Shown here: in pieces, positions 1 to 64,000 of the stretch
Layout: every line of letters begins with the position of its first letter
How positions within the stretch are numbered: the first letter of the stretch is position 1
Translations under genes and position numbers: made by a program
Source: Spartobacteria bacterium
GTDB taxonomy: Bacteria > Verrucomicrobiota > Verrucomicrobiia > Chthoniobacterales > UBA10450
DNA length: 64,000 nt
Direction: 5' to 3'
NCBI GenBank assembly: GCA_003167555.1
Contig: PMSN01000024.1
Span: 1-64,000, forward strand
The notes under the pieces: generated by a model
The model's input: the letters and a program-made list of their open reading frames with translations, nothing else
Told to the model about the DNA's origin: nothing
Databases searched by the model: none

Positions 1-23
1 CACTTAGTTTGTGAATTCGCGGC

Positions 24-146
24 GCCTAACCAATCGATGGAGCGAACGGCCACCCGCTTTGTGTCCACCTCGTGCGTGGCTAGAACCTTTTTGCTGCGAG
101 ACAGGCGCGGTCTCGGTGGCCGTCGCTTATCTTATTCTCGTTAGGC
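24..146 (+). other. attC recombination site (integron cassette junction)
   Basis: The site opens with GCCTAAC (24-30) and closes with GTTAGGC (140-146), the inverse core sites R'' and R' of an attC. Inside, AGCGAACGGCCACC (42-55) pairs with GGTGGCCGTCGCT near 115-127, with one unpaired A. This extra-helical base between the arms is diagnostic for attC sites recognised by IntI on the folded bottom strand. The spacer between the arms is long and can also fold. It ends the cassette left of the window; the next cassette starts at 141. No integrase gene lies in the window, so the array continues leftwards or is a CALIN (attC cluster without integrase). Confidence 0.85.
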
Positions 147-148
147 CT

Positions 149-955
149 ATGACATATCGTTCGCTATTCGCCGGATTCTTCGCGTTGTGCTCGCTAGCTG
201 CGGTTATCGCCGCAACTAGTGACCTTGAATCTCTAAGCCAGAAAGCCGCGCAAAACTACAGCACAAAGGAAGGTCAGCGCTACCTTGAAACATTCCAGCA
301 AGCGATCTTGCCGGTATTCGGCAAGGCACTCGGCACATGCAGCAGTAGCATGCCAGACACGAAGGAGCCTGCCTCGATCGTCTTCGTGGTGGGAGCGGAC
401 GGCACCGTGAAACGTTTACTCTATTCGACCGATATTCCTTTCGGCGTATGCATTGGCTCGAAGCTTCGCGCCATCAAAGCAGTTCCGAAGCCGCCGCGCG
501 ACGGCTGGGCCGTCGCGCTCGGAGCCGCGAACCACCACCATGAGGAGCAGGCGAAAGGACCACCAGACAAGCCCGTGGGCATGGCGTCGCAAGAGAAGCT
601 GGCCGCGTATGATCGAGCCATTGCTCCTTACGTCGCAAAGGCTCGCGCCACCTACCCGGATGCCAAGAAGCGGTTTTTGGCCGGTTTGCCCCCCGGCTAC
701 CGCTTCTCGGTTCGCGTGCCGCTCAGTGACCCAGACGGCAAGCGCGAGGATTCATTTATCGCAGTAGAGAAGATTTCAGGCGGGAAGATCACGGGGACTA
801 TTTCGAGCCAGCTAACGCTGGTCTCGCACTACAGGAGTGGTCAGCGGATTACCGTGCCCGAGTCGAAGATCGATAACTGGGTCATAGTTCGCCCCGATGG
901 CACAGAAGAAGGAAACCCTGTAGGAAAGTTTCTTGACCATTATAAGCCACAATAG
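149..955 (+). CDS. Cassette-borne secreted DUF2314-domain protein
   Basis: A 268-residue protein starting at the ATG three bases after the cassette boundary GTTAGGC; an upstream in-frame start would place coding sequence inside the attC and is unlikely. An N-terminal signal peptide is visible (MTYRSLFAGFFALCSLAAV). The C-terminal ~100 residues, from YPDAKKRFLAGLPPGY to WVIVRPDGTEEG, match the DUF2314 pattern with its late W-x-x-x-x-x-D-G segment. DUF2314 has no defined biochemical role and is, from general knowledge, frequent in integron cassettes. The middle part holds a region around residues 80-120 with two cysteines that I cannot assign. The stop codon abuts the next attC, as expected for a compact cassette. 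Confidence 0.85.
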   Translation: MTYRSLFAGFFALCSLAAVIAATSDLESLSQKAAQNYSTKEGQRYLETFQQAILPVFGKALGTCSSSMPDTKEPASIVFVVGADGTVKRLLYSTDIPFGVCIGSKLRAIKAVPKPPRDGWAVALGAANHHHEEQAKGPPDKPVGMASQEKLAAYDRAIAPYVAKARATYPDAKKRFLAGLPPGYRFSVRVPLSDPDGKREDSFIAVEKISGGKITGTISSQLTLVSHYRSGQRITVPESKIDNWVIVRPDGTEEGNPVGKFLDHYKPQ

Positions 956-1201
956 GCCTAACCATGCGCGAGGCTGTGTGAAAACTCGCATTGCGTCATT
1001 TCAAGCTATGAAAAAAGGGTTCAAATCACCTTCGCGAAAAATAAAGACGCAGCATAGGTCAATTGTGAGTGTCGTCATTTTGGGCAAACTAACCCTTTCT
1101 GACTTATCACACAGCCTCGCGCTGCAGCGAACCCGGCTGGGGCGTTACTGTTGCAATCGAACGCTCTCGTGGGCCGGGTCGCTGAGCTTGGGTCGTTAGG
1201 C
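956..1201 (+). other. attC site interrupted by a small insertion element
   Basis: GCCTAAC at 956-962 and GTTAGGC at 1195-1201 are the outer core sites. With the block 970-1118 and one GCGC copy removed, the rest reads as a normal attC: AGCGAACCCGGC (about 1126-1137) pairs with GCCGGGTCGCT (about 1173-1183), again with a single unpaired A. The intact site would be about 93 bp. The insertion lies between R'' and L'', so it separates the outer core from the inner arm on one side. Whether the site can still recombine is unknown. Confidence 0.8.
970..1118. mobile_element. MITE-like element (149 bp) inserted in attC
   Basis: Ends are perfect inverted repeats GAGGCTGTGTGA (970-981) and TCACACAGCCTC (1107-1118). 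GCGC flanks both sides (966-969 and 1119-1122), consistent with a 4-bp target duplication, although GCGC is itself palindromic so the exact border is ambiguous. There is no credible reading frame inside, and the interior is more AT-rich than its surroundings. Similar GGCTGTGTGA ends are known from transposases of IS5- or IS1182-like groups; I cannot choose between them. This is best read as a non-autonomous element mobilised in trans. Confidence 0.75.
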
Positions 1202-1204
1202 CTC

Positions 1205-1672
1205 ATGCGCGCATATAGTTTCAAGCTCCTCCTCACGATAGGCGCCGTTTTAAGTGCGCTTGTGCCGACTGCATCGAGCCAGACACCGCCGTTACGTTAT
1301 GATGGCACGTATCATTGCACCTCCGCTGACGGTATTACACATCACTTGCGATTTTACCCCGACGGGACGGTGATCAGCGCAGCGACGCCTAGCGCAGATA
1401 CGCCGTCGAAGATCGCCCGTTGGTTCCACCGTGATTGGCCGCTTTTGCCCAGCGGTCGATATTCCGTTCAGCATGATGCGATCCAGATCACACTTAACGC
1501 TAATCTGCCTAAGTCACTTCCGGAGCCGTACCAGAGCGCAGTCCCACGCACACAACACTACTCTGGCGTGATTGGTCGGGACTATCTCATATTGCGCAGA
1601 AGCGGATGGGAAGGAGAGAAGAGGTATGTTTTCGTGAGGGTGCCTTTGCCGAAAAGGCCTAACTTTATGTAG
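1205..1672 (+). CDS. Cassette-borne small secreted protein, function unknown
   Basis: A 155-residue protein starting at the ATG just after the attC core (GTTAGGC then CTC then ATG). It begins with a clear signal peptide, MRAYSFKLLLTIGAVLSALV, cleaved probably after ASS or SQT. The mature part is a compact beta-rich sequence with DGTYHC, FYPDGTVIS and GRYSVQHDAIQITL, which resembles the strand pattern of small lipocalin-like or META-like domains without a recognisable family signature. Its C-terminus (KRPNFM) reads through a GCCTAAC motif at 1657-1663, the expected R'' of the next attC. Position and length are typical for an integron cassette gene. Confidence 0.7.
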   Translation: MRAYSFKLLLTIGAVLSALVPTASSQTPPLRYDGTYHCTSADGITHHLRFYPDGTVISAATPSADTPSKIARWFHRDWPLLPSGRYSVQHDAIQITLNANLPKSLPEPYQSAVPRTQHYSGVIGRDYLILRRSGWEGEKRYVFVRVPLPKRPNFM

Positions 1673-2150
1673 GTTGTCAAGCGTAGATGCGAGTGTGGTA
1701 GGTTGGGTTAGTTCATGCGGTAAAGAGTCAAGGATTTAAGTGTGATCTGGAACGCTTCCTCTTCCGCTTGCTCGTTGGATTTGTTTTCCAACGGCCCGTA
1801 CTCCTATCCGTGCATCCGGCCACAGCCGGAGCACCATATGATCAATGCGATCGATGGAAGAGGAACTTTGAGGCGGCCCAATCTAAAGCGACGCTCACGA
1901 AGGGTTTCGGAGCAGGTTAGACCTCGAGCACGCCTCAACGTTCCAAAGCGTTACCGCTTGGCCCGGATTAAACTCCGAGCGGGTTCCCTAGTGTGAGGAC
2001 AACTCAGTGTGTAAACACTTATTCATATTGTCGGGTGTAGGTCCCAGACCCGCACCCGACAACTCCTTACATGTCATCTATGCGATGCAGCCAGCCGCTT
2101 CCGACCTCCAGCCTACGCCAAGGCTACGGCTTGGCAGGCCGGCCTCAGGC
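1657..2150. other. Truncated attC half-site and gene-free stretch
   Basis: GCCTAAC at 1657-1663 looks like an R'' site at the end of the second cassette, but I find no matching GTTRRRY core or paired L arms downstream, so the array seems to end here in a half-site. The rest has only poor reading frames with no family resemblance. One inverted repeat, TTGTCGGGTG at 2028-2037 with CACCCGACAA at 2053-2062, forms a 10-bp stem with a 15-nt loop but no T-run. I see no other structure. Confidence 0.45.
2111..2139 (-). terminator. Hairpin downstream of a minus-strand gene
   Basis: Inner arms GCCAAG and CTTGGC with outer GCCT/AGGC form a nested hairpin about 12 bases beyond the stop codon at 2151. 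It lacks a clear U-tract, so a Rho-independent function is not certain. It may be a member of a dispersed palindrome family. Confidence 0.35.
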
Positions 2151-2606
2151 TTAGTCCTTCATCCCGAGCAGAGTCTTGATCTCTTTCAAAGCTTTTTGGC
2201 GGGCCTTGTCGTAGGCCTGGGCTTCCTTCGCGTCGCCGGTGATGATGTATGCCTTTAGCTCTTCGGATTCCTTCACGACCAGGTCGAGCACCTCGATGGT
2301 GTTATTGACGAACTGGGTGTCGTTCTTACTCAAGGTGTCGGCGTCGACGAGCTTGGTCATCTGCTCCTTCATGCCTTTGGTGACATTGATGTAGGTGGTG
2401 ATGAACGTGCTGGCTTGATCGGATTTATAGGTCTTGGCGACGTAAGCGTCGGCGAGCGTGCCGACGGCCATGTGAGTGAGCAGGACGGATTGGCCGGTGG
2501 TGTAGCCGAGGGTGTTCAAGAGCACGGTGTCGTCCCCGGCGGCTTGGAGGCGGGCGCCGGCGAAAACAAGAGCGGACAGGACGGTGACGAGGAGTTTGGA
2601 ATTCAT
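2151..2606 (-). CDS. Secreted alpha-helical protein, function unknown
   Basis: 151 residues with an obvious signal peptide (MNSKLLVTVLSALVFAGARL, cleavage probably after QAA). The mature protein is predicted all-helical and rich in K, E, D and A, with a hydrophobic segment around residues 30-50 (TLGYTTGQSVLLTHMAVGTL) and long amphipathic helices to the end. Conserved-looking features are the T-G-Q motif and the KAL-KEIK-TLLG tail. I do not recognise a family. The gene stands alone: the flanking gene at 2710 is divergent, with about 100 bp between them. Confidence 0.8.
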   Translation of the reverse strand: MNSKLLVTVLSALVFAGARLQAAGDDTVLLNTLGYTTGQSVLLTHMAVGTLADAYVAKTYKSDQASTFITTYINVTKGMKEQMTKLVDADTLSKNDTQFVNNTIEVLDLVVKESEELKAYIITGDAKEAQAYDKARQKALKEIKTLLGMKD

Positions 2607-2709
2607 AGCCGGCGATCGTAGCGTGCCGCGGGTTGCGGCACAAGATCAAAAGACGCGCACGAGCGGAAAAACGCTCGACTCCCGTGTGATTCATGGAGAA
2701 GAAGGAGGG

Positions 2710-3183
2710 ATGGAATCAACGCCACCCCCGTTTACCCATGCACCACAACCCGCGCCGCAGCCGCCATCACACCCGGGCTGGTGGAGTCGAAACTGGAAAT
2801 GGTTTGTCCCGACGGGGTGTTGTCTTACGCCGTTGGTGCTGCTCGCCGCCTTCGTGGCGTTCATTGTATTCGTCTTCGCCGGCGTCCTGAAGCAGTCCGA
2901 TCCTTACAAGAACGCGGTAGCGCGGGCGAAGGCGGACTCCAGAGTAACGAGCGCGCTGGGGACGCCGATCAGCGAAGGATGGTTCGTCTCTGGCAATGTC
3001 CACACGAATCTGGGAAGCGGCGACGCCAATCTCACGATCCACATTTCCGGACCGAAAGGGAAGGGAACAATCACGGCGGTCGCGACCAAGTTCAGCGGGG
3101 AATGGACTTACTCCAAGCTCGAGGTGAAGATAGAGAGTAGTGGAGAGATGATCGACCTCGCCGAAACGAAGGGGTTGCTTTAG
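2710..3183 (+). CDS. Cytochrome c oxidase assembly factor Coa1-like membrane protein
   Basis: 157 residues starting at an ATG preceded by a strong but very close purine tract (AAGGAGGG, one to two bases away). Residues 1-30 are proline-rich and cytosolic; one transmembrane helix spans about 38-60 (TPLVLLAAFVAFIVFVFAGV). The outer domain begins with the pattern of the Coa1/Tim21-like family: S-D-P-Y-K-N-A-V, then LGTPISEGWFVSGNV, a glycine-rich stretch, ISGPKGKGTITAVATK and a final W-x-Y-x-K-L-E-V. In mitochondria Coa1 helps cytochrome oxidase assembly; bacterial homologues are widespread and mostly uncharacterised. No oxidase genes are nearby. Confidence 0.75.
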   Translation: MESTPPPFTHAPQPAPQPPSHPGWWSRNWKWFVPTGCCLTPLVLLAAFVAFIVFVFAGVLKQSDPYKNAVARAKADSRVTSALGTPISEGWFVSGNVHTNLGSGDANLTIHISGPKGKGTITAVATKFSGEWTYSKLEVKIESSGEMIDLAETKGLL

Positions 3184-3198
3184 CTGCGGTTGACTGTC

Positions 3199-3325
3199 GG
3201 GGAGCACAGGCTGCCAGCCTGTTCATCTCGGCAGCTTGCCGAGATGCAGCGTGTTTTGAGTGAAGCGTTACCAGAGTGTTGCCGGCAAGCTGCCGGCAAC
3301 TGCAGGCTAGCAGCCTGCGCTCCCC
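3199..3325. repeat. Long palindromic intergenic repeat, copy A
   Basis: Bounded by GGGGAGC (3199) and GCTCCCC (3325). The outer arms continue as ACAGGCTGCCAGCCTG and CAGGCTAGCAGCCTGC. Two inner hairpins of the form CGGCAGCTTGCCG and GCCGGCAAGCTGCCGGC are nested inside. It lies between two convergent genes, immediately after the stop at 3183. Three further members are at 18811, 22119 and 47225. Confidence 0.85.
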
Positions 3326-3340
3326 AGCACGAACCGAGCG

Positions 3341-3751
3341 TCACGACAGAATGTAGATCGCAACCAAGGCGAGGAGGAAGTAGGGGACCAAGGTAGCTGC
3401 GCCGGCGTAATCCTTGGCCATGCGTTGGCCGAAGAAGAGGGAGATGATGGAAATGGCGGCCAGTATGGCCCCATAAAAGGCGACCGTCGAATTGTGCGTG
3501 AGGACGACGAAGACACATCCGATCGCGCTCAAAGCGCCCGCGGCGAGCTCAAGGATGGTGATGGCGGTTACCATGGCGGGGACCATGCCGGCCAGCGGGC
3601 TCTTGGCGAAGTGTCCCGTGAGCCAGTCGAGGTTGCCGCGGCGATCGATGATCTTGTCGATGCCGGATTGAAGAAAGAGAATGGCGAGGAATGCGGAGAT
3701 GAACGCCTGCAAGAGCCAGGCGGCCGCTTCCGGGGTGTGCAGGTTTGGCAT
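3341..3751 (-). CDS. DoxX-like integral membrane protein
   Basis: 136 residues with four predicted membrane helices: about 10-30, 53-75, 77-98 and 112-134. The first helix is followed by LFLQSGIDKI, the typical F-x-x-S-G-x-x-K signature of the DoxX/DUF4870-like group, and the second contains TILELAAGALSAIG. Family members are small membrane proteins linked variously to quinone chemistry or redox stress, with few proven functions. The gene is monocistronic and convergent with the Coa1-like gene, the two separated by palindromic repeat copy A. Confidence 0.75.
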   Translation of the reverse strand: MPNLHTPEAAAWLLQAFISAFLAILFLQSGIDKIIDRRGNLDWLTGHFAKSPLAGMVPAMVTAITILELAAGALSAIGCVFVVLTHNSTVAFYGAILAAISIISLFFGQRMAKDYAGAATLVPYFLLALVAIYILS

Positions 3752-3839
3752 TGAGCTAGTGTAGCATGATTTCTTCAGAGTCCATCGTGAAGCGATGGGC
3801 GTATCGCAACGGTTCGGCGGTCAGAGACCGCCGCACAGA

Positions 3840-4288
3840 TCAAGAGGGGGCGCGACGCGGGAGCCGTGGCATCCACATTCTTCGAGTGCCGTAGAGAAGC
3901 GCCACCAGCGCGAGGGATATCGCGAAGACCCGGGCCCGATGACTCAGGCGGAGCGTGGTGGGCGGGCTCGCGACGGTCGTGTCGATGCGGATCGGCCAGT
4001 CGTTGATCTTGTCGGCTGTAAGCTGGATGCCTTGGCGGGAGCCGAGCTGTTGTTCGATCTCGGCAAGCCGCGCAAAGAATTCGCGGACAATGATGCCGTT
4101 CCGGGCATCGGGATCGTAGTAAGGGCTGGCTCTTTGGGTGTTCTTGAAGAAGTAATGGCCGAACTGGGTATTAAGGACATAGTAATGACAGAGCAGCGCG
4201 GCTAGGGTGCGCGGAGAAAGATTATTCCAGCGACCGCTATGGAGAGAGCTATCCAGGCAGACCAGCGATAGCTTCGCGCGGCCTTCAT
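3840..4288 (-). pseudogene. Small two-TM membrane protein, frameshifted
   Basis: Downstream of the large STAND gene, an ATG at 4288 opens a clear signal-anchor (MKAARSYRWSAWIALSIAV then AGIIFLRAP) that stops at 4202-4204. A second frame carries on with LCHYYVLNTQFGHYFFKN, a helix containing FFARLAEIEQQLGSRQG, and a C-terminal membrane helix (VFAISLALVALLYG) to the stop at 3840. The total length is one base short of a multiple of three, so a single-base deletion around 4200-4215 would explain the split. The second frame alone has no good start. Position, 23 bp after the STAND stop, makes it the third gene of that operon. Family not recognised. Confidence 0.55.
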
Positions 4289-4311
4289 CGGGCGCGTTTC
4301 TCCATGCCCGT

Positions 4312-7300
4312 TCAAGGCGCTTTCTTTTTTTTGCTGGCCTCTTCCTTGAAGAGGTCCCGAATGAGATCGAAACCAGGATCATGGAGTCCACCGGCTTCCA
4401 ACTTGGTGAGGTCTTCGGTGATGGCTTGTTCCCAGATCTCTCCCGAGGTTTCATTGAAGATTTCTCCAATGTGTTTCTTGTAAATCTCCCTGGCTTCCTC
4501 GGTGCGGCCCAGCAAGAGAAGAGCGTGCGCGCGGTCCTCGTCCGCCTGCAGTGAAGTCGGCTTTAGTTTCAAGGCAGTTTCGGCGGAGTCCAGGGCGCCG
4601 GCAAAGTCCCTGGCCTTGAGTTGGGTCCAGGCGCGCTCGGCGTAGTGTGTTGGCAAGCTGACCTGGCGCTGATAGCTATCGGTAATGTTTTGCTCGAGCA
4701 GGTCGATGAGAGTCGTTTTTTTCAAGATGGCTTCATGCCAGCGTTTGTTCGCGAAGGCGTCGTCAAAGCTAGTCGTGAGGCGTGTGATCTCGCCGGCGTA
4801 ATCGCTGATAACACGGAGGCCCCCGGTGAAGCGCTCCGTATAAAGAGGAAGATTTTCGCTCGCAAAACTCTCGCCCGGCACGACCATCGTGCCATCGGGA
4901 AGAACCTGGAGCAGTTCATAGAATAACTTGTCACCGGTGGCAATCGCGCACCGGGCATTCCATTTGCCGTCGGGTTGTTCTTCCAGCTTCAAAGGAGCGA
5001 TGAGGGAAGCCACGGCTTTGCGCTGCTCTTCGCTCGCGTCATGGAGCCAGAGAAGGTCGTTGACGCTGTCCAGCACTCGAAAGGTTCCGAGATAGGTCTG
5101 GCTCGCACCGGCCCAGAAGCGCAGATAGGATTCCGCGCGGTCGGAGCTTTCCAGTTTTAGAATAAACTTGGCGTTGCTCTCGTTGATCGAAGGGGCGGTG
5201 CCGTCGAGATGGATGATATCCTTCTCCCGGCGAAGGTAAGTCAGGATGCCCTTGACATGGTTGGCCCTTCCCACTTCGACTTCATACAGCGTTGTCTTGT
5301 CATAAAAGTCCACAGCCAGGGAGCGGAAACGGAGAAGGTCGGATTGGGCAAAGTCCTTCGCGATACTTGAATTCTTGAGGAGCTTCTTTTCCTCCTCCTG
5401 CTCGTTGCTATCCAGGATATGCCAGTTGCCGGGAATAAGAGGCGCCGCGACCCAATCTGGTGGCCTCTCCACTTCGACAATCCGTCCACTCTTGAGCTTG
5501 GAATTCGGAGGGAAGAGCAAAGTGCCAGGCGCAATCTCCGCAGCCGCTTCGTCGATCCTGGCGATAAGAGTCGTCGCGCCCGGAGTTTTCCCCAGTTCCT
5601 TCATGAAATCCTGAGCCCAGGTATGAATGGACTTGAGGCTGTCGGAAATATCAATATTCAAAGGATCCTGATCGAAAGCGCGCTTGCCGACGTCGGCGGC
5701 ATTCTTCAGCGCATCGGCCGCACCGGGGAGGTCGCCTTGCTTGCGCAAGGTATCCGCGAGTTGCCAATATTTTTGCGCCTTCTCTTTCAAGAGGGTAATG
5801 CTTTTTGGGAAACGAACCAATCCTTCATCGAGGGCCTCGAGCGCAGCTTGAGAAGTAGCGGCCGCGTTCGCTTTGTCTTCTTTCGCCATGTAAGCGCCAT
5901 TGAGCCACCCCAGCGATTGGGCGAGGTACATGTAGCGGTCTGGCTTGGTGGATGTTTTGGCAATGCGCTTGCGGATCTCGATTGCGCTAAGATAAGCCTT
6001 GATCGCCGGATCGTAGTGGCCTGCCAGGCTATGGCTGGCGGCGGTTATCTCCTGCGAAAGGGCGACTACTTCCTGAAAGAGAGCTTTGTCTCGCACCGGC
6101 GGGGGAACGTGTTCGATTAAGTCGGCGGCCTGGGTGCAGAAGGAGATCGCTTGTTCGGAATCTGCCTTCTCCTGGAGGAGATCGATGACCGCCATTCTAA
6201 TAAAGAGGTAAGCCAGGGCCCGTTGATCTTCCCATTGACCTGGAGCTTGCCGAAGCAGGTCTTCAAGGCGTTTGCGCGCGTTATCCATTTCGCTCATCGC
6301 TTCGGCATACTTTTTTTGAGTGAGAAAAAGCTCACCCAGTTTGTAATGGCAGTGCGCTATATACCAACGATTGCGCGACCAGGATGGCTGACTCTGTCCA
6401 ATCTTTTCAGAGACCTGGAGGGCCTGCTCCATGGATTCCCTGGCTTTGGCCAATTGTGCATCCTCGAATTTCTTCCATTGGTCGCCGCTCTGCTTGGAAG
6501 CGACCCTTTGTTGATAGAGAGCGCCCTCGGCGGCGTGGCTCTGGACCAAAAAGAACTGCCAGGCGAGGTTGTCCTTATCCAGGCCGCACAGGATGTCCGC
6601 GTCTTTGATGGCCTTGCGCACCTGCTGCTCTGTCTTCGACGATGGGACGGAGGCATTCATCATCCGGAAGCTCTTGGCGCAGGCGTGTTCCTCGCTTCGA
6701 GTTTTCCAAAGGAGATTATCGGGATGCTTTGTGCTGGCAGCCTCCAAAATGTCGTCCGCCTGCTTGAAGGATTCCTCCGCGGCCGTGTCGTTCTCATCCT
6801 GGCTCAAGCCAATCCCGGAATAGGCGCGGACTTTGACGTAGTCCATTAGCTCCGAAGGGGGAGACTTGGCGGCTGTCTGGAGAACACGCTGAAAGATCTC
6901 GATGGCTTCGGTCATGGAGGAACTTTGACGCTTGATATTGCCCAGCTCCAGTTGCGAGAGAATAGCAATGCGGTTCGCCTCATCGCTTTGCGGACCAGTC
7001 GAGAAATCTTTCGTTAGGTCGACCGCTGTTTGTAGCTCTCGCTCTGCTTCGGTGAGCTGACCGGTCTCCGTGAGCCCTCGGCCGAGCGCAAAATGCGCGG
7101 CGGCGCGGATAAGGGGCACCGGAAACTCGTTCTTAGCCGAAGATTGAAGCTCGTCGGCCTTCTTCAGCGCGTCGTGCGCGTCCTTGAGTCCTTCCTCGAA
7201 TCTGCCATGAAAATAGAGAATCTCGGCCGCGAGCGAGAGAGCGTGCGCGCGTGTCTCGATGAGTCCCTCCGATTTGAGTTGGGCCGCGTCGCCGGTCATC

Positions 7301-8823
7301 CTTTCCATGGCAGCGGAGATCCTGGCCGCTCCGCCGGGTGCGGGATTGTCCAGCTCCGCGCGCAAGGTTCTTACCGTTTGAGTGGCCTCTTTCTCAGCGC
7401 GCTTGACCAGGCGTTGGTGAGTCCAGACCGCATAACCGAGAGCGATTGCCGCCAGAACGAGGAGGCCGGCGAAAGCAGCGGCCAGCTTGCTGACACGCGA
7501 GAGCTTGCCGCGCATCTCCGCCTCGCGCGCGGCGGCCAGCTCCACCTGCTTGCGCTGGTAATGTTCGGCCCGGTCCGCGCGGACGACATCGGCCAGGGTA
7601 TCGTGAGTTAGTTCGAGCCACTTCACGTTGCCGGTCGTTTCGCGCTGCACAATCCGGCGATCGATCAGGGTAGTAACAATCTCCGGCGACATCCCGTGCT
7701 TGGTCAGCGCATCTTCTTCCGCGATCCGGTTTCTCGCGCCGGAAGATGTAAGCAGGCAATCCTCGATGAACTCGCGGACGGCCCCGTCCATACCTTCGAG
7801 ACCGCGCCGATAAAAATCCTGAAAGATTTCCGCGGCTTGGGCGTTACCTACCAGCTCGGCCGTGATCTTATCCTGACCCGCCTGGATGCGCCGGTTGTTA
7901 AGTTCCTGGAGAATAACACTGAGCAAGGCAGGCTCGATGGCGCGTTTACCGACCTGGGCGCGAGTTACTTCACTTTGAAGGCGGGACCTTTCCGAAGAAG
8001 AAACAAAGTCAACGATGCGCAGCGCCACCTGCTCCTCCACCAGATGGCCGCCTGGTTTCAGGATAACCTCCATGGCTTGCTCGCCGTTAAGGGGTAGAAG
8101 CCGAAAGCGGTTGAACATGATCGTGCGCAAGCGCTCTCGCAGTCCTTCAAGATCGGGCAGGAAATCCTCGCGCAAGGTCAGGACAACACGGTAGTCGGTC
8201 CGCTCCAGATCGTAATTGCGGGCCACGGCGCGGTCGGCATCGAAACGTTTCAGGAGCGCGGCCGGCGGCCGGTTCTCGACCAGGTCTTCCAGCTCAGCCA
8301 GGAAGGAGCTGGTCCGAGCGGCGCGGACAGGATTAGACTGGCCCACCGTCAACAGCTCCTCGAACTGGTCGAAGATAAGGATCGGCCTAACGAGTCGATT
8401 TTGACTGTCCCACCAGTCGCCATCCTTCTTGTGGAAGTATTCCCACAACGTTTCGGCGCGGACAGGCTTGGGCGCTTCGATTTCTTCCTCGGCCAGGACT
8501 TCCTCGATGCGGACTTCGACCTGGTCTTCGAGCGGCGGCGCTTCCTCGGCGTGGTTCAACCGGATGTAGACAGGGATAAAGTGCGACTCCCGCAGCAGGG
8601 GCGAAACGCCCGCGCGGAGAATGGAACTTTTCCCAAGGCCCGACTTGCCGAAAAAAACGGTGACCGTTTCCTGACGGATAACGCGTGCCAGTTCCGTTAC
8701 TTCGCGTTCCCGGCCAAAGAAGAAGGAATGATCGGCCTCGGTGAAGCTAATGAGCCCTGGCCAGGGATGGTCCTTATCGAGATGAATCTCGTCACGTTCC
8801 CGGCCGCTCGCTTCTGTGACCAT
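4312..8823 (-). CDS. nSTAND1 NTPase with transmembrane helix and TPR sensor region
   Basis: 1503 residues. The N-terminus has the nSTAND1 entry motif (PWPGLISFTEADHSFFFGRE, residues 21-40), Walker A GKSGLGKSS (59-67), Walker B ILIFDQFEE (148-156) and the winged-helix end ELTHDTLADVVRADR (403-417). A membrane helix follows at about 446-466, then hundreds of residues of TPR-like helical pairs to about 1080, a beta-rich segment and a last TPR block near the C-terminus. STAND proteins oligomerise on ligand recognition and activate a linked effector; here the likely effector is the SIR2-TIR protein encoded 6 bp upstream. The TPRs are the probable sensor, and membrane anchoring suggests surveillance at the envelope. 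Confidence 0.85.
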   Translation of the reverse strand: MVTEASGRERDEIHLDKDHPWPGLISFTEADHSFFFGREREVTELARVIRQETVTVFFGKSGLGKSSILRAGVSPLLRESHFIPVYIRLNHAEEAPPLEDQVEVRIEEVLAEEEIEAPKPVRAETLWEYFHKKDGDWWDSQNRLVRPILIFDQFEELLTVGQSNPVRAARTSSFLAELEDLVENRPPAALLKRFDADRAVARNYDLERTDYRVVLTLREDFLPDLEGLRERLRTIMFNRFRLLPLNGEQAMEVILKPGGHLVEEQVALRIVDFVSSSERSRLQSEVTRAQVGKRAIEPALLSVILQELNNRRIQAGQDKITAELVGNAQAAEIFQDFYRRGLEGMDGAVREFIEDCLLTSSGARNRIAEEDALTKHGMSPEIVTTLIDRRIVQRETTGNVKWLELTHDTLADVVRADRAEHYQRKQVELAAAREAEMRGKLSRVSKLAAAFAGLLVLAAIALGYAVWTHQRLVKRAEKEATQTVRTLRAELDNPAPGGAARISAAMERMTGDAAQLKSEGLIETRAHALSLAAEILYFHGRFEEGLKDAHDALKKADELQSSAKNEFPVPLIRAAAHFALGRGLTETGQLTEAERELQTAVDLTKDFSTGPQSDEANRIAILSQLELGNIKRQSSSMTEAIEIFQRVLQTAAKSPPSELMDYVKVRAYSGIGLSQDENDTAAEESFKQADDILEAASTKHPDNLLWKTRSEEHACAKSFRMMNASVPSSKTEQQVRKAIKDADILCGLDKDNLAWQFFLVQSHAAEGALYQQRVASKQSGDQWKKFEDAQLAKARESMEQALQVSEKIGQSQPSWSRNRWYIAHCHYKLGELFLTQKKYAEAMSEMDNARKRLEDLLRQAPGQWEDQRALAYLFIRMAVIDLLQEKADSEQAISFCTQAADLIEHVPPPVRDKALFQEVVALSQEITAASHSLAGHYDPAIKAYLSAIEIRKRIAKTSTKPDRYMYLAQSLGWLNGAYMAKEDKANAAATSQAALEALDEGLVRFPKSITLLKEKAQKYWQLADTLRKQGDLPGAADALKNAADVGKRAFDQDPLNIDISDSLKSIHTWAQDFMKELGKTPGATTLIARIDEAAAEIAPGTLLFPPNSKLKSGRIVEVERPPDWVAAPLIPGNWHILDSNEQEEEKKLLKNSSIAKDFAQSDLLRFRSLAVDFYDKTTLYEVEVGRANHVKGILTYLRREKDIIHLDGTAPSINESNAKFILKLESSDRAESYLRFWAGASQTYLGTFRVLDSVNDLLWLHDASEEQRKAVASLIAPLKLEEQPDGKWNARCAIATGDKLFYELLQVLPDGTMVVPGESFASENLPLYTERFTGGLRVISDYAGEITRLTTSFDDAFANKRWHEAILKKTTLIDLLEQNITDSYQRQVSLPTHYAERAWTQLKARDFAGALDSAETALKLKPTSLQADEDRAHALLLLGRTEEAREIYKKHIGEIFNETSGEIWEQAITEDLTKLEAGGLHDPGFDLIRDLFKEEASKKKKAP

Positions 8824-8829
8824 AGACCT

Positions 8830-10227
8830 TTAACTCCCGGCTGGCTTTGCCTTCTGGTAAAGCGTTTGGAGGCGATCGAGTAACTCCGCGTCCGGCGTTT
8901 CCGAAAGCATCTTAGTACACTGGATGCGTTTGAATTCGTCCGGGATCTTCGCCTGAGCGGGATCGAGGTTATCGATCAAGATCGGAAAGAGAAATTGCCG
9001 GTCCGAGCCGGTGAAATGCGGCAACCGTTCCAAAGCCCAACTCCATTCCATCCGAAAGAAACCGTCCGGCCGCGACTCCGTGGTTTGCGAGAGGAGCGGC
9101 AGAAAAACCGAGCAGGTATTGATGTAACGCCGGATCTTCTTCGAGTAATCATCGCCGCCTTCGAGCGCGCGTTGGTCGAGCCAGACGTCCACATCGCGCG
9201 CGACCAAAGCATCGCGAATGGCGAGGGCCACGTCCTGATCGCGCGACACAGCGCCGGTGGCGTCAGTCCTACAGTAACTAATGAAGACCGCATTCTGCGC
9301 CATAGGTCTGCCATCCGTGGGCATGGCGGAGGCGGGCTTCACCTCCTGCTTGCCGAAGCGTTCCTGCCAGCGTTCCGCCAGCTCGAGGACAAACTGGGTC
9401 GGACCCAGCTCGTCGATCACTTCGGTGTTGATGGTGAAGTTCCTGAGGAAGAAACGCAGTTGCGGGTCGTTCTTCGCCTCGGAGATGTATTGCTTCGCTT
9501 CTCCCTGGTGCAGCGATTTCTGCCGGGACATCCGCAGAAAAATGCGCGTGAGCCAATCGGGAAAGCTATTGCCGAGCATGAGCAGGGGACGGTCATATAG
9601 TTCGCTGAAAATCCGCTTCGGCCGATACTCGGCGGTCTGGAGCGCGTGGAGGTATTCGACGATGTCGCCTTCGGTCAAGGCAAACTGCAAAGGCGTCTTG
9701 TAGTTGCCGAAGCACTGGAAGACAACCGGCCGACCCGTCGCCAACTGATCGGTGATCTGCGATTCGGTCGGAACATTCTTCGGCGAGTAAGCGATCACCT
9801 CAGTCCGCTGTTTCATTCCCTGAAAGCGTTCTTCGTTCAGGGCGCGCTCCATGAGATCGTCAAAGGTGGTGCTGACAAAAAGATTCAGGTGCGTGATTTT
9901 CGCCAGCGCACGCAAAGCCTCGGGGATGGCGGGATTCCACTGTTCGTATTCCTTGCCGAGATCGTCGTAGACGTTAAAAGGGCTATCGCGGAAATCGGGA
10001 TGCCTTCGCACCGTCGCGCTCAAGTTTCCCTGCAAGGATTCTTCGAGTTCGATGCCGCAGGAGTCGGCGTAGCGCCTCGCCAGCGCGCCATAGAGGGTGG
10101 TGCCTTCGGGTTCGCCCGGAAGCTGGAGCAATTCCTCGCCGACAATGGGCACGACGTTGCCTTTTGAGATCAGGTCGAGAAGCTGATTCCAAAAACGATC
10201 CTTCTTGCGGACTTCAATGGCGCTCAT
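8830..10227 (-). CDS. SIR2-like/TIR fusion protein, probable NAD-cleaving immune effector
   Basis: 465 residues. Residues 15-250 match the SIR2-like fold seen in defence proteins: SKGNVVPIVGEEL (21-33) stands where GAGxS is usual and FVSTTFDDLMERAL (117-130) where TTNxD is usual, followed by VVFQCFGNY where an HG motif is expected. Residues 312-450 are a TIR domain: AVFISYCRTD, a D-V-W-L-D strand, ALEGGDDYSKKI with the likely catalytic Glu356, then CSVFLPLLSQ and EWSWALE. In SIR2, the Asn and His positions look substituted, so TIR may be the active NADase and SIR2 a nucleotide-binding module. It is first in the operon, 6 bp before the STAND gene. Confidence 0.85.
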   Translation of the reverse strand: MSAIEVRKKDRFWNQLLDLISKGNVVPIVGEELLQLPGEPEGTTLYGALARRYADSCGIELEESLQGNLSATVRRHPDFRDSPFNVYDDLGKEYEQWNPAIPEALRALAKITHLNLFVSTTFDDLMERALNEERFQGMKQRTEVIAYSPKNVPTESQITDQLATGRPVVFQCFGNYKTPLQFALTEGDIVEYLHALQTAEYRPKRIFSELYDRPLLMLGNSFPDWLTRIFLRMSRQKSLHQGEAKQYISEAKNDPQLRFFLRNFTINTEVIDELGPTQFVLELAERWQERFGKQEVKPASAMPTDGRPMAQNAVFISYCRTDATGAVSRDQDVALAIRDALVARDVDVWLDQRALEGGDDYSKKIRRYINTCSVFLPLLSQTTESRPDGFFRMEWSWALERLPHFTGSDRQFLFPILIDNLDPAQAKIPDEFKRIQCTKMLSETPDAELLDRLQTLYQKAKPAGS

Positions 10228-10385
10228 ACGGACGCTGCCGTTGTGCGGCGTTGCGACAGAGTGGACTCTAAAAAAAACCGGGCGGCGGCGAAAGGAAATT
10301 CGACCGAGCCCGTTTGCCCTCGCGCTGGGGATCGTGATTTATCTCTTCTGGCAATCGACGACGGCCTGCGCAACATGTGGAGCAG

Positions 10386-11378
10386 ATGAAGAACGCAGCG
10401 CTCTTATCGCTTCTGTTCGTGGCGGCTTTTTTCTCCCGCGCGCAAGCCTTTGACGCCAACAGTGTGCGCGCCGCCGCGGCTTTTTCAGCCGGGCAGGGGG
10501 GGACGTCGTTTCTCGCGATCCAGCACGGGCAGACGCTGCTCGAACAAGGAGCACGCGAGCCGCACAAAATTTATAGCGGGACGAAAGCATTCTGGGGATT
10601 GGCTGCGCTCGCGGCGGCCGAAGATGGCTTGCTCAGCCTCGACGAGCAGGTGGCCGATGTCATTCCCGCGTGGCGAAACGATCCGCGCAAAGCCCGGGTC
10701 ACGATTCGGCAATTGCTGGATTTTTCCAGCGGACTCGAGCCGGTCTTCTCGTTGCACAACAACGATCCGGGAGATCGCGACAGCATCGCGATTCGGTCAT
10801 CACTCGTTGCCAGTCCCGGTTCGTCTTTTATTTACGGGCCGAGCGCGCTTCAGGTTTTTCATCAAGTGCTGAAGGAAAGATTGCGCGGGGAATCACCGAC
10901 GCATTATCTCGAGCGCCGCGTTCTGCACCGGCTCGGGCTCGGATCGCAGCGTTACCTCACCGATCGCGCGGGCAATCCGCTCCTCGCCGCGGGCTGGCAG
11001 TTAACCGCGCGCCAATGGGCGAGATTGGGGCAGCTCGTGCTCGCGGGCGGTTCGCCCGTCCTCAAATCCGATTTGCTCGCGAATTGCTGGCGCGGCTCGG
11101 GGGCGAATCGCGCGTTCTCGCTTGGTTGGTGGAACAATCGCGCCGCGCCAGGCGGCCGCGAATTCGATTTCGAGGACATGCTGGTTCCCAAATGGCAACG
11201 CCAAAGCTGGAGCGGCGCCTGTCTTTGTCGCGACGCCCCAAGCGATCTGGTGGCGTGCATCGGCTCCGGCTACCAGCGGCTTTATGTTATCCCATCGTTG
11301 GACCTGGTCGTCGTCCGTCAAAGCGCGGGCGGGCGCTTCTCCGACGGCCGCTTCCTGCGCTTCCTGCTCGGGAAATAA
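10386..11378 (+). CDS. Secreted beta-lactamase-family serine hydrolase
   Basis: 330 residues from the ATG following GGAGC; an in-frame GTG nine bases earlier is possible. Signal peptide MKNAALLSLLFVAAFFSRAQ. Ser64-x-x-Lys67 (SGTK) is the nucleophile motif of class C/PBP-like hydrolases, followed by VTIRQLLDFSSGLEP, a hallmark of the esterase/DD-peptidase-like (beta-lactamase, pfam00144) fold, and YGPSALQVFHQVL with the Tyr motif. The usual KTG-like third motif is not clear. The substrate is unknown; members act on peptidoglycan peptides or esters in the periplasm. It is convergent with the next gene, only two bases separating their stops. Confidence 0.8.
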   Translation: MKNAALLSLLFVAAFFSRAQAFDANSVRAAAAFSAGQGGTSFLAIQHGQTLLEQGAREPHKIYSGTKAFWGLAALAAAEDGLLSLDEQVADVIPAWRNDPRKARVTIRQLLDFSSGLEPVFSLHNNDPGDRDSIAIRSSLVASPGSSFIYGPSALQVFHQVLKERLRGESPTHYLERRVLHRLGLGSQRYLTDRAGNPLLAAGWQLTARQWARLGQLVLAGGSPVLKSDLLANCWRGSGANRAFSLGWWNNRAAPGGREFDFEDMLVPKWQRQSWSGACLCRDAPSDLVACIGSGYQRLYVIPSLDLVVVRQSAGGRFSDGRFLRFLLGK

Positions 11379-11380
11379 AT

Positions 11381-12442
11381 CTACTTCGGTGTGGCGACGA
11401 TGAGCGATGAGCGGCTCGGCTGCCACTGATAGCCGAAGCTGAATTCCAGAGCCGTGTTCGTTGCATTCTCCTTAGCCAGGTCGGGCTGCGGATATTTTTT
11501 GAAGCGATTGATCGGCCCGACGTAGCGCCCGTAGTAATGGACGTTCCATTTATCCTTCGCAAAAAAACGAATCGGGATTCCGGAATCGTCCTGGAGAATC
11601 ACTTTGCTGTGGGCCAGGAGAAACCCGCGCACCATCGAGAAATTATCCGAATGCATGAGGTAGGACGCGGCCTTGAGTAAAGTAACGCCCTGGCCTTGTT
11701 GCTCACAAAATTTACCAAAGCCCGGCTTGAATTTGATGGCCCAATCAGCCACGTCGCTCATGAAGTAGTAGAGCGTTTGCTGACGGCCGCTCGGCCCCAC
11801 GAAAACGATCTTCGCTCCTGGCGTCGTGCCTTTGCCTTCGGGAACAAAATTGCCATCCTTATCGAGCGCGACCGGCGCGACGGAGTCGATCGTGCAGCCG
11901 GCGCGCGCGAGAAAAACATAAAGGACCGGCAACGTGCCGCTGAGTTGCTTCTGTCTCAGATCCACCTTCATGTTTTTCGTGATGAAGAAACTCCAGCTCA
12001 GGACGGAGTCGAGAGACTTCCGCAGGTTTGCCAGGGCTGACGGAAGGATGGCGCGCGGAATGTTGTCGATATCGGGGATCGGCCCCACCGGCTCGATGCC
12101 ACAAAGGATGTAAGTGCTCGCGTTCGGGAAAAAGGCGTTGGCGTAAAGAAAATCCGGCCCGCTAAACATATAGAACATCGGTCCGTTATCTTCATAAGCG
12201 GCCCCGAGAGCTTGCGGCGCCCACGCGCGGATTTTCGAAAGCTGTTTCTCCTCGAGACGCTTCCAGGCGCGATCGAGCTCGACAGCATGCGCGGTCCAGC
12301 CGCGATCCAGGCTGTGACTTTCCAGCGGCGTCCCGTTCACCGGGAGACCGGCGAGAAACTTTGCGGTCGCGTCGGCGTTCGGATCGGCCGCGCTCGCGTG
12401 CGCGCAGAGAGCCAGCAGAGAGAGGAGAAGAAGACGTTTCAA
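11381..12442 (-). CDS. Secreted protein of a tandem paralogous pair (A)
   Basis: 353 residues with signal peptide MKRLLLLSLLALCAHASA. It aligns along its whole length with the neighbouring 12458-13480 product: FLAGLPV near residue 30, YMFSGPDFLYA, FFPNASTYILCGIEPVG, GTLPVLYVFLARAGCT, TLYYF, GVTLLKAASYLMH, LQDDSGIPIRFF and FGYQW. The recurrent motifs QDDSGIP and SGPDFLYA suggest an enzyme or binding fold, but I do not recognise the family. The pair follows an amino-acid permease gene with short gaps, suggesting one transcript. Confidence 0.8.
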   Translation of the reverse strand: MKRLLLLSLLALCAHASAADPNADATAKFLAGLPVNGTPLESHSLDRGWTAHAVELDRAWKRLEEKQLSKIRAWAPQALGAAYEDNGPMFYMFSGPDFLYANAFFPNASTYILCGIEPVGPIPDIDNIPRAILPSALANLRKSLDSVLSWSFFITKNMKVDLRQKQLSGTLPVLYVFLARAGCTIDSVAPVALDKDGNFVPEGKGTTPGAKIVFVGPSGRQQTLYYFMSDVADWAIKFKPGFGKFCEQQGQGVTLLKAASYLMHSDNFSMVRGFLLAHSKVILQDDSGIPIRFFAKDKWNVHYYGRYVGPINRFKKYPQPDLAKENATNTALEFSFGYQWQPSRSSLIVATPK

Positions 12443-12457
12443 AGGCCGCTTCGAATC

Positions 12458-13480
12458 CTAACGCCGTGTCGCCAACATGAGAAGGCCGCGCTCGATTTGC
12501 CAGTGGTAACCAAAGGCAAAGCCGAGTTCGGGCGGCGGCGGGTCCTTCGCGTAGATCGCCGCCAGATCGGGCTGATGATATTTTCCGAACATCTCCGCGT
12601 GCGGCACATAGCGACCAAAGCAATCCACCTTCCAGCCTTTCGGAAAGGCGCGCAACGGAATCCCGGAATCGTCCTGCACAATGACAAGGCTGCGATCGAG
12701 AAGAAAGTTGCGCACGCCGTTGAAGCCTTCCGTGTGCATGAGATAAGAAGCGGCTTTGAGAAGACTCAGGCCGGGTCCATGTGACGCGCACCAAGTGAGA
12801 AAAGCGCTCTTGCCGCCGGATAGGTCGGTCTTGAAATAATACAGGGTCTGGGTTGAACCGCCGCTGCGACTGAAGGTGATCTTCACGCCTTCGGCCGGCT
12901 TGTTAATGTAAGTGGTGCTAAGCACGGTGCAGTCGAGACGCGCGAGGAACACGTAGAGAATCGGCAGGGTGCCACCCAGGTTGCTGCGCGCCAGCTCGGC
13001 CTTCATGTCCTTTGTAATGAAGTAGTGCGTGTCGAGAATTGTCTTCATCGACCCGCGCAAAGTGGAGAGGTCGCCGTGCAAAGTCTCGGTCGATTGCCGG
13101 GAAAGATCGGGCACCTGTCCCACGGGCTCGAGCCCGGCGAGAATGTAAGTGTCCGCGTTCGGAAAAAAGATGTCGGCGTAGAGAAAATCCGGCCCGCTAA
13201 ACATGTAGTAGACCGGGCGCGAGCTGCGGTAATACTCGGGAGCGTGGAGCGTCATCCAGGCGCTGATCGGTCCGATCTGGAAGTATTCCTTCTTTTTCCA
13301 GGCCGCATTCATCCTGGTGGAGTGATCAATCCAGGCCGCGTCCTGCGTTAGCCGCTCGAGCGGACCCGTCACGGGAAGGCCAGCCAGGAAACGCGCGGTG
13401 TCGTTGATGGTGGGACTGTTCTGGGCAAAGGCGGAAGCAGCGAGCGCGAGACTTAGGAAAGCAACAACGTGACGTTTCAT
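12458..13480 (-). CDS. Secreted protein of a tandem paralogous pair (B)
   Basis: 340 residues, signal peptide MKRHVVAFLSLALAASAFA. It is the paralogue of the 11381-12442 product, sharing FLAGLPVTG, YMFSGPDFLYAD, FFPNADTYILAGLEPVGQ, TLPILYVFLARLDCT, LLKAASYLMH and QDDSGIPLRAFP. The single cysteine after FLAR (C-T) is kept in both. Fifteen bases separate it from copy A and three from the upstream permease, so all three are probably co-transcribed. The divergence between copies is high, so the duplication is old. No catalytic motif is obvious. Confidence 0.8.
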   Translation of the reverse strand: MKRHVVAFLSLALAASAFAQNSPTINDTARFLAGLPVTGPLERLTQDAAWIDHSTRMNAAWKKKEYFQIGPISAWMTLHAPEYYRSSRPVYYMFSGPDFLYADIFFPNADTYILAGLEPVGQVPDLSRQSTETLHGDLSTLRGSMKTILDTHYFITKDMKAELARSNLGGTLPILYVFLARLDCTVLSTTYINKPAEGVKITFSRSGGSTQTLYYFKTDLSGGKSAFLTWCASHGPGLSLLKAASYLMHTEGFNGVRNFLLDRSLVIVQDDSGIPLRAFPKGWKVDCFGRYVPHAEMFGKYHQPDLAAIYAKDPPPPELGFAFGYHWQIERGLLMLATRR

Positions 13481-13483
13481 GAA

Positions 13484-14818
13484 CTAGGTAACTGCAATCG
13501 CGCGCGTCGTTTTCGGAGAGAGAAAATAAATGATCAACCCAACCGCCATCGTGGCAAGGCCCCAGAGCGATGGTGCGCGTGTCGAGCTGTCGGCCAGGAG
13601 ATGCTCCAGCATCCAACAACTGATCCCGAGAAAAATCACCGGCGTGATGGGATAACCCCAGGTGCGATACGGACGCGGCAGATCCGGGCGTCGCCAACGC
13701 AGCACGAATACGCCGAAGACAGTCAGCGTCGAGCAAAGAGTGAGACTGAATTGAACGTAGTTCACCGCAGTTTGAAAAGTCGCGCTTAGCAGCATCACAA
13801 TGACGATTGCAAACTGTGTGACGATTGCGGCGGTGGGAATTCCACGCGAGTTTCGCCGCGCGAGCAAACGGAGCACGCCGAGATCTTCACCCATCGCCGC
13901 CGTGATGCGCGGGCCGATCCACATCATTGCGCTGACCGTGGAAATGAGTCCGAGACAGATGAACAACGCCACCACTTTCCCGCCCGCGGTCCCGAAGATG
14001 TGTTCGCCCGCGATGAGCGCGACTTGTTGTTTTCCGTCCATCTCGGCTGCCGGCGTCGTGCGGAGAAAGACGGCATTGGTCGCGAGATAAAGGACCATGA
14101 CGAGCAACGTCCCCAGACCGACGGAAAGAGGAATTGTGCGCGACGGGTTGCGCAGCTCGCCCACGATATAGGTGGAGGCGTTCCAGCCCGAGTAAGCATA
14201 CATGACCCAGTAAAGGCTGACTGCGAAAGGCGCGCTCACAATCAATGCGCCATCGGCTTTGGCGGGAAGGAACGAAACGGGTTGCGTCGACTTCACATAA
14301 AAGCCGGCCGTGACGATCACCAGGATCAGCGCGACTTTGAGAATCGTCGACCCGTTTTGGAATGCGCTGCCCAACTTCAGATCGCGCAACAACACCAGCG
14401 TGCAGATCGTGACCACGGCGAGAGAGAGAAAAAACGGATTCGCTCCCGGCACCACTTCCGCGAAGTAAGTGCCGAAGGCGATTGCCGCGATCGCGACCGG
14501 CGCCGCGAACCCGACCGTGGCGGAAATCCAGCCCGCGAGAAAACCGACAGCCGGATGATAAATCTCGCGGAGAAAATGATATTCACCGCCCGAACGCGGC
14601 AAAGCGGCTCCGAGTTCCGCATAGGAGAGCGCTCCGCACATTGCGCAAAGACCGCCCGCCGCCCACACCGCCATGATCGCGAACCCGCTCGGCAATCCGC
14701 CCACTTGAAATCCGAGGCTGGTGAAAATGCCGGTGCCGACCATGTTGGCCACGACGATGCAAGTGGCCGTAAGCGGCGAAATAGTTCGGGCGCTAAGAGA
14801 TGAAGAGCCTGAAGTCAT
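13484..14818 (-). CDS. APC-superfamily amino acid permease
   Basis: 444 residues, twelve predicted membrane helices. The start of helix 1 has VVANMVGTGIFTSLGF, the GxGIF substrate-binding motif of LAT/APC transporters, and helix 2 ends with SYAELGAALPRSGGEYHFL, another family signature. The family moves amino acids by proton coupling or exchange across the inner membrane. Substrate cannot be read from the sequence. It leads an apparent operon with the two secreted paralogues just downstream (3-bp gap), so those proteins may feed or sense its substrate; that is inference. Confidence 0.9.
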   Translation of the reverse strand: MTSGSSSLSARTISPLTATCIVVANMVGTGIFTSLGFQVGGLPSGFAIMAVWAAGGLCAMCGALSYAELGAALPRSGGEYHFLREIYHPAVGFLAGWISATVGFAAPVAIAAIAFGTYFAEVVPGANPFFLSLAVVTICTLVLLRDLKLGSAFQNGSTILKVALILVIVTAGFYVKSTQPVSFLPAKADGALIVSAPFAVSLYWVMYAYSGWNASTYIVGELRNPSRTIPLSVGLGTLLVMVLYLATNAVFLRTTPAAEMDGKQQVALIAGEHIFGTAGGKVVALFICLGLISTVSAMMWIGPRITAAMGEDLGVLRLLARRNSRGIPTAAIVTQFAIVIVMLLSATFQTAVNYVQFSLTLCSTLTVFGVFVLRWRRPDLPRPYRTWGYPITPVIFLGISCWMLEHLLADSSTRAPSLWGLATMAVGLIIYFLSPKTTRAIAVT

Positions 14819-14969
14819 CGCGCGATGATGTAGAGGTTGAGTGCGACCGAGTCAATGCTCCGAAGCGCCGACTCAGTTCACAAGCCGGACAGAAATTTTC
14901 GTCACATGAACCGTGGCCAACTTTCACTCTGTATTCCCCCGAGAATTTAGTGCTAATGATGAAGAACCC

Positions 14970-17591
14970 ATGAGTTTCCAAAGCGCAGCCGACATCGAAG
15001 AGGCTCTCACATCCGGCGCGGTTTCCGTGCGCGATCTCTACGCGATCTGGGAACAGCGAGAGCCCGTGCCGGAGGTGATGCCGGCAAAAGGATCGGTCGC
15101 GGCAGGCGCGGACGCGCCTCACATCGCGTGGCTGCAGGAGAAGCTTTCGCTGGCGCATCAGTTCACGAAACGCGCGCTCGAGAAAGAGGAATTCCTTCTC
15201 GTCTGCGACATGGCGCGCGAGGCGCTTCGCCTTTTGCCCGACGCAGATCCAAACAAGCAAACGGAGCTGGTTCGCGTGCGGATCGATTATGCGCGGGCCC
15301 TGACTCGTCTGGGTTTTACGCGCGATGCCCGGCGCGAACTCGAACCGTGCGCCGGCGATTCCTTTCAACCGAAACTCGACCGGTCCCTGAAAGCCGACGT
15401 GCTTCTTCAGCTTGGACACATTGTGCGCGAGGAATCGCATCAAGCCGCATCTTCAGCGGAGCGTTTCCAGACGGCGGATGAAGCGCTGGATTTTTATCGG
15501 CGCGCACTCGCCCTGGAGCCCGAGCGATTGGAAGCGTTGGTCTCCACGGCCGCGGCGGCGTTCATCACTGGCGACCTCGGCCCGCGCCGGCTCGGCCAGG
15601 CCAAAGAGCAAGCGCGCCAAATTCTCGCGCTCACCGCGCAACGCGCCAGGAACCAGGCGCCGACGGTGGAAATGGTGCGGGCTCGCGCGATTGCCAGCGT
15701 GATCCTCGGCGACACGGAAGCTGCCGCGGAAAATTACGGCGCGCTGCGAAATGTCGAGGGAGTCAAGACGAGCGATCTCGCCGACGCCCGCTTCTATGCA
15801 CGCTACCTGGCCGAAGCGCTGGGCAAACCGCGCGATTTTTTCAAGCGCGCCTTTCCGCCGCTCCAGTTGATCGTTTTCTCCGGGCATTTGCCCGACCCGA
15901 CGAAAACGCCGGTGCGTTTCCCCGCCAGTTCCATCGCGTTGGTGCGCGAGCGATTGAAGAAAAAGCTGGCGGACGCGGACGCGCGCGTTGGGATGGTGAG
16001 CGCTTCGGCCGGCGCGGATTTGCTTTTCATCGAAGCACTCCGCGCGCGCGACGGCGATGTCCACGTGATCCTTCCATGGTCGCGCGACGAATTCCGCCGC
16101 ACGAGCGTGAAACCATTCGATTTCGGCGGCCGCGCTCCGCTCTGGACGCCGCTCTTCGACAAGGCGATGAAACACGCCGCGACGATCCGCACCATCGGAC
16201 AAGTCTACGAACCGGGCAGCCCGATCGGCTGGCAGTATTTGATGGAAGTCACGGCCGGGATTGCGCTCAACACCGCGCGCGCTTCGCGTCTCGATGTGCG
16301 GCCGATGGTGTTGTGGGATGGCCAGCCCGGCCGAGGCGCGGGCGGGACCGAATCATTCCTCTCGTTTTGGCAGAGCCAGCTGCAAGAGGAAGCCATCGTG
16401 GTCAAATTACCTCCCGTGCGCTTTGTGAAAGGAAAACGTTTCGTCCCGCGCAGCGAAGGCCGGCTGGAGCGAGCAATCACGCACCAGGAAGTGAAGAGCA
16501 TGCTCTTCGGCGACATCGTCGGTTACAGCAAGTTGACCGAGCACGTCATTCCCGAGTTCGTGGATATTTTCTTGAATCGACTCTCGCAACTGGCAGCGTG
16601 CAGCAAGCATCCGCCACGTCATCTCAATACCTGGGGCGACGCCATCTACGCCGTCTTCGATTTCGCGCACGAAGCCGGCGCCTTCGCTTTGGAATTGACG
16701 CAGATGATCAAGGAAGGCGAAAGCGATTGGCTGCAAAAAGGACTTTATTGGGAGGAGCGCGTCCCCGGCGAAGCGAAACCCGTGAAACGTCCGCTCAGCA
16801 TTCGCACTGCGCTCCACACCGGGCCGGTTTTCGTGCATTACAATCCCGTTTTGCGCCAGCTCGGTTTCACCGGCTCACACGTCAGCCGCGCGGCGCGGAT
16901 CGAGCCGGTCACAAAGACGGGCGAGGTTTTCGCGAGCGAGGAATTTGCGGCGCTGGCGGAATTGGATGCGGAGATCACGCGACGGAACGCGGGCGGAGCG
17001 GCCGGTACGGGTGAGGAAGGCGGCGCGCGTTTCGTCTGCGACTACGCCGGGAGCATGCAACTGGCGAAAAGTTATCCGGGGCGCTTCCGGATTTATCGCG
17101 TGTTGCCGAAACGAGTTTTTGCCATCGAGGAACTGGCGAAGACGGCGCACGACCTCTATCTCGTCGAGGCGCGCGCGCGCGGCGAAACGCGCGAGACGAA
17201 CGTGGCGATCCGGCCATGGGAAGAATTGCCCGAAGATTTGAAGGACGCGAATCGCGCGCAAGTCGCCGATATTCCTAACAAACTTCGCCGGCTCGGATAC
17301 GAATTGGCGCCGAGCCATGGCCTGCCCGCGTCGGCCATCAAAAAGACCGACGCGCAAATCGAAGCGCTCGCGATTCGCGAACACGATCGCTGGATGAACG
17401 ATCGGTTGCGGCACGGTTGGACGTTCTCGCTCGAGCGCGACAACCTCCGCAAACATCATCCGCTTCTGGTTCCGTGGGACGAACTCTCCGAAGTCGAGAA
17501 GGACAAGGACCGCGACACGATCCGCACTTTGCCGCGCCTCATTCAGAAAGCCGGCTTCCGCGTCAGAAAACTCGCCGAGCCGTCCGCGTAA
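14970..17591 (+). CDS. TPR / SLOG-like / class III nucleotide cyclase / RyR-domain protein
   Basis: 873 residues from ATG 14970 (an upstream in-frame ATG at 14913 would add 19 poorly coding residues). Residues 1-290 are helical repeats. About 300-480 is a Rossmann-like segment: VFSGHLPDPTKTPVRFP, VSASAGADLLFIEALRARDG, VHVILPWSRDEF, VLWDG, as in SLOG-type nucleotide-binding domains. About 505-700 is a class III cyclase with LFGDIVGYSKL and NTWGDAIYAVFD carrying the two metal aspartates, and HVSRAARIEP, where the usual Asn is Ser. The last ~85 residues (EHDRWMNDRLRHGWTF, HHPLLVPWDEL, EKDKDRD) match the RyR repeat domain. The protein likely makes or senses a cyclic nucleotide; its trigger is unknown. 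Confidence 0.8.
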   Translation: MSFQSAADIEEALTSGAVSVRDLYAIWEQREPVPEVMPAKGSVAAGADAPHIAWLQEKLSLAHQFTKRALEKEEFLLVCDMAREALRLLPDADPNKQTELVRVRIDYARALTRLGFTRDARRELEPCAGDSFQPKLDRSLKADVLLQLGHIVREESHQAASSAERFQTADEALDFYRRALALEPERLEALVSTAAAAFITGDLGPRRLGQAKEQARQILALTAQRARNQAPTVEMVRARAIASVILGDTEAAAENYGALRNVEGVKTSDLADARFYARYLAEALGKPRDFFKRAFPPLQLIVFSGHLPDPTKTPVRFPASSIALVRERLKKKLADADARVGMVSASAGADLLFIEALRARDGDVHVILPWSRDEFRRTSVKPFDFGGRAPLWTPLFDKAMKHAATIRTIGQVYEPGSPIGWQYLMEVTAGIALNTARASRLDVRPMVLWDGQPGRGAGGTESFLSFWQSQLQEEAIVVKLPPVRFVKGKRFVPRSEGRLERAITHQEVKSMLFGDIVGYSKLTEHVIPEFVDIFLNRLSQLAACSKHPPRHLNTWGDAIYAVFDFAHEAGAFALELTQMIKEGESDWLQKGLYWEERVPGEAKPVKRPLSIRTALHTGPVFVHYNPVLRQLGFTGSHVSRAARIEPVTKTGEVFASEEFAALAELDAEITRRNAGGAAGTGEEGGARFVCDYAGSMQLAKSYPGRFRIYRVLPKRVFAIEELAKTAHDLYLVEARARGETRETNVAIRPWEELPEDLKDANRAQVADIPNKLRRLGYELAPSHGLPASAIKKTDAQIEALAIREHDRWMNDRLRHGWTFSLERDNLRKHHPLLVPWDELSEVEKDKDRDTIRTLPRLIQKAGFRVRKLAEPSA

Positions 17592-17657
17592 TTTTTTCTT
17601 TCGCGCATTCGCCGTTTCCGCACTTGTCATGGCGCACTGATTGCTCGATATCGCACG

Positions 17658-18422
17658 ATGCAATTTTCCGTCGTTCGGATTCTTCTCGTGCTTCAAGCGT
17701 TGTTGCTCAGCGCCCAGGCCGGGAACAGCGTCGTCAATCTTTCGCACTACGATTTGATGCGGGTGGACTTCGCCGCGATGAAGCGGGAGGGAGTCGTCGG
17801 CGTGATTCACGAAGCCACCTATCCGCGCTTCGATCGCGATTCCTATTATGGCCAGCGGCAAAATGCCGCGATGCGCGCCGGCCTGCTCTGGGGCGCCTAT
17901 CACTTCGGCGACGCCACCGATCCCATTCGTCAGGCCGAACATTTTCTCAGCGTCGTCTCCTCGAACTGGCGCGGCCCGGGAATGCAGCCAAGCGGAGTGT
18001 TGCTCGTCCTCGATTTCGAAAAGAATGGGCATTATCCCGGCGGCACGATGAGCGCCGCTCAAGCCGCGCGATTCGTCGAGCGCATCAAGCAGCGGACCGG
18101 AAAATATCCCGGCGTTTACGGGAGCGAGAATCGGCTCCGCGCCGTGCTGAGCGATTCGAAAGCGAGCGCGGCTGACAAGCGCGTCCTCGGGAATTGCTGG
18201 CTCTGGATCGCCAATTATCATTACGAGCCGCACGCCAGCTCGCCGTGGAATCACTGGCGGATGTGGCAATACACCGGCGACGGCAAATGCGATCTGCGCC
18301 CGCGCTCCGCGTATCCAAAGAGCGTGGCCAACATCAGAAACGCCGAGCGCAATATTTTCCGCGGCAGCGACGCCGCCCTCGCCGCCTTCTGGGAAGAAAA
18401 TTCCTGGCAACCCTCCGAATAG
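17658..18422 (+). CDS. Glycoside hydrolase family 25 (lysozyme-like) secreted muramidase
   Basis: 254 residues with signal peptide MQFSVVRILLVLQALLLSAQ. The mature domain follows the GH25 barrel: VVNLSHYD at the first strand, GVIHEAT on the second, WGAYHFGDATDPIRQAEHF, the catalytic pair in VLVLDFEKNG (Asp and Glu separated by one residue), GVYGSENRL and WIANYHYEPH, and WRMWQYTGDGKCD at the end. GH25 enzymes cleave the beta-1,4 bond of peptidoglycan. Whether it acts on the cell's own wall or on competitors is not visible. It follows the cyclase gene on the same strand after 66 bp. Confidence 0.85.
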   Translation: MQFSVVRILLVLQALLLSAQAGNSVVNLSHYDLMRVDFAAMKREGVVGVIHEATYPRFDRDSYYGQRQNAAMRAGLLWGAYHFGDATDPIRQAEHFLSVVSSNWRGPGMQPSGVLLVLDFEKNGHYPGGTMSAAQAARFVERIKQRTGKYPGVYGSENRLRAVLSDSKASAADKRVLGNCWLWIANYHYEPHASSPWNHWRMWQYTGDGKCDLRPRSAYPKSVANIRNAERNIFRGSDAALAAFWEENSWQPSE

Positions 18423-18435
18423 CTCCTCTCTCTAA

Positions 18436-18470
18436 TTGGGCGTTCGGTGTTGGGCGTTGGACGTTCGGCG
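18436..18470. repeat. Degenerate heptanucleotide tandem tract (TTGGGCG family)
   Basis: Five consecutive 7-mers: TTGGGCG, TTCGGTG, TTGGGCG, TTGGACG, TTCGGCG. The tract begins 14 bases after the stop of the GH25 gene. The 7-nt period is strict while the units vary. Confidence 0.75.
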
Positions 18471-18529
18471 TTTTCTTCGTCCATCGTTTCCGCTTGTGGC
18501 GCGTCATCAAGCGGCGGTAATCTGAAACC

Positions 18530-18781
18530 GTGAAAGCTATCGGTGGCGGCATGCTCGGCGCGCTCATGATCGTGCTCGCGTTTCTCGCCGGCGCGCGCTG
18601 GAGCGAATTGACCAAGAACGCCTCGCCTCCTTTTGCCCGCTACGAAATGCACGTCGGCGCCGACGGCACCGTGACGCGAATGGATCGCGTAACCGGCCAA
18701 CTCCACATGGTCACCACGACTGGTGCCGGCGACGTCCCCGAGCGCTTCGTCGCCCCCACCGTCGCCCCCGCCAAACCGTAA
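18530..18781 (+). CDS. Small single-pass membrane protein, function unknown
   Basis: 83 residues with GTG start; no ATG gives a full signal. A membrane helix covers residues 4-22 (IGGGMLGALMIVLAFLAGA) followed by an external domain with YEMHVGADGTVTRMDRVTGQ, a pattern seen in many small proteins of unknown role in which a conserved R-x-D-x-x-T-G segment precedes a short tail rich in V, A and P. No operon partner: the next gene begins 240 bp downstream, after a palindromic repeat and a heptamer tract. Confidence 0.6.
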   Translation: MKAIGGGMLGALMIVLAFLAGARWSELTKNASPPFARYEMHVGADGTVTRMDRVTGQLHMVTTTGAGDVPERFVAPTVAPAKP

Positions 18782-18810
18782 CGCGAAGTGCGCCGGGGTC
18801 CGGCTGCCTT

Positions 18811-18961
18811 GGGGAGCGCAGGCTGCTAGCCTGCCGCATTCGGCAGCCTGCCGAATGCAGTTGCGCGAAGCGCACCGAGTAGTGGCGTGACCAGCCGACT
18901 CCGCGAAGAATCTGTTCGCGGCAAGCTGCCGCGAACTGCAGGCTGGCAGCCTGCGCTCCCC
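18811..18961. repeat. Long palindromic intergenic repeat, copy B
   Basis: GGGGAGC at 18811 and GCTCCCC ending 18961, with outer arms GCAGGCTGCTAGCCTGC and GCAGGCTGGCAGCCTGC. Inner hairpins are GCATTCGGCAGCCTGCCGAATGC and TTCGCGGCAAGCTGCCGCGAA, written here without spacers. It follows the stop at 18781 by 29 bases and runs directly into the heptamer tract at 18963. Confidence 0.85.
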
Positions 18962-18962
18962 A

Positions 18963-18997
18963 ATTCGAAATTCGAGATTCCGCATTCGACATTTTCT
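18963..18997. repeat. Degenerate heptanucleotide tandem tract (ATTCGAA family)
   Basis: Units ATTCGAA, ATTCGAG, ATTCCGC, ATTCGAC, ATTTTCT. It lies in the leader of korA, 27 bases before its GTG start, and is directly joined to palindromic copy B. Confidence 0.75.
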
Positions 18998-19023
18998 CCC
19001 TTGCCCGATATGGTCTCCCTCAC

Positions 19024-20976
19024 GTGAATCCGCCTCCTGTCCTGCCACAAACCGATGCCGCCAACGGCGCTCCTGCCGCTGCCAATCCGCCATCGGACCG
19101 CGCCGATCTCCGCCCGGAAAGCATCAACGACGCCGTCATTCGCCTCGCGGGAGATTCGCAGGACGGCATTCAAAGCGCCGGCGCTTTCCTCGCGCGCCTC
19201 GCTGGGCGCAGCGCTCAAGACGTCATGACCTACATGACGATTCCCGCCACCATCTCCGGCGGTCCGTCGATTTTCCAAGTCCGCATGGGCACCGGCGAAG
19301 TCCTCTCCGCCGGCGACGAAGCCGATTTTCTCGTCGCGTTCTATCAACACAGTTACCAGGACCACATCGGCTGTTTGAAAGAAGGCGGCGTCCTCCTTTA
19401 CGATTCCGACAACGTCGAGCCCGACCTCGACGACAAGCGTTTCGTTTACGTCGGCGTGCCGATCACGGGATTGACCGTCGAAGCGCTCGGCGGAACAGCG
19501 AAGGACAAAGGCAAAAACATTTTCATCCTTGGTCTGATCGCGAAAATTTTCCATCTCGATGTCGACAAACTGAAAGCCCTCATCACGGAAAAATTCGCGG
19601 GCAAAGACGAGAGCATCGTCAACACCGCGTTGATGGCTTTCCAGGCCGGCTACGGCTACCCCGTCGGCAATGTCCTGACGAAGCAGTATCGTTTTGAGCC
19701 GCACGTTCCCAAAGAGGGCGAGCGCGCGCAGATCACGATGGACGGCAACCAGGCGCTCGCCTACGGCTTGATCGCCGCCGGGGTGCGCTACGGCGCTGGT
19801 TATCCCATCACCCCGTGGTCGTCGGTCATGGAAATATTGCGGAGCGAGCTCCCGAAATACGGCGGGCTCTTTGTGCAGGCCGAGGACGAACTCGGCGCAG
19901 TGTCTTTGGCGCTCGGCTTTTCTTTCTCCGGTTATCTCGCTGTCACAGGCAGTGCCGGTCCCGGCATTTCGCTCAAGACCGAAGCAATCGGTTGGGCGTC
20001 CATGTCGGAGATGCCGCTCATCATTATCAACGTGCAGCGCGGTGGACCGAGCACGGGTCTGCCCACGAACGTCGAGCAGAGCGATCTCTTTCAAGCCATT
20101 TTCGGCGGGCACGGCGACAGCCCGCGCGTCGTCCTGGCCGCATCAACGGTGGAAGATTGTTTCTACATCGCGATCGAAGCGGCCCGCATCGCACGCAAAT
20201 ACAGCACGCCGGTTTTTATTTTGAGCGACACCTCGCTGGCGACGCGAATCGAAGCGTTCGGCGAGCCGGAGCTGAAAGATTTGATGATCGATCCGACGCT
20301 CGATCTCACGCCGCGCCCGGTCGGCTTCAAGCCCTATGCGGTCGATCAGATCACGCAACATGTTCCGCCCGGCGCGCGCATGCTCGATGGAAAATATCCG
20401 CTCATCTCCGGACTCGAGCACGACGAGATGGGCCATCCGACCGGCAGCCCGAAGTTGCACATGGCCATGACGGCGAAACGCCGCAACAAATTGCGAAAGC
20501 TCGCCGAGGAAATCCCGGCGCCCGAGGTCTATGGCGATCAGCTTGGTGACACGCTGCTCGTCGGCTGGGGTTCCACTTACGGGCCGATCCACGACGCGGT
20601 GAAACTTGCGCGTGAAAATGGCGAGAAAGCCGGCGCGCTCCATCTGCGGCACGTCCACCCATTGCCGAACGGCCTCGAAAAAGTCTTCGCAAAATTCAAA
20701 CGCATCGTTGTCGTCGAAATGAACGACCAGGGCGTCTACGGTTTCGGCCAGCTGGCCACCATTCTCCGGGCGCGTTTCTGCGAACCGAAAATCGAAAGCG
20801 CTACCAAGACTGACGGTCTCACCTTCCGCGTGAAAGAAATTCTCGAACGCGTTTTCGAAGGGCGCTCCTTTGCCGCCAGGAAAATCCCGCGCGAAGGCAT
20901 CCCCACTGTTCACACTGACACCTCACCTGAGAACGTGAAGTCCTTGAAAGAAGTCGTCCCGCAAGGAGTCGGCTAA
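19024..20976 (+). CDS. korA: 2-oxoacid:ferredoxin oxidoreductase, fused gamma-alpha subunit
   Basis: 650 residues from a GTG. The first ~200 residues are the gamma (domain III) part: VIRLAGDSQDGIQSAGAFLA and GGPSIFQVRMGTGEVLSAGD. The alpha part follows from about residue 245: YGAGYPITPWSSVMEILRSE, ELGAVSLALGFSFSGYLAVT, GSAGPGISLKTEAIGWASMS and NVQRGGPSTGLPTNVEQSDL, all signatures of 2-oxoglutarate/2-oxoacid:ferredoxin oxidoreductases. With the beta subunit downstream it decarboxylates a 2-oxoacid to the acyl-CoA and reduces ferredoxin, in either direction. 2-Oxoglutarate is the likeliest substrate; the symbol rests on fusion type and order. No delta (ferredoxin) subunit is present. Confidence 0.88.
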   Translation: MNPPPVLPQTDAANGAPAAANPPSDRADLRPESINDAVIRLAGDSQDGIQSAGAFLARLAGRSAQDVMTYMTIPATISGGPSIFQVRMGTGEVLSAGDEADFLVAFYQHSYQDHIGCLKEGGVLLYDSDNVEPDLDDKRFVYVGVPITGLTVEALGGTAKDKGKNIFILGLIAKIFHLDVDKLKALITEKFAGKDESIVNTALMAFQAGYGYPVGNVLTKQYRFEPHVPKEGERAQITMDGNQALAYGLIAAGVRYGAGYPITPWSSVMEILRSELPKYGGLFVQAEDELGAVSLALGFSFSGYLAVTGSAGPGISLKTEAIGWASMSEMPLIIINVQRGGPSTGLPTNVEQSDLFQAIFGGHGDSPRVVLAASTVEDCFYIAIEAARIARKYSTPVFILSDTSLATRIEAFGEPELKDLMIDPTLDLTPRPVGFKPYAVDQITQHVPPGARMLDGKYPLISGLEHDEMGHPTGSPKLHMAMTAKRRNKLRKLAEEIPAPEVYGDQLGDTLLVGWGSTYGPIHDAVKLARENGEKAGALHLRHVHPLPNGLEKVFAKFKRIVVVEMNDQGVYGFGQLATILRARFCEPKIESATKTDGLTFRVKEILERVFEGRSFAARKIPREGIPTVHTDTSPENVKSLKEVVPQGVG

Positions 20977-20987
20977 TGAAACCTTTT

Positions 20988-21062
20988 GTCATCCCGAGCG
21001 AAGCGCAGCGAAGTCGAGGGACCCCGTCGATTAACGTGCGACTCCCTTTCCTACCTTCCTAA
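20988..21062. repeat. Dispersed TCATCCCGAGCGAAG-type element
   Basis: The korA-korB spacer starts with GTCATCCCGAGCGAAG, AGTCGAGGGACC. Related openings occur at 22082 (GTCATCCTGAGCGTAGCC) and 49111 (GTCATCCCGAGCCGCGC). Such elements are scattered in many bacterial genomes; a role is not known to me. Confidence 0.5.
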
Positions 21063-21079
21063 TTAAAATCCTTTTCCAA

Positions 21080-22066
21080 ATGAGCACCGAAAACACACCC
21101 ACCAACGGTTCCGCCACCGCCACCGCCACCGCCACTCCGCCTGACGCCACGCTGGATTTCGTCCGCGAAAAACTCACCAAGAAAGCCATCACCGCCGATC
21201 ACCCCACCTGGTGTCCCGGCTGCGGCGACTTCGCCGTGCTCGCTTCCTATTACAAAGTCATCGAGAAACGACAGCTCGAGCACGAGAAGATCGTCACCCT
21301 GGCCGGGATCGGTTGTTCCTCGCGCTTCCCGTATTTCGTGAACGGCTACGGCGCGCATTTCATTCACGGCCGCGCCGTCCCGCTCGCCTCCGGCATCAGC
21401 CTGGCCCGGCCCGACCTGCACGTCTTTCTCTTCGGCGGCGACGGCGACGGCTTCTCCATCGGCGGCAACCATCTCAATCACGGCGCGCGCAAGAACATCA
21501 ACATGACCTATTTCATCATGGACAATTTTGTCTATGGGCTGACGAAAAAGCAGACCTCGCCGACGTCGCCGATTGGTTTCAAATCGAAGACCGACCCGAC
21601 CGGCGCGATCGACCAGCCGGTCAATCCGATGAAACAGCTCATCTGCGCCGGCGCCACGTTCGTCGCGCGCACGCACGCCACGCAGGTCAACCACATGGTC
21701 CAGATGATCGAGCGGGCGATGGATCACCAGGGCTTCTCCGTCATCGAATGTCTGAGTGAATGTGTCGAATTTTTCCCCGGCGCCTTCGACTCCGCGAACC
21801 CGCGCAAAGGCGGCGCCTTCGCGTTGATCGACGAAAAGAAATGGGACAACACCCCCGAAGACGAACTCCGCCACGACGTCACCGACGAACTGGCTGCGTA
21901 TAAGCTGGCCCAACTCCCGTTCCCCGGCGTGTTCGGGGTGTTTTATGAATCCGATCGCCCGACAAAAAACGCGCTCGAGAAAAAATGGATCGACACCACC
22001 CGCGAAAAGCTCGGCAACCCGACTGATCTCCAGCTACTCCAGAAGACGTTCGATCGCATGAAATGA
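21080..22066 (+). CDS. korB: 2-oxoacid:ferredoxin oxidoreductase, beta (TPP-binding) subunit
   Basis: 328 residues. The start has a threonine/alanine/proline-rich lead of ~25 residues, then HPTWCPGCGDFAVLASYYKV with the conserved Cys-x-x-Cys of the beta subunit. GIGCSSRFPYFVNGYGAHFI and HGRAVPLASGISLARPDL follow, then the thiamine diphosphate motif GGDGDGFSIGGNHLNHGARK ending at the conserved Asn. YGLTKKQTSPTSP is the usual loop after it. It forms the active heterodimer with the upstream korA product; 103 bp and a dispersed repeat lie between them. The TPP site is fully conserved, so the enzyme should be active. Confidence 0.9.
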   Translation: MSTENTPTNGSATATATATPPDATLDFVREKLTKKAITADHPTWCPGCGDFAVLASYYKVIEKRQLEHEKIVTLAGIGCSSRFPYFVNGYGAHFIHGRAVPLASGISLARPDLHVFLFGGDGDGFSIGGNHLNHGARKNINMTYFIMDNFVYGLTKKQTSPTSPIGFKSKTDPTGAIDQPVNPMKQLICAGATFVARTHATQVNHMVQMIERAMDHQGFSVIECLSECVEFFPGAFDSANPRKGGAFALIDEKKWDNTPEDELRHDVTDELAAYKLAQLPFPGVFGVFYESDRPTKNALEKKWIDTTREKLGNPTDLQLLQKTFDRMK

Positions 22067-22118
22067 CAACGCGTTTCGTGTTGTCATCCTGAGCGTAGCC
22101 GAAAGGATCTCGGGTTTA

Positions 22119-22240
22119 GGGGAGCACAGGCTGCTAGCCTGTTGGTTTCGGCTGCTAGCCGAAACGGCTTTGTCCGGGTAGTGCGCGCGTCTCGCGTGCT
22201 GGTCCCGGCGTCTCGCCGAGACGAACTTTTAGGCCGTTGC
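22119..22240. repeat. Palindromic intergenic repeat, copy C (partly degraded)
   Basis: Starts as the other copies with GGGGAGC and ACAGGCTGCTAGCCTG, then GTTTCGGCTGCTAGCCGAAAC. The right half instead carries CGCGCGTCTCGCGTGCTGG and GGCGTCTCGCCGAGAC, which resemble the arms of copy D, and the terminal GCTCCCC is missing. It looks like a hybrid or a decayed copy. It sits between the convergent korB and parE-like genes. Confidence 0.7.
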
Positions 22241-22241
22241 C

Positions 22242-22553
22242 TCAACCAACTTGGCCGATGCGTTTCTGCAGTCGACGCGGATGCCGCCGCCCGTGGAAGA
22301 TCGCCAATATCCAAACCTCTTCTTCTCGAATGGTGTAGTAAATGCCGTAAAATTTGAACCGGTGTATTGGCGCCCGACGCACGCCGGCAAATCGGATTCG
22401 ATGATGCAAAGCAGACTCGCCTAGCGCACGAACGGCGCGATCTACTTCGTCCAAAAATTCATCGCCCAAGCCTGGCCGGCGTTGCTCATACCAGATTGCG
22501 GCGTCGAGCGCGTCTTGCTCAGCGAGGGGAAGTTTTCTGACGACCAAACTCAC
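22242..22553 (-). CDS. RelE/ParE-family toxin
   Basis: 103 residues with the fold order of the ParE/RelE superfamily: an N-terminal helix EQDALDAAIWYEQRRPGLGD, then EFLDEVDRAVRALGE, the strand pair HRIRFAGVRRAPIHRFKFYG and IYYTIREEEVWILAIFHGRR, with the usual basic end HPRRLQKR. ParE toxins inhibit gyrase and RelE ones cleave mRNA; the WYEQRRPGLGDEF stretch favours the ParE-like branch. It sits 14 bp after its antitoxin gene on the same strand, the normal order for this type II module. Confidence 0.85.
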   Translation of the reverse strand: MSLVVRKLPLAEQDALDAAIWYEQRRPGLGDEFLDEVDRAVRALGESALHHRIRFAGVRRAPIHRFKFYGIYYTIREEEVWILAIFHGRRHPRRLQKRIGQVG

Positions 22554-22567
22554 CTGTCACGCCAAAG

Positions 22568-22807
22568 CTAAAGCGTAGGCGGATGAAGGCGCTCGCGGAC
22601 GCGCTCGATCATGCCATCCCAAGGTTCCAGCAATTCGGGATGTGCCAGAGCCAGCTCGCGGCGGCGAACGACCTCGGCCTCTTGCTCCTCGCTTAGTTCG
22701 TCCGGCTCATCGCCAAGCAATTCGCGCCGATTTTCCTCGAACCAAACTGCTAGTCGCTGCCGTTCTTCGGGCGTCAGTCCAAGAATTGCGCTTTCCAGTT
22801 GTTCCAC
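22568..22807 (-). CDS. Putative addiction-module antitoxin
   Basis: About 79 residues from the GTG at 22807, chosen because AGGA lies eight bases upstream; GTG 22813 or TTG 22831 are alternatives. The core LTPEERQRLAVWFEENRREL and DELSEEQEAEVVRRRELALA match the short acidic antitoxins of the pfam09720 addiction-module family, whose C-terminal helix wraps the ParE/RelE toxin. The sequence WDGMIERVRERL near the end likely forms the toxin-binding helix. Autoregulation through the toxin-antitoxin complex would be expected, though no operator is obvious. Confidence 0.8.
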   Translation of the reverse strand: MEQLESAILGLTPEERQRLAVWFEENRRELLGDEPDELSEEQEAEVVRRRELALAHPELLEPWDGMIERVRERLHPPTL

Positions 22808-23050
22808 GCTCACAGTCCTGCACTCTACCAAATCCGAGCCATCCGGCGAACGAGAAATTTTTCCGCCAAGCTTCTTTACAGTCGGCTCCTGGCGGAAAAG
22901 CTAAGGCGTATCAGGTCCGCTTCGCGGCGGTGCAAGAGCAGGCACGGCGTTTTGAAACTCGGTCGCTGCCCGCGCTCACTCGCTCCTACCCTCGTTACTA
23001 ACGCCAGTCCGGCTCGGACCCTTCTATGTCGCTCATCCCATTCGCTCCAT

Positions 23051-24556
23051 TTAGTGGACGGGAACGACGGTAGTCATCTCCATTTCCTCGGGCGGTATCT
23101 CGGCCTTGTCGCTGATCAACCTGCGCAGGAACGGAATGAGAAGGACGAGCGCGACACCGACCACGAGGCTGCCCGCGCCGAGCGCACCGAAGAGCTTCAC
23201 ATACTCGGGGTTGGTCGCGACCGCGGTGGTGCCGTTCGGCTCGGGGATCATGCCCGAGAAGTCGCCCGCGAAGAGCGACGCGAGGCCCGTCACGAGCATC
23301 CAGCTCCCCATCATCACCCCCTGATATTGCTTCGGCGCAATTTTGCCGATCATCGCGTAGCCGATGGGAGAGATGAGCAACTCACCGACGCTCTGCAGCA
23401 CATAACTCATGAACAGCCACCCGAACGCACTCTTGCCGTCCACGCCGGCCAGCTTGATGCCCAATGGGAGAATGAGAAAGCCCAGCGCCATCAAGATAAG
23501 CGACGTCGCAAACTGCTTCGGGATGTCGATCCTCCATCCGCCCGCGCGCATGCGGGTAAACACCGACGCGAGCAGCGGCCCGCCGAGCACGATGCAGACG
23601 GTGTTGATGTTCTGAATCCACTGCGGTTGAATCTTCACGTTGCCGATCATCAGGTTGACGTTGTTGACCGCGAACAGTTGCAGGCCGCTCGGTGCCATCT
23701 GATACAGCGACCAGAAGGCCAGCGAGCCGATCGTCAGAATCAGATACGCCGTCATGTTCCGCCGCTCGCGGCGATCCGGGTGGCGCAGCGTGAGGTAGAT
23801 CAGCGTCAGCGCGACCGCGGCGCAGATGCCCTTGACCAGCGTCTCGGTCATGTTGGGGTGCTGCAGCATCAGCCACACCACCGGAATGAGGCCGATGAGA
23901 ATGCCGATGCCGGCGAGCAGGCGCAGCCGGAATTGCTTCGACTTCGCCTCGAGCAGCGGTGTGTTGCGGTCGATCAGCGTCTTCCACGACAGCACGGCGA
24001 GGACGATGGCGACAAAGTTGCCGAGCGTCGCGAAGATAAAAAGGCTCGAATAGCTCTGGGTCCCTTGGAAGTAGCCGGCGACGGCGAACCCGACGAAGAA
24101 TCCGACATTCATGCCGGCGTAGTTCCAGAGGAAGGCTCCTTCGCGGCGCGGGTCCTCCGGGGTAAAGCGCTGCGTCAGCATCATGTTGATGCAGGTGACG
24201 TTGAGGCCGCTGCCGGTGAGGAAGAAGGCGAGGCCGACGTAGAACAGCGCGAGCGAGCCGACCGCAATGCACCCGCAACCGATGACCTGCAGCGCCATGC
24301 CCCCGACGAAGAGATTCCGGTTCGAGAGGAAGCGGCCGCCGAGGTAGCCGCCGAAGAGGTGCAGGCCGTAGTTGAACGCGCCAAACACGCCCATCAACGT
24401 CGTGGCCATTTTCACCGAGAGCTGCAGATGCTTCGTCGCGTAGAGGACCAGCGTCGAGTAAAGGACGGCGAAGCCGAGCGTCGCGAAGATCTGAATGAAG
24501 AACAGCACGGCCGTTCCCTCCGGAGCCGCGGAGGAAAGGCGTTTGCGCGACGTCAT
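23051..24556 (-). CDS. POT/PTR2-family proton-dependent oligopeptide transporter
   Basis: 501 residues with about fourteen predicted helices. Early motifs are FIQIFATLGFAVLYSTLVLY in helix 1 and FGAFNYGLHLFGGYLGGRFL after helix 2, then RREGAFLWNYAGMNVGFFVG, the counterpart of the family's FxxFYxxxNxG region. The first helix lacks the ExxER motif of the canonical POT proteins, while the later 34822-36207 product has E-x-x-E-R-F-S-Y-Y-G. This points to the divergent DtpD-like or MFS-type branch. Inner-membrane import of peptides is likely; specificity is unknown. Confidence 0.8.
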   Translation of the reverse strand: MTSRKRLSSAAPEGTAVLFFIQIFATLGFAVLYSTLVLYATKHLQLSVKMATTLMGVFGAFNYGLHLFGGYLGGRFLSNRNLFVGGMALQVIGCGCIAVGSLALFYVGLAFFLTGSGLNVTCINMMLTQRFTPEDPRREGAFLWNYAGMNVGFFVGFAVAGYFQGTQSYSSLFIFATLGNFVAIVLAVLSWKTLIDRNTPLLEAKSKQFRLRLLAGIGILIGLIPVVWLMLQHPNMTETLVKGICAAVALTLIYLTLRHPDRRERRNMTAYLILTIGSLAFWSLYQMAPSGLQLFAVNNVNLMIGNVKIQPQWIQNINTVCIVLGGPLLASVFTRMRAGGWRIDIPKQFATSLILMALGFLILPLGIKLAGVDGKSAFGWLFMSYVLQSVGELLISPIGYAMIGKIAPKQYQGVMMGSWMLVTGLASLFAGDFSGMIPEPNGTTAVATNPEYVKLFGALGAGSLVVGVALVLLIPFLRRLISDKAEIPPEEMEMTTVVPVH

Positions 24557-24857
24557 CGGCCGCCATTTGGGCTGCGACCCTAAACAATGTCAAGACCTCC
24601 GACGGAACGTGTCGATTGGTGAGCTCACTCGACTCTCAATTCCGTAGAGGGCGTGGCTCCAACGGAGCTTTACGCTCCCGCCCGCCGCCCCGGGCGATGT
24701 CAAGCCGCCTCTGATTTCAGGAGCGCTCCATCCATCTTTCTACTTTCTTCGTTGATGCCAGTGTCTCGCCGCGGCGACTTCGTCCTCCTGTAGCGGCGGT
24801 CTACGACCGCTGAAATCCTTGCAGTCATCAATAGCGCGCCGCTAGAATCCGCGGAGG
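24557..24857. other. Gene-free stretch with a small hairpin
   Basis: Contains AGCGGCGGTCTACGACCGCT near 24792-24811, a perfect small palindrome. Similar GGCGGTC/GACCGCC hairpins lie at 3815-3832 and in weaker form at 25684. Promoters for hicA (right) and the transporter (left) should be here, but I see no convincing -35/-10 pair. Confidence 0.5.
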
Positions 24858-25115
24858 ATGAGCAAAGCGGAAAAACTCGCCGCGAAGATTCTCAGCGGTA
24901 AATCAGATCAAAACTTCTCCTTTGCTGATCTTTGCCACGTAATCGAACGCGCCGGCTTTCAACTGCGTTCGGGAAAAGGAAGCCACCGAATTTATTACAA
25001 AGATGGAGTCGTCGAAATCATCAATGTCCAGCCGCGCGGCGGTGGCCAGGCAAAACCGTATCAAGTAAAACAGGTGCGCGAACTGCTTTTAAAGTATAAG
25101 ATCGAGATCGAATGA
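24858..25115 (+). CDS. hicA: HicA-family mRNA interferase toxin
   Basis: 85 residues. The HicA signature is plain: FADLCHVIERAGFQLRSGKG, SHRIYYKDGV with the catalytic His after GS, VEIINVQPRGGGQAKPYQVK and QVRELLLKYKIEIE. HicA has a double-stranded RNA-binding fold and cleaves mRNA in a translation-independent manner, being held inactive by HicB. A GGAGG tract touches the ATG directly, closer than usual for efficient initiation. The gene overlaps the following hicB by four bases (ATGA), which implies translational coupling. Confidence 0.9.
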   Translation: MSKAEKLAAKILSGKSDQNFSFADLCHVIERAGFQLRSGKGSHRIYYKDGVVEIINVQPRGGGQAKPYQVKQVRELLLKYKIEIE

Positions 25116-25324
25116 CGAACCGTTACGAACTGATCATTTACTGGAGCAAAGACGACAACAGCTTCATTGTCGAAGTGCCGGAACTGCCCGGTTGTATGGC
25201 CGATGGCCAAACCTACGCCGAAGCCGTGGCCAACGCCGAGGAAATCATCAGCGAATGGATCGAAACCGCCAGCAAACTTGGCCGCCCGATTCCCGAGCCG
25301 CGCGGCAAACTCGCATATGCCTGA
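25112..25324 (+). CDS. hicB: HicB-family antitoxin (first copy)
   Basis: 70 residues with the HicB partial RNase-H fold: YELIIYWSKDDNSFIVEVPE, then LPGCMADGQTYAEAVANAEE and IISEWIETASKLGRPIPEPR. The E-L-P-G-C-x-A-x-G-x-T motif is characteristic. It lacks the C-terminal DNA-binding region of larger HicB proteins, so it may not repress on its own. It overlaps hicA upstream by four bases and the second hicB-like gene downstream by eight. Confidence 0.9.
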   Translation: MTNRYELIIYWSKDDNSFIVEVPELPGCMADGQTYAEAVANAEEIISEWIETASKLGRPIPEPRGKLAYA

Positions 25325-25523
25325 AATCCGGATTTGGTATTCGGCGGAAAAAGGTGACAAATGTTTCATCGCTCAAGTCGTCGAATGGCCCGGCATAATG
25401 GCGCACGGAGACACGCGCGAGGAGGCAGCACGCGAGATTCAACTGGCGCTCGAAGGCGCTTTGGAATTCGCGACCGAACGTGGCATCAAACCGCCCGCCC
25501 CGGCGTTGGCGCATGCGTCATGA
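25317..25523 (+). CDS. HicB-like antitoxin (second copy)
   Basis: 68 residues starting at an ATG inside the last codons of the first hicB. It has the same fold markers: IRIWYSAEKGDKCFIAQVVE, WPGIMAHGDTREEAAREIQL, ALEGALEFATERG. The W-P-G-x-x-A-H-G-D-T motif corresponds to L-P-G-C-x-A-x-G-x-T. The two products differ in sequence and in their C-terminal tails (this one ends PPAPALAHAS), so this is not a recent duplication. Both are translated from one transcript with hicA, giving an unusual toxin with two antitoxins. Confidence 0.75.
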   Translation: MPEIRIWYSAEKGDKCFIAQVVEWPGIMAHGDTREEAAREIQLALEGALEFATERGIKPPAPALAHAS

Positions 25524-25838
25524 GCGCCCGCTCGTCACTGGTCACATGTTCGCCGATGGACGAATCCGCCGTGGCGGGCTCGCCGATGGACAATCCGCCT
25601 TAGTGGGTCACTCGTCACATTCTTTGGATCCGCTCGCCGCCCTAGTCGATGTCAAGCCGTCCGCGTTGTGCCCTGGGTGAAGGTGGTCGTCTCGACCGAC
25701 TGAAAACGAGGTTGAATTTCTCCGCTCATTAACGGATAACCATTTACCGATAACTCATCCCATGAACCCCAGAAAACGCTTGATTGGATGAAGTAGCCAC
25801 TCGTCCGGCTGCGAAATCCTTTCGTTAGATCGCAAGGC
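25524..25838. other. Gene-free stretch with a direct repeat
   Basis: CGCCGATGGACGAATCCGCC at 25551-25570 recurs as CGCCGATGGACAATCCGCC at 25581-25599. The stretch marks a change in base composition, GC-rich before and more AT-rich after, where the defence island begins. AACGGATAACC and ACCGATAACTC around 25733-25756 form a second imperfect direct repeat. No clear promoter or att site is seen. Confidence 0.45.
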
Positions 25839-26393
25839 ATGTGGCGTACTCGTCAAAAGCTCGGGGAAGCGAAATTCTTCTTGGATAAGCTGGACGAACA
25901 TTGTTACGAGAATCTAGCGGAGCGCTTTGCGGATCCAAGAGTATCGGAAGCCTTTCCGTATTACTTAAGTGCGTTTATTAGCGCCGCGAGAAGCGTCACG
26001 TGGATATTGCGCAGTGAGTACGGGCGATTCCCCGACTGGAAGGCATGGTGGAACAGTGAAGTGCCTGCGGCCCATGTCGCACAGCTGTTGCGGCTTTTCA
26101 CGGAGTTGAGGAACCGTAGTCAGAAGGCAGAACCTCTGAGGCCGGGACCTATATTGCGGATCGAGGGGGATGGCGGCCCTCCAGTCGTCCGCGATCCCAA
26201 GCTTCCCAGAATGAAAATCACAATATCAGGTGCCGATGATGAGCCAGCCGCCCCAATAATGTCCGGCGAGTTGTTAGCGTTCACGTGGACAATTGAAGAC
26301 CTAGACGGTCAAGATTTGTTAGAGAGTTGTAGAACTTACTACGAAGAGTTGAAGAGGCTTGTGGCAAGCTGCGAAGCACGGTTTGCTAAATAG
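25839..26393 (+). CDS. Hypothetical protein at the edge of the defence island
   Basis: 184 residues, ATG after AAGGC. The N-terminal half is helical (AKFFLDKLDEHCYENLAERF, FPYYLSAFISAARSVTWILR, WWNSEVPAAHVAQLLRLFTE) with tryptophans in a pattern seen in uncharacterised proteins that accompany mobile or defence genes. The middle is beta-like (PILRIEGDGGPPVVRDP, RMKITISGADDEP). The end is a helix containing an E-L-K-R-L-V-A-S-C segment. No catalytic motif is evident. It is convergent with the retron reverse transcriptase, 48 bp between stops. Function not assigned. Confidence 0.7.
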   Translation: MWRTRQKLGEAKFFLDKLDEHCYENLAERFADPRVSEAFPYYLSAFISAARSVTWILRSEYGRFPDWKAWWNSEVPAAHVAQLLRLFTELRNRSQKAEPLRPGPILRIEGDGGPPVVRDPKLPRMKITISGADDEPAAPIMSGELLAFTWTIEDLDGQDLLESCRTYYEELKRLVASCEARFAK

Positions 26394-26440
26394 GGATCTC
26401 CGGTGCACCGAGGCTGCTTCGCGGCGTCTTCAGCCGTGCC

Positions 26441-27442
26441 TCATTGATGCAACTCTGGCTGTGGAATCCGATGAACGATTTCAAGTGCCTTGGCGCCCTC
26501 AGAGGGATGATAGTCAAACAACCAACGCGCGTATCCAAGCGCCTTTTGTCTGTGATCGACGTACTGCTCCGGCGAACGACTGAGTCGATGAAAATATGCA
26601 CGCACCTCGCGACGTTTGTGGCGCGGGATCGAGACTTTCTCGTTAATAGTCAAGCCGGTTACCTCTCTTCGAACCGCGGGACCCATCAGCCGCGTCTTTT
26701 TAGCATTTAGCGTAAAGCCGGAGTTTTCGATGGAGCGCACAACACGAGTGCGAAATTCGACAGGTATCAGCTCCTGAAAGGAAAAAGTCATATCATCAGC
26801 GTACCGCGTGTATGTGGCTTCTGCTGACTCCGCTATTGCCGTCAATTCGGAATCAAGGGGTTGGATTATCAAATTTGCTAGCGCAGGACTCGTAGGTGCC
26901 CCTTGCGGGAGCCGGTCTTCCAAACAACAAAGGCCAGCCAGAAAGTGAGCGGCCCTGTCCGGGTAACCCACTTTTGCAAACACATCCGTGACCTGTTTTT
27001 TGGTGATCGTAGGGAAAAAATTGCTTAGATCAATGTTCCAAACGTACGGACGCCCAACATGCCGACGCGCTCCCGCCGCGCAATTTAGGCCGCGCCGAAA
27101 ACCAACTGCGGCGTCGTGTGGTGTTATTTGAGAAAGCACACAATCAAGAACGTAACGTTGTATCGTTTTTAAGAACACTCGAGGCGACGTGATTAATCTA
27201 CGGCCCCCGTTCTTTTTGGTGATTTCGAATGTGTTATAATACCTACGTGGCGCCATCACCATGTGCGAAACAAGCTTCGGCGATATACCGAGATAGATTG
27301 CGATCTCCGGACCAAATTTGAGAGGTATTATTTTCTTCTCTAGGAGGCGCCGTATGTCGGACATATCAGCTTGATCAAAAAAGGCCGGAGCATTCTTCAA
27401 CCATTGTTCCTGGGTGCCGAAAGGATAGAGGACTGGGAGCAT
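26441..27442 (-). CDS. Retron-type reverse transcriptase
   Basis: 333 residues carrying all landmarks of retron RTs: AVGFRRGLNCAAGARRHVG (about 112-130, the NAxxH region), WNIDLSNFFPTI (135-146), QGAPTSPALANL (180-191), the catalytic YADD in YTRYADDMTFS (211-221) and VTGLTIN (261-267), the VTG motif that recognises the retron's own RNA. It would use the adjacent msr as primer and msd as template to make a branched msDNA. The start codon ATG at 27442 lies inside the inferred a2 segment of the ncRNA, so RNA processing and translation of the RT may compete. No protease or topoisomerase domain is attached. Confidence 0.93.
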   Translation of the reverse strand: MLPVLYPFGTQEQWLKNAPAFFDQADMSDIRRLLEKKIIPLKFGPEIAIYLGISPKLVSHMVMAPRRYYNTFEITKKNGGRRLITSPRVFLKTIQRYVLDCVLSQITPHDAAVGFRRGLNCAAGARRHVGRPYVWNIDLSNFFPTITKKQVTDVFAKVGYPDRAAHFLAGLCCLEDRLPQGAPTSPALANLIIQPLDSELTAIAESAEATYTRYADDMTFSFQELIPVEFRTRVVRSIENSGFTLNAKKTRLMGPAVRREVTGLTINEKVSIPRHKRREVRAYFHRLSRSPEQYVDHRQKALGYARWLFDYHPSEGAKALEIVHRIPQPELHQ

Positions 27443-27635
27443 GCTATTTTCTAGGAGATGCCGTGCATGCTCCTACTTTGATTGTTGCGCGGGGAGAAGC
27501 CCGGAAGGGGTCCCCGCTCGCAGGGGAAGGAGGGCTTCTCCCCGCGCAATCTTACTTTTCCAGAACGCATGAAAGGTTGGCGAAGCGCCAACCAAGCCCG
27601 TGCGCATATGTCGGAGGCCGTGCCTATGCTCCCAG
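27433..27635 (-). ncRNA. Candidate retron msr-msd RNA
   Basis: Read on the minus strand, the stretch opens with CTGGGAGCAT (27635-27626, proposed a1) and ends with ATGCTCCCAG (27442-27433, proposed a2), a perfect 10-bp pairing. Between them lies a tight msr-type hairpin, GGTTGGCG-CTT-CGCCAACC (27593-27575), and a long msd-type stem of 18 perfect pairs, TTGCGCGGGGAGAAGCCC (27549-27532) with GGGCTTCTCCCCGCGCAA (27502-27485), topped by a C-rich and G-rich loop. This order and position directly before the RT gene are those of retron RNAs. The exact ends and the branching guanosine are inferred; the AGC in a1 fits. Confidence 0.8.
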
Positions 27636-27641
27636 CCCAAA

Positions 27642-27947
27642 TTATTCATATCGTTGCCGATTAAGTGATATCAGTCGTGCCTTGTCACGTTCCTTCGGAT
27701 CCAAACTCCTACCGAGAAGTGCGTAGCTCTTGGGAGCGACGAGCAACAATCCTGTATCAGATCGCAATAGGTAACCCGTTTCTTCTAAACGCTGGATACG
27801 GCGAACAAGGGCGGCCCGGTTCAGGTACTTTGCGACAATGGTATCACGCGATTCCAGGTAAACTCGTTCGGGGTGAGCTGGTTGAATCAGCTGGATTAGC
27901 CCGAGGAGCGGAAGATCAATTGGTGCCAGGTTCCATTGCATGATCAA
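27642..27947 (-). CDS. Winged-helix-like accessory protein of the retron
   Basis: 101 residues. The centre DTIVAKYLNRAALVRRIQRL followed by EETGYLLRSDTGLLLVAPKS reads as a recognition helix and a beta-wing (marR-like or wHTH). An N-terminal hydrophobic stretch LLGLIQLIQPAHPERVY may be the first helix. In the classical type II-A retron (Ec86) the effector joins the deoxyribosyltransferase part and a DNA-binding part in one chain; here the DNA-binding part seems to be a separate protein. It overlaps the upstream effector gene by 32 bp in another frame, and the ncRNA begins seven bases after its stop. Confidence 0.7.
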   Translation of the reverse strand: MIMQWNLAPIDLPLLGLIQLIQPAHPERVYLESRDTIVAKYLNRAALVRRIQRLEETGYLLRSDTGLLLVAPKSYALLGRSLDPKERDKARLISLNRQRYE

Positions 27948-28572
27948 AAACTGAGCCCAGGTTCCGGGATGCCAGCCATTTCAAATCACTGAGTTCGTCC
28001 ATTCGTCTATAATACTGCCCCTCCACAAAACGGACCGCCTCCTCGACGCACGCCTCATGATTCGAGTAATCGATAAATTCGCGACGTCCGCTGAAGATTG
28101 TGAACAATTCGAGCAGACCTTGGCGGAAGAAGCTTGTGGCGTTGTGATATCCTTGATGGACGATGGCTAACGTTTTCTGCGCGATATCTCCTTTGTGAGC
28201 AAATAAAGCAAGTTCTGCGATCGAACCAACACTCGCTGGAAAGATCACCACCGCCTCACAAACATGACGTGCATGGAGCACCTCGCTAGTAGCTGGATTA
28301 GGCGAATGCAGAAAGCTCTGCCAAAACTTGAGGATGTCTTTCGCCTCGCCAAAGTCCGCTGCGAAACCAATCTCTCGCAGCCGTTCACGCGTACGAAATC
28401 GCAAGTATTCGGCATGCTTCAATACGTCGCTGTGAGACGCGGCAGGCCCGGTAGGTTTTGTCGCCGTCCCCGACATTGCAGGACCAAAGACGAAGACAGC
28501 AAATTGACCCGTCGTTATTCCGGGGGTCAACTTGGCCTTTGCAATTGCTAGCGCTTCTTTCGAATCGGCCAC
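27916..28572 (-). CDS. Nucleoside 2-deoxyribosyltransferase-like retron effector
   Basis: 218 residues. GQFAVFVFGPAMSGTATKP (22-40), EYLRFRTRERLREIGFAADF (55-74) and AVVIFPASVGSIAELALFAH (107-126) correspond to the nucleotide-binding strand, the following helix and the catalytic region of the NDT-like fold, with Glu120 at the place of the nucleophilic Glu. In type II retrons such proteins are toxic N-glycosidases or NAD-type hydrolases held in check by the msDNA complex until a phage perturbs it. It is first in the retron operon. The separate winged-helix gene supplies the part missing at its C-terminus. Confidence 0.75.
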   Translation of the reverse strand: MADSKEALAIAKAKLTPGITTGQFAVFVFGPAMSGTATKPTGPAASHSDVLKHAEYLRFRTRERLREIGFAADFGEAKDILKFWQSFLHSPNPATSEVLHARHVCEAVVIFPASVGSIAELALFAHKGDIAQKTLAIVHQGYHNATSFFRQGLLELFTIFSGRREFIDYSNHEACVEEAVRFVEGQYYRRMDELSDLKWLASRNLGSVFDHAMEPGTN

Positions 28573-28633
28573 TCGTAGCGTTTATTACAATAGTGGCATT
28601 CCAGTCAATGCTTACCTGCGCTATTCTCGAAAT

Positions 28634-29614
28634 TCACACTGAAAACCGGTCGAAGCGCTCCGCTTTGTGCCAAGCAAGCGCGTCGGGGTGTGGAAAATAA
28701 TACGAGTCGTCTGGCAGAAGGATTTTGCGGCGATCGAGTTCGATTGCGGGAAAGTTCGCAACGCTGGCGCTCGAAACCTTCGGATTCACGACAATCTCGT
28801 ATTGGTCGGAGATTGTGAAAATCCCGCGGTCGAACGCCCAATGCGCCGACTTCGACAAAGCAACTCCGTTGCGCGGATCATCAGTACCCCGGACTTCCTT
28901 GCCGATGATGTGGGCGCCATCAGCTTCGACGTGATGCGGCGAATGAAATTTCTGCCCGGTTACAGCGCAGGTATGGCCGTAATTTGCCATTACGATTGAG
29001 CGAAAGGCAGCGTCTCTCTTCTGACGTGATATCTGGTAGACAGCGCGATCCTCAGCGACGAACGGAACCCATTGTTCCAACGATTCGAGACGCAATGCGG
29101 TTTCGATCAAATCGTCAGAAAGGCCAATGCCGAGAAGGCCACTAACCTCGCTCCACTCGAGGCCACGAATGCGGAAGAGATTGGCTTCGGCGTCGAGGTT
29201 TTCAACAAATCCGAGGCCGAGCAAGCGATGTCGAGACCCTTCGGCGCTGACCTTGTCCGACACCTGTCGCAAAACCAGAATCGGTTGGTGGGCAGTCATG
29301 CACAAAACCAAGGCGGCATTGACGCCAATATTCATGGCCCCGGCCTTGGGGCTGTAATGCATCCACCATGTCCGATCGGGGTTGAAAAAGACCTGATCGT
29401 TGTACCGACTCTTCAGCATCGATGAAATGCTGAGCGGATATACAGACCATGCTGGTTTGTACACCCCTTCAATCAGGTGGTGAATGCGTTCGATACCCGG
29501 TATCGTCGCCGCCGTCTTCTGGAAGAAGCCGGAAGACTGAACAGTTCCAAAGAAAGGGACTAGCGATCGAAAAATACGTGTCCGCTCTGCGACATCGGTT
29601 GTGAGGGACGCCAT
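28634..29614 (-). CDS. HNH endonuclease domain protein
   Basis: 326 residues. The N-terminal ~200 residues are helical/mixed with no clear family (SLVPFFGTVQSSGFFQKTAA, GIERIHHLIEGVYKPAW). The C-terminal part is an HNH nuclease of the pfam13391 type: YGHTCAVTGQKFHSPHHVEA, DGAHIIGKEVRGTDDPRNGV, ALSKSAHWAFDRGIFTISD. The His in AHI, the Asn in RNGV and the His in SAHWAFDRG supply the metal site. Such proteins are usually restriction or modification-dependent nucleases. It lies 61 bp upstream of the retron effector on the same strand and divergently from the RNase H gene. No methyltransferase is nearby, so it may target modified or structured DNA. Confidence 0.85.
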   Translation of the reverse strand: MASLTTDVAERTRIFRSLVPFFGTVQSSGFFQKTAATIPGIERIHHLIEGVYKPAWSVYPLSISSMLKSRYNDQVFFNPDRTWWMHYSPKAGAMNIGVNAALVLCMTAHQPILVLRQVSDKVSAEGSRHRLLGLGFVENLDAEANLFRIRGLEWSEVSGLLGIGLSDDLIETALRLESLEQWVPFVAEDRAVYQISRQKRDAAFRSIVMANYGHTCAVTGQKFHSPHHVEADGAHIIGKEVRGTDDPRNGVALSKSAHWAFDRGIFTISDQYEIVVNPKVSSASVANFPAIELDRRKILLPDDSYYFPHPDALAWHKAERFDRFSV

Positions 29615-29715
29615 TCAGTGTCCATCGAACACTTTTGCCTCTTCGAGCGCAAGCCAGCACGAGAATTGGTCCATTTGCTTTCACGGCGTACAATCACTCG
29701 GACGTCCCTAAACGA

Positions 29716-30534
29716 ATGTCGCTCGACCCTCACGCGCTTAAAATTTACATTGATGGGTCCGCCTTCCACAATCCGGGCGGCGCAGGCGGAGTCGCAGCAT
29801 GGATCGAATTCCCTATCGATTGGAACATGTTGGATGAACAACTGTTTCAAGAAGGTTTCCAGGAAACGACGAACAATCGAATGGAGTTGGTCGCATGCAT
29901 ACGAGCATTTGAATACGTCCGAGATCAAGGACGTGACGTAGGAGTCGAGCGAGTACAAATTGTGACAGACTCTCAGTACGTTCGTGACGGTTATTATCTT
30001 GTCGACCGGTGGAGAAAGAACGGATGGCGAAACCTCGACGGCAGGCCGGTCGAGAATCGTGACTTGTGGAAACGGCTATTAACCGTTCGATCCAAAGGGG
30101 CGGTGAAAACGGAACTAACGTGGATGCTTGGCAAGAAGTCGCCGATCCTCAAGGCAGTGGACAAATCGGCGAAGTCTGCCGCGACTCAACCTTGGAGGGT
30201 CGACCGGGGATTCAAGCCTGGTAGAGTTGCGCCATCGAAGACCGGAACTCGAAGTGCGGCATCTCTGTTTCCGGCGGCGGGACAGGAGGCGATCATACGG
30301 ATTTATCGACACAGAATCGTGGGATCTGACCACAAGTTTTACTTCGACGTGTTTTCGCAAGATTCCGGGGGATACATTAGAAAAGCATGTGCGTTCACGC
30401 ATGCAGAGATAGCGCTGGATCTTCACACACACCACGTCTACCGGGTCCTCTTCAACGACAATCCTAAGTACCCAATTATCGAAAAGAAGGTCGAAGAATT
30501 GCCATTAGCTTGGCCCAAACAAACAACCGCATGA
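29716..30534 (+). CDS. RNase HI domain protein with C-terminal extension
   Basis: 272 residues from ATG 29716. The first 150 residues are RNase HI: IYIDGSAFHNPGGAGGVAAW with Asp1, NNRMELVACIRAFE with Glu, IVTDSQYVRDGYY with Asp, and WMLGKKSPILKAVDKSAKSA with the terminal Asp. All four catalytic acids are kept. The extension (about 170-272) includes IIRIYRHRIVGSDHKFYFDV and ALDLHTHHVYRVLFNDNP, which I do not recognise. RNase HI removes RNA from hybrids, the by-product of retron reverse transcription, but many retrons rely on the host enzyme. The intergenic region with the divergent HNH gene may be a shared promoter. Confidence 0.8.
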   Translation: MSLDPHALKIYIDGSAFHNPGGAGGVAAWIEFPIDWNMLDEQLFQEGFQETTNNRMELVACIRAFEYVRDQGRDVGVERVQIVTDSQYVRDGYYLVDRWRKNGWRNLDGRPVENRDLWKRLLTVRSKGAVKTELTWMLGKKSPILKAVDKSAKSAATQPWRVDRGFKPGRVAPSKTGTRSAASLFPAAGQEAIIRIYRHRIVGSDHKFYFDVFSQDSGGYIRKACAFTHAEIALDLHTHHVYRVLFNDNPKYPIIEKKVEELPLAWPKQTTA

Positions 30535-30738
30535 TTTGGTGCGTGGAAAAATATCACCTCGCGCTTACGCCGCCTGCTGTGATCGGAGTCACCACGCGGC
30601 AGCGGGGGGACGGCGGTCAGTCCGTAAATCTCGTCAATTCGCACCGGCCCGCCTGCCCCGAATCGTGGCGGGCGGCATCGTAAGCGGCTTACGATATGTT
30701 TTCACTGGATCGAGGGGCGCTTCAGCCGCATTCGAAGA
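30535..30738. other. Short gene-free region at the right edge of the island
   Basis: No recognisable gene. Base composition returns to the GC-rich chromosomal level here. CGGCGGTCAGTCC resembles the GGCGGTC half of the small hairpins but its partner is missing. Confidence 0.4.
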
Positions 30739-31203
30739 TCAAGCTGTTAGCATCAAAAGAACGTGCGAAGCGTCCGCGTCATTGGATGCCTCCTCCACGG
30801 AATGGGATAACTTGAACCCGCATTTTTGCAGGACGCGGATCGAGGCCACGTTATGCTTCGCCACCCCCGCGTGAAGCGGCCGGATCGGTTCCAGGCAGAG
30901 GAAAGCGGAGAGCGCCTCGGTCGCCACGCCGCGGCCCCAAAAGGCGCGGTCGATCCAATAGCCGATCTCTCGCTTCCCCTCAGCCGTCCAACTGCCAATG
31001 TTTCCGGCTACCTCACCGTCAACGATCACCGTCTTTTTCAGAAGCGAGTCGTCGGCCAGGAGCTTCGCCCAATGCTGGTCGAACGCAGCCCGGTCGCGCG
31101 AACGGAATGCGACCATGGCCACCGCGATCGGATCTCGCTGGTGCTCGAAAAACAGCGGTAAGTCGTTTGCTTCGACATTCCGCAATTGGATCCTTGTCTT
31201 CAT
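30739..31203 (-). CDS. GNAT-family N-acetyltransferase (RimJ/RimL-like)
   Basis: 154 residues. The GNAT fold is shown by IQLRNVEANDLPLFFEHQRD, the strand GEVAGNIGSW, the acetyl-CoA loop GYWIDRAFWGRGVATEAL and the C-terminal HAGVAKHNVASIRVLQKCGF, typical of the RimJ/RimL group that acetylate protein or small-molecule amines. Substrate unknown. The 23-bp palindrome at 31217-31239 lies 13 bases upstream of its start codon and may be an operator. Confidence 0.85.
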   Translation of the reverse strand: MKTRIQLRNVEANDLPLFFEHQRDPIAVAMVAFRSRDRAAFDQHWAKLLADDSLLKKTVIVDGEVAGNIGSWTAEGKREIGYWIDRAFWGRGVATEALSAFLCLEPIRPLHAGVAKHNVASIRVLQKCGFKLSHSVEEASNDADASHVLLMLTA

Positions 31204-31216
31204 CGGGGTCTGTAAT

Positions 31217-31239
31217 GCTATACGTGATTCACGTATAGC
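31217..31239. repeat. 23-bp palindrome, copy 1
   Basis: GCTATACGTGATTCACGTATAGC-type palindrome: left arm GCTATACGTGA, right arm TCACGTATAGC, with a single central base (T). It lies just upstream of the acetyltransferase start. Copies 2 and 3 are at 31686 and 31865. Confidence 0.75.
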
Positions 31240-31436
31240 ATCACCTGGCGCTCGCGCCCAATCCGGACCTCACACGGCAGAGAGGAGACCAAGACGAGCG
31301 ACAGATGTTGCCGGCCTGGCGGGCGTTTTGGGGCGCACACGCGGACGCAGACTAGCGGTCCCCGTCTTTTCGGCTGCCGTTGAATGCGGACAAGTCTCGA
31401 CTTGCTGGCGGAGTCGCATTGCCGGAAACTGCCGAC

Positions 31437-31649
31437 GTGAGTCAGTCAGTTGTCAAAGTGGATCCGGAGATCATGAGCGGCGCGCCCTGTTTCACCGGAA
31501 CTCGTGTGCCCATCCAGAATCTGATCGATTACCTGGAAGGTGGAGATTCGATCGAAGAATTCCTCGATGGCTTCCCGAGCGTGTCGCGTGAACAAGTGAT
31601 CGCTTTTCTTGAGGAAGCGAAAGAGAGCGTGCTGGCGCGCGCCGTGTGA
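31437..31649 (+). CDS. DUF433-domain protein, probable antitoxin without partner
   Basis: About 70 residues from GTG 31437; a TTG at 31380 would extend it. The DUF433 hallmarks are VVKVDPEIMSGAPCFTGTRV, PIQNLIDYLEGGDSIEEFLD and FPSVSREQVIAFLEEAKE. DUF433 proteins have a helix-turn-helix-like fold and are commonly paired, as antitoxins, with a downstream PIN-like (DUF5615) toxin. Here the toxin is missing: the stop is followed at once by a tandemly duplicated non-coding block. It may be an orphan or the toxin was lost by the repeat insertion. Confidence 0.75.
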   Translation: MSQSVVKVDPEIMSGAPCFTGTRVPIQNLIDYLEGGDSIEEFLDGFPSVSREQVIAFLEEAKESVLARAV

Positions 31650-31934
31650 CGAGGTCAGAGGTCAGAAATCGCAAGCCGCCACGCTGCTATACGTGAATCA
31701 CGTATAGCAGCCAGAATCGCTGCGCTGGCAGTCACTCAGAACGGTGAGCGGACGACACCGCCGTCCATGCGCGGCCGAAGCGGCGGGCAGGCTGTCTGAC
31801 GAGTGACGAGGTCAGAGGTCGAAGGTGGGACCATCGGAAATCCGAGATCACAAGCCGCCACGCTGCTATACGTGAATCACGTATAGCATCCAGAATCGCT
31901 GCGCTGGCAATCACTCAGAACGGTGAGCGGACGA
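31648..31934. repeat. Tandem duplicated block carrying palindrome copies 2 and 3
   Basis: Two related blocks, 31648-31755 and 31804-31934, share TGACGAGGTCAGAGGTC, AAGCCGCCACGCTGC, the 23-bp palindrome (31686-31708 and 31865-31887), CCAGAATCGCTGCGCTGGC and TCACTCAGAACGGTGAGCGG. Between them is a short unrelated spacer. In the second block an extra insert follows GAGGTC. The remaining region to 32236 has no gene. Confidence 0.8.
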
Positions 31935-32051
31935 AATCGGCGCCCACGTGGAGGGCGGCGCCGTTCGTGGCGGAACTAAGCGGGATGAATATTGGGGCAA
32001 GCGACCAGTGACGTGTGACAATTCCGCTGGAGCGGTGGCGCTCTGTCGCCG

Positions 32052-32083
32052 ACTTCCGACCTCAGTCTTCCGACCTCCGATCG
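32052..32083. repeat. Heptamer tract (GGTCGGA family, inverted)
   Basis: TTCCGAC, CTCAGTC, TTCCGAC, CTCCGAT are units of the GTCGGAG family in reverse orientation. They lie 150 bases before the cyclase start. Confidence 0.55.
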
Positions 32084-32129
32084 CCGACGCTGATTTTTGC
32101 TCGTGGCGCGGCGGGACCGGGAGGAGGAA

Positions 32130-32185
32130 ACGCCGAGACGCTGAAAACCTGAGATGCTGAAATACTGAGACGCTAAAACGCTGAG
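32130..32185. repeat. Degenerate octanucleotide tandem tract (ACGCTGAG family)
   Basis: Seven consecutive 8-mers: ACGCCGAG, ACGCTGAA, AACCTGAG, ATGCTGAA, ATACTGAG, ACGCTAAA, ACGCTGAG. This is the only tract with an 8-nt period found; all others have 7. It lies in the leader of the cyclase gene. Confidence 0.75.
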
Positions 32186-32236
32186 ATCGGATCTCGTTTC
32201 ATTTTTTTGCTTTTCCAGATAGGCTCGCCGGGCGAT

Positions 32237-34642
32237 ATGGCATCTGAGTCGGAAACCTATTCTCAACTGGAGATCGCGCATGTCTTGTTCACGGACATCG
32301 TTGGTTATTCCAAGCTGCCGATCGATCAGCAGAGCGAATTGCTCGGGCAATTGAATCAAGTGGTTCGGGGAACGGAGCAGTTCCGGGCGGCGGAAGCGGC
32401 GGGCAAACTGGTGCGGCTGCCGACGGGCGACGGCATGGCGCTCGCGTTTTTTACGAGTGTCGATGCTCCGGTGCGATGTGCGCTGGAAATTGCGGAGGCG
32501 TTGAAAAGCCGGCCGAAAATCCAGCTTCGCATGGGTGTGGATAGCGGGCCGGTCGATCAGATTGTCGATGTGAACGACCGGCCGAATGTGGCTGGGGCCG
32601 GCATCAACATGGCGCAACGCGTGATGGATTGCGGCGACGGGGGCCATATTCTTTTGTCCAAGCGCGTGGCGGCCGACCTCGCGCAATACAGCAAGTGGCA
32701 ACCACACTTGCACGACCTGGGCGAAGCGGAGGTGAAGCACGGGGTGATTGTTTCGCTCGTTAATCTCTACACCGGGGACCTGGGCAATCCGGCCACACCC
32801 GCGAAGGTGCAACGGGCGCAGCGGGCGGAGATGCTTCGTGCCCGCAAGCTCCGAGGTCGCCGCATCGGCATCGCTGCGCTGGTTCTTCTGGCCGTTCTTG
32901 CCCTTGGCGCATTCTTGTGGTCAAAGCGCACACCGGCGCCGGGAGTCGCGTCCACGACCGCGGCCGCGCCTGCGATTCCGGCGAAAAGCATCGCGGTCCT
33001 GCCGCTGGAAAATCTTTCGGACGACAAAGAGAACGCCTTCTTCGCTGACGGCATTCAGGACGATCTGCTCACGAGCCTGGCCAAGATCAAGGATCTGAAA
33101 GTGATCTCGCGCACGTCCGTGATGTCGTATCGCAACAAAGCCGCGCGCAACCTGCGTGAGATCGGGAAGGAACTCGGCGTCGCCAGTGTGCTGGAGGGCA
33201 GTGTCCGCCGCGTGGAAAATCGCGTGCTCGTGATTGTCCAATTGATCGATACCGCGAGCGACCAGCACATCTGGGCGGAGCGTTATGATCGCACCCTCGC
33301 GGACTCCATCACCTTGCAGGGTGAGCTGGCTTCCGAAATCGCAGGGGCGCTGCACGCCACCCTCACGGCTGAGGAAAAGGCGCGCGTCGAAGCAAAGTCG
33401 ACCGATAACCCGGACGCCTACGTCGCGTATCTGCGGGGCCGTGAACTGGAACTTCGTCCGGAGAGGTCGCGCGAGAATTTCTTGAGCGCAGAGAGTTTCT
33501 ACAAGCAGGCCCTTGCGCTGGATCCGAAGTTTGTTCTCGCGCGGGCGCGGCTCAGTTTGGTGCAGACGCTGCACTACGAGTATTTTGAGCAGACGAACGC
33601 CGCCCGACTGGCCGAGGCGCGGGCGAACGCGGAAGAAGCGTTGCGACTGGATCCAAATTCCGCCGAAGCGCATTCCTCGCTGGCTCGCTGTGCGCAAAAC
33701 GTCAACGATGCCGCTACCACCAGGCGTGAACTAGACGCGTCCGTGCGACTCCTCCCTAACGATGCATCCATTCTCCTGACTGCCGCGGTGACGCAGTGGG
33801 GGATGGGTTGGAACGACGAAGCTGTCGTCAATTTCAAACGCGCCAATGAGCTGGGGCCGCGGGAAGCAAAAAACTTCTATAGCTACGGAGTTCTTCTAAA
33901 GCAGATGGACCGGCAAGCCGAAGCGCGCGCGGCCCTGGATCGGGCGCTGGTGCTGGCACCCGAATCGATCTACTTTCGGTTGCAGCGGGCCAGCGCCGAG
34001 ATTTCCTGGACTGGCGATACCAGCCGCGCCCGGGCGATTCTGGCCGGTCTGCCCGCCGGACAGGATCCCGACGGCAGAGTTACTTCCGCCTACTGCACGC
34101 TCGCCATTTACGAACGCAATTTTCCGGAAGCTCTCCGGTTATTCCAGGCATATCAGGGCGAGACTTTGCCCACCGTCGATAGCGGGGGCTTCGGAGGGCA
34201 AGACTCGAAAGCATTCAACGAAGCAATCATTCGTCTCTACGCTGGCGACCACGCCCGCGCCTACGAATGTTTTGATTCCGAGAGATGGAAGGCTGAAGTC
34301 GAGGTCAGGGACAATCCGCTCTCGGCCAACCATCACGCCGGGCTGGCGCTTCTCTACGCCCAAATGGGTTGGAAAAAACCCGCCCTGGCCGAAGCAGCTC
34401 GTGCCCTGGAACTGGGACCTCCGGTCGACGTGTTTGCGAAGATCTGGTTCCATTTCAACCTGGCGCGAGCGTATGCCTGGGCGGCGGAGCCCGATTCGGC
34501 CTTGAAACAGGTGGAGCTCTTCCTCAGTTTCCCGTGGGACTACAAAGTAAACAATTTCCGTCTTGATCCGGTGTGGGATCCCTTGAGGAAGGATCCCCGT
34601 TTTCAGAAGCTGCTTGAAAGCAAAGTAGAAAGTGGAAAGTAG
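32237..34642 (+). CDS. Class III adenylate/guanylate cyclase with TolB-like and TPR domains
   Basis: 801 residues from ATG 32237. Residues 10-190 are the cyclase: VLFTDIVGYSKLPIDQQSEL, LPTGDGMALAFF, VAGAGINMAQRVMDCGDGGH, with both metal aspartates and the Asn of the purine site. A membrane helix (IGIAALVLLAVLALGAFLWS) sits at about 210-230, then a TolB/FlgO-like domain (KSIAVLPLENLSDDKENAFF, DGIQDDLLTSLAKI, RTSVMSYRN, VASVLEGSVRR) and six or more TPRs. Many soil bacteria carry this architecture; the periplasmic TPRs may sense an envelope signal and set cyclase output. The last codons and stop are formed by a heptamer repeat tract. Confidence 0.88.
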   Translation: MASESETYSQLEIAHVLFTDIVGYSKLPIDQQSELLGQLNQVVRGTEQFRAAEAAGKLVRLPTGDGMALAFFTSVDAPVRCALEIAEALKSRPKIQLRMGVDSGPVDQIVDVNDRPNVAGAGINMAQRVMDCGDGGHILLSKRVAADLAQYSKWQPHLHDLGEAEVKHGVIVSLVNLYTGDLGNPATPAKVQRAQRAEMLRARKLRGRRIGIAALVLLAVLALGAFLWSKRTPAPGVASTTAAAPAIPAKSIAVLPLENLSDDKENAFFADGIQDDLLTSLAKIKDLKVISRTSVMSYRNKAARNLREIGKELGVASVLEGSVRRVENRVLVIVQLIDTASDQHIWAERYDRTLADSITLQGELASEIAGALHATLTAEEKARVEAKSTDNPDAYVAYLRGRELELRPERSRENFLSAESFYKQALALDPKFVLARARLSLVQTLHYEYFEQTNAARLAEARANAEEALRLDPNSAEAHSSLARCAQNVNDAATTRRELDASVRLLPNDASILLTAAVTQWGMGWNDEAVVNFKRANELGPREAKNFYSYGVLLKQMDRQAEARAALDRALVLAPESIYFRLQRASAEISWTGDTSRARAILAGLPAGQDPDGRVTSAYCTLAIYERNFPEALRLFQAYQGETLPTVDSGGFGGQDSKAFNEAIIRLYAGDHARAYECFDSERWKAEVEVRDNPLSANHHAGLALLYAQMGWKKPALAEAARALELGPPVDVFAKIWFHFNLARAYAWAAEPDSALKQVELFLSFPWDYKVNNFRLDPVWDPLRKDPRFQKLLESKVESGK

Positions 34643-34649
34643 AAAGTAG
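34622..34649. repeat. Heptamer tract (AAAGTAG family) across a stop codon
   Basis: AAAGTAG, AAAGTGG, AAAGTAG, AAAGTAG. The first three units encode the last residues of the cyclase protein (K-V-E-S-G-K) and the TAG within the third unit is its stop codon. Confidence 0.75.
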
Positions 34650-34686
34650 GAAACGGGAAAAGGAAGCGGAAGCAGCAAATCGAATC

Positions 34687-34760
34687 TGGTGGATCGGCCG
34701 CTCCGCGGGCGATGTTAGCTAACCACATTGTCATCGAGCGACGGAGCGCTCGATCCACCA
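34687..34760. repeat. TGGTGGATC-ended hairpin, copy 1
   Basis: Left end TGGTGGATCGGCCGCTCC, right end GGAGCGCTCGATCCACCA; the arms pair over about 18 bases with a few mismatches. It lies between convergent stops at 34642 and 34822, and just beyond the AAAGTAG tract. Copy 2 is at 39367. Confidence 0.65.
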
Positions 34761-34821
34761 AATTTCGGAACGCGAAAGTAGGATAGTTCAGAGCAGGAGC
34801 CGAAGTCGGAGGTCGGATTTC

Positions 34822-36207
34822 CTATCGCGCGTCGGCTTCGAGGTGATGGGCAACGATGAATTTGAAGAGCACGAAACAAAGGCCCGAGCCCGCGGCGAAG
34901 CCGGCGTGGAGCAGCCAGAAGGTGGTCGTCGGCATCGTCTGGTAGAAGCCGCCCACCCAGCCGACGAGACTGTTGGCGACGAAGAAGGCCAGATAATAAA
35001 GGCCGATAATCGTGGCGTTGATTGCTTTGGGCGCGACCTTGGCGAAGAGCGCGAGACTTACCGGAAGGAGGTGGGCAAAGGCGATGCTGTTGAGAAAGTG
35101 GAACGCGACCGGCCAGAAGAGCCCGATTTTTTGTCCCGCGCCTTGCGTTGCTGCAGCCATGAACAGGCAGAGCGTGCCGCCGATCGAGAAGACGGAGCCG
35201 ATGATGATCTTGGTGATCTCGTCGGGTTCGCGCCTGCGCTTGCCATACCAACGGTAGAAGAGGGCAACGAGCGCGAGGAAGCTGACGCTGACGATGGCAT
35301 CGAGGGTGACGAGCCACGTGGTGGGTAACTTTTTGCCCAGGAACACGAGATCGAACTGCTGGTCGCCCCAGACGAGGTAGGCATTGAAGATCTGGTTGTT
35401 CGGCACGATCGCGACGGCGAGTACCGGGATGAGCAGGATGAGTGCGAACACGGCGCGCCAGTCGCGGCCGGTGAGTTTCACACGCGGCGCGGCAGCGACG
35501 GTGCGGGCCTCGTTTTCTCCCGAACGCAGGTGTCTTTGGCCAAAGAGGTAGATGGCGATGGCGAGGAGCATGCCGACTCCAGCGGCGAAGAAGCCGTAGT
35601 GCCAGCCGTAGACTTCGCCTAGCGTTCCGACGATGAGCGGGGAGGCGATGACCCCCGCATTGATCCCAAGGTAGAAAATCTGGAAAGCGTCGGCGCGGCG
35701 GAGATCCTCGGGCTTATAGAGTGAGCCGACCTGGCTGGCGATGTTGCCTTTGAACATGCCGCAACCAAGGATCAGGCAAAGGAGCGCAAAGAGAAACGCG
35801 GCCTCGAACGCCATGAGAAAATGGCCGGCCGCCATCGTCAGCGCGCCCAGGAGAACGGTGCGGCGCCGGCCGAGCAAGCGGTCGGCGAGAAATCCTCCGA
35901 AGATCGGCGTGAGATAAACGCTGGCGGCGTAGGTGCCGAAGATCGCGGAGGCGAGCGCCTGACCCTGCAGACCGCCATAGAGCCGGCGGAAGCTGTCGAA
36001 CGCTGCGATGTGCTCGATGCGCCCGGGCAGCAGGAGATACTTGACCATGTAAAGGACGAGGAGCGATTGCATCCCGTAGTAAGAAAAGCGCTCCCACGCC
36101 TCGGTGAAGGCGAGGTACCAGAGCCCGCGTGGATGGCCCAGGAAATCGGGCAGGTGGTCTTCGCCGGCGAGAGGCGCGGCATCTTCGGGTTCAGCGGTAG
36201 CGGTCAT
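34822..36207 (-). CDS. POT/PTR2-family proton-dependent oligopeptide transporter
   Basis: 461 residues, about fourteen helices. The canonical POT motif AFTEAWERFSYYGMQSLLVL (ExxER then FxYYG) is present in helix 1, followed by FGTYAASVYLTPIFGGFLAD and LGRRRTVLLGA. AFQIFYLGINAGVIASPLIV carries the FxxFYxxINxG motif of helix 5. Imports di- and tripeptides with protons. It is a second, more typical POT gene compared with 23051-24556. The gene stands alone and is divergent from the ADOP-type permease at 36388. Confidence 0.9.
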   Translation of the reverse strand: MTATAEPEDAAPLAGEDHLPDFLGHPRGLWYLAFTEAWERFSYYGMQSLLVLYMVKYLLLPGRIEHIAAFDSFRRLYGGLQGQALASAIFGTYAASVYLTPIFGGFLADRLLGRRRTVLLGALTMAAGHFLMAFEAAFLFALLCLILGCGMFKGNIASQVGSLYKPEDLRRADAFQIFYLGINAGVIASPLIVGTLGEVYGWHYGFFAAGVGMLLAIAIYLFGQRHLRSGENEARTVAAAPRVKLTGRDWRAVFALILLIPVLAVAIVPNNQIFNAYLVWGDQQFDLVFLGKKLPTTWLVTLDAIVSVSFLALVALFYRWYGKRRREPDEITKIIIGSVFSIGGTLCLFMAAATQGAGQKIGLFWPVAFHFLNSIAFAHLLPVSLALFAKVAPKAINATIIGLYYLAFFVANSLVGWVGGFYQTMPTTTFWLLHAGFAAGSGLCFVLFKFIVAHHLEADAR

Positions 36208-36283
36208 GGGCGGCCAGAGTAACGAGAGCGACCATGCTTTGAGCTAAGTCTGTAGCTCAAATATTTGCTTGACGTTCCATAAC

Positions 36284-36306
36284 ATTAGTTTGACTATACA
36301 ACTAAT
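36284..36306. promoter_or_regulatory. AT-rich promoter region with an operator-like palindrome
   Basis: ATTAGTT (36284-36290) and AACTAAT (36300-36306) form a perfect dyad with a nine-base spacer (TGACTATAC). A TTGACG at about 36269-36274 could be a -35 element. The stretch 36260-36350 is strikingly AT-rich for this genome and lies about 80 bases before the ADOP gene, a place where PadR-type operators often occur; no regulator gene is adjacent. Confidence 0.45.
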
Positions 36307-36387
36307 TTACATCTATGTTAGCAACATTCTTATTCTGCTCTCGTCGGCAGTTTTAGTCACGCAAATAATAAAACTCTCTTGTAAAGT

Positions 36388-38850
36388 ATGATGACTGACC
36401 TTCGCTATGGGATCCGGCAGTTGATCAAAAATCCCGGCTTTACCCTGATTGCCGTGCTCACTCTAGCTCTTGGGATTGGGGCGAACACGGCCATTTTCAG
36501 CGTGGTTAATGCGGTTCTTTTGAAGCCGCTGCCGTTCCCGGCGTCAGAGGAACTCGTGTCTGTTGGCGCTGCCGACGCCCAACATCAAATGTCACCTGTC
36601 TCGCTCAACGCACTTTCGTATCCAGATTTTTTCGACTTTCGGGAACGAAATCACACTTTCGCTAATATCGCTGTGCGTCGTGACCGCGCTTTTGCGCTTG
36701 TTGGTGAACAGGAAGCGCAAAGTATTCGAGGGCAAAAAGTCAGCGCGGAGTTTTTCGATGTGCTCGGAGTAAAGCCAAGTCTTGGTCGCACCTTCACACG
36801 TTCGGATGAGCAAGCCGGCGGAGGGCCGGGTGGCCAGAAAGTCATCATCAGCCACGCCTTCTGGCGGGAGCACTTTGATGGGCGTTCTAATATCCTCGGA
36901 CAAACGCTCTTGCTCGATGCGCAGCCTTATACCGTCATCGGCGTAATGCCGGCGGGCTTCAATTTCCCGATTCAGACTGAGGGAACTGATGTTTATGTGA
37001 CGAGCGCGGAAGACGCCATCAGCGCGGACGGCATGATGTCGATGATGGCAATGCGGGGCGGTCACGGCGTGGATGGCATCGGGCGACTCAAACCCGGCGT
37101 GACGCTTGCGCAAGCTAAGGCCGATCTGGAGACGATTGCGGCTGCTCTCGCGAAACAGTATCCGGAGTCGAATGCAAACTCCGGCGTCGCATTAATGCCC
37201 ATTCGCGAGGAGTTAGTCGGCGACGTACGCACCGCGCTCTACGTGCTTCTCGGGGCCGTTGTTTGTGTGCTGCTTATTGCAAACGCAAATGTCGCAAACT
37301 TGTTGCTCGCCCGCGCTTCGGTGCGCGGAAAAGAGATCGCTCTACGCGCAGCGCTCGGCGCCAGCAGGGGCCGGATCATTCGGCAGTTACTAACGGAAAG
37401 TCTGCTGCTTTCCGGTCTTGCCGGACTACTCGGGCTTCTCGCAGCAAACTGGGCGACGAGCGCACTCATGGCGGCCGTCCCGCAAAATATTCCGCGCGCC
37501 GACACGATCCATCTGGACGCGGCCGTGCTAGGTTTTACCCTTCTCATTTCACTCAGCACAGGAATCCTGTGCGGACTCATCCCGGCGTGGCACGCGTCAC
37601 ACGTAGATCTCAACAGCGCGCTGAAATCGGGTCCGCGAGGAGCGGGGAGTGGAGAGCGAAAACTGCGGGTGCGGAACGCGCTAGTCATAACGGAGGTGGC
37701 GCTCGCACTGGTGCTGCTTACGTGTGCCGGATTATTGATCCAAAGTTTCGCGCGTCTCGGCAAAGTCCAGCCCGGCGTTGAGGGGGAACATTTGCTTACA
37801 GCACGCGTCAGCTTGCCTGATATCACATATCGCGGGTCCGAAAGCGTCGTTGCGTTCTTCGATAAACTGCTGGCGGGTATTCGAGCGATTCCCGGCGTCG
37901 CCTCCGCGAGCGCGATCATGCCCCTACCGCTCAGCGGCAGCAGCATCGTCTTGGCCTTCGATATCGAGGAGCATCCGATGCCGAAGGGGCAACAGCCCGA
38001 AAGTCCCACGCGAATGATCGATCGTGATTATTTCAAGACAATGGGAATCCCGGTCCTGCATGGCCGCGGCTTTGAAGAAACAGATAGCCTGACCTCCCGG
38101 CCCGTCGTCATTGTAAACGAGCGCTTCGCGGAGAAGTTTTTCCCCGAGCAAAATCCAATTGGCAAACGCATTCAGCCGAGCCGCAGCGTCGACAAGAGAG
38201 GACCGCTGATGCGCGATATCGTGGGGGTCGTGGGAAACGTGAAACACCGTTCTCTGCACACCGATTTCACGCCAGAGATTTATCTGCCGTTCGCCCAGAC
38301 TCCGATGAATGCGCCTTTCGTAGTGGTGCGAACGAAGCTATCGAATTCCGCCGCAGTCACCTCGGCCGTTCGCGCGGAGCTTGCCGCCATCGATGGAAAT
38401 ATTCCACTCACTCGCGTCCGTATGTTTGACCAATACTTATCCCAGGCATTAGCCCGACCGCGATTCAACGCGTTGTTACTTTCCATCTTCGCTGCGACTG
38501 CGCTTCTGCTGACAGCAATCGGCATTTACGGCGTGCTGGCTTACTCAGTCGCGCAGCGAACCAATGAGATCGGCATTCGCATCGCGCTCGGCGCGGCTAA
38601 GTCTACCATTTTTCGTCTCATCGTTGGTCAGGCCATGTTCCTGGTCGCCATAAGTGTGGCCGTTGGGCTTGTAGGCGCATTTGCCGCCACGCGATTATTG
38701 AACAACCTACTTTACGGAATCGGTGCTTCCGACCCGATCACCTTTGTAGGCATTGTCCTTTTGGTGACTGCTGTGGCCTTTTTTGCGGCGTGGCTGCCGG
38801 CGCGGCGCGCCACTAGGATCGATCCCATCATCGCGTTGCGCGCTGAATGA
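36388..38850 (+). CDS. ADOP-type ABC transporter permease (MacB/FtsX-like)
   Basis: 820 residues. The start MMTDLRYGIRQLIKNPGFT and TLALGIGANTAIFSVVNAVL are the signature of the acidobacterial duplicated orphan permease family. Two MacB periplasmic core plus FtsX halves follow: one with four helices around residues 280-450 (RASVRGKEIALRAALGASRG) and a second ending in RTNEIGIRIALGAAKSTIFR with helices to the C-terminus. FtsX-like permeases couple to a cytosolic ATPase and act mechanically or in export. No ATPase gene is adjacent, as is typical for the 'orphan' family. Confidence 0.92.
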   Translation: MMTDLRYGIRQLIKNPGFTLIAVLTLALGIGANTAIFSVVNAVLLKPLPFPASEELVSVGAADAQHQMSPVSLNALSYPDFFDFRERNHTFANIAVRRDRAFALVGEQEAQSIRGQKVSAEFFDVLGVKPSLGRTFTRSDEQAGGGPGGQKVIISHAFWREHFDGRSNILGQTLLLDAQPYTVIGVMPAGFNFPIQTEGTDVYVTSAEDAISADGMMSMMAMRGGHGVDGIGRLKPGVTLAQAKADLETIAAALAKQYPESNANSGVALMPIREELVGDVRTALYVLLGAVVCVLLIANANVANLLLARASVRGKEIALRAALGASRGRIIRQLLTESLLLSGLAGLLGLLAANWATSALMAAVPQNIPRADTIHLDAAVLGFTLLISLSTGILCGLIPAWHASHVDLNSALKSGPRGAGSGERKLRVRNALVITEVALALVLLTCAGLLIQSFARLGKVQPGVEGEHLLTARVSLPDITYRGSESVVAFFDKLLAGIRAIPGVASASAIMPLPLSGSSIVLAFDIEEHPMPKGQQPESPTRMIDRDYFKTMGIPVLHGRGFEETDSLTSRPVVIVNERFAEKFFPEQNPIGKRIQPSRSVDKRGPLMRDIVGVVGNVKHRSLHTDFTPEIYLPFAQTPMNAPFVVVRTKLSNSAAVTSAVRAELAAIDGNIPLTRVRMFDQYLSQALARPRFNALLLSIFAATALLLTAIGIYGVLAYSVAQRTNEIGIRIALGAAKSTIFRLIVGQAMFLVAISVAVGLVGAFAATRLLNNLLYGIGASDPITFVGIVLLVTAVAFFAAWLPARRATRIDPIIALRAE

Positions 38851-39051
38851 ATGCCGTTGTTCCTTATGACTCGGACACAACGCTTAAGATTCGCGATCGC
38901 AGTGGCATCCCCCCATTCCGGGATCGGCCCGGAGCAATCTATTCCTTTTTTCAACCAGAAATGTTAGCAACAAAGGAAATTCACAAAATGATAATCAGCG
39001 TCTTTGGTTTGCGGTTCTTCACACTAGGTCGCGAACAGAGAGCATTCCAGG

Positions 39052-39165
39052 ATGGTGTTGGCAGATGGGAGCGGAAATTTCGAGTTCACGGGACTCCCGG
39101 CCGGCAGCTATTATCTGGTTTCCCAAATCTCGTGGGGCGTCACGTTACCCTGGGCCAATAGGATG
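39052..39165 (+). pseudogene. Remnant of a carboxypeptidase-regulatory-like domain protein
   Basis: The reading frame gives LADGSGNFEFTGLPAGSYYL then VSQISWGVTLPWAN, the typical core of a carboxypeptidase regulatory-like (CarboxypepD_reg) beta-sandwich. Neither the N-terminal part nor the strand order that should follow is present, and the frame runs into repeat sequence. It is presumably the leftover of a secreted or outer-membrane protein gene. Confidence 0.4.
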
Positions 39166-39326
39166 AGCAGTCAAACTGAGCCACTACCGATTGTCGGTGA
39201 AGATTCAACACGTCGCGCCAGCCTTTCCTCAAAAATGGAAAGTAGAATGGAGCGATGGGATTCGCGACATAGAAGGTTAAGCTGCGATGGGTAGCAGCGA
39301 GCGAACGCGGGCAGTGAGCGAGTTTC

Positions 39327-39340
39327 AAAGTAGAAAGTAG
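39327..39340. repeat. Two-unit AAAGTAG heptamer tract
   Basis: AAAGTAG repeated twice, followed by AAAACG. It lies 27 bases before hairpin copy 2, the same arrangement as at 34622 and 34687. Confidence 0.6.
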
Positions 39341-39366
39341 AAAACGCCGCGCTGGGACAACGCGGA

Positions 39367-39457
39367 TGGTGGATCGCGCGCTCCGTCGCGCGATGACAAA
39401 ATTCGGACGGCTTCGCAGCAAAAGGGAAAAATCGGGCGGCGGAGCGCTCGATCCACC
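39367..39457. repeat. TGGTGGATC-ended hairpin, copy 2
   Basis: Left TGGTGGATCGCGCGCTCC, right GGAGCGCTCGATCCACC. The interior is longer than in copy 1 and unrelated. The right end coincides with the stop of the PLD gene. Confidence 0.65.
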
Positions 39458-40512
39458 TACTGTCGATATTTCGATTTCAGATGATCGATATACGCGCTGT
39501 AGGCTTCGGCGAGCGCTGGACTTTCGAGGAAGAGGATGTTTTCGGCGTTGAACTGGGCGCTCCGCGAGAAGTTGTAGGAGCCGGTGATGACGGTGTCGTC
39601 GATGACGAGGACTTTGTTGTGCATGAAATCGTGGCGGCCGGTCGGGGTGTAGGGCGTGGAGTTTTTTCCGACGAGGCCGGCGCGCGCGATGATCTCTTGC
39701 AGCGCGCCGATCTTCCAGCGGTTCGACGGCACGTCCTGCCATTGCGCGTAAACCTCGGTCATCTGGGTGCGATCGTAGATTCCATCGACGGCAACCCGGC
39801 CGGCATGAAGTAAGTTGCCCAGCTCGCCGATGAGCGTGCCGGAGTTGATCAACAGGCTGCAGATGCGGACGCGGCGTTGCGCAGCGCGAACGCGGCGCGC
39901 GATCTCGGTATCGATCTCCAACCCGCAGCCGGGAGAGAACATGACGCGCGCCTCGGCCGGTTGGCCGGAAAAGGTGAGGGGAACTGGCGCGGTGTGAATG
40001 TTGCCGGTGTGCTCGAAGTTTTCTTTTTCCCAGAGCTGTTCGAAATCCTGTGCGTAATAATCGGCCAGCGCGGGCGAATCGATCTCGAGGATGTTGTTTT
40101 CCATCAAGGTAAAAGCGTCGTCGGTCATGTTGGTGGAGCCAGTCCAGACCGATTGGCGATCGCGCACGATGAATTTGCTGTGCATGAGTTTCATCCCGGC
40201 GATGCGGCGCGATGGATAGCCTAACGACTGGACGAATGCGCTCGTGCCAGCGGGCGCCGGGTCCTGGCCAGCGGCGACATTCGGCTGGGGCGGTTTGTCC
40301 CCGTCGTAACAAAAACGAATTTGCACCCCGGCCTCGGCTCGCTCGCGCAACGCCGACACCAATTGCGCGCGGAGCGGATCGCTGAGCCGCATGTCGTAAA
40401 GGGCAAGATCGAGAGTCTGCCTGGCGGCGCGGAGGAATGCGGCGAGCCGCGCCATCACGGCGTCGGCGGATTGTTCGCCTTGAGCGAGAAAGAAGACGGA
40501 AATGTTATTCAT
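39457..40512 (-). CDS. Phospholipase D-superfamily protein
   Basis: 351 residues, no signal peptide. Two HKD half-sites: MHSKFIVRDRQSVWTGSTN with His111, Lys113 and Asp118, and MHNKVLVIDDTVITGSYNFS with His298, Lys300 and Asp305. The two motifs and the linker length match PLD-type nucleases/phosphodiesterases, a group that includes Nuc-like endonucleases and cardiolipin synthases. Absence of a membrane anchor argues for a soluble phosphodiesterase. Its stop lies at the end of hairpin copy 2, and the next gene upstream starts 19 bp away, so a joint transcript is likely. Confidence 0.85.
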   Translation of the reverse strand: MNNISVFFLAQGEQSADAVMARLAAFLRAARQTLDLALYDMRLSDPLRAQLVSALRERAEAGVQIRFCYDGDKPPQPNVAAGQDPAPAGTSAFVQSLGYPSRRIAGMKLMHSKFIVRDRQSVWTGSTNMTDDAFTLMENNILEIDSPALADYYAQDFEQLWEKENFEHTGNIHTAPVPLTFSGQPAEARVMFSPGCGLEIDTEIARRVRAAQRRVRICSLLINSGTLIGELGNLLHAGRVAVDGIYDRTQMTEVYAQWQDVPSNRWKIGALQEIIARAGLVGKNSTPYTPTGRHDFMHNKVLVIDDTVITGSYNFSRSAQFNAENILFLESPALAEAYSAYIDHLKSKYRQ

Positions 40513-40531
40513 GCTCGACAGCTACCTATGT

Positions 40532-41650
40532 CTAGTTACCACATCGTGCGGCGATGCGATGACGGAGTTGAAGGAAGGGGCGTTCGACGGTGAGGAAGAG
40601 AATAACGCCTCCGGTGTAGATACAGGCTTCGACGAGGAGGTGGGCCGGGAGTGACAGGAGCGACAGGTGGAGTCTGGAGCAGAGTTCGATTACGAAATGG
40701 ATGACGAGCTTGTGGCTCAGGTAAACGCTATAGGCGATGCTCGCGAAGAACGCCGCGCCGGGCACTTCGATCCGCCGGAACGGCAGACGCGGACTGACGG
40801 CGCCAAGGAGAAGCGCGGCCATCCCGAAAGCGATCAGCGGAAACTGCCAGACGCAGGCGGCGATGGTCAGGATTTCCCTGTCGCCGAGGTAGAGGCCATA
40901 AGCGATCGCGGCGAGACCAGGGAGCCAGAGCCAGCGCGCTGCATCCATGAGCCGATTCCACCAGTTCGGGCGAAATTGTTCGATGGCCGCGAGCACGACA
41001 CCGAAGACGAGCGGATCGAGTCGCGTCCAGGTGGGATAGTAGATCCACATTTGGAATCCGCGGAATGAGATGCCGCCGTCGCCGGGATTTCGCCAGGCGA
41101 GAAAGGCGCGGAGCGCGAGCCCGCCCAGAACGACAAGGCACGGAACGATGACGCCGGCGCGTTTCCACCGGCTGACGAACAAAAGCAGCAACGGGAGCAT
41201 CAGATAGAATTGGTCTTCGATGGCGAGCGACCAGGCGTGAGAGAAAGCGGTGCCGCCGAGCAGGCCGATGTTTTGCACCGAGATGAGGAATTTCCAGAGT
41301 GGCGAAATCTCCGGGAATTCCCGAAGTGCTGGGAGGGAAAAGTAGATCGCGAGAATGACGAAGTAAGCCGGCAGGATTCGCAAAGCGCGGCGCAAAAAGA
41401 AACGCGGGAAATTGATGCCCTGGCCACGCGCGAGCGACGCGAGCAATTGTCCGCCGATAAGATAACCGCTCAGGACAAAGAAAAGATCGACCCCGACCCA
41501 ACCGAATCGATGCCAGCCGTGAGGAAGCCCGAAGCCGAAGATGCCGGTGTGGTAAATGACGACAACGATGACGGCAGCCGCGCGGAGGAGATCGAGACCG
41601 GGCTGGCGCTCGCGATTGCGAAAGCGCGGATCGATTGTGGTCTCACTCAT
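40532..41650 (-). CDS. Acyltransferase-3 (OafA/OpgC-like) membrane protein
   Basis: 372 residues, about ten membrane helices. QPGLDLLRAAAVIVVVIYHT near the start and FGWVGVDLFFVLSGYLIGGQ next are the family motifs, with the catalytic His at residue 39. FPRFFLRRALRILPAYF follows. Members O-acylate sugars of lipopolysaccharide, exopolysaccharides or antibiotics at the inner membrane. Target unknown. Nineteen bases before the PLD gene, probably one operon. Confidence 0.88.
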   Translation of the reverse strand: MSETTIDPRFRNRERQPGLDLLRAAAVIVVVIYHTGIFGFGLPHGWHRFGWVGVDLFFVLSGYLIGGQLLASLARGQGINFPRFFLRRALRILPAYFVILAIYFSLPALREFPEISPLWKFLISVQNIGLLGGTAFSHAWSLAIEDQFYLMLPLLLLFVSRWKRAGVIVPCLVVLGGLALRAFLAWRNPGDGGISFRGFQMWIYYPTWTRLDPLVFGVVLAAIEQFRPNWWNRLMDAARWLWLPGLAAIAYGLYLGDREILTIAACVWQFPLIAFGMAALLLGAVSPRLPFRRIEVPGAAFFASIAYSVYLSHKLVIHFVIELCSRLHLSLLSLPAHLLVEACIYTGGVILFLTVERPFLQLRHRIAARCGN

Positions 41651-41656
41651 GGAAGC

Positions 41657-41707
41657 AAAGTAGAAAGCTTTCGAAAGTATAAAGTAGAAAGTAGGAAGTA
41701 GAAAACG
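41657..41707. repeat. Degenerate AAAGTAG heptamer tract
   Basis: Units include AAAGTAG, AAAGCTT, then AAAGTAT, AAAGTAG, AAAGTAG, GAAGTAG and AAAACGG, with a three-base slip after the second. It begins seven bases upstream of the acyltransferase start and so covers its ribosome-binding region. Confidence 0.65.
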
Positions 41708-41776
41708 GGGGCGGAGAAATCGTGAGCAGGCGGGAGGCTGAGAAATCAGGTATCCGTACTAATCCCCGGGCTGGGC

Positions 41777-41810
41777 GCACGATCGATGCTTGAGCACGAT
41801 CGATGCTTGA
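41777..41810. repeat. 17-bp perfect tandem repeat
   Basis: GCACGATCGATGCTTGA occurs twice in direct contact (41777-41793 and 41794-41810). The core contains the palindrome ATCGAT. It ends nine bases before the start codon of the small gene at 41820. Confidence 0.75.
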
Positions 41811-41819
41811 TAGATAAGC

Positions 41820-42011
41820 ATGAACACCCAAACACTGGGGATTCCTTCGACCGGGCGCGCTTCCGACGATCATCTAATTCCCGCACAACCGTCGAGTCCG
41901 CCAACCCTCATTGAACGGCTCGCCGCATCTCACGCCGCCGTGCTCGAAAAGTGGAACCGTAACTTCGGCCTCGACCTGCGCTGGCCTAAACCGATCCTGG
42001 CACGCTCGTAA
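41820..42011 (+). CDS. Small protein of unknown function
   Basis: 63 residues, ATG start. Codon use in the second half (TCGAGTCCGCC, CTCATTGAACGG, GTGCTCGAAAAGTGG) is that of neighbouring genes. The sequence includes a low-complexity N-terminus and an amphipathic helix with LIERLAASHAAVLEKWNRNF and a short tail. No family recognised. It has its own tandem repeat upstream and a strong terminator about 180 bases downstream, which supports a transcription unit. Confidence 0.5.
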   Translation: MNTQTLGIPSTGRASDDHLIPAQPSSPPTLIERLAASHAAVLEKWNRNFGLDLRWPKPILARS

Positions 42012-42442
42012 TCCATCCCATCGAGGGGAATCGCAACCCGACCTGATTCCGTCGGTTCCGGAGGAACATCCGCTCAGATTACGTACTTTCCCGCGCTCGC
42101 CTGGAACCTGGCCTGCTTAAATAAGGATCAAAGCTCGAAGGCCACTCACTAAATTATTAGCCTAATGTTTCCTTTCGTTAGCTTTTCGGGCGGGATCAGA
42201 AATGATCCCGCTTTTTTTTGCGCCTGAGTCACCTGGATTCGCTTCAGGTTTACTTGTTGTAGTTTTCTACTAACCCGACTCCAGTGCCGTCATGCGCTTC
42301 CTCGGCGGGCTGTTCTCGCTCGATGGATCATCGCCTCTGAGAAGGGTGGATCAGACGAGCGCTTTCTTGATAGCGCGAAGAGGTTCCGAACTCGTCGACA
42401 AGGAGGGTTGACTCAGAAAGCTTTCACGAGCAGGAAGATTCC
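42012..42442. other. Gene-free stretch between the small gene and the flavoprotein gene
   Basis: Apart from the terminator (42190-42219) there is no clear signal. The 3' region of the small gene is unusually long for bacteria and could hide a non-coding RNA. Confidence 0.4.
42190..42219 (+). terminator. Rho-independent terminator
   Basis: GCGGGATCA-GAAA-TGATCCCGC followed by eight T: a 9-bp perfect stem, a tetraloop and a T-run, the clearest intrinsic terminator in the window. It belongs to the plus-strand unit that includes the small gene at 41820. Confidence 0.9.
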
Positions 42443-44092
42443 ATGGCAGAGCATGACTTGAACACGATTGCTTTTCCGAAGCTGAGCGACGCTCAGATCG
42501 CGCAACTCGGGCACTACGCCGGCGCTGCGCTAAAGAAATTTCCGGCCGGGCAGGCCCTGTTTCGCTGTGGCGATCGCGATGTCAACTTCTTCGTCATCAA
42601 GTCCGGCGAACTCGAGCTGGTCGATGAAACCGGCGAAACGCCAAAGACAATCGGCGTTCTGAGCGCCGGAGAATTCACCGGTGACGTCGGACATTTGACC
42701 GGCAACCCGAAAGTGGTCAGCGGCATCGCCCGGACTGAGTGCGAAGTCTACGAAATCTCGGACAAAGCTCTGCGCGAGATTTTGAATCAGGACCCGCAGT
42801 TGAGCGATATCATCCTGCAAGCGTTCATTGCCCGCCGGCAAGTCATGCGTGAATCGGGCGATTTCGTCGGGCTGCGCGTGATCGGCTCGCGTTACTCGCG
42901 CGACACTTTTCGGATTCGCGACTTTCTATCAAAGAATCGAGTGCTCTTCACCTGGCTGGATTTGGAAGGCGATTCGACGGTGAGTCAGTTCCTTCAGCAA
43001 TTCGGAGTAACGGAGGCCGACACCCCGATCGTGGCTTGTGCGCACAAGATTCTTCTGCGCAATCCATCGAACCGCGCGCTCGCCGATGCGATCGGCATCC
43101 GCCGTCCACTGGAACAAATGGTTTACGATCTCGCCATCGTCGGCTCCGGGCCGGCTGGATTGGCGGCGGCAGTTTATGGCGCGTCGGAAGGTTTGAGCAC
43201 GGTGGTGCTGGAGCGCATCGGGCCTGGAGGCCAGGCCGGTAGCAGCATGCGCATCGAGAATTATCTTGGATTCCCCACGGGCATTACCGGCAGCGAGCTG
43301 GCCGAGCGTGCCGTTCTCCAAGCCGATAAGTTCGGTGCACGCGTTTCCATTCCCACACCCGTGATCAACCTGACCTTCGACAAGACCTACTCCGTCCTCG
43401 GTCTGGATGGCGGCGAAACCGTGGTGGCCAAGTGTCTCCTCATCGCCACCGGCGCCGAGTATCGCCGCCTCGAAGTGGAGCATTGCAGCCGCTTTGAAGG
43501 CGCTGGTGTTTATTATGCGGCCACGCTGAACGAAGCCCAGATGTGCCGCGGATCGGACGTCGTGCTCGTGGGCGGGGGCAACTCCGCGGGGCAGGCGGCC
43601 GTTTATCTTTCGCAGAATGCCCGCAAGGTGTTCCTCCTGATCCGCGGCGACGATCTTTGCAAGAGCATGTCGAGTTACCTCGCCCATCGGATCATGAACA
43701 CACCGAACATCGAAATATTGCGCTGCACGGAGGTCACCCGCATGGAGGGCGACAACCATTTGGGTTCGATCGAAATCGTGGACAAGCTGACGGGAATGAA
43801 GCGAATGATCGAAACGGCCGCGGTTTTCAGCTTCATCGGCGCGACGCCCCGGACCGATTGGTTGCCGGCGGAAATTGAGAAGGATGAGAAAGATTTTGTG
43901 CGCACTGGAATCGCTTTAGCCGATTCTCCGCACTGGACCCTCAAACGGCAGCCTTTCCTATTGGAAACGAGCCGGCCTGGCATCTTCGCCGCGGGCGATG
44001 TCCGGTCCGGTTCAGTGAAACGGGTCGCATCTGCGGTCGGCGAAGGCTCGATGAGCGTGCAATTCGTGCACGAGTATTTGAAAGAGCGATAA
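42443..44092 (+). CDS. cNMP-binding / thioredoxin-like / thioredoxin-reductase-like fusion
   Basis: 549 residues in three parts. About 20-130 is a cyclic-nucleotide-binding domain (LFRCGDRDVNFFVIKSGELE, GVLSAGEFTGDVGHLTGNP). About 140-205 is a glutaredoxin-like segment (FVGLRVIGSRYSRDTFRIRD) lacking Cys-x-x-Cys. From 225 to the end is the flavin reductase: DLAIVGSGPAGLAAAVYGAS, GPGGQAGSSMRIENYLGFP, GGGNSAGQAAVYLS, FAAGDVRSG. The redox-active CxxC of thioredoxin reductases is replaced by S-x-M, so the substrate is not thioredoxin and may be a ferredoxin-like or other acceptor. The first domain may gate activity through cAMP. Such fusions are known from soil bacteria. Confidence 0.85.
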   Translation: MAEHDLNTIAFPKLSDAQIAQLGHYAGAALKKFPAGQALFRCGDRDVNFFVIKSGELELVDETGETPKTIGVLSAGEFTGDVGHLTGNPKVVSGIARTECEVYEISDKALREILNQDPQLSDIILQAFIARRQVMRESGDFVGLRVIGSRYSRDTFRIRDFLSKNRVLFTWLDLEGDSTVSQFLQQFGVTEADTPIVACAHKILLRNPSNRALADAIGIRRPLEQMVYDLAIVGSGPAGLAAAVYGASEGLSTVVLERIGPGGQAGSSMRIENYLGFPTGITGSELAERAVLQADKFGARVSIPTPVINLTFDKTYSVLGLDGGETVVAKCLLIATGAEYRRLEVEHCSRFEGAGVYYAATLNEAQMCRGSDVVLVGGGNSAGQAAVYLSQNARKVFLLIRGDDLCKSMSSYLAHRIMNTPNIEILRCTEVTRMEGDNHLGSIEIVDKLTGMKRMIETAAVFSFIGATPRTDWLPAEIEKDEKDFVRTGIALADSPHWTLKRQPFLLETSRPGIFAAGDVRSGSVKRVASAVGEGSMSVQFVHEYLKER

Positions 44093-44191
44093 GCTATCGC
44101 GTGGCGAATGTTTTCGCTGAAGATTAGAAAGGATTAACTGGATTGGAAAAAGCTCGACGGCAACCGAGCCGGTCGCCCTACAATCGCCGCC

Positions 44192-44824
44192 ATGTCGAGT
44201 GCGCCGGTTACCGTCGTGGATCATCCGTTGATCGCGGCAGGCCTTTCGATTCTGCGCGCGAAGACAACGGCGCCGGATGTTTTTCGCCGCCATCTCCAGG
44301 AGGGCGCGATCCTTCTTTTCGCTGAGGCGTCGAAAAAATTCCAGACTGCGCCGATCGCAGTGGAAACACCGCTCGCTTCCTGCGCGGGAGCCGTCCTCGC
44401 AAAACCAATCGTGCTCGTTCCGATTCTTCGCGCTGGCCTCGGGATGCTGGACGGAATTTTGCGCATCGCTCCAGATGCAGGCATTGGCCACATCGGACTT
44501 TACCGCGACGCCGAAACACTCCGGCCGGTGAGTTACTTCGATCGCTTGCCGGTCAACATCGCTGCCGCCGAAGTTCTCCTGCTCGATCCGATGCTCGCCA
44601 CGGGTCACAGCGCGTGTGAAGCAACTTCGATCCTGAAAGCGCAAGGCGCACGGCATATCCAATTCCTTTGCCTGGTCGCTTGCCCGCCCGGCATTAAACA
44701 ATTCCACGGCGCGCATCCCGACGTGCCGATCGTTACCGCTGCGATTGATCCCGAGCTAAACACCAAAGGCTACATCGTCCCCGGTCTCGGCGATGCCGGT
44801 GATCGCTATTTCGGAACAGGGTAG
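44192..44824 (+). CDS. upp: Uracil phosphoribosyltransferase
   Basis: 210 residues, average length for the family. Conserved segments: VVDHPLIAAGLSILRAKTTA, VLVPILRAGLGMLDGILRI, and the PRPP-binding loop VLLLDPMLATGHSACEATSI. The C-terminal GYIVPGLGDAGDRYFGTG closes the uracil site. The enzyme salvages uracil to UMP in the cytosol. The usual motif reads ATGGSA; here His replaces the second Gly, a tolerated change in several phyla. A separate gene, not in an obvious operon. Confidence 0.93.
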   Translation: MSSAPVTVVDHPLIAAGLSILRAKTTAPDVFRRHLQEGAILLFAEASKKFQTAPIAVETPLASCAGAVLAKPIVLVPILRAGLGMLDGILRIAPDAGIGHIGLYRDAETLRPVSYFDRLPVNIAAAEVLLLDPMLATGHSACEATSILKAQGARHIQFLCLVACPPGIKQFHGAHPDVPIVTAAIDPELNTKGYIVPGLGDAGDRYFGTG

Positions 44825-44837
44825 GGGAAGCAGCTGG

Positions 44838-45221
44838 TCAGGCTCGCCGACGCGGTGCGACCGCGTACGCAAGGAATCCAGCAAGCACGAGCGCGATCCC
44901 CGCCAGCAAGCGCACGCAAACAAATCCCTGGGCCAGCCACCAATCCATGACGCGGCGCGAAGTTTCCACTCCCACGAATGGCGTCGCCAATCCGGCAATG
45001 ATGGCGATGATGCCAAAGACGCGCAGCGTTCGCGGCGCACGCGAGACTGGCGCCACGAGTAACAGGATAATTCCGATTCCAATGCGAACCGCCGCGATAA
45101 CGTAAAGTCCCACCGGCGTGAGGGCGTGACGTCCCAGCGACGCGAGAGTTTCCGGCGAAACGATACCCGTAAGACCGACGAGACTAATTAATAGAGCAAC
45201 GAACAAGGCGAGCAATTGCAT
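44838..45221 (-). CDS. Small four-helix membrane protein, function unknown
   Basis: 127 residues with four predicted helices: 3-22, 39-58, 66-84 and 99-120. Motifs are SLVGLTGIVSPETLASLGRH, YVIAAVRIGIGIILLLVAPV, SRAPRTLRVFGIIAIIAGLA, and RLLAGIALVLAGFLAYAVAP. The composition and the R-x-x-x-G-I-x-L-L in helix 2 recall small DUF-type proteins of the inner membrane (DUF2065-like). Convergent with the upp gene, 13 bases between stops. Confidence 0.7.
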   Translation of the reverse strand: MQLLALFVALLISLVGLTGIVSPETLASLGRHALTPVGLYVIAAVRIGIGIILLLVAPVSRAPRTLRVFGIIAIIAGLATPFVGVETSRRVMDWWLAQGFVCVRLLAGIALVLAGFLAYAVAPRRRA

Positions 45222-45282
45222 ACCGTCTTCCTCCTGATTGCCGACAATAAGATCAGCTAATGCTAGTCGAAGCGAGCATAAT

Positions 45283-45317
45283 GTCGGAGGTCGGAAGTCA
45301 GAGGCCGGAGGTCAGTG
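45283..45317. repeat. Heptamer tract (GTCGGAG family)
   Basis: GTCGGAG, GTCGGAA, GTCAGAG, GCCGGAG, GTCAGTG: five units with a strict period of seven, in the space before the MGMT-like remnant. Confidence 0.75.
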
Positions 45318-45342
45318 ATTCGGGCAAGGTTGCGTCGCAGCG

Positions 45343-45819
45343 TTACGAGCCTGGCCGAAACAGAGCCTTCTCGTAATCTGTCACGACATATCTCTTGCCT
45401 CTCTGTTTTATCTTATGTCCCTCACCCTCCAATCGAATCTTCTGCGCTTCGATGCCGCCGGGATACTTGGGGTTAAGCTCACCGCCACTCTTGAGCGTGC
45501 GCCAGTAAGGAGTGATGCGTTTCGCACCTTCGGCTACAGCTTCGTCAGCGGCATGTGCGGCCAGCCACGCGAAGATGCCCGTCGTGAGCGGACATCCCAT
45601 AGTTGCGCCCTGCTTCCGCGCGATGCATGCACGCATCACGTCGATTGTAATCACGCGCCGCTTCGGCACGGATCTCATCAAAGCGTCCACCTCCAGCGGC
45701 GCTGGAATGGCTAGTGTTCCTTTACCCTACTTCAACGCTGCCTTCCCGCGCAGCGGCACGACTTTTGGCAGGTCTTTGTTGTCCGCGAGTTTTTCGCGCC
45801 AGGTCTTTTTCTTTCGCAT
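45343..45819 (-). pseudogene. MGMT-family (alkyltransferase-like) DNA-binding protein with an in-frame stop
   Basis: Two segments in the same frame. The first, 45819-45727, reads MRKKKTWREKLADNKDLPKV then VPLRGKAALK and a TAG. The second, after the stop, reads GKGTLAIPAPLEVDALMRSV, PKRRVITIDVMRACIARKQG, ATMGCPLTTGIFAWLAAHAA, ITPYWRTLKSGGELNPKYPG and ends at 45343. Together this is the ordinary ~158-residue MGMT-family protein with its helix-turn-helix and proline-glycine loop. The family lacks or keeps the PCHR cysteine in different clades; none is here, so it is of the alkyltransferase-like or DUF type. A single nonsense codon at 45727-45729 breaks it, by mutation or base-call error. A restart at ATG 45690 is possible but would lack the N-terminus. 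Confidence 0.75.
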
Positions 45820-45835
45820 AGTTTGTTGGCACCTT

Positions 45836-46330
45836 TTACCTTGGCATTTCAACTTTCGCAGCTGCACGAGTCCGACGGCGATGGTTGGCGAACGAAATGA
45901 AATGATAGGAGCCACCGATCAAAGCGGCTCCTAGCGCTGTCAGGATGGAGGCGCGTCCGCTCCGCAAGAAGAACGCAAATCCATAGATCGCTAGCGGAAT
46001 GTAGAGAGCGATCCCTGTTATCATCCCGGGAGAATAACGCTTACTCTGGAAAGCCCCGATGAGATGGAAGATGGCGTTGGAAAAGAGAAGGGCGGCCAGC
46101 GCCAGCCATGCCGCGACTCCGTTTCCCCTGGGAGCTTGCACAGCTACGGCCACAGCGGCACTGAACGCGAGAAGGGCGGCGTTGATAACGATGAGAAATC
46201 CATTCGACACGCTCCCGGCAGTATCCGGCCGGCAAGCGCACCACCATGATTTGAAACCGCCCGGGAAAACGAACTCTTCGAGGATGTGGAGACTAGCGGC
46301 CGCTGCTAGCGACCATGCGACAAGTAACAT
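45836..46330 (-). CDS. HXXEE-domain membrane protein
   Basis: 164 residues with four or five membrane helices. The first helix carries HILEEFVFPGGF, the HxxEE signature (His15, Glu18, Glu19) for which the family is named; NAIFHLIGAFQSKRYSPGMI follows, also diagnostic. The strict histidine/glutamate pattern in a membrane suggests metal- or proton-linked chemistry, but the function is unknown. It follows a frameshifted two-helix protein gene by 12 bases and precedes the MGMT-like remnant, so the three may be one transcript. Confidence 0.85.
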   Translation of the reverse strand: MLLVAWSLAAAASLHILEEFVFPGGFKSWWCACRPDTAGSVSNGFLIVINAALLAFSAAVAVAVQAPRGNGVAAWLALAALLFSNAIFHLIGAFQSKRYSPGMITGIALYIPLAIYGFAFFLRSGRASILTALGAALIGGSYHFISFANHRRRTRAAAKVEMPR

Positions 46331-46342
46331 AAGTGAGCGGCC

Positions 46343-46611
46343 TCATGGCGCGTCTGCCTTCTTGCGGATGATGCGGGCTACGTTCACTGCCGTCACGAGC
46401 AAGAGCGAGAACGCCATCACAGCTGTGCCGAGAAGAATGCCCCAAATCATTCCGACAGCCACGGCATAGCGAACAAGCGAGTGACCCGCGGCCGATGCTG
46501 ATGGGGAAAATAGCCCACCCACGAACTCGGATAGCCGAGGACAATGCTCAGCGCCGATAACAGAAAAGCGCCCACCGCTGTTGTGAAACTAATGTGAACG
46601 GCAGAAGCCAT
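46343..46611 (-). pseudogene. Two-helix membrane protein, frameshifted
   Basis: From ATG 46611 the frame reads MASAVHISFTTAVGAFLLSA then LSIVLGYPSSWVGYF, but soon stops. In another frame SASAAGHSLVRYAVAVGMIW, GILLGTAVMAFSLLLVTAVN and VARIIRKKADAP runs to a TGA at 46343. The total is 269 bases, one short of 90 codons. A one-base loss in the TTTTCCCC run near 46505 restores a coherent two-helix protein. It is 12 bases upstream of the HXXEE gene. Confidence 0.6.
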
Positions 46612-46690
46612 GTGTTTGTTAGATCGAACAAGAATTAGACTGCCTGTTGCAGTCTATTCCTGGCCTCATAGGGGAAACCGCGTCCGATCT

Positions 46691-47146
46691 TTATGGTGAA
46701 GTCGGTGTGCCGGCTTTTGCGGTGGCGATCTTGGCGCTGCCGATGAAGCTGGCGGCTTCGTCGACGACCAACCGGGGAGCTTCGATGTCGCCGTGGACCG
46801 TGCAGCCGGCCCGCAACTCGCAACGTTCCGCCGCGGTGATGTTGCCTTCAACAGTGCCGTCGACGATGACGGATTTGGTCCTGATCTCGCCTTTGACCTT
46901 CGCGTTTTTGCCGATGGTAAGCCGGCCGGTCGCTTCGATCTTGCCTTCCACATCGCAGTCAACCAGGAGTTCTTTCGAGAACTTCACGCTGCCTTTGATC
47001 GAGACGCCGCTCGACAGGGTTCCGCCTGTGCGGGCGGTCTCGGCGGTGCCGTTCCCGGCTGGCTTTGCCGCTGGTGGCGTGGTCGGCTCGGTTGCGGTCA
47101 TCGGCATGGCCGGCTCGACTTTTCGACTGCTGGAAAACATTTGCAT
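46691..47146 (-). CDS. Bactofilin (polymer-forming cytoskeletal protein)
   Basis: 151 residues. The first 45 residues are flexible, proline- and threonine-rich. The rest is the right-handed beta-helix of bactofilins: SGVSIKGSVKFSKELLVDCD, VEGKIEATGRLTIGKNAKVK, GEIRTKSVIVDGTVEGNITA, AERCELRAGCTVHGDIEAPR. Bactofilins polymerise without nucleotide and place cell-wall enzymes or appendages. The disordered ends are as expected for the family. It is a monocistronic unit with repeat copy D upstream. Confidence 0.9.
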   Translation of the reverse strand: MQMFSSSRKVEPAMPMTATEPTTPPAAKPAGNGTAETARTGGTLSSGVSIKGSVKFSKELLVDCDVEGKIEATGRLTIGKNAKVKGEIRTKSVIVDGTVEGNITAAERCELRAGCTVHGDIEAPRLVVDEAASFIGSAKIATAKAGTPTSP

Positions 47147-47224
47147 GATCTTTGGCTCCTGACTGCAACTTCATCATGAAACTTAAGTAGCGAAAGGTCA
47201 ACCGTTTGTTTGTCCTCTGTCTCC

Positions 47225-47370
47225 GGGGAGCGCACGCGCCTCGCGTGCTGGTTTCGGCGCCACGCCGAAACGACCTTCGCGCTGGCTTGGGAAGAGAAGG
47301 TGCGCTTGGGAGCAGAAAGTGCGCAATGACGGGGACGTCATTGCCAGCACGCGAGGCGCGTGCGCTCCCC
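47225..47370. repeat. Long palindromic intergenic repeat, copy D
   Basis: GGGGAGCGCACGCGCCTCG and its partner CGAGGCGCGTGCGCTCCCC; the perfect arm goes on to CGTGCTGG/CCAGCACG, making about 27 pairs. Inner GTTTCGGCGCCACGCCGAAAC. It is the most perfect copy and follows the stop of the minus-strand MFS gene at 47416 by 45 bases. Confidence 0.85.
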
Positions 47371-47415
47371 AAAGAGAACTCTCGGGCGATGGCGTTCCAG
47401 CAAGGGCGAAATCGG

Positions 47416-48609
47416 TTAGGTCTCTCGTCGACGAATGGCGACGAGGTAGAAAAGAGTGCCGCATAACCCGAACGCAGCGGCGCCGAGAAAGTTGGTGGCG
47501 GGCCCAATTTTCCACAGCCACGCGCCCAGGACCGCGGCGACGCTGACGATGAGATCGCGCACCAGATAATACGCGCCGATCATTTGCCCGCGTCGCTCGG
47601 GCGCGCAGTAGCCGATGATGGAAGCTTTGCGCGACGTGTCGCCGAATTCCTTCAGCCCGCGAATGGCAAAGGCCACGACGAGCATGGCGAAGCTGGCGGA
47701 AAGCCAGAGCGCCACGGGAAAAAGCGTGAAGAATCCGAATGTCGCGAGGATGAACGGCTCGCGGCGATGTTTGTCGGCAAAGTGGGAGACCGGAATGATG
47801 CAAAGACTCGCCACGACGACTTCGATCGTGGTGAGAAGGCCGACCTGCTTCGCGCTGACACCGATGTTATCCATCGCGTAGATGACGATCCACGCGAACG
47901 GGATTCGTTCGCAGAAGCGCACGAGAATGTCGCTCAACAACAGTCGGCGCAGCGGCGCGTTGAATGCGGTGACGCTTTGCCAGAACGTCCAGCGATTGGA
48001 TTCCGCGACGGGGCGAGCAGGCGGCTCGCGATGCCGCCCTTGCACGAGCAGCGTCGCGCCGGAGAGGATAATCGAGACGACGAGACCGATGCGGACGCCG
48101 GCGATGATGCCGAAGCGATCGATGAGAATGCCGCCGATGATCGGCGCGATCATGATGGGCAATCGTTTGATGACCGCTTGCATGCCGACGCCCATCGCGT
48201 GCCGGTCGGGGCCGAGCGTCGCGCCGATGAGCGAGAACGTGGCGGGCAGGGAGAAGCAGGTCCAGGAAAGAAAGAGAAACATTCCCGCGATGACTGCGCC
48301 CCAATGCGGCACGAGCAGCACGAGCGAGTAGCCGGCTATCGAGAAAAGATTGAAGGCGAGAAAGGCGCGGCGATGTCCCCAGCGATCGACGAGCACCCCG
48401 CCGGGATAGGCGTAGACAGCGCCGAGCAACGTGCGGAGCGCATCGAAAAGGCCGATGATGAAAATGCTCGCGCCGAGGGCCTGGAGATATTTCGGGAGGA
48501 AGCGCATCCAGAGATCCTCGCCCGCGCCGATGACGAACGTGGCGACGAGCAGGACGACGAGGTTGCGCTTGAGCGCGAAAAATTCGGCGGCGCGACGCCA
48601 GAAGTTCAC
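47416..48609 (-). CDS. MFS transporter
   Basis: 397 residues with GTG start at 48609; the GTGA overlap with the upstream stop (48606) shows translational coupling with the ChrB-like gene. About twelve helices; loop 2-3 has GGVLVDRWGHRRAFLAFN, the MFS signature D-R-x-G-x-R-R, and the second half has VSHFADKHRREPFILAT. Its direct link to a chromate-resistance-like protein suggests efflux or uptake of an anion, but the sequence is a generic drug/sugar type MFS and the substrate is not readable. Confidence 0.85.
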   Translation of the reverse strand: MNFWRRAAEFFALKRNLVVLLVATFVIGAGEDLWMRFLPKYLQALGASIFIIGLFDALRTLLGAVYAYPGGVLVDRWGHRRAFLAFNLFSIAGYSLVLLVPHWGAVIAGMFLFLSWTCFSLPATFSLIGATLGPDRHAMGVGMQAVIKRLPIMIAPIIGGILIDRFGIIAGVRIGLVVSIILSGATLLVQGRHREPPARPVAESNRWTFWQSVTAFNAPLRRLLLSDILVRFCERIPFAWIVIYAMDNIGVSAKQVGLLTTIEVVVASLCIIPVSHFADKHRREPFILATFGFFTLFPVALWLSASFAMLVVAFAIRGLKEFGDTSRKASIIGYCAPERRGQMIGAYYLVRDLIVSVAAVLGAWLWKIGPATNFLGAAAFGLCGTLFYLVAIRRRET

Positions 48610-49031
48610 GATGGATTTACCTGGCGCAGGCACTCGGCGTAAAGCGCATCGTAAACAATAAACTCGCGCTCGAGGATTTCGTGATCGGTAAACCCGAGCG
48701 CGCCGAAACCGGAAGCGATCCAGCGCAAACCTTCCCCGGCCGGATGCGATTGCGATGGATGCGAATCGGCCGCGCGCACGATTTCGCCCAGGAGCAGCAG
48801 CGCCGGATTCGTGAGTTCGTATTTTTTCAGGATGGAATTGAAGGAAACGTCCTCGCCGTGATGTCCCAGCTCGCAATCCGGGACGTCGTAAACGATGCCG
48901 TCGGTGATCTGCGTCCAGTCGGTGTCGCGCGGGAGAAAAATGAATTCTGCGTCGCGGTCGATGAAGTTCCGGATCAACCACGGGCAGGCGACGCGGTCGA
49001 CTTTGATTTTCTCGCGGGTAATCCATTTCAT
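48606..49031 (-). CDS. ChrB C-terminal-domain protein (chromate resistance-like)
   Basis: 141 residues corresponding to the C-terminal half of ChrB. Motifs: KVDRVACPWLIRNFIDRDAE, FIFLPRDTDWTQITDGIVYD, VPDCELGHHGEDVSFNSILK, and RAADSHPSQSHPAGEGLRWI with the H-H-G-E-D-V-S-F motif. In characterised strains ChrB takes part in chromate resistance and regulation of chrA; stand-alone C-terminal forms are common in soil bacteria with unproven roles. No ChrA transporter is present; the downstream partner is an MFS permease overlapping by four bases. Confidence 0.85.
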   Translation of the reverse strand: MKWITREKIKVDRVACPWLIRNFIDRDAEFIFLPRDTDWTQITDGIVYDVPDCELGHHGEDVSFNSILKKYELTNPALLLLGEIVRAADSHPSQSHPAGEGLRWIASGFGALGFTDHEILEREFIVYDALYAECLRQVNPS

Positions 49032-49273
49032 GGCGTCGCCATGATCTTATCGAAATCGCGTTCGGACAATTCTTCTCTGGGTCATGAAGCGTCGTTTAGG
49101 GAAGGTTGCTGTCATCCCGAGCCGCGCTAGACGGCGAGGGACCTCACAGAGAGTCACGCGCGCTCTTCCGCGAAGCACCGTACCGTTACCTTGTGGCGCG
49201 CAGTGAGGGTGCAAGCAAATCGGTATTACAATTGGTGAGGGAGCTCGCCGTCTGCGCGGCTCGGGATGACACG

Positions 49274-50347
49274 ATGTGGAGTGTGTCGCCGCTCGCGGCT
49301 TCCGCGAAGCGTGCTTACACTGGCGCGGTGCGCGCGGCTTGGAAAAAAATCCGTTACCGGCTCGAGTGGCTGGCCGTTAAAGCGGCGACGAAAATCATTC
49401 CGCTTTTCTCGCGCCGCTGTTGTTATCGGCTCGCGCTGTGGATCGGCGCCCTCGCGGCGAGTGTAGATCGCACGGGCCGGCGCGTGGCGCTGAGCAATCT
49501 AAAACTCGCGTTCGGCGACCAACTGTTCGACGAGCGCCGCGTGGAAATCGTGCGCGAATCCTACCAGAATTTTGCCCGGACGTTGATAGACCTTTTCTGG
49601 AGTCCGCGTCTCACGCGCGAAAATTATTCCTGCTATCTCGACGTCGTGGGCCTCGATCTCTGGCAGGAAGAACTAAAGCCCGGGAATCCGGTCATCTTTG
49701 CGTGTTGCCATTACAGCAACTTCGAATGGGTCGCCATTGGCGCGAATTTTTTCGGCGTGCGGAGCGCCCTCATTGCCCAGGAATTCAAAAATGAATTGCT
49801 CGACCCAATTTTTGTCGGGCTGCGCGAAAGCAGCGGTCAACGGGTGATCTCTCGGGAGGGCGCGGTCCTTCAACTTTACAAAACGCTCCGCCGCGGAGAA
49901 CGCGTGGCTATTCTAACCGACCTGACCATTCCCGCGAAATTGCCGACGGTGGCGATCGATTGTTTCGGATTGAAAACGAGCGTGACCTTCGCCCATGCGT
50001 GGGCGCATCGGCGCGCCGGTGCGACTGTCATCAACGTTCATTGCGAGCCGCTTCCCCAGGGACGTTACCGCATTGTTTTTCATCCCCGGATCGAATTCTC
50101 GGCGGACTCGTCCTTCCAGGAAATGGCGCAGGCTTGCTGGGATCAGTTCGAGCCGTACGTCCGGAAAAATCCGGCGCCCTGGCTCTGGATGTACAAGCAT
50201 TGGCGTTATCGCCCGCTGGCGGCGGACCCGGCGGCCTATCCATTCTACGCGAATATCTCGGAAGAATTCGAGCGTCGGCTCGATGAACGCGCGCGCAATC
50301 TTCCGCCGATGACTTCGATGATCATGCTGCCGCCCGAATTCTATTGA
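49274..50347 (+). CDS. LpxL/HtrB-like lysophospholipid/lipid A acyltransferase
   Basis: 357 residues from ATG 49274; an earlier in-frame start at 49106 runs through a dispersed repeat and is unlikely. The family order is visible: VALSNLKLAFGDQL, CCHYSNFEWVAIGANFFGVR with the H-x4-E catalytic pair, VISREGAVLQLYKTLRRGER, AILTDLTIPAKLPTVAIDCF and PAPWLWMYKHWRYRP at the C-terminus. In Gram-negative cells it adds a secondary acyl chain to lipid A precursors at the inner membrane. One gene, no lpx neighbours. Confidence 0.85.
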   Translation: MWSVSPLAASAKRAYTGAVRAAWKKIRYRLEWLAVKAATKIIPLFSRRCCYRLALWIGALAASVDRTGRRVALSNLKLAFGDQLFDERRVEIVRESYQNFARTLIDLFWSPRLTRENYSCYLDVVGLDLWQEELKPGNPVIFACCHYSNFEWVAIGANFFGVRSALIAQEFKNELLDPIFVGLRESSGQRVISREGAVLQLYKTLRRGERVAILTDLTIPAKLPTVAIDCFGLKTSVTFAHAWAHRRAGATVINVHCEPLPQGRYRIVFHPRIEFSADSSFQEMAQACWDQFEPYVRKNPAPWLWMYKHWRYRPLAADPAAYPFYANISEEFERRLDERARNLPPMTSMIMLPPEFY

Positions 50348-50444
50348 TAGTCGCGCTTTGCTACTCCTGCTCATGATCAAGAGGGCTGAAAAGCGGGAGT
50401 TCTATTGACAAAACGCGCGCAATGCGCTCTTCCAATGGTTAACT

Positions 50445-51053
50445 ATGCAACACCTTTCCCGCGTCTTATTTTGCCTCTGCGCTCCGGCCGCGCTCTTCCT
50501 CACCAGCTGCGGAACGATGACGAGTACCGCGTCTTCGCGAAACTATCACGTCATCGCGCATCGGCCGCATGATCCGTCCAAGGTGGTGGTGAAGCTCTCC
50601 CTCGCCACGCAGAACCTCTACGTCTTGGAAGGCGATCGCCTCCTCATGGGCGCCCAGGGCAACGTGGGCAAACCCGGCGCCGCGACCCCTACTGGCAATT
50701 TCACCATCTACAACAAGGAGAAAAACCGGCGCCGCGCCAGCGAGCCCGATGCCGGCTATCCCATGGCTTACTGGTGTGAGTTCGCGCCCGCGTATGGATT
50801 CCACGAAGGCTTTGTCCATCCGTATCCGCACACGCACGGCTGCGTCCGGCTGCATCGCGAAGCCGCGGCACGTCTCTTCGCGCTGGCGAGAATCGGCACG
50901 CCCGTGCACATCGCCGCTTCGCTCCCCGAAGACAAGGAATTCGGCAGCCAGGTCCAGAGGCTCGATCAAAGCCGCGACCCCGATCCGCCGCGTTCGGTGA
51001 TGATGTCGCCCAGCTGGTTCAAAGATCCTCCCGGCCCGCTCTTGGTAGACTGA
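50445..51053 (+). CDS. L,D-transpeptidase lipoprotein (YkuD family)
   Basis: 202 residues. A lipobox LTSC places the acylated Cys at residue 22. The catalytic domain follows from residue 45, ending with HTHGCVRLHREAA, where His131, Cys133 and Arg135 match the HxxxxxxHGCxR(L) signature. These enzymes form 3-3 crosslinks in peptidoglycan or attach proteins to it. The acidic C-terminal tail (SRDPDPPRS) is short and probably flexible. Not in an operon with other wall genes. Confidence 0.9.
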   Translation: MQHLSRVLFCLCAPAALFLTSCGTMTSTASSRNYHVIAHRPHDPSKVVVKLSLATQNLYVLEGDRLLMGAQGNVGKPGAATPTGNFTIYNKEKNRRRASEPDAGYPMAYWCEFAPAYGFHEGFVHPYPHTHGCVRLHREAAARLFALARIGTPVHIAASLPEDKEFGSQVQRLDQSRDPDPPRSVMMSPSWFKDPPGPLLVD

Positions 51054-51133
51054 TCCGGATTCAGAGCTAAACTACGGGAATCGCCGAGCGCTCGAAGCGT
51101 CTTGAGCGAACAAATGTTTTTTCGCGACGCGCC

Positions 51134-52372
51134 ATGACCACGAACCTCATCTCCAGCGGCACGACCGCGCGCGAGAAAGTAAACCTGCGCACGCCCGAGG
51201 TTATGACCGCCGTGCAGGAACAGGTCGAGTCGCATTATCGCAGCGACATCGTCGACAAAGTCCGGCGCGCCGGCGGCATTCTTTCCTGCGGCGACGTCAC
51301 GGTGCGGCTCGCGAAAAAATTCGGCTTTTGCTACGGCGTCGAGCGCGCGATCGATCTCGCCTACGCCGCGCGCAAAGTTTTCAAGGATCGCCGCCTTTTC
51401 ATTGTCGGCGAGATCATTCACAACCCCGAGGTCAACGAGCAGATCTCCTCGTTAGGCATCAAGAACCTGATGGGCAAAAACAAGCAGGCCGACATCGCCG
51501 ACTTGCAGCCCGACGATGTCGTCATCGTGCCCGCGTTCGGCACCGAGGTTTCCACCTTGCAGCAAATCAAGGAGCGCGGCTGCCAGATCGTCGACACCAC
51601 TTGCGGTGACGTGATGAGCGTCTGGAAACGCGTCCGCAAATACGCGAGCGAATCGGCCACGTCGATCATTCACGGCAAGGCCGAGCATGAAGAGACCAAG
51701 GCCACCAGCTCGCGCGCGCTCGGCGACGGGAAGGGACATTACCTCGTCGTCCTCACGTTGCCCGACACGGATTACGTTTGCGATTACATCCGGCACGGCG
51801 GCGACAAGCAGGCGTTCCTCGACAGATTCAAGAACGCGCATTCGCCCGGGTTCGATCCCGATTTGCATTTGCGCACGATCGGTGTGGCGAACCAGACCAC
51901 GATGCTCCGCGGCGAGACCGAAGAAGTGCAGCGCCGCATCCGCCAGGCCATCGTTGATCGCGACGGCCCCGAGCTGGCCGCGACGAACTTCCGTTTCTTC
52001 GACACGATTTGCGGCGCCACGCAGGAACGCCAGGATGCATTACGCGAGCTGCTCGATGTCAGGATGAATCTGCTCCTCGTCGTCGGCGGCTACAACAGCT
52101 CGAACACATCGCACCTCGCGGAAATGGGCGAGGAAAAATTGCCGACCTATTTCGTGTTGAACGCGTCGCGCTTGTTGTCCGACACGGAGATCCTCCATTA
52201 CAACCTGCACGAACGCTGCGAAGTGGTGGCGAAGAACTGGCTGCCGTCCGGCAAGATCGTCGTCGGCATCACCGCCGGCGCCTCCTGTCCGAACAACCTG
52301 ATCGAAGAAACGCTCGTGCGTTTATTCGAGCTGCGCGGAATCAAACGCGCCCAGCTCGAAGCCGCCGCGTAG
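51134..52372 (+). CDS. ispH: 4-hydroxy-3-methylbut-2-enyl diphosphate reductase, long form
   Basis: 412 residues. Three conserved iron-sulfur cysteines are in KKFGFCYGVERAIDLAYAAR, GCQIVDTTCGDVMSVWKRV and RFFDTICGATQERQDALREL. GGYNSSNTSHLAEMGEEKLP and VGITAGASCPNNLIEETLVR are the substrate-binding and C-terminal motifs. IspH makes IPP and DMAPP at the end of the non-mevalonate pathway. It is longer than the ~310 residues of E. coli IspH and resembles the cyanobacterial/plant form, with an N-terminal extension and a variable middle. A perfect hairpin follows the stop. Confidence 0.92.
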   Translation: MTTNLISSGTTAREKVNLRTPEVMTAVQEQVESHYRSDIVDKVRRAGGILSCGDVTVRLAKKFGFCYGVERAIDLAYAARKVFKDRRLFIVGEIIHNPEVNEQISSLGIKNLMGKNKQADIADLQPDDVVIVPAFGTEVSTLQQIKERGCQIVDTTCGDVMSVWKRVRKYASESATSIIHGKAEHEETKATSSRALGDGKGHYLVVLTLPDTDYVCDYIRHGGDKQAFLDRFKNAHSPGFDPDLHLRTIGVANQTTMLRGETEEVQRRIRQAIVDRDGPELAATNFRFFDTICGATQERQDALRELLDVRMNLLLVVGGYNSSNTSHLAEMGEEKLPTYFVLNASRLLSDTEILHYNLHERCEVVAKNWLPSGKIVVGITAGASCPNNLIEETLVRLFELRGIKRAQLEAAA

Positions 52373-52395
52373 AACAAGTCGCGTTTTCCAAACGC

Positions 52396-52435
52396 CAACA
52401 AGGAGCGGCGATTTGGAAATCGCCGTTCCTTGTTG
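52396..52435. terminator. Bidirectional terminator-like hairpin
   Basis: CAACAAGGAGCGGCGATTT pairs with AAATCGCCGTTCCTTGTTG across a two-base loop, with a single mismatch. It lies exactly between the convergent stops of ispH (52372) and the HisC-like gene (52438). Confidence 0.75.
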
Positions 52436-52437
52436 CC

Positions 52438-53589
52438 TCACGCCATCACCTGGCGAAACGCCGCCAGGAAAGCTTCCATCTCCGCCTTCTTGCCGATGGT
52501 GAGCCGCATGTGATTCGGCAACGCCGGGAACAACCGGCCCACCTGCACGTTCCGCTCCTTCAATGCCTTGATCACCGGCACCACTGGCCGCTTCAGATCG
52601 AACATGATGAAGTTCGCCTGCGACGGAATCTGTTTGTGACCCATCTTGTCGAGCTCCCCGATCACGAACGAGCGCGCTTCGCTGTTCCAGCGGCGGCCAT
52701 TCGCGAGCTGGTCCGGGTCTTCGAGGTTCGACTTCGCGGCGACGAGCGCCATGACGTTGACGCTGTCCCACATTTGGTGCGGCCGCATCCGCTCGATGGT
52801 TTCCTTTTGCGCCACGCAATAGCCGCAGCGCAGCCCCGCCATTCCGAAAATCTTCGAGAACGTCCGCGCCACCAGCAGGTTCGGATGATCCTTGATCAGC
52901 GGGATCACGCTCTCATAGTCGGCGCTGTCGGCGTAATGGAAATACGCTTCGTCCACCAGGATCATCGTCTCGCGCGGAGTTTTCTCGATGAAATCGCGCA
53001 GCTCATTCTTCGGCGTGATGCTCGCCGTGGGATTGTTCGGGTTGCAGATGTAAACGAGACCCTCCTTCGCCGCCGCTCCCATCTTCGCAAGATCATGGCC
53101 GAAGCTGGCGTTGAGCGGCACCTTCACCGTCTCCGCGCCGCGGACCTTCGCGTAAGCCAGGATCGCCTCGAACGTCGGATCGGCCGCGACCAGGTTCCCG
53201 CGCCCGGCCGGCTTCTCATTCGTCATCGCCCCCGTGAACGTGACCGCGCAGAGCTTAAGAATCTCGCTCGACCCATCGCCCAACAAAATCTGATCGCCAC
53301 TCACCCCGTTGAGTTTCGCCAGCGCTTCCACGAGCGCCTCCGCCTGCGCGTCCGGATATCGGCAAGCGATTCCGAACGCATCGGTCATCGACTTGAGCGC
53401 CTTAGTCGAAGGCCCGTACGGATTTTCATTCGAGCTCAAGCGTACGACTGTCGCCCCCGCCGCCGGCGGCGTGACCGGAGTAGTGGGTGGCGTCACCGCG
53501 AGAGAAAGCGCCGGCCGGACCGCCGCCACCGCCGCCCCCGCGCCAAGCAAACGTGCAAACTGCCGTCGAGAAATAGAGATAGTGTTCAT
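52438..53589 (-). CDS. HisC-like aminotransferase with Tat signal
   Basis: 383 residues from ATG 53589 (an upstream start would add 31 non-conserved residues). A Tat leader with S-R-R-Q-F-A is followed by AGAAVAAVRPALSL. The enzyme part is fold-type I PLP transaminase: VRLSSNENPYGPS, LGDGSSEILKLC, VYICNPNNPTASI, ILVDEAYFHYADSADY and the Schiff-base Lys in ARTFSKIFGMAGLRCGY. The match is to histidinol-phosphate aminotransferase. Export through Tat and isolation from other his genes suggest a non-biosynthetic role, perhaps periplasmic processing of an amino-acid-like compound. Confidence 0.85.
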   Translation of the reverse strand: MNTISISRRQFARLLGAGAAVAAVRPALSLAVTPPTTPVTPPAAGATVVRLSSNENPYGPSTKALKSMTDAFGIACRYPDAQAEALVEALAKLNGVSGDQILLGDGSSEILKLCAVTFTGAMTNEKPAGRGNLVAADPTFEAILAYAKVRGAETVKVPLNASFGHDLAKMGAAAKEGLVYICNPNNPTASITPKNELRDFIEKTPRETMILVDEAYFHYADSADYESVIPLIKDHPNLLVARTFSKIFGMAGLRCGYCVAQKETIERMRPHQMWDSVNVMALVAAKSNLEDPDQLANGRRWNSEARSFVIGELDKMGHKQIPSQANFIMFDLKRPVVPVIKALKERNVQVGRLFPALPNHMRLTIGKKAEMEAFLAAFRQVMA

Positions 53590-53720
53590 GGATTTTTCAG
53601 AGCCCCTTCGGGCGCCATTCTTAAATAAGTAATCGATCGAATACCAGCGAATCCTTTCGCAGGTGGGGGCGATTGACCTCAATCGCCCGGGGCACGCCGT
53701 GGTTCAATAAAGGCGTAATT

Positions 53721-55715
53721 TTATGGTCGCGCTGGACGAGGGGCGATGCCGAGCGCTTTCTCGATCGCGGCCGGGTCGTAAACTTTTCCGCCCTTGATCA
53801 CCGTCGTGATCTTGTCGAGGTCGCGAATGTTCTTCGCGGGGTCGCCATCGACGAGGATCATATCGGCGAGTTTTCCCGGGGCGACGAGCCCGCACTCTTT
53901 GTCCACACCCATCACCAGCGCCGGTGTTAATGTCGCCATGCGCAAAACCTCGGCCGGCGCCATGCCGGCGCGCACATAAAGTTCGAGTTCGTGATGGAGT
54001 GTGTAGCCAGCCAGGGCGTCTGTCCCCGGAATAATCGTGACGCCAGCATCGTGAAGCGCTTTGAGCAAACGCAACATCGCCGGAAACGCTTCGTGGTAAG
54101 CCGCCACCTTATCCGGCGGGACTTCGAGCGCGCCGCTCCGCATCGCGCGCCGGACCTGCGCCGGAAAGCGCGGCACGATCTCTTCCAGCCCGGGCGTCAT
54201 CGCGGTCGGGTCGCCGCAGAAGAGCGCTTCGAAAACGCTCATCGTCGGATCGAGGATAGTGTGATGCTGTTTGAGAAAGCCGATGAAGTCGCGCACTTCG
54301 GGTTTGTCGGGCGTGAATTCGCGCGCCCGCTCGGCCACTTTGATAAAGCGATCGCGATTGCGCGTCTCCTTCACTTCCGGGAACAAAAAATTCAGTTCGA
54401 TGAAATTGAGGTGCTGGATTTCATCAGCCCCATTTTCGACGAATTGGCGCGCGGACATGAACGCGGGAACGTGTCCGCTCACCCGCATTCCCCGCGCGTG
54501 CCCACGATCGGCGATGATCGGGACCAGCTCAGGTTTGACTGAGGAGTAAATCTTGATCTGCGCATAGCCGTGGTCGGCATACCAATTGACGTCTTGAATC
54601 GCCTGCTCGGCGGTATCGACCCGCATTTTCGTAGGGCCGGCGAGCTCCCCGGTGCCGTCGATGATTCCAGCTTTCAAAACGCGCGGTCCAAGCTCACGGC
54701 CATCGTCGAACCGCGCGACGCGCTCCAAAAAGCTATCCGTGTCATTCGCCATGTCGCGAGAGCTGGTCACGCCATTGGCAAGATCGAGGGCGCCGTCGAC
54801 GTCGCCGAAATGCTGGTGGTTGTCCCACAATCCGGGGGCGAGGAAGCGGCCGTGCGCGTCGATGATCTCGGCGTTGGCCGATGGCTTCACATCAGCGTCG
54901 GGTCCCACGCGCACAATACGATCACCGCTTACGAGCACGCTGGTTCCCGCGGTTACGCTGAGGTCGCGCGGGTCGAACAAGCGAGCGTTGCGGATAACCA
55001 GGTCACCACTCGGCTTGTGGGCGAGGGCGCGAGCGATGCGCTCCGACCAGGCGGCATCCGTCTTGTCCTGAGCGGTCCGCAGTTGTGCGATCGCCGACTC
55101 TGATCCATCTGGCACAACCGAGAACCAGGACGATACCGACGCCGCCGTACCGTCACCATCCAGCCAGATCGATTGCGGCGAAAAGCCGAGGCCCGTAATG
55201 CGGTATTGAATCAAGTCACCCTTGCCGGATGGCAGAGTCACTTTGCCTGCCTCTTCAATGGTCGCCTCGCCGGCGGGGAGGAGCGCCAGCTTGTGGTTGG
55301 GCGCTTTGAGCAATGCGCGCGCGAGGACGCCCTGGAATTCCGGTGGCGCATTCATCGGCAGGTAGAACGCCTCGCCTACGACAGCCTGCTCGCCCTGTTC
55401 GCTGCGATTCTTCCAGCTCGCCCGCCCGTTCTTCATCTCGAAGCGCTCTTCGACCGAGGCCTTCATGTAATCGTTGCCGCGCCCCTCGTATTCGATCGGC
55501 ACCCCGGCGCCGTTGATTTTCCAAGTGGCGATGATGTGATCGCCGCGCCCGCGATCGTTGTAGAAATATTCAGCGCGCATCGCCCCGCTCGATTCCGTCT
55601 GCACGGTTTGCGTGCCTGCCGGATTGCCCTGGATGAATATTTTGTCCGTGCGCTCTGCGGCTAACGCTGGCGCGATTCCGCCCAGCGCCATGATGAAGGC
55701 GATAAGTGTGCGCAT
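53721..55715 (-). CDS. Secreted amidohydrolase-superfamily protein
   Basis: 664 residues with a signal peptide MRTLIAFIMALGGIAPALAA. Residues 20-215 are a beta-rich N-terminal region with no certain relative. From about 245 the amidohydrolase begins: LVIRNARLFDPRDLSVTAGT, the metal motif APGLWDNHQHFGD (H-x-H), RMRVSGHVP with the next His, IIPGTDALAGYTLHHELELY with the catalytic Asp and the end motif GKLADMILVDGDPAKNIRDL. It probably hydrolyses cyclic amides or peptides outside the cytosol. Isolated; 131 bp beyond the aminotransferase start on the same strand. Confidence 0.88.
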   Translation of the reverse strand: MRTLIAFIMALGGIAPALAAERTDKIFIQGNPAGTQTVQTESSGAMRAEYFYNDRGRGDHIIATWKINGAGVPIEYEGRGNDYMKASVEERFEMKNGRASWKNRSEQGEQAVVGEAFYLPMNAPPEFQGVLARALLKAPNHKLALLPAGEATIEEAGKVTLPSGKGDLIQYRITGLGFSPQSIWLDGDGTAASVSSWFSVVPDGSESAIAQLRTAQDKTDAAWSERIARALAHKPSGDLVIRNARLFDPRDLSVTAGTSVLVSGDRIVRVGPDADVKPSANAEIIDAHGRFLAPGLWDNHQHFGDVDGALDLANGVTSSRDMANDTDSFLERVARFDDGRELGPRVLKAGIIDGTGELAGPTKMRVDTAEQAIQDVNWYADHGYAQIKIYSSVKPELVPIIADRGHARGMRVSGHVPAFMSARQFVENGADEIQHLNFIELNFLFPEVKETRNRDRFIKVAERAREFTPDKPEVRDFIGFLKQHHTILDPTMSVFEALFCGDPTAMTPGLEEIVPRFPAQVRRAMRSGALEVPPDKVAAYHEAFPAMLRLLKALHDAGVTIIPGTDALAGYTLHHELELYVRAGMAPAEVLRMATLTPALVMGVDKECGLVAPGKLADMILVDGDPAKNIRDLDKITTVIKGGKVYDPAAIEKALGIAPRPARP

Positions 55716-55990
55716 GTTTGTGATCCTTTCAGTCTTTGATTTTCTTCACCCTGGCAAGTTTGTTATTCGACGGTGTTTTTAACCGCCCCGGCGCCGGTTA
55801 TGCACCAAAAAATCATCGCGATCGCATTCCGCTGCGATGCTTACCGGATTGCACCGGTAGCGCGCTGCCTGTCCTGAGCGAAGTCGAATTGGCGTCGCCG
55901 CAACAATCGCCCGGGGCCTGCGCTTCTCCCGAAGTTGAGATGTTGTCGCCGGAAGAATGCCTAACGCGGTGGCTTTAGCATCGAGCAGCG
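55716..55990. other. Gene-free stretch
   Basis: I see neither a credible gene nor a clear signal. CCTGTCCTGAGCGAAGTCGA near 55869-55888 resembles the TCATCCCGAGCGAAG element. Confidence 0.4.
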
Positions 55991-56989
55991 TTAGCGGCCG
56001 GCGAGCCTATCAGCCTCGGCTTTGGCGGCAGCGGCTTTCGCATCGGCCGCTTTGGCAGCCGCAACTTTATCAGCGGTAACCTTGTCAGCAGCGGCCTTGT
56101 CCGCGGCAGCTTTGTCCGCCGCGGCGGCTTTCGCATCGGCCGCCTTCGCGTCGGTAGCTTTCGACAAGATATTTGGCACGAACGTTTCAGAGAACCCCGC
56201 CAGGAAGCAAAAGAACATCTCGGCGGCCTTCAATGCCTCAGCGATATCAGGCGGATCAGTCTTATAGGTAATGCCGGCGAACATTTTCGCCCGCATGGCC
56301 AGGAGCAGCCCCGCTCCCGCGAGTAGGGCTACGATCGACCGTGTAGCCCCGGCGAGGAACAAGAACATTTTCTGTTGGTTCACGTTCACTTCCAGCGATC
56401 CGATGTTCAGGCACACAGAGAACAAGCCGCCAGCCATGGCGAGCGCGGCAGCAAGGATCCACGGCTCCCACCCCAGGTGAATCCAGCCCGCCCACAGCAA
56501 CAACAGATAGAAAAACCAGAAGAGCGCCGTGATCACGAAAGCGCCCGCTTGGTAGCTCAGTCGTCGCTGCGCTTCTTCTTTTGCCTGCAGCTTGTCGCGC
56601 AGGCTGTTCAGGATTTCGAGCGCTTCGGGTTTTTCCCCGCAGAAAAACATTTCCAGCGCATCGGCGGCCAGTTCCAGGATGGAGACATTCTCTTTGTATT
56701 CCCGACTGTTCTTCGGGGGATTGGCATCCAGCAGCCGGTTGATCCGGGCCAGCGCCGCATCAGCACTCGCCAGGTCCTTTTCCAGTTCCGGCGCTATTTC
56801 GTAGTAGAGATCGCTGCCGAGAAAATAAATAACGTAATCGTCATCGGCTGCGTATATCCGGGTAATTTGCCGGCCGGCTTTGTCTCCCTCACCCGCACGG
56901 TACTTCCGCCAGTCAGGCTGAGCGTCCACGGATTGTTCCGGCGCGGCCGCGATTCTGTTTTCTCCAGACGGGGGTTTGAGTAAGTTCAT
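55991..56989 (-). CDS. Membrane protein with Ala/Lys/Asp-rich repetitive tail
   Basis: 332 residues. The N-terminal ~130 residues are charged and soluble; LELAADALEMFFCGEKPEAL forms helices, followed by RDKLQAKEEAQRRLSYQAGA and about four membrane helices between 150 and 260 (FVITALFWFFYLLLLWAGWI, WILAAALAMAGGLFSVCLNI, SIVALLAGAGLLLAMRA). The end, about 60 residues, is a five-residue-period low-complexity coil of A, K and D, such as AADKAAADK. No family recognised. The tail may be a rigid helical spacer or coiled coil. Confidence 0.75.
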   Translation of the reverse strand: MNLLKPPSGENRIAAAPEQSVDAQPDWRKYRAGEGDKAGRQITRIYAADDDYVIYFLGSDLYYEIAPELEKDLASADAALARINRLLDANPPKNSREYKENVSILELAADALEMFFCGEKPEALEILNSLRDKLQAKEEAQRRLSYQAGAFVITALFWFFYLLLLWAGWIHLGWEPWILAAALAMAGGLFSVCLNIGSLEVNVNQQKMFLFLAGATRSIVALLAGAGLLLAMRAKMFAGITYKTDPPDIAEALKAAEMFFCFLAGFSETFVPNILSKATDAKAADAKAAAADKAAADKAAADKVTADKVAAAKAADAKAAAAKAEADRLAGR

Positions 56990-57239
56990 GGGAGTTTTCC
57001 TTTTGTTTGCTGGTGCTGTCGGATGAGGCCTAACGAGAGATAGACGCCGAAATGGCGTAAAATAAGACGGCTTCGTGCCGTTGAAGACGGAGGCTTACTG
57101 GGAGAGCAGGGGAGAAACACTGCATCGAGTCGCGATGTTGGCAGGTCGTCACAGCCTGGGCAAGAAAAAGAAAACGCACCGAAGCCTTGAACTGCATTTC
57201 CAGTCGTGGCGCATTCACAGAGGCGGCCTCTCTCTGCTC

Positions 57240-58055
57240 TTAGGCATGGGGGACAGCCTTTAGGTCAGCTTGAAGCTGCGCCAGGTCGAAGCCTTCCAGG
57301 GATTTCCCCGCCACGAGCATTTCTGGTGACAGAATCGCCCAGGCTTCATCGCAGTATTTCTTGTAAAACTGCCATGTCATCTGTTGAATGCGGCCCCAGC
57401 TCACACATGCCAGGTTGGTGCGGTAAGCGACAAATGGAACGTAGTGGCCTTCTGTAGGCTCCGGGCCGGGGACCACACTCCATGGTTTTCTTGCGTCGAA
57501 TTGATCCATTGCAGAACCCGGGAACTTGAAGCCGATCCCCACGATTCCGAACAGATAGAGCGCCTCCAGAAGCTGGTCCACGTTGCCCAGCTCCAGAGCA
57601 ACATAAGCGCCGATTTTGTGCCGCTGGCCCGCGGCGTCAATCAAGCCGGTCTTCTGCCGATAGTTGAGCCCGTCACGAACATTGGTGCCCTTGTCAGTAG
57701 GGTTATCTCCATTTGCGTCTGGTGGGGCCTTCGGATCGTAGCCGGTTACCGCGCTGTAATCAGCGATCGCGTTAGCGCCGGTAAAGTTCGCCGGGGCGCC
57801 GCCTTCCAAAGTCCACAACATCGTCTCGTGATCTCCGCCCGCAAAGACGCAATCCCCGGCGCCGTCGAATCCTGCGGAAACGGTAGTGTCCGGACCGTTG
57901 CCAAGCATCTGCCAGGCGTTCGCGCCGACGAGCTTCTCATGGCCAAAATGTTTCGGATGCGAGGGGAGTGGTTCTGTCGTTCTAAATTGCGCAAAAAGGA
58001 GATCGCGCCTGTCATAGGTGGCGGGTTTCTTCCCGAGTCTTAGATTCATTTCCAT
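57240..58055 (-). CDS. Papain-like cysteine peptidase-fold protein
   Basis: 271 residues; ATG 58055 is preceded by AAGG nine bases upstream (ATG 58049 is an alternative). The start MEMNLRLGKKPATYDRRDLL is followed by a candidate nucleophile in GFDGAGDCVFAGGDHETMLW, the histidine in EGHYVPFVAYR and a WGRIQQMTWQFYKKYCDEAW segment in the position where papain-type enzymes have the Asn and Trp. The order Cys, His, Asn/Trp fits a C1-like or C39-like peptidase, but similarity is weak. No signal peptide. Lone gene, divergent from the helicase-nuclease at 58368. Confidence 0.6.
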   Translation of the reverse strand: MEMNLRLGKKPATYDRRDLLFAQFRTTEPLPSHPKHFGHEKLVGANAWQMLGNGPDTTVSAGFDGAGDCVFAGGDHETMLWTLEGGAPANFTGANAIADYSAVTGYDPKAPPDANGDNPTDKGTNVRDGLNYRQKTGLIDAAGQRHKIGAYVALELGNVDQLLEALYLFGIVGIGFKFPGSAMDQFDARKPWSVVPGPEPTEGHYVPFVAYRTNLACVSWGRIQQMTWQFYKKYCDEAWAILSPEMLVAGKSLEGFDLAQLQADLKAVPHA

Positions 58056-58367
58056 TTTTTTGCCTTTGCGAATTACTACGAAAAGGGCCCGCCGAAGTTC
58101 TCGAAAGATTTTGGGAGCGACCGAAAGCCAGCCCGAATTGCTCCCGCCCCGAGGCCTGCCCGCATAGCCTGGCGGAGGACAAGAGAGATGACGGCTTACG
58201 TCTAACCGCCTTTGCTCTGACGGGCTACGCCGTGGCGAGCGTCTAACCCTATCTGGCTTGGCATTGTGCTGATCCTTCGCCGGCGTGGCGGCGGCGGTTT
58301 TTGAGTTCCGCGGGTTTCGCCACCGCGAGCCCGATGGTATAGTTACGAACTGACGACGCCCGAAATC
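58056..58367. other. Gene-free region between divergent genes
   Basis: No gene evident. A direct repeat CGTCTAACC occurs at about 58198 and 58240. Promoters for both neighbours should lie here but no -35/-10 pair stands out. Confidence 0.4.
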
Positions 58368-60986
58368 ATGCCCAAGCAAGAAATTATGTTTGACGAGAGC
58401 ATCGACTGGCAAGCGCGGCTGGCTGGCAAACGCTCTGGTAAATTCGAGTTGCTGTACCCTGCGCAAGCCGCGGCATTAGATCGTTATGCGAAGGAATTTC
58501 TGAAAGAGCCGAATATCGCGTTCGAATTGCCAACGGGCGGGGGCAAGACGTTGATTGCATTGCTGATCCTCGATTTCTGGCTCGCGCAAGGACGTAAGGC
58601 GGCCGTCCTGTGTGGTACAAAAAATTTGGCTCGTCAATTTAAGGAAGAAGCCGACGCTCTCGGCATTGAGACAATTCTTTTTGAGGGAGCAAAGACAAAA
58701 TTTAGTACGGCCGACAAATTCAAATATGCTCAAGGTCGCGCAGTCGCGATCTTAAATTATTGGGGCTACATAAATCAAGCTCCCGGAATTGAACCCGCGG
58801 ATGTTCTCGTCATGGACGACGCACACCTTGCGGAAAACGCTGCACACAATCTTTTCAGTATTGAAATCAATCGTTTCGAACACTCGATCTTATTTGCAAC
58901 TCTGCTCGCCTCTCTGTCAGCGCGTTTCCCTCATTATACTCGCTTAGCTGATTACGCTGCGGGGAGCCCCGTTTCGCTCGGAATTATCGAGCTAATCAGC
59001 TTTTGCGATTTGTGCGACGCTGCGTCCGAGATCATTTCGATTTTGGAAAAATCAGAGGAGTGCAAAGACAAGACTGGGGATTTGTATTGGGCATGGAGAC
59101 GGATCAAGCCGTCGCTGCTTAGTTCATTATGTTTCATAGGGCCAAACAACATCAGTATACGGCCGGGCTGCTACCCCCTCGCCAACGAAAAGCATCTGAG
59201 ACAACCCCTCCAGCGGATTATGCTAAGTGCAACGATTGGCCTGCCAGATGATCTATCGCGCCGAGTTGGCATTCCAAACATTAAGAGTGTGCCGCTCGAG
59301 GCGCGCTATCGGTTGGCGGTTCCCGGCAAAAGACTTCTAGTCTTTCCTGACAGCGAAGCGCGGGAGAAAGAAATGGAAGCGCTTGCATTGGATGCGGCCT
59401 CGAAGCTGCGGCGGTCGGTGTGGCTTTGCAGCAGCGGTAATGAGGCAGCGCTCTGGTCCAAAAAATTGCAGGATTTCATTCAGACGAAAGGAATCAGCGA
59501 TCAACCGATATTTATTGCGAAAGCGCGGGCCGAAGAGATTGACCAGTTTGTTGATGCCAAAGCTGGCCATCTTTTTACAGCTGCAAGGTATGACGGAATG
59601 GATTTTGAAGGAGAGCAGTGTCGGTTGGTTGTCATGCCATCACTTCCGACTGCTTGCGGTTTGTTCGAGCGTTTTATCAGTGAAAATCTGGCGGACGCAG
59701 CATTCATGAACTTTCGAGTCTTGCAGCGAATGAAACAAGCGTTCGGAAGAGCGACACGCAATGATCATGATTACGCGGTCTATGTGTTTTTGAAGAGCAG
59801 CTTTTCCAGCTATTTGACAGAGTCAGAGTCCTTCGACCAGTTTCCCCAAAACGTTCAGCACGAGATCGAGTTTGGCGTAGATGTTTCACAGAGATCTTTT
59901 GAAGATATCGTTCGGATATTTGCCGGGTTTCTTCGCGGCAGCTTAGGGGAGATTGGATTCCCCCAGCGTGCCGTGGAATTTCCCGACGAAATGGCGGAAT
60001 CTAAGACCGAACTCGCCAACATAGAACTAGACTTTTGGCGAAAACTGTTTTCTACACGGAGCTACGACCAAGCGGCGAAAGATGCTGAAACAATTGCGAC
60101 CACCTTGGCCGCAAATGATCAACCGGGTTATGCGCAGTTCTGGCGATATTTGAAGGCACACGCAGCATACCTCAGAAGTAACATAGATGGCGACCCGGTG
60201 GGATTGGCGCATGCCAAAGCGGAGATCACAAAGATACTCGACGAGCCACGCCAGAGTTCTTGGTTCAGCCGACTAAGTCGGCTTCGACAAACCTTGCACA
60301 TGGAGATCGTGCCGGAGGACGACGTTTCGGAAGAGTTCGACTGCATAACAATTGCCTGGAATACGCTTCTCGACGGCGAGTTGCGCAACCCGACAAAGCA
60401 TCAGCCGTTTTTCGAAAGTGTCCGCGACAACATTGCGGGTTCTGACCACGGCAAGTTTTGCCACGCCATGCGTCAATTGATGCGCTTGATTGGCTGGCAA
60501 GCAGAAATTCGTGAAAAGGGAGAAGGCGAAACGGACGTTTTGGCAACCGTCTCCGTTTCTGCGGAACAGCGCGCTTTGGTAGTGGAAGCCAAACCGGAGA
60601 TGGATGCTAACAAGTTGATTCCGCTTCGTTACGTTAATCAAGCGAGTGGCCAATTCACCCGCTACCAGGCAGAGCCGCGTCTGAAACAGCACCATATCCG
60701 TGCGCTTTTCGTTTCCAAATCGAATCGTTTAGAGGATGCTGCAGCGCTGGCTGCTGGAAACTTAACATTCATTCCGCAATCAGCTCTCGAGGTAGCTGCT
60801 AATCTGGCGATTGCAGCTTTCCAGCGGTATGCTGCGGTCAGGACACGCAGGGGCCTCCTCCCTAAACGAAGCGAGTGTTTCGAATCACTCAATATTGCGC
60901 CGCGATTGCTCGGTCTTTATGATTTGGCGGTACACGCTGGCAAGGCGATCACTGAAGAAGAAGTCGTCAGGAATCTAAAGCGCTAA
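58368..60986 (+). CDS. SF2 helicase fused to a PD-(D/E)xK-like nuclease
   Basis: 872 residues. The N-terminal motor has LLYPAQAAALDRYAKEFLKE (Q-motif-like), Walker A ELPTGGGKTLIALL with Lys60, DDAHLAEN (150-157, motif II), LSATIGLP (motif III), and QAFGRATRN (motif VI). The middle region is helical. The last ~200 residues hold GWQAEIREKGEGETDVLATV and LVVEAKPEMDANKLIP, a D-x(n)-E-x-K pattern of restriction-like nucleases. The mixture of a DEAD/DEAH motor with nuclease, next to a DUF3883 protein in the same direction, is typical of defence operons. The base composition is lower in GC than flanking genes, suggesting acquisition. Start could also be ATG 58386. Confidence 0.82.
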   Translation: MPKQEIMFDESIDWQARLAGKRSGKFELLYPAQAAALDRYAKEFLKEPNIAFELPTGGGKTLIALLILDFWLAQGRKAAVLCGTKNLARQFKEEADALGIETILFEGAKTKFSTADKFKYAQGRAVAILNYWGYINQAPGIEPADVLVMDDAHLAENAAHNLFSIEINRFEHSILFATLLASLSARFPHYTRLADYAAGSPVSLGIIELISFCDLCDAASEIISILEKSEECKDKTGDLYWAWRRIKPSLLSSLCFIGPNNISIRPGCYPLANEKHLRQPLQRIMLSATIGLPDDLSRRVGIPNIKSVPLEARYRLAVPGKRLLVFPDSEAREKEMEALALDAASKLRRSVWLCSSGNEAALWSKKLQDFIQTKGISDQPIFIAKARAEEIDQFVDAKAGHLFTAARYDGMDFEGEQCRLVVMPSLPTACGLFERFISENLADAAFMNFRVLQRMKQAFGRATRNDHDYAVYVFLKSSFSSYLTESESFDQFPQNVQHEIEFGVDVSQRSFEDIVRIFAGFLRGSLGEIGFPQRAVEFPDEMAESKTELANIELDFWRKLFSTRSYDQAAKDAETIATTLAANDQPGYAQFWRYLKAHAAYLRSNIDGDPVGLAHAKAEITKILDEPRQSSWFSRLSRLRQTLHMEIVPEDDVSEEFDCITIAWNTLLDGELRNPTKHQPFFESVRDNIAGSDHGKFCHAMRQLMRLIGWQAEIREKGEGETDVLATVSVSAEQRALVVEAKPEMDANKLIPLRYVNQASGQFTRYQAEPRLKQHHIRALFVSKSNRLEDAAALAAGNLTFIPQSALEVAANLAIAAFQRYAAVRTRRGLLPKRSECFESLNIAPRLLGLYDLAVHAGKAITEEEVVRNLKR

Positions 60987-61021
60987 ACGCAAGATATTGG
61001 CGCGGGAGGCTAGGATCCCCG

Positions 61022-61870
61022 ATGTTAGAATTTTGGTCTCAACAAGAAGTCGAAGCAGCTGTGATGGATTATTTTGTCATGCTCGCGGAGGAACTTCGCG
61101 GCGAACGTTTCAACAAAGCGGAACACAATCGAGCGCTGTTGCTGAGGCTGAATAATAGGACGCGCGCATCGATCGAGCGGAAGCACCAAAACATAAGCGC
61201 CATCCTCATCGAGTTGGGTTACCCATACATCGACGGCTACAAACCACTCGGGAACTACCAAGAGCTGCTGCGCTCGGTCGTGGAAGACCGCCTCTCAAGG
61301 GCGATAAGCTTAAACGAAACCGTCAATGCGATTGTTGGAGAGCCTATCGATGCACTTCCGAAAATTGATGATCTATTATCGATTCAGGTTGCCCCGCCGG
61401 TTCGCGGAGACCGTGCCACGCATGTTTATGAAGAACCGGTAGCGAGAATACAGCCGCTGCGGCGGAACTACCTTGAAATCGAAGCCCGAAATCAGTCACT
61501 CGGCCGCGCAGGGGAAGACCTCGTTCTGCGTTTCGAACACGAGCGGCTCACAAGAATCGGGGAGAGAGCATTAGCCAGTCAGATTCAGCATGTTTCTCGC
61601 ACGCTCGGCGACCACTTAGGCTACGACATAGTTTCGTTCGAGGCAGATGGGCGAGAACGGTTGATTGAAGTAAAGACAACCCGATTCGGAGCAATGACCC
61701 CTTTCTTTGCCTCACGGAATGAAGTGAATGTTTCGGCGAAGCGCGAAACTGAGTATCAGCTTTACCGACTGTTCAGCTTCCATTCGCAACCGCGCCTTTT
61801 CGCGTTACCTGGCTCCCTCCAGAATTCCTGTCGCCTCGACCCCGTCACGTATTCGGCCTTCCCAACTTAA
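61022..61870 (+). CDS. DUF3883-domain protein (predicted nuclease)
   Basis: 282 residues, ATG 35 bases after the helicase stop. Residues 1-100 are helical (EVEAAVMDYFVMLAEELRGE, KHQNISAILIELGYPYIDGY). The C-terminal domain from about 160 has the DUF3883 pattern: GRAGEDLVLRFEHERLTRIG, GYDIVSFEADGRERLIEVKT with the E-x-K of a restriction-like fold, and FFASRNEVNVSAKRE. DUF3883 occurs in known defence modules such as DISARM and in helicase-linked systems. Partner of the upstream helicase. Confidence 0.85.
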   Translation: MLEFWSQQEVEAAVMDYFVMLAEELRGERFNKAEHNRALLLRLNNRTRASIERKHQNISAILIELGYPYIDGYKPLGNYQELLRSVVEDRLSRAISLNETVNAIVGEPIDALPKIDDLLSIQVAPPVRGDRATHVYEEPVARIQPLRRNYLEIEARNQSLGRAGEDLVLRFEHERLTRIGERALASQIQHVSRTLGDHLGYDIVSFEADGRERLIEVKTTRFGAMTPFFASRNEVNVSAKRETEYQLYRLFSFHSQPRLFALPGSLQNSCRLDPVTYSAFPT

Positions 61871-62146
61871 ATCAACTCTCGCGGACACCAGGCCACTTCC
61901 GGGTGTCAGCTCCGGCTGGAAGATTCGGCAAGTTTACATTATAGAAAAGCCCCGGCTCAATCGCCGATTTTTGCGGGTCGCTTCTGCGAGTCCCCGGTAG
62001 AAGCCTTGTCTTTTCGAAGAAGAGGACGACGGGTCGGAGGCCAGAGATCAAAGGTTCGCCACAGCGAATCCGTCCATAGGCGGATCAGAGGTAGGAAATC
62101 AAAGGAATGGCGAGAAGTCTCTTCTTTTTCCCCGTACGCCATTGCT
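61871..62146. other. Gene-free stretch
   Basis: No gene seen. Includes a short GTCGGAG-family tract (GTCGGAG, GCCAGAG, ATCAAAG) near 62034-62054. Confidence 0.4.
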
Positions 62147-62557
62147 TTAACGCAGCCATGCTATCTTAAGCTCCCGTTCCACGGCCTTAAATTCCGAATC
62201 CCCGGTGACGAACTCGGCTCTGCGTAGCTTCGCGAGCGCGGCAGCGAAGCAATCGGCATAGGACATTTTTTTCGTCGCTTTGAAAATCGCGGCCTGCCGC
62301 ACAAGGTCGAGATTCGCAGAATCCACCGGCACGAGCGTGATGGGCATTTGCGCGATGTCAGATGCGATTGACTTCGCAGCGGACTCGCCTCCACGGCGCA
62401 GGGTTGTGTAATAGATTTCGCCCCAATTGACCACACTCATAAGCAGCGTGTGGCGACCCGCCGTCGCGGCGTGCAAGAGCTTTTCAACCTGTTCCGCAAC
62501 GGGTTCTTCGTTGAACAGCGCGATAAGAGCCCAGCTATCCAAAACCTTCGTCGCCAT
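62147..62557 (-). CDS. vapC: VapC-type PIN-domain toxin
   Basis: 136 residues with all four acidic PIN residues: Asp7 in VLDSWALIALFN, Glu47 in SVVNWGEIYYTTLRR, Asp102 in MSYADCFAAALAK, and Asp120 in FVTGDSEFKAVE. PIN toxins are Mg-dependent ribonucleases that often cut tRNA or rRNA. It overlaps its antitoxin gene by one base (TAATG), the usual order and coupling for VapBC. Confidence 0.9.
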   Translation of the reverse strand: MATKVLDSWALIALFNEEPVAEQVEKLLHAATAGRHTLLMSVVNWGEIYYTTLRRGGESAAKSIASDIAQMPITLVPVDSANLDLVRQAAIFKATKKMSYADCFAAALAKLRRAEFVTGDSEFKAVERELKIAWLR

Positions 62558-62808
62558 TATCTATCCCGTTGCCGGTCTTCTTTGCGGGTCTCCGCCAATC
62601 CTTTCATGAGATCGAGATGCTTATACTTGCCGCGAAGACTGCTGATGTATTTGCCCGTAATCGGTTTTAGCAAAATTCCGTCCGCGGTTGTCTGCACGAT
62701 CGCGCGCGTTCCTTCCTCGATTTCAAACTCTCTGCGAATTCTCCGGGGGATGACCACTTGTCCTTTTACGGTGAATGAAACCGTCTCTGGCTTGATTGTA
62801 TCCGGCAT
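62557..62808 (-). CDS. vapB: VapB-type AbrB/SpoVT-fold antitoxin
   Basis: 83 residues. VSFTVKGQVVIPRRIRREFE and IEEGTRAIVQTTADGILLKP form the swapped-hairpin AbrB DNA-binding fold; the C-terminal SSLRGKYKHLDLMKGLAETR binds the toxin. It represses its own promoter with VapC in characterised systems. The promoter region (62809-62900) is AT-rich with TAAGTCAATTAG and AAAAGTATAACTTTT, an imperfect dyad at about 62850-62864 that may be the operator. Confidence 0.88.
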   Translation of the reverse strand: MPDTIKPETVSFTVKGQVVIPRRIRREFEIEEGTRAIVQTTADGILLKPITGKYISSLRGKYKHLDLMKGLAETRKEDRQRDR

Positions 62809-63026
62809 GGCGATAAGTAGATCATAATCAAAATGTAAGTCAATTAGGAAAAGTATAACTTTTCAGCCGTCGGACCACAATTCAGATCCGACATATGGGA
62901 GAATGCTGCCTCTGACTCGACCAATCTGTAAAGTGGGGAGAATTCCTACACACTCCGTCGTTTTCCAAGCTGCACGACTTCTTCGCGCTCGGCTGTGTGG
63001 CGAAGTGCCCGGCTCGAAGGCCGGAG

Positions 63027-63509
63027 TTATTTCAAGGTGGCGTGAAATGCGACCTCGAGTTTGTCGCTTCGGCCCGCTGTCGCGGTTGCGGTGCCGGTGA
63101 GGTCTTTGCTGGTGGGACTGTCCAATTTCAACTCGAAGATGCCCGCCACTCCTGTCTGCCTGTCTTTCATATGGACATCGGTCCGGAACACTTTGCCCTC
63201 TTTATCCAGGAAGAAGACGATGCCGTTGAATTTCGTCGCGCTAAGCATCATGTCGAATTCGCTCGTCCATTTTTCGACCGGGAGTTTCTTGTCGCTCAAG
63301 AGCAGGATGACCGGCTTGCGCTCGTCTTTTTGATCGACGAAGGCCGCCGCGTAACTGAGCGCCGCGGTGGCGTCGTCGAAGGTGAGAGAGCCTTTGGCCG
63401 AGCCGCTGGCTAAATCGGAAGCGGCGTAGGCGGTGGGACTGGCGAGAGTGCAAAGCGCCAGCGCGGCGACGACAGCGGAGAAGGTGGGGGATCGTGGAAT
63501 TGAAATCAT
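63027..63509 (-). CDS. Secreted small protein, function unknown
   Basis: 160 residues with signal peptide MISIPRSPTFSAVVAALALC (cleaved after YAA). The mature part contains LTFDDATAALSYAAAFVDQK and DERKPVILLLSDKKLPVEKW, then MMLSATKFNGIVFFLDKEGK and FRTDVHMKDRQTGVAGIFEL with a C-terminal AGRSDKLEVAFHATLK. The alternating strands suggest a small beta sandwich. No family recognised. A GTCGGAG heptamer tract lies 35 bases upstream. Confidence 0.75.
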   Translation of the reverse strand: MISIPRSPTFSAVVAALALCTLASPTAYAASDLASGSAKGSLTFDDATAALSYAAAFVDQKDERKPVILLLSDKKLPVEKWTSEFDMMLSATKFNGIVFFLDKEGKVFRTDVHMKDRQTGVAGIFELKLDSPTSKDLTGTATATAGRSDKLEVAFHATLK

Positions 63510-63543
63510 CCGGCGAGGTTAGGGCGGCAGCCTCGGAATGGAA

Positions 63544-63592
63544 GTCAGAAGTCAGAGGTCGGAGGTCGGAGGTCGGAGGTCGGAGGACAGAG
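63544..63592. repeat. Heptamer tract (GTCGGAG family), longest copy
   Basis: GTCAGAA, GTCAGAG, four perfect GTCGGAG units and GACAGAG: seven heptamers in a strict period, about 35 bases before the start of the secreted protein gene at 63509. Confidence 0.85.
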
Positions 63593-63776
63593 AGGCGCAG
63601 TCACGGATTTCTTTCACCGCGGGAGGCGGACCCAAACAAAAAGAGTGATCAACAAGGCTAGCGCCCAAATTTCGATGACCGTCGTGGCGAAATGGGACAT
63701 TGCGGCGTAGAACGAGAATCAAAGACGCTGTTCCTCCGGCAATTCTAGCGGGCGCAGCAATCTCGGTTTGCCATCA

Positions 63777-64000
63777 TTACACGTGTTGAAGAATTATCCA
63801 GCGCGTGCTTTCTAGCGCCCTCTTTTTTGCCTGCGCATACGCCGCATGTTCCGCCTCGTTGCTGCGCCAGATACGGCTCCGAGAGGTGCCAGTCCTTTGC
63901 CCGATGCGACTCCGTCCATTGCTTGATCCGCAACTGCACTTCCGTCCCCCCAGCTGGCTGCCCGTGCAATCGAACTGGACCTCATGGAGCTCGTTTCCGA
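63777..64000 (-). pseudogene. Possible degenerate or frameshifted coding end at the window border
   Basis: On the minus strand three short pieces look coding but lie in alternating frames: NELHEVQFDCTGSQLGG at the border, EVQLRIKQWTESHRAKDWHL in a second frame, and NEAEHAAYAQAKKRALESTR then WIILQHV with a stop at 63777 in the first. A GGGGGG run lies at the first switch. Either this is a gene damaged by indels that continues to the right, or it is chance. No family recognised. Confidence 0.25.

What the first reader, a model, noticed from the sequence alone, without database searches (positions are those of the whole stretch)
14970..17591. One chain combining TPR, SLOG-like, nucleotide cyclase and RyR domains
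RyR domains in bacteria are linked to nucleotide-centred conflict systems. Here cyclase and putative sensor domains are covalently joined, so the protein could produce and detect a signal itself. The cyclase keeps both metal aspartates but has Ser in place of the usual Asn near the purine site, hinting at a different nucleotide or altered chemistry.
Basis: partly seen in the sequence, partly recalled or inferred. Interest (0 to 1): 0.65.

Follow-up and report, generated by a model that had tools for sequence, protein, structure and literature searches.

The report
Cyclase fused to ADP-ribose-type signal sensors
A soil bacterium makes one long protein that joins three modules of kinds known or predicted to bind NAD-derived signal molecules to an enzyme that should make a different, cyclic-nucleotide signal, so it may relay one bacterial alarm signal into another.

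Summary
The gene at 14970-17591 (+) encodes 873 aa: a TPR scaffold, a SLOG domain, a class III nucleotide cyclase and two RyR domains, the first degenerate. SLOG has no Pfam match, but its predicted fold matches YpsA (Z 18.3). The ordered core TPR-SLOG-cyclase recurs at 95 distinct loci in many phyla. RyR was joined to it at least twice, N-terminally (single) and C-terminally (tandem, this group), or sits in a separate neighbouring gene. The Ser at the Asn position is common in the family (52 of 99; Asn 35). The stronger oddity is family-wide: Asn and a non-Asp residue replace the purine-reading Lys and Asp, next to an almost invariant Trp. RyR-2 keeps the four ligand residues of RyDEP, the phage RyR protein that binds 2'/3'cADPR, with identical spacing. 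TIR genes cluster beside family members, though not beside this gene. Best reading (inferred): an ADP-ribose-type signal binds SLOG, RyR and perhaps TPR and controls the cyclase, which makes a cyclic mononucleotide acting in trans. Product, ligand and antiphage role are untested. New variant of a known kind.

The parts
14970..17591 (+). Gene for TPR-SLOG-cyclase-RyR-RyR protein, 873 aa
   Evidence: homologues 72% (G003), 57% (G040) and 57% (L087)
15126..15818 (+). TPR scaffold, TPR-S-like, residues 53-283
   Evidence: PF20308 below cut-off; ASK1 central regulatory region Z 20.6
15855..16424 (+). SLOG domain, residues 296-485
   Evidence: AlphaFold2 pLDDT 91, YpsA Z 18.3; no Pfam family
16473..17114 (+). 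Class III nucleotide cyclase, residues 502-715: metal Asp515 and Asp557, Asn553 at the Lys position, Trp555, Ser639 at the Asn position, Arg643
17124..17309 (+). RyR copy 1, residues 719-780, degenerate (Tyr for the adenine-stacking Trp)
17349..17570 (+). RyR copy 2, residues 794-867, with His805, Trp808, His830, Asp847 at the spacing of RyDEP H75/W78/H100/D117
   Evidence: PMC13232231
8830..10227 (-). SIR2-TIR fusion protein, 465 aa: candidate NAD-processing partner, only loosely linked; its relatives neighbour the core in L052, L081, L102, L159
4312..8823 (-). nSTAND1 NTPase with TPRs, 1503 aa, next to the SIR2-TIR gene: candidate invader sensor, only loosely linked

Best explanation
The protein is a signal-controlled nucleotide cyclase. 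The TPR, SLOG and RyR modules receive an NAD+-derived, ADP-ribose-type signal, most simply one made by TIR or SIR2-TIR proteins of the cell. Binding changes the packing of the cyclase dimer, which then makes a cyclic mononucleotide (base not fixed by the sequence) that acts on receptors elsewhere in the cell. The C-terminal RyR pair either adds a second binding site or, like phage RyDEP, sequesters or hydrolyses the input signal and so ends the response. Shown: domain make-up and fold, intact metal and transition-state Arg residues, replaced purine-reading residues, complete RyR ligand residues in copy 2, recurrence of the core in many phyla, repeated joining of RyR, and TIR clustering at family loci. 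Inferred: ligand identity, direction of signalling, product, and a role in defence.
For: RyR copy 2 has His805/Trp808/His830/Asp847 at exactly the 0/+3/+25/+42 spacing of RyDEP H75/W78/H100/D117, the residues that bind and cleave 2'/3'cADPR. SLOG is the 3'cADPR sensor of ThsA (PMC11204291), and the predicted fold matches SLOG proteins, TRPM2 among them. RyR appears N-terminally (15 fused loci, plus L080 and L081), C-terminally in tandem (4), or as a separate neighbouring gene (L083, L109, L133, L156); the C-terminal pair is closer to the RyR pair of TrkA_N proteins than to the N-terminal form (70-78 against about 42 bits), so the join happened more than once. TIR genes: 18 of 171 flanks within 1.5 kb against 3 of 238 at 4.5-8 kb, p = 3.7e-5. 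In L097, L098, L105, L113, L116, L142 and L145 an RyR-TPR-SLOG-cyclase gene is followed within 300 bp, same strand, by a TIR gene whose glutamate at the catalytic position is kept. None of the TIR proteins scanned (TPR, WD40, BioY, NB-ARC or no other module) shows a cyclic-nucleotide-binding domain, which favours TIR as source rather than receiver. SIR2-TIR plus nSTAND1 accompany the core in L052, L081, L102 and L159 and lie 4.6 kb from it here. A Priestia plasmid groups PycTM, a cyclase/TPR-S protein, RyR and TIR.
Against: No ligand or product is known. The four RyR residues are common to PF02026, including animal RyRs that bind adenine nucleotides, so they do not single out cADPR; the 72% orthologue has Asn for His830. 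TIR neighbours are not significantly more frequent at RyR-bearing cores (9 of 17 against 13 of 50, p = 0.07). In the window the SIR2-TIR region is 96.5% identical to a copy in G003 that is not next to G003's core gene, while the core genes are only 72.9% identical, so this linkage may be chance. The window's three closest homologues have no TIR neighbour. No PycTM gene in this or the other related genomes searched. Not found in viral contigs; no plasmid or phage record covers most of it.
Confidence: 0.5

Rival explanations
1. A housekeeping energy- or nucleotide-state sensor: RyR and SLOG bind ordinary adenine nucleotides (ATP, ADP, AMP), and the cyclase makes cAMP or cGMP for general regulation, without any role in conflict.
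For: Human RyR3 Repeat12 has been solved with ADP and dantrolene (9l9b, listed) and LOG proteins with AMP. The gene stands alone among unrelated neighbours in the window and its three closest homologues, is under steady purifying selection, and is not on phages or viral contigs. The genome has eleven cNMP_binding matches, including an MscS channel and a histidine kinase.
Against: TIR, SIR2-TIR, nSTAND1 and DUF4062 neighbours at other family loci, a PycTM neighbour in the Priestia relative, and loss of the purine-reading Lys and Asp.
Confidence: 0.25
2. One reading: the cyclase product is read by the SLOG and RyR domains of the same chain, as self-sensing or feedback.
For: Covalent joining of maker and candidate sensors; fusion and split forms of TPR-SLOG and cyclase genes.
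Against: No SLOG or RyR domain is known to me to read a 3',5'-cyclic mononucleotide; known ligands are ADP-ribose-type or adenine nucleotides; TIR clustering points to an outside source. RyR is absent from most members.
Confidence: 0.1
3. A Pycsar-like enzyme: it makes cUMP or cCMP on phage infection for an effector encoded elsewhere, and the extra domains sense the phage directly.
For: Purine readers are replaced. Positions 513, 553, 555 and 560 correspond to those that set base choice in EaPycC and AnPycC (PMC11224242). PycTM lies beside a cyclase/TPR-S plus RyR set in Priestia. One sister cyclase weakly matches a PycC model (18.8 bits).
Against: No PycC match for this protein; no PycTM in the related genomes searched; the residue set differs from those published in the paper read.
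Confidence: 0.1
4. The cyclase is catalytically dead and only binds a nucleotide.
For: Ser for the transition-state Asn; two relatives (L049, L084) have lost both metal aspartates.
Against: Both Asp and the Arg are kept here and in about 97% of members, and the cyclase has the lowest dN/dS of the domains that could be measured (0.048).
Confidence: 0.05

Closest known systems
RyDEP, phage RyR-domain glycosidase or sponge of 2'/3'cADPR (PMC13232231)
   Same: PF02026 domain; four ligand residues at identical spacing in copy 2; a two-fold dimer in RyDEP and a tandem pair here
   Different: RyDEP is a stand-alone phage evasion protein; here RyR is the tail of a bacterial cyclase and copy 1 is degenerate; activity untested
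Thoeris (ThsB TIR plus ThsA SIR2-SLOG)
   Same: SLOG fold; TIR genes beside family members; SIR2-TIR gene nearby
   Different: Output module is a cyclase, not SIR2, in the same chain; the SLOG has no detectable sequence match to described SLOG families in Pfam
Pycsar (PycC plus PycTM or PycTIR)
   Same: Class III cyclase with non-purine selector residues; one relative next to PycTM
   Different: No PycC model match, no adjacent effector, added SLOG and RyR modules
TPR-S proteins and the ASK1 central regulatory region
   Same: TPR scaffold fold, Z 20.6
   Different: Output is a cyclase, not a kinase; sub-threshold to PF20308
YpsA and SLOG-SLATT proteins
   Same: SLOG fold; a SLOG-SLATT paralogue in the same genome (G000:C3) matches the SLOG region
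   Different: Those have no cyclase or RyR

Membership tests
RyR domain family PF02026 | Score above the curated cut-off of 27.4 bits | tested here: met
   67.3 bits; also RyR chains in PDB to 5e-30
RyDEP-type cADPR-binding RyR | His/Trp/His/Asp ligand residues at 0/+3/+25/+42 | tested here: met
   H805, W808, H830, D847 (residues from PMC13232231); the set is general in PF02026
RyDEP-type cADPR-binding RyR | Binding or cleavage of 2'/3'cADPR | not testable with these tools
   needs a biochemical assay
SLOG superfamily | SLOG Rossmann-like fold | tested here: met
   YpsA Z 18.3, rmsd 2.3 over 155 residues, well above the next rows, themselves SLOG/DprA/LOG proteins
Described Pfam SLOG families | Significant Pfam sequence match | tested here: not met
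   none for the window domain; 53 members scanned, only one weak DNA_processg_A hit, E 0.083
Class III nucleotide cyclase | PF00211 above cut-off and two metal Asp | tested here: met
   28.6 bits against 21.9; Asp515 and Asp557
Purine-specific class III adenylyl or guanylyl cyclase | Lys and Asp (or Glu and Cys) base readers | tested here: not met
   Asn553 and Gly632 at these positions
TPR-S PF20308 | Score above the curated cut-off of 27.6 bits | tested here: inconclusive
   21.1 bits here; relatives reach 77 bits
Pycsar | Match to a PycC model | tested here: not met
   no PADLOC match at E up to 1; the library does hold PycC
Pycsar | Adjacent PycTM or PycTIR effector | tested here: not met
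   flanking genes are an amino-acid permease and a GH25 enzyme; no PycTM in the genome
Pycsar | Cyclic pyrimidine product | not testable with these tools
   needs an enzyme assay
Thoeris | TIR gene paired with SIR2-SLOG or TM-macro ThsA | tested here: not met
   SLOG here is joined to a cyclase; the nearest TIR gene is 4.6 kb away

The most novel reading that the evidence does not exclude
A nucleotide-signal relay: TIR-made ADP-ribose-type immune signals switch on a cyclase that issues a second, cyclic mononucleotide signal, with a built-in RyR module that ends the response by consuming the input signal. This would join Thoeris-type and Pycsar-type signalling in one widespread family.
Probability: 0.22. 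Interest if true: 0.87.

Novelty: new variant of a known kind. Interest (0 to 1): 0.62.

Why it matters
The role of bacterial RyR domains is open; a May 2026 preprint showed that phage versions bind or cleave cADPR immune signals. This family places RyR, SLOG and TPR modules on one cyclase, next to TIR genes at many loci. If the reading is right, it gives bacterial RyR domains a physiological role and shows one class of immune nucleotide signal being translated into another. The two-gene loci with TIR make the idea directly testable.

Tried and rejected
Search of viral contigs with a family alignment found nothing; phage records hold only short RyR matches and plasmid records only partial matches, at most 24% of the query. 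NCBIfam and PADLOC gave no match for the protein. The first alignment was too diverse for a pattern search; a narrower one worked. The SLOG profile against PDB sequences gave nothing significant, so fold comparison was used. The idea that the window's SIR2-TIR and nSTAND1 genes form an operon with this gene was dropped: four genes intervene, and the region has a near-identical copy elsewhere in a sister genome. The idea that neighbouring TIR proteins are cyclic-nucleotide receptors was not supported: no cNMP-binding domain among the listed Pfam matches of those scanned (for the WD40-rich ones only the best 25 matches are listed). RyR-bearing loci are not significantly richer in TIR than others (p = 0.07). 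Two key papers on TPR-S and SLOG systems (J Bacteriol 2020 e00365-20; NAR 2015 gkv1267) are not in the library, so earlier description of parts of this architecture cannot be excluded.

Full report
What is there. The open frame at 14970-17591 (+) encodes 873 residues. Pfam finds RyR (67.3 bits), Guanylate_cyc (28.6 bits) and, below cut-off, TPR-S (21.1 bits). A homologue in the same genus is 72% identical over the whole length, two others 57%. AlphaFold2 on an alignment of 53 window and homologue sequences gives pLDDT 87.6 and pTM 0.84. The cyclase part matches CyaB (Z 21.8) and the TPR part the ASK1 central regulatory region (Z 20.6). The middle domain, folded alone (pLDDT 91), matches YpsA at Z 18.3 and then DprA, ShosA, LOG and TRPM2 SLOG domains, although no Pfam family recognises it. 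Before the Pfam RyR lies a second, degenerate copy, so the tail is a RyR pair, as in the two-fold Repeat12 of animal receptors described in PMC13232231.

The family. Searches of whole genomes and of one-genome-per-species contigs gave 95 distinct loci with SLOG and cyclase in one ORF, nearly all with the TPR part in front. They span Verrucomicrobia, Cyanobacteria, Proteobacteria, Planctomycetes, Chloroflexi, Poribacteria, Acidobacteria and others (titles). In a few loci TPR-SLOG and cyclase are separate overlapping or adjacent genes (L054, L055, L059, L079, L152). RyR is optional: one copy at the N-terminus in 15 fused loci plus L080 and L081, a pair at the C-terminus in the window and three homologues, or a separate gene next door (L083, L109, L133, L156). 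The C-terminal pair scores higher against RyR pairs of TrkA_N proteins (70-78 bits) than against the N-terminal form (about 42 bits). RyR was therefore probably joined to this core more than once, which argues for a shared function.

The cyclase. Over 99 aligned members, Asp515 is kept in 96, Asp557 in 97 and Arg643 in 97. More telling: the purine-reading Lys is Asn in 84, the residue two before the second metal Asp is Trp in 92, and the second purine reader is rarely Asp. These positions set base choice in Pycsar cyclases (PMC11224242), but the residues here differ from the sets given there, so the base remains open. Two relatives have lost both metal Asp (L049, L084). In the window lineage the cyclase has the lowest measurable dN/dS (0.048), which argues that it works.

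The RyR tail. The preprint PMC13232231 shows that phage RyDEP, a PF02026 protein, binds and cleaves 2'/3'cADPR through H75, W78, H100 and D117, and that several homologues bind without cleaving. RyR copy 2 here has H805, W808, H830 and D847, the same spacing. 19 of 25 RyR domains fused or adjacent to a core have all four (counted). Caution: these residues are general in PF02026, and the 72% orthologue has Asn at the third.

Neighbourhood. TIR genes lie within 1.5 kb of 18 of 171 family flanks against 3 of 238 at 4.5-8 kb (p = 3.7e-5). Seven RyR-bearing cores are followed on the same strand, within 300 bp, by a TIR gene; the glutamate at the TIR catalytic position is kept, and those scanned carry TPR, WD40 or other modules but no cyclic-nucleotide-binding domain. 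SIR2-TIR plus nSTAND1 accompany the core in L052, L081, L102 and L159. In the window these two genes are present at 4312-10227 (-), 4.6 kb away, but a 96.5% identical stretch sits elsewhere in a sister genome whose core gene is only 72.9% identical, so here the linkage may be chance. A Priestia plasmid groups a PycTM effector, a cyclase/TPR-S protein, a RyR protein and a TIR protein, a second hint that such sets feed a Pycsar-type output. No PycTM was found in the window's genome or its searched relatives; possible receivers include an MscS channel and a histidine kinase with cNMP-binding domains.

How it most likely works. SLOG senses 3'cADPR in ThsA (PMC11204291), RyR binds 2'/3'cADPR in RyDEP, and the TPR-S scaffold has been predicted to recognise NAD+-derived signals (Burroughs and Aravind 2020; recalled, paper not held). 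All three are joined to a cyclase whose active form is a dimer (class III cyclases, own knowledge). The simplest reading is an ADP-ribose-type input and a cyclic mononucleotide output, with RyR as extra sensor or terminator. Every step after 'the domains are there and intact' is inference. The main rival is an ordinary nucleotide-state sensor making cAMP or cGMP.

Novelty. All parts are known kinds; none of the papers I could find describes this combination, but two likely places could not be read. I call it a new variant of a known kind.

Noticed in passing
window 7426-10891: Stretch holding the nSTAND1 NTPase part, the SIR2-TIR gene and the start of a beta-lactamase-like gene is 96.5% identical to G003:C2 in a sister genome, whereas the cyclase gene is only 72.9% identical: recent exchange that leaves out the nSTAND1 TPR part.
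   Followed up: partly
L062:7932-9449 (G000:C3): A SLOG-SLATT protein (SLATT_1, SLATT_3 matches) in the same genome, about 2.6 kb from a second SIR2-TIR gene and near another TIR gene.
   Followed up: no
window 32207-34642: Another cyclase with C-terminal TPRs, a more ordinary adenylyl/guanylyl cyclase architecture.
   Followed up: no
L060:9601-11697, L063:9276-11459: TPR-S plus SLOG proteins with a different N-terminal domain (VVMPFG...NVWYELGVRHAL, TIR/deoxyribosyltransferase-like by eye) and no cyclase.
   Followed up: no
L049:8473-10536, L084:8318-10414: Family members whose cyclase lost both metal aspartates: likely pseudo-cyclases.
   Followed up: partly
L057:7114-9780: RelA_SpoT plus weak LSDAT_prok (SLOG) plus RyR protein, beside a TrkA_N plus RyR-pair protein.
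   Followed up: no
L099-L101, L118, L122, L126: Magnetospirillum-type members have C-terminal extensions of a few hundred residues (up to about 570); Pfam names none in the one scanned (L099).
   Followed up: partly
L067-L071: RyR-less family members in the same genus sit in a repeated cluster with a second SLOG gene, a subtilisin-like peptidase gene, a sigma-factor-like gene and, in some, DUF4062 or CHASE2-like genes.
   Followed up: no
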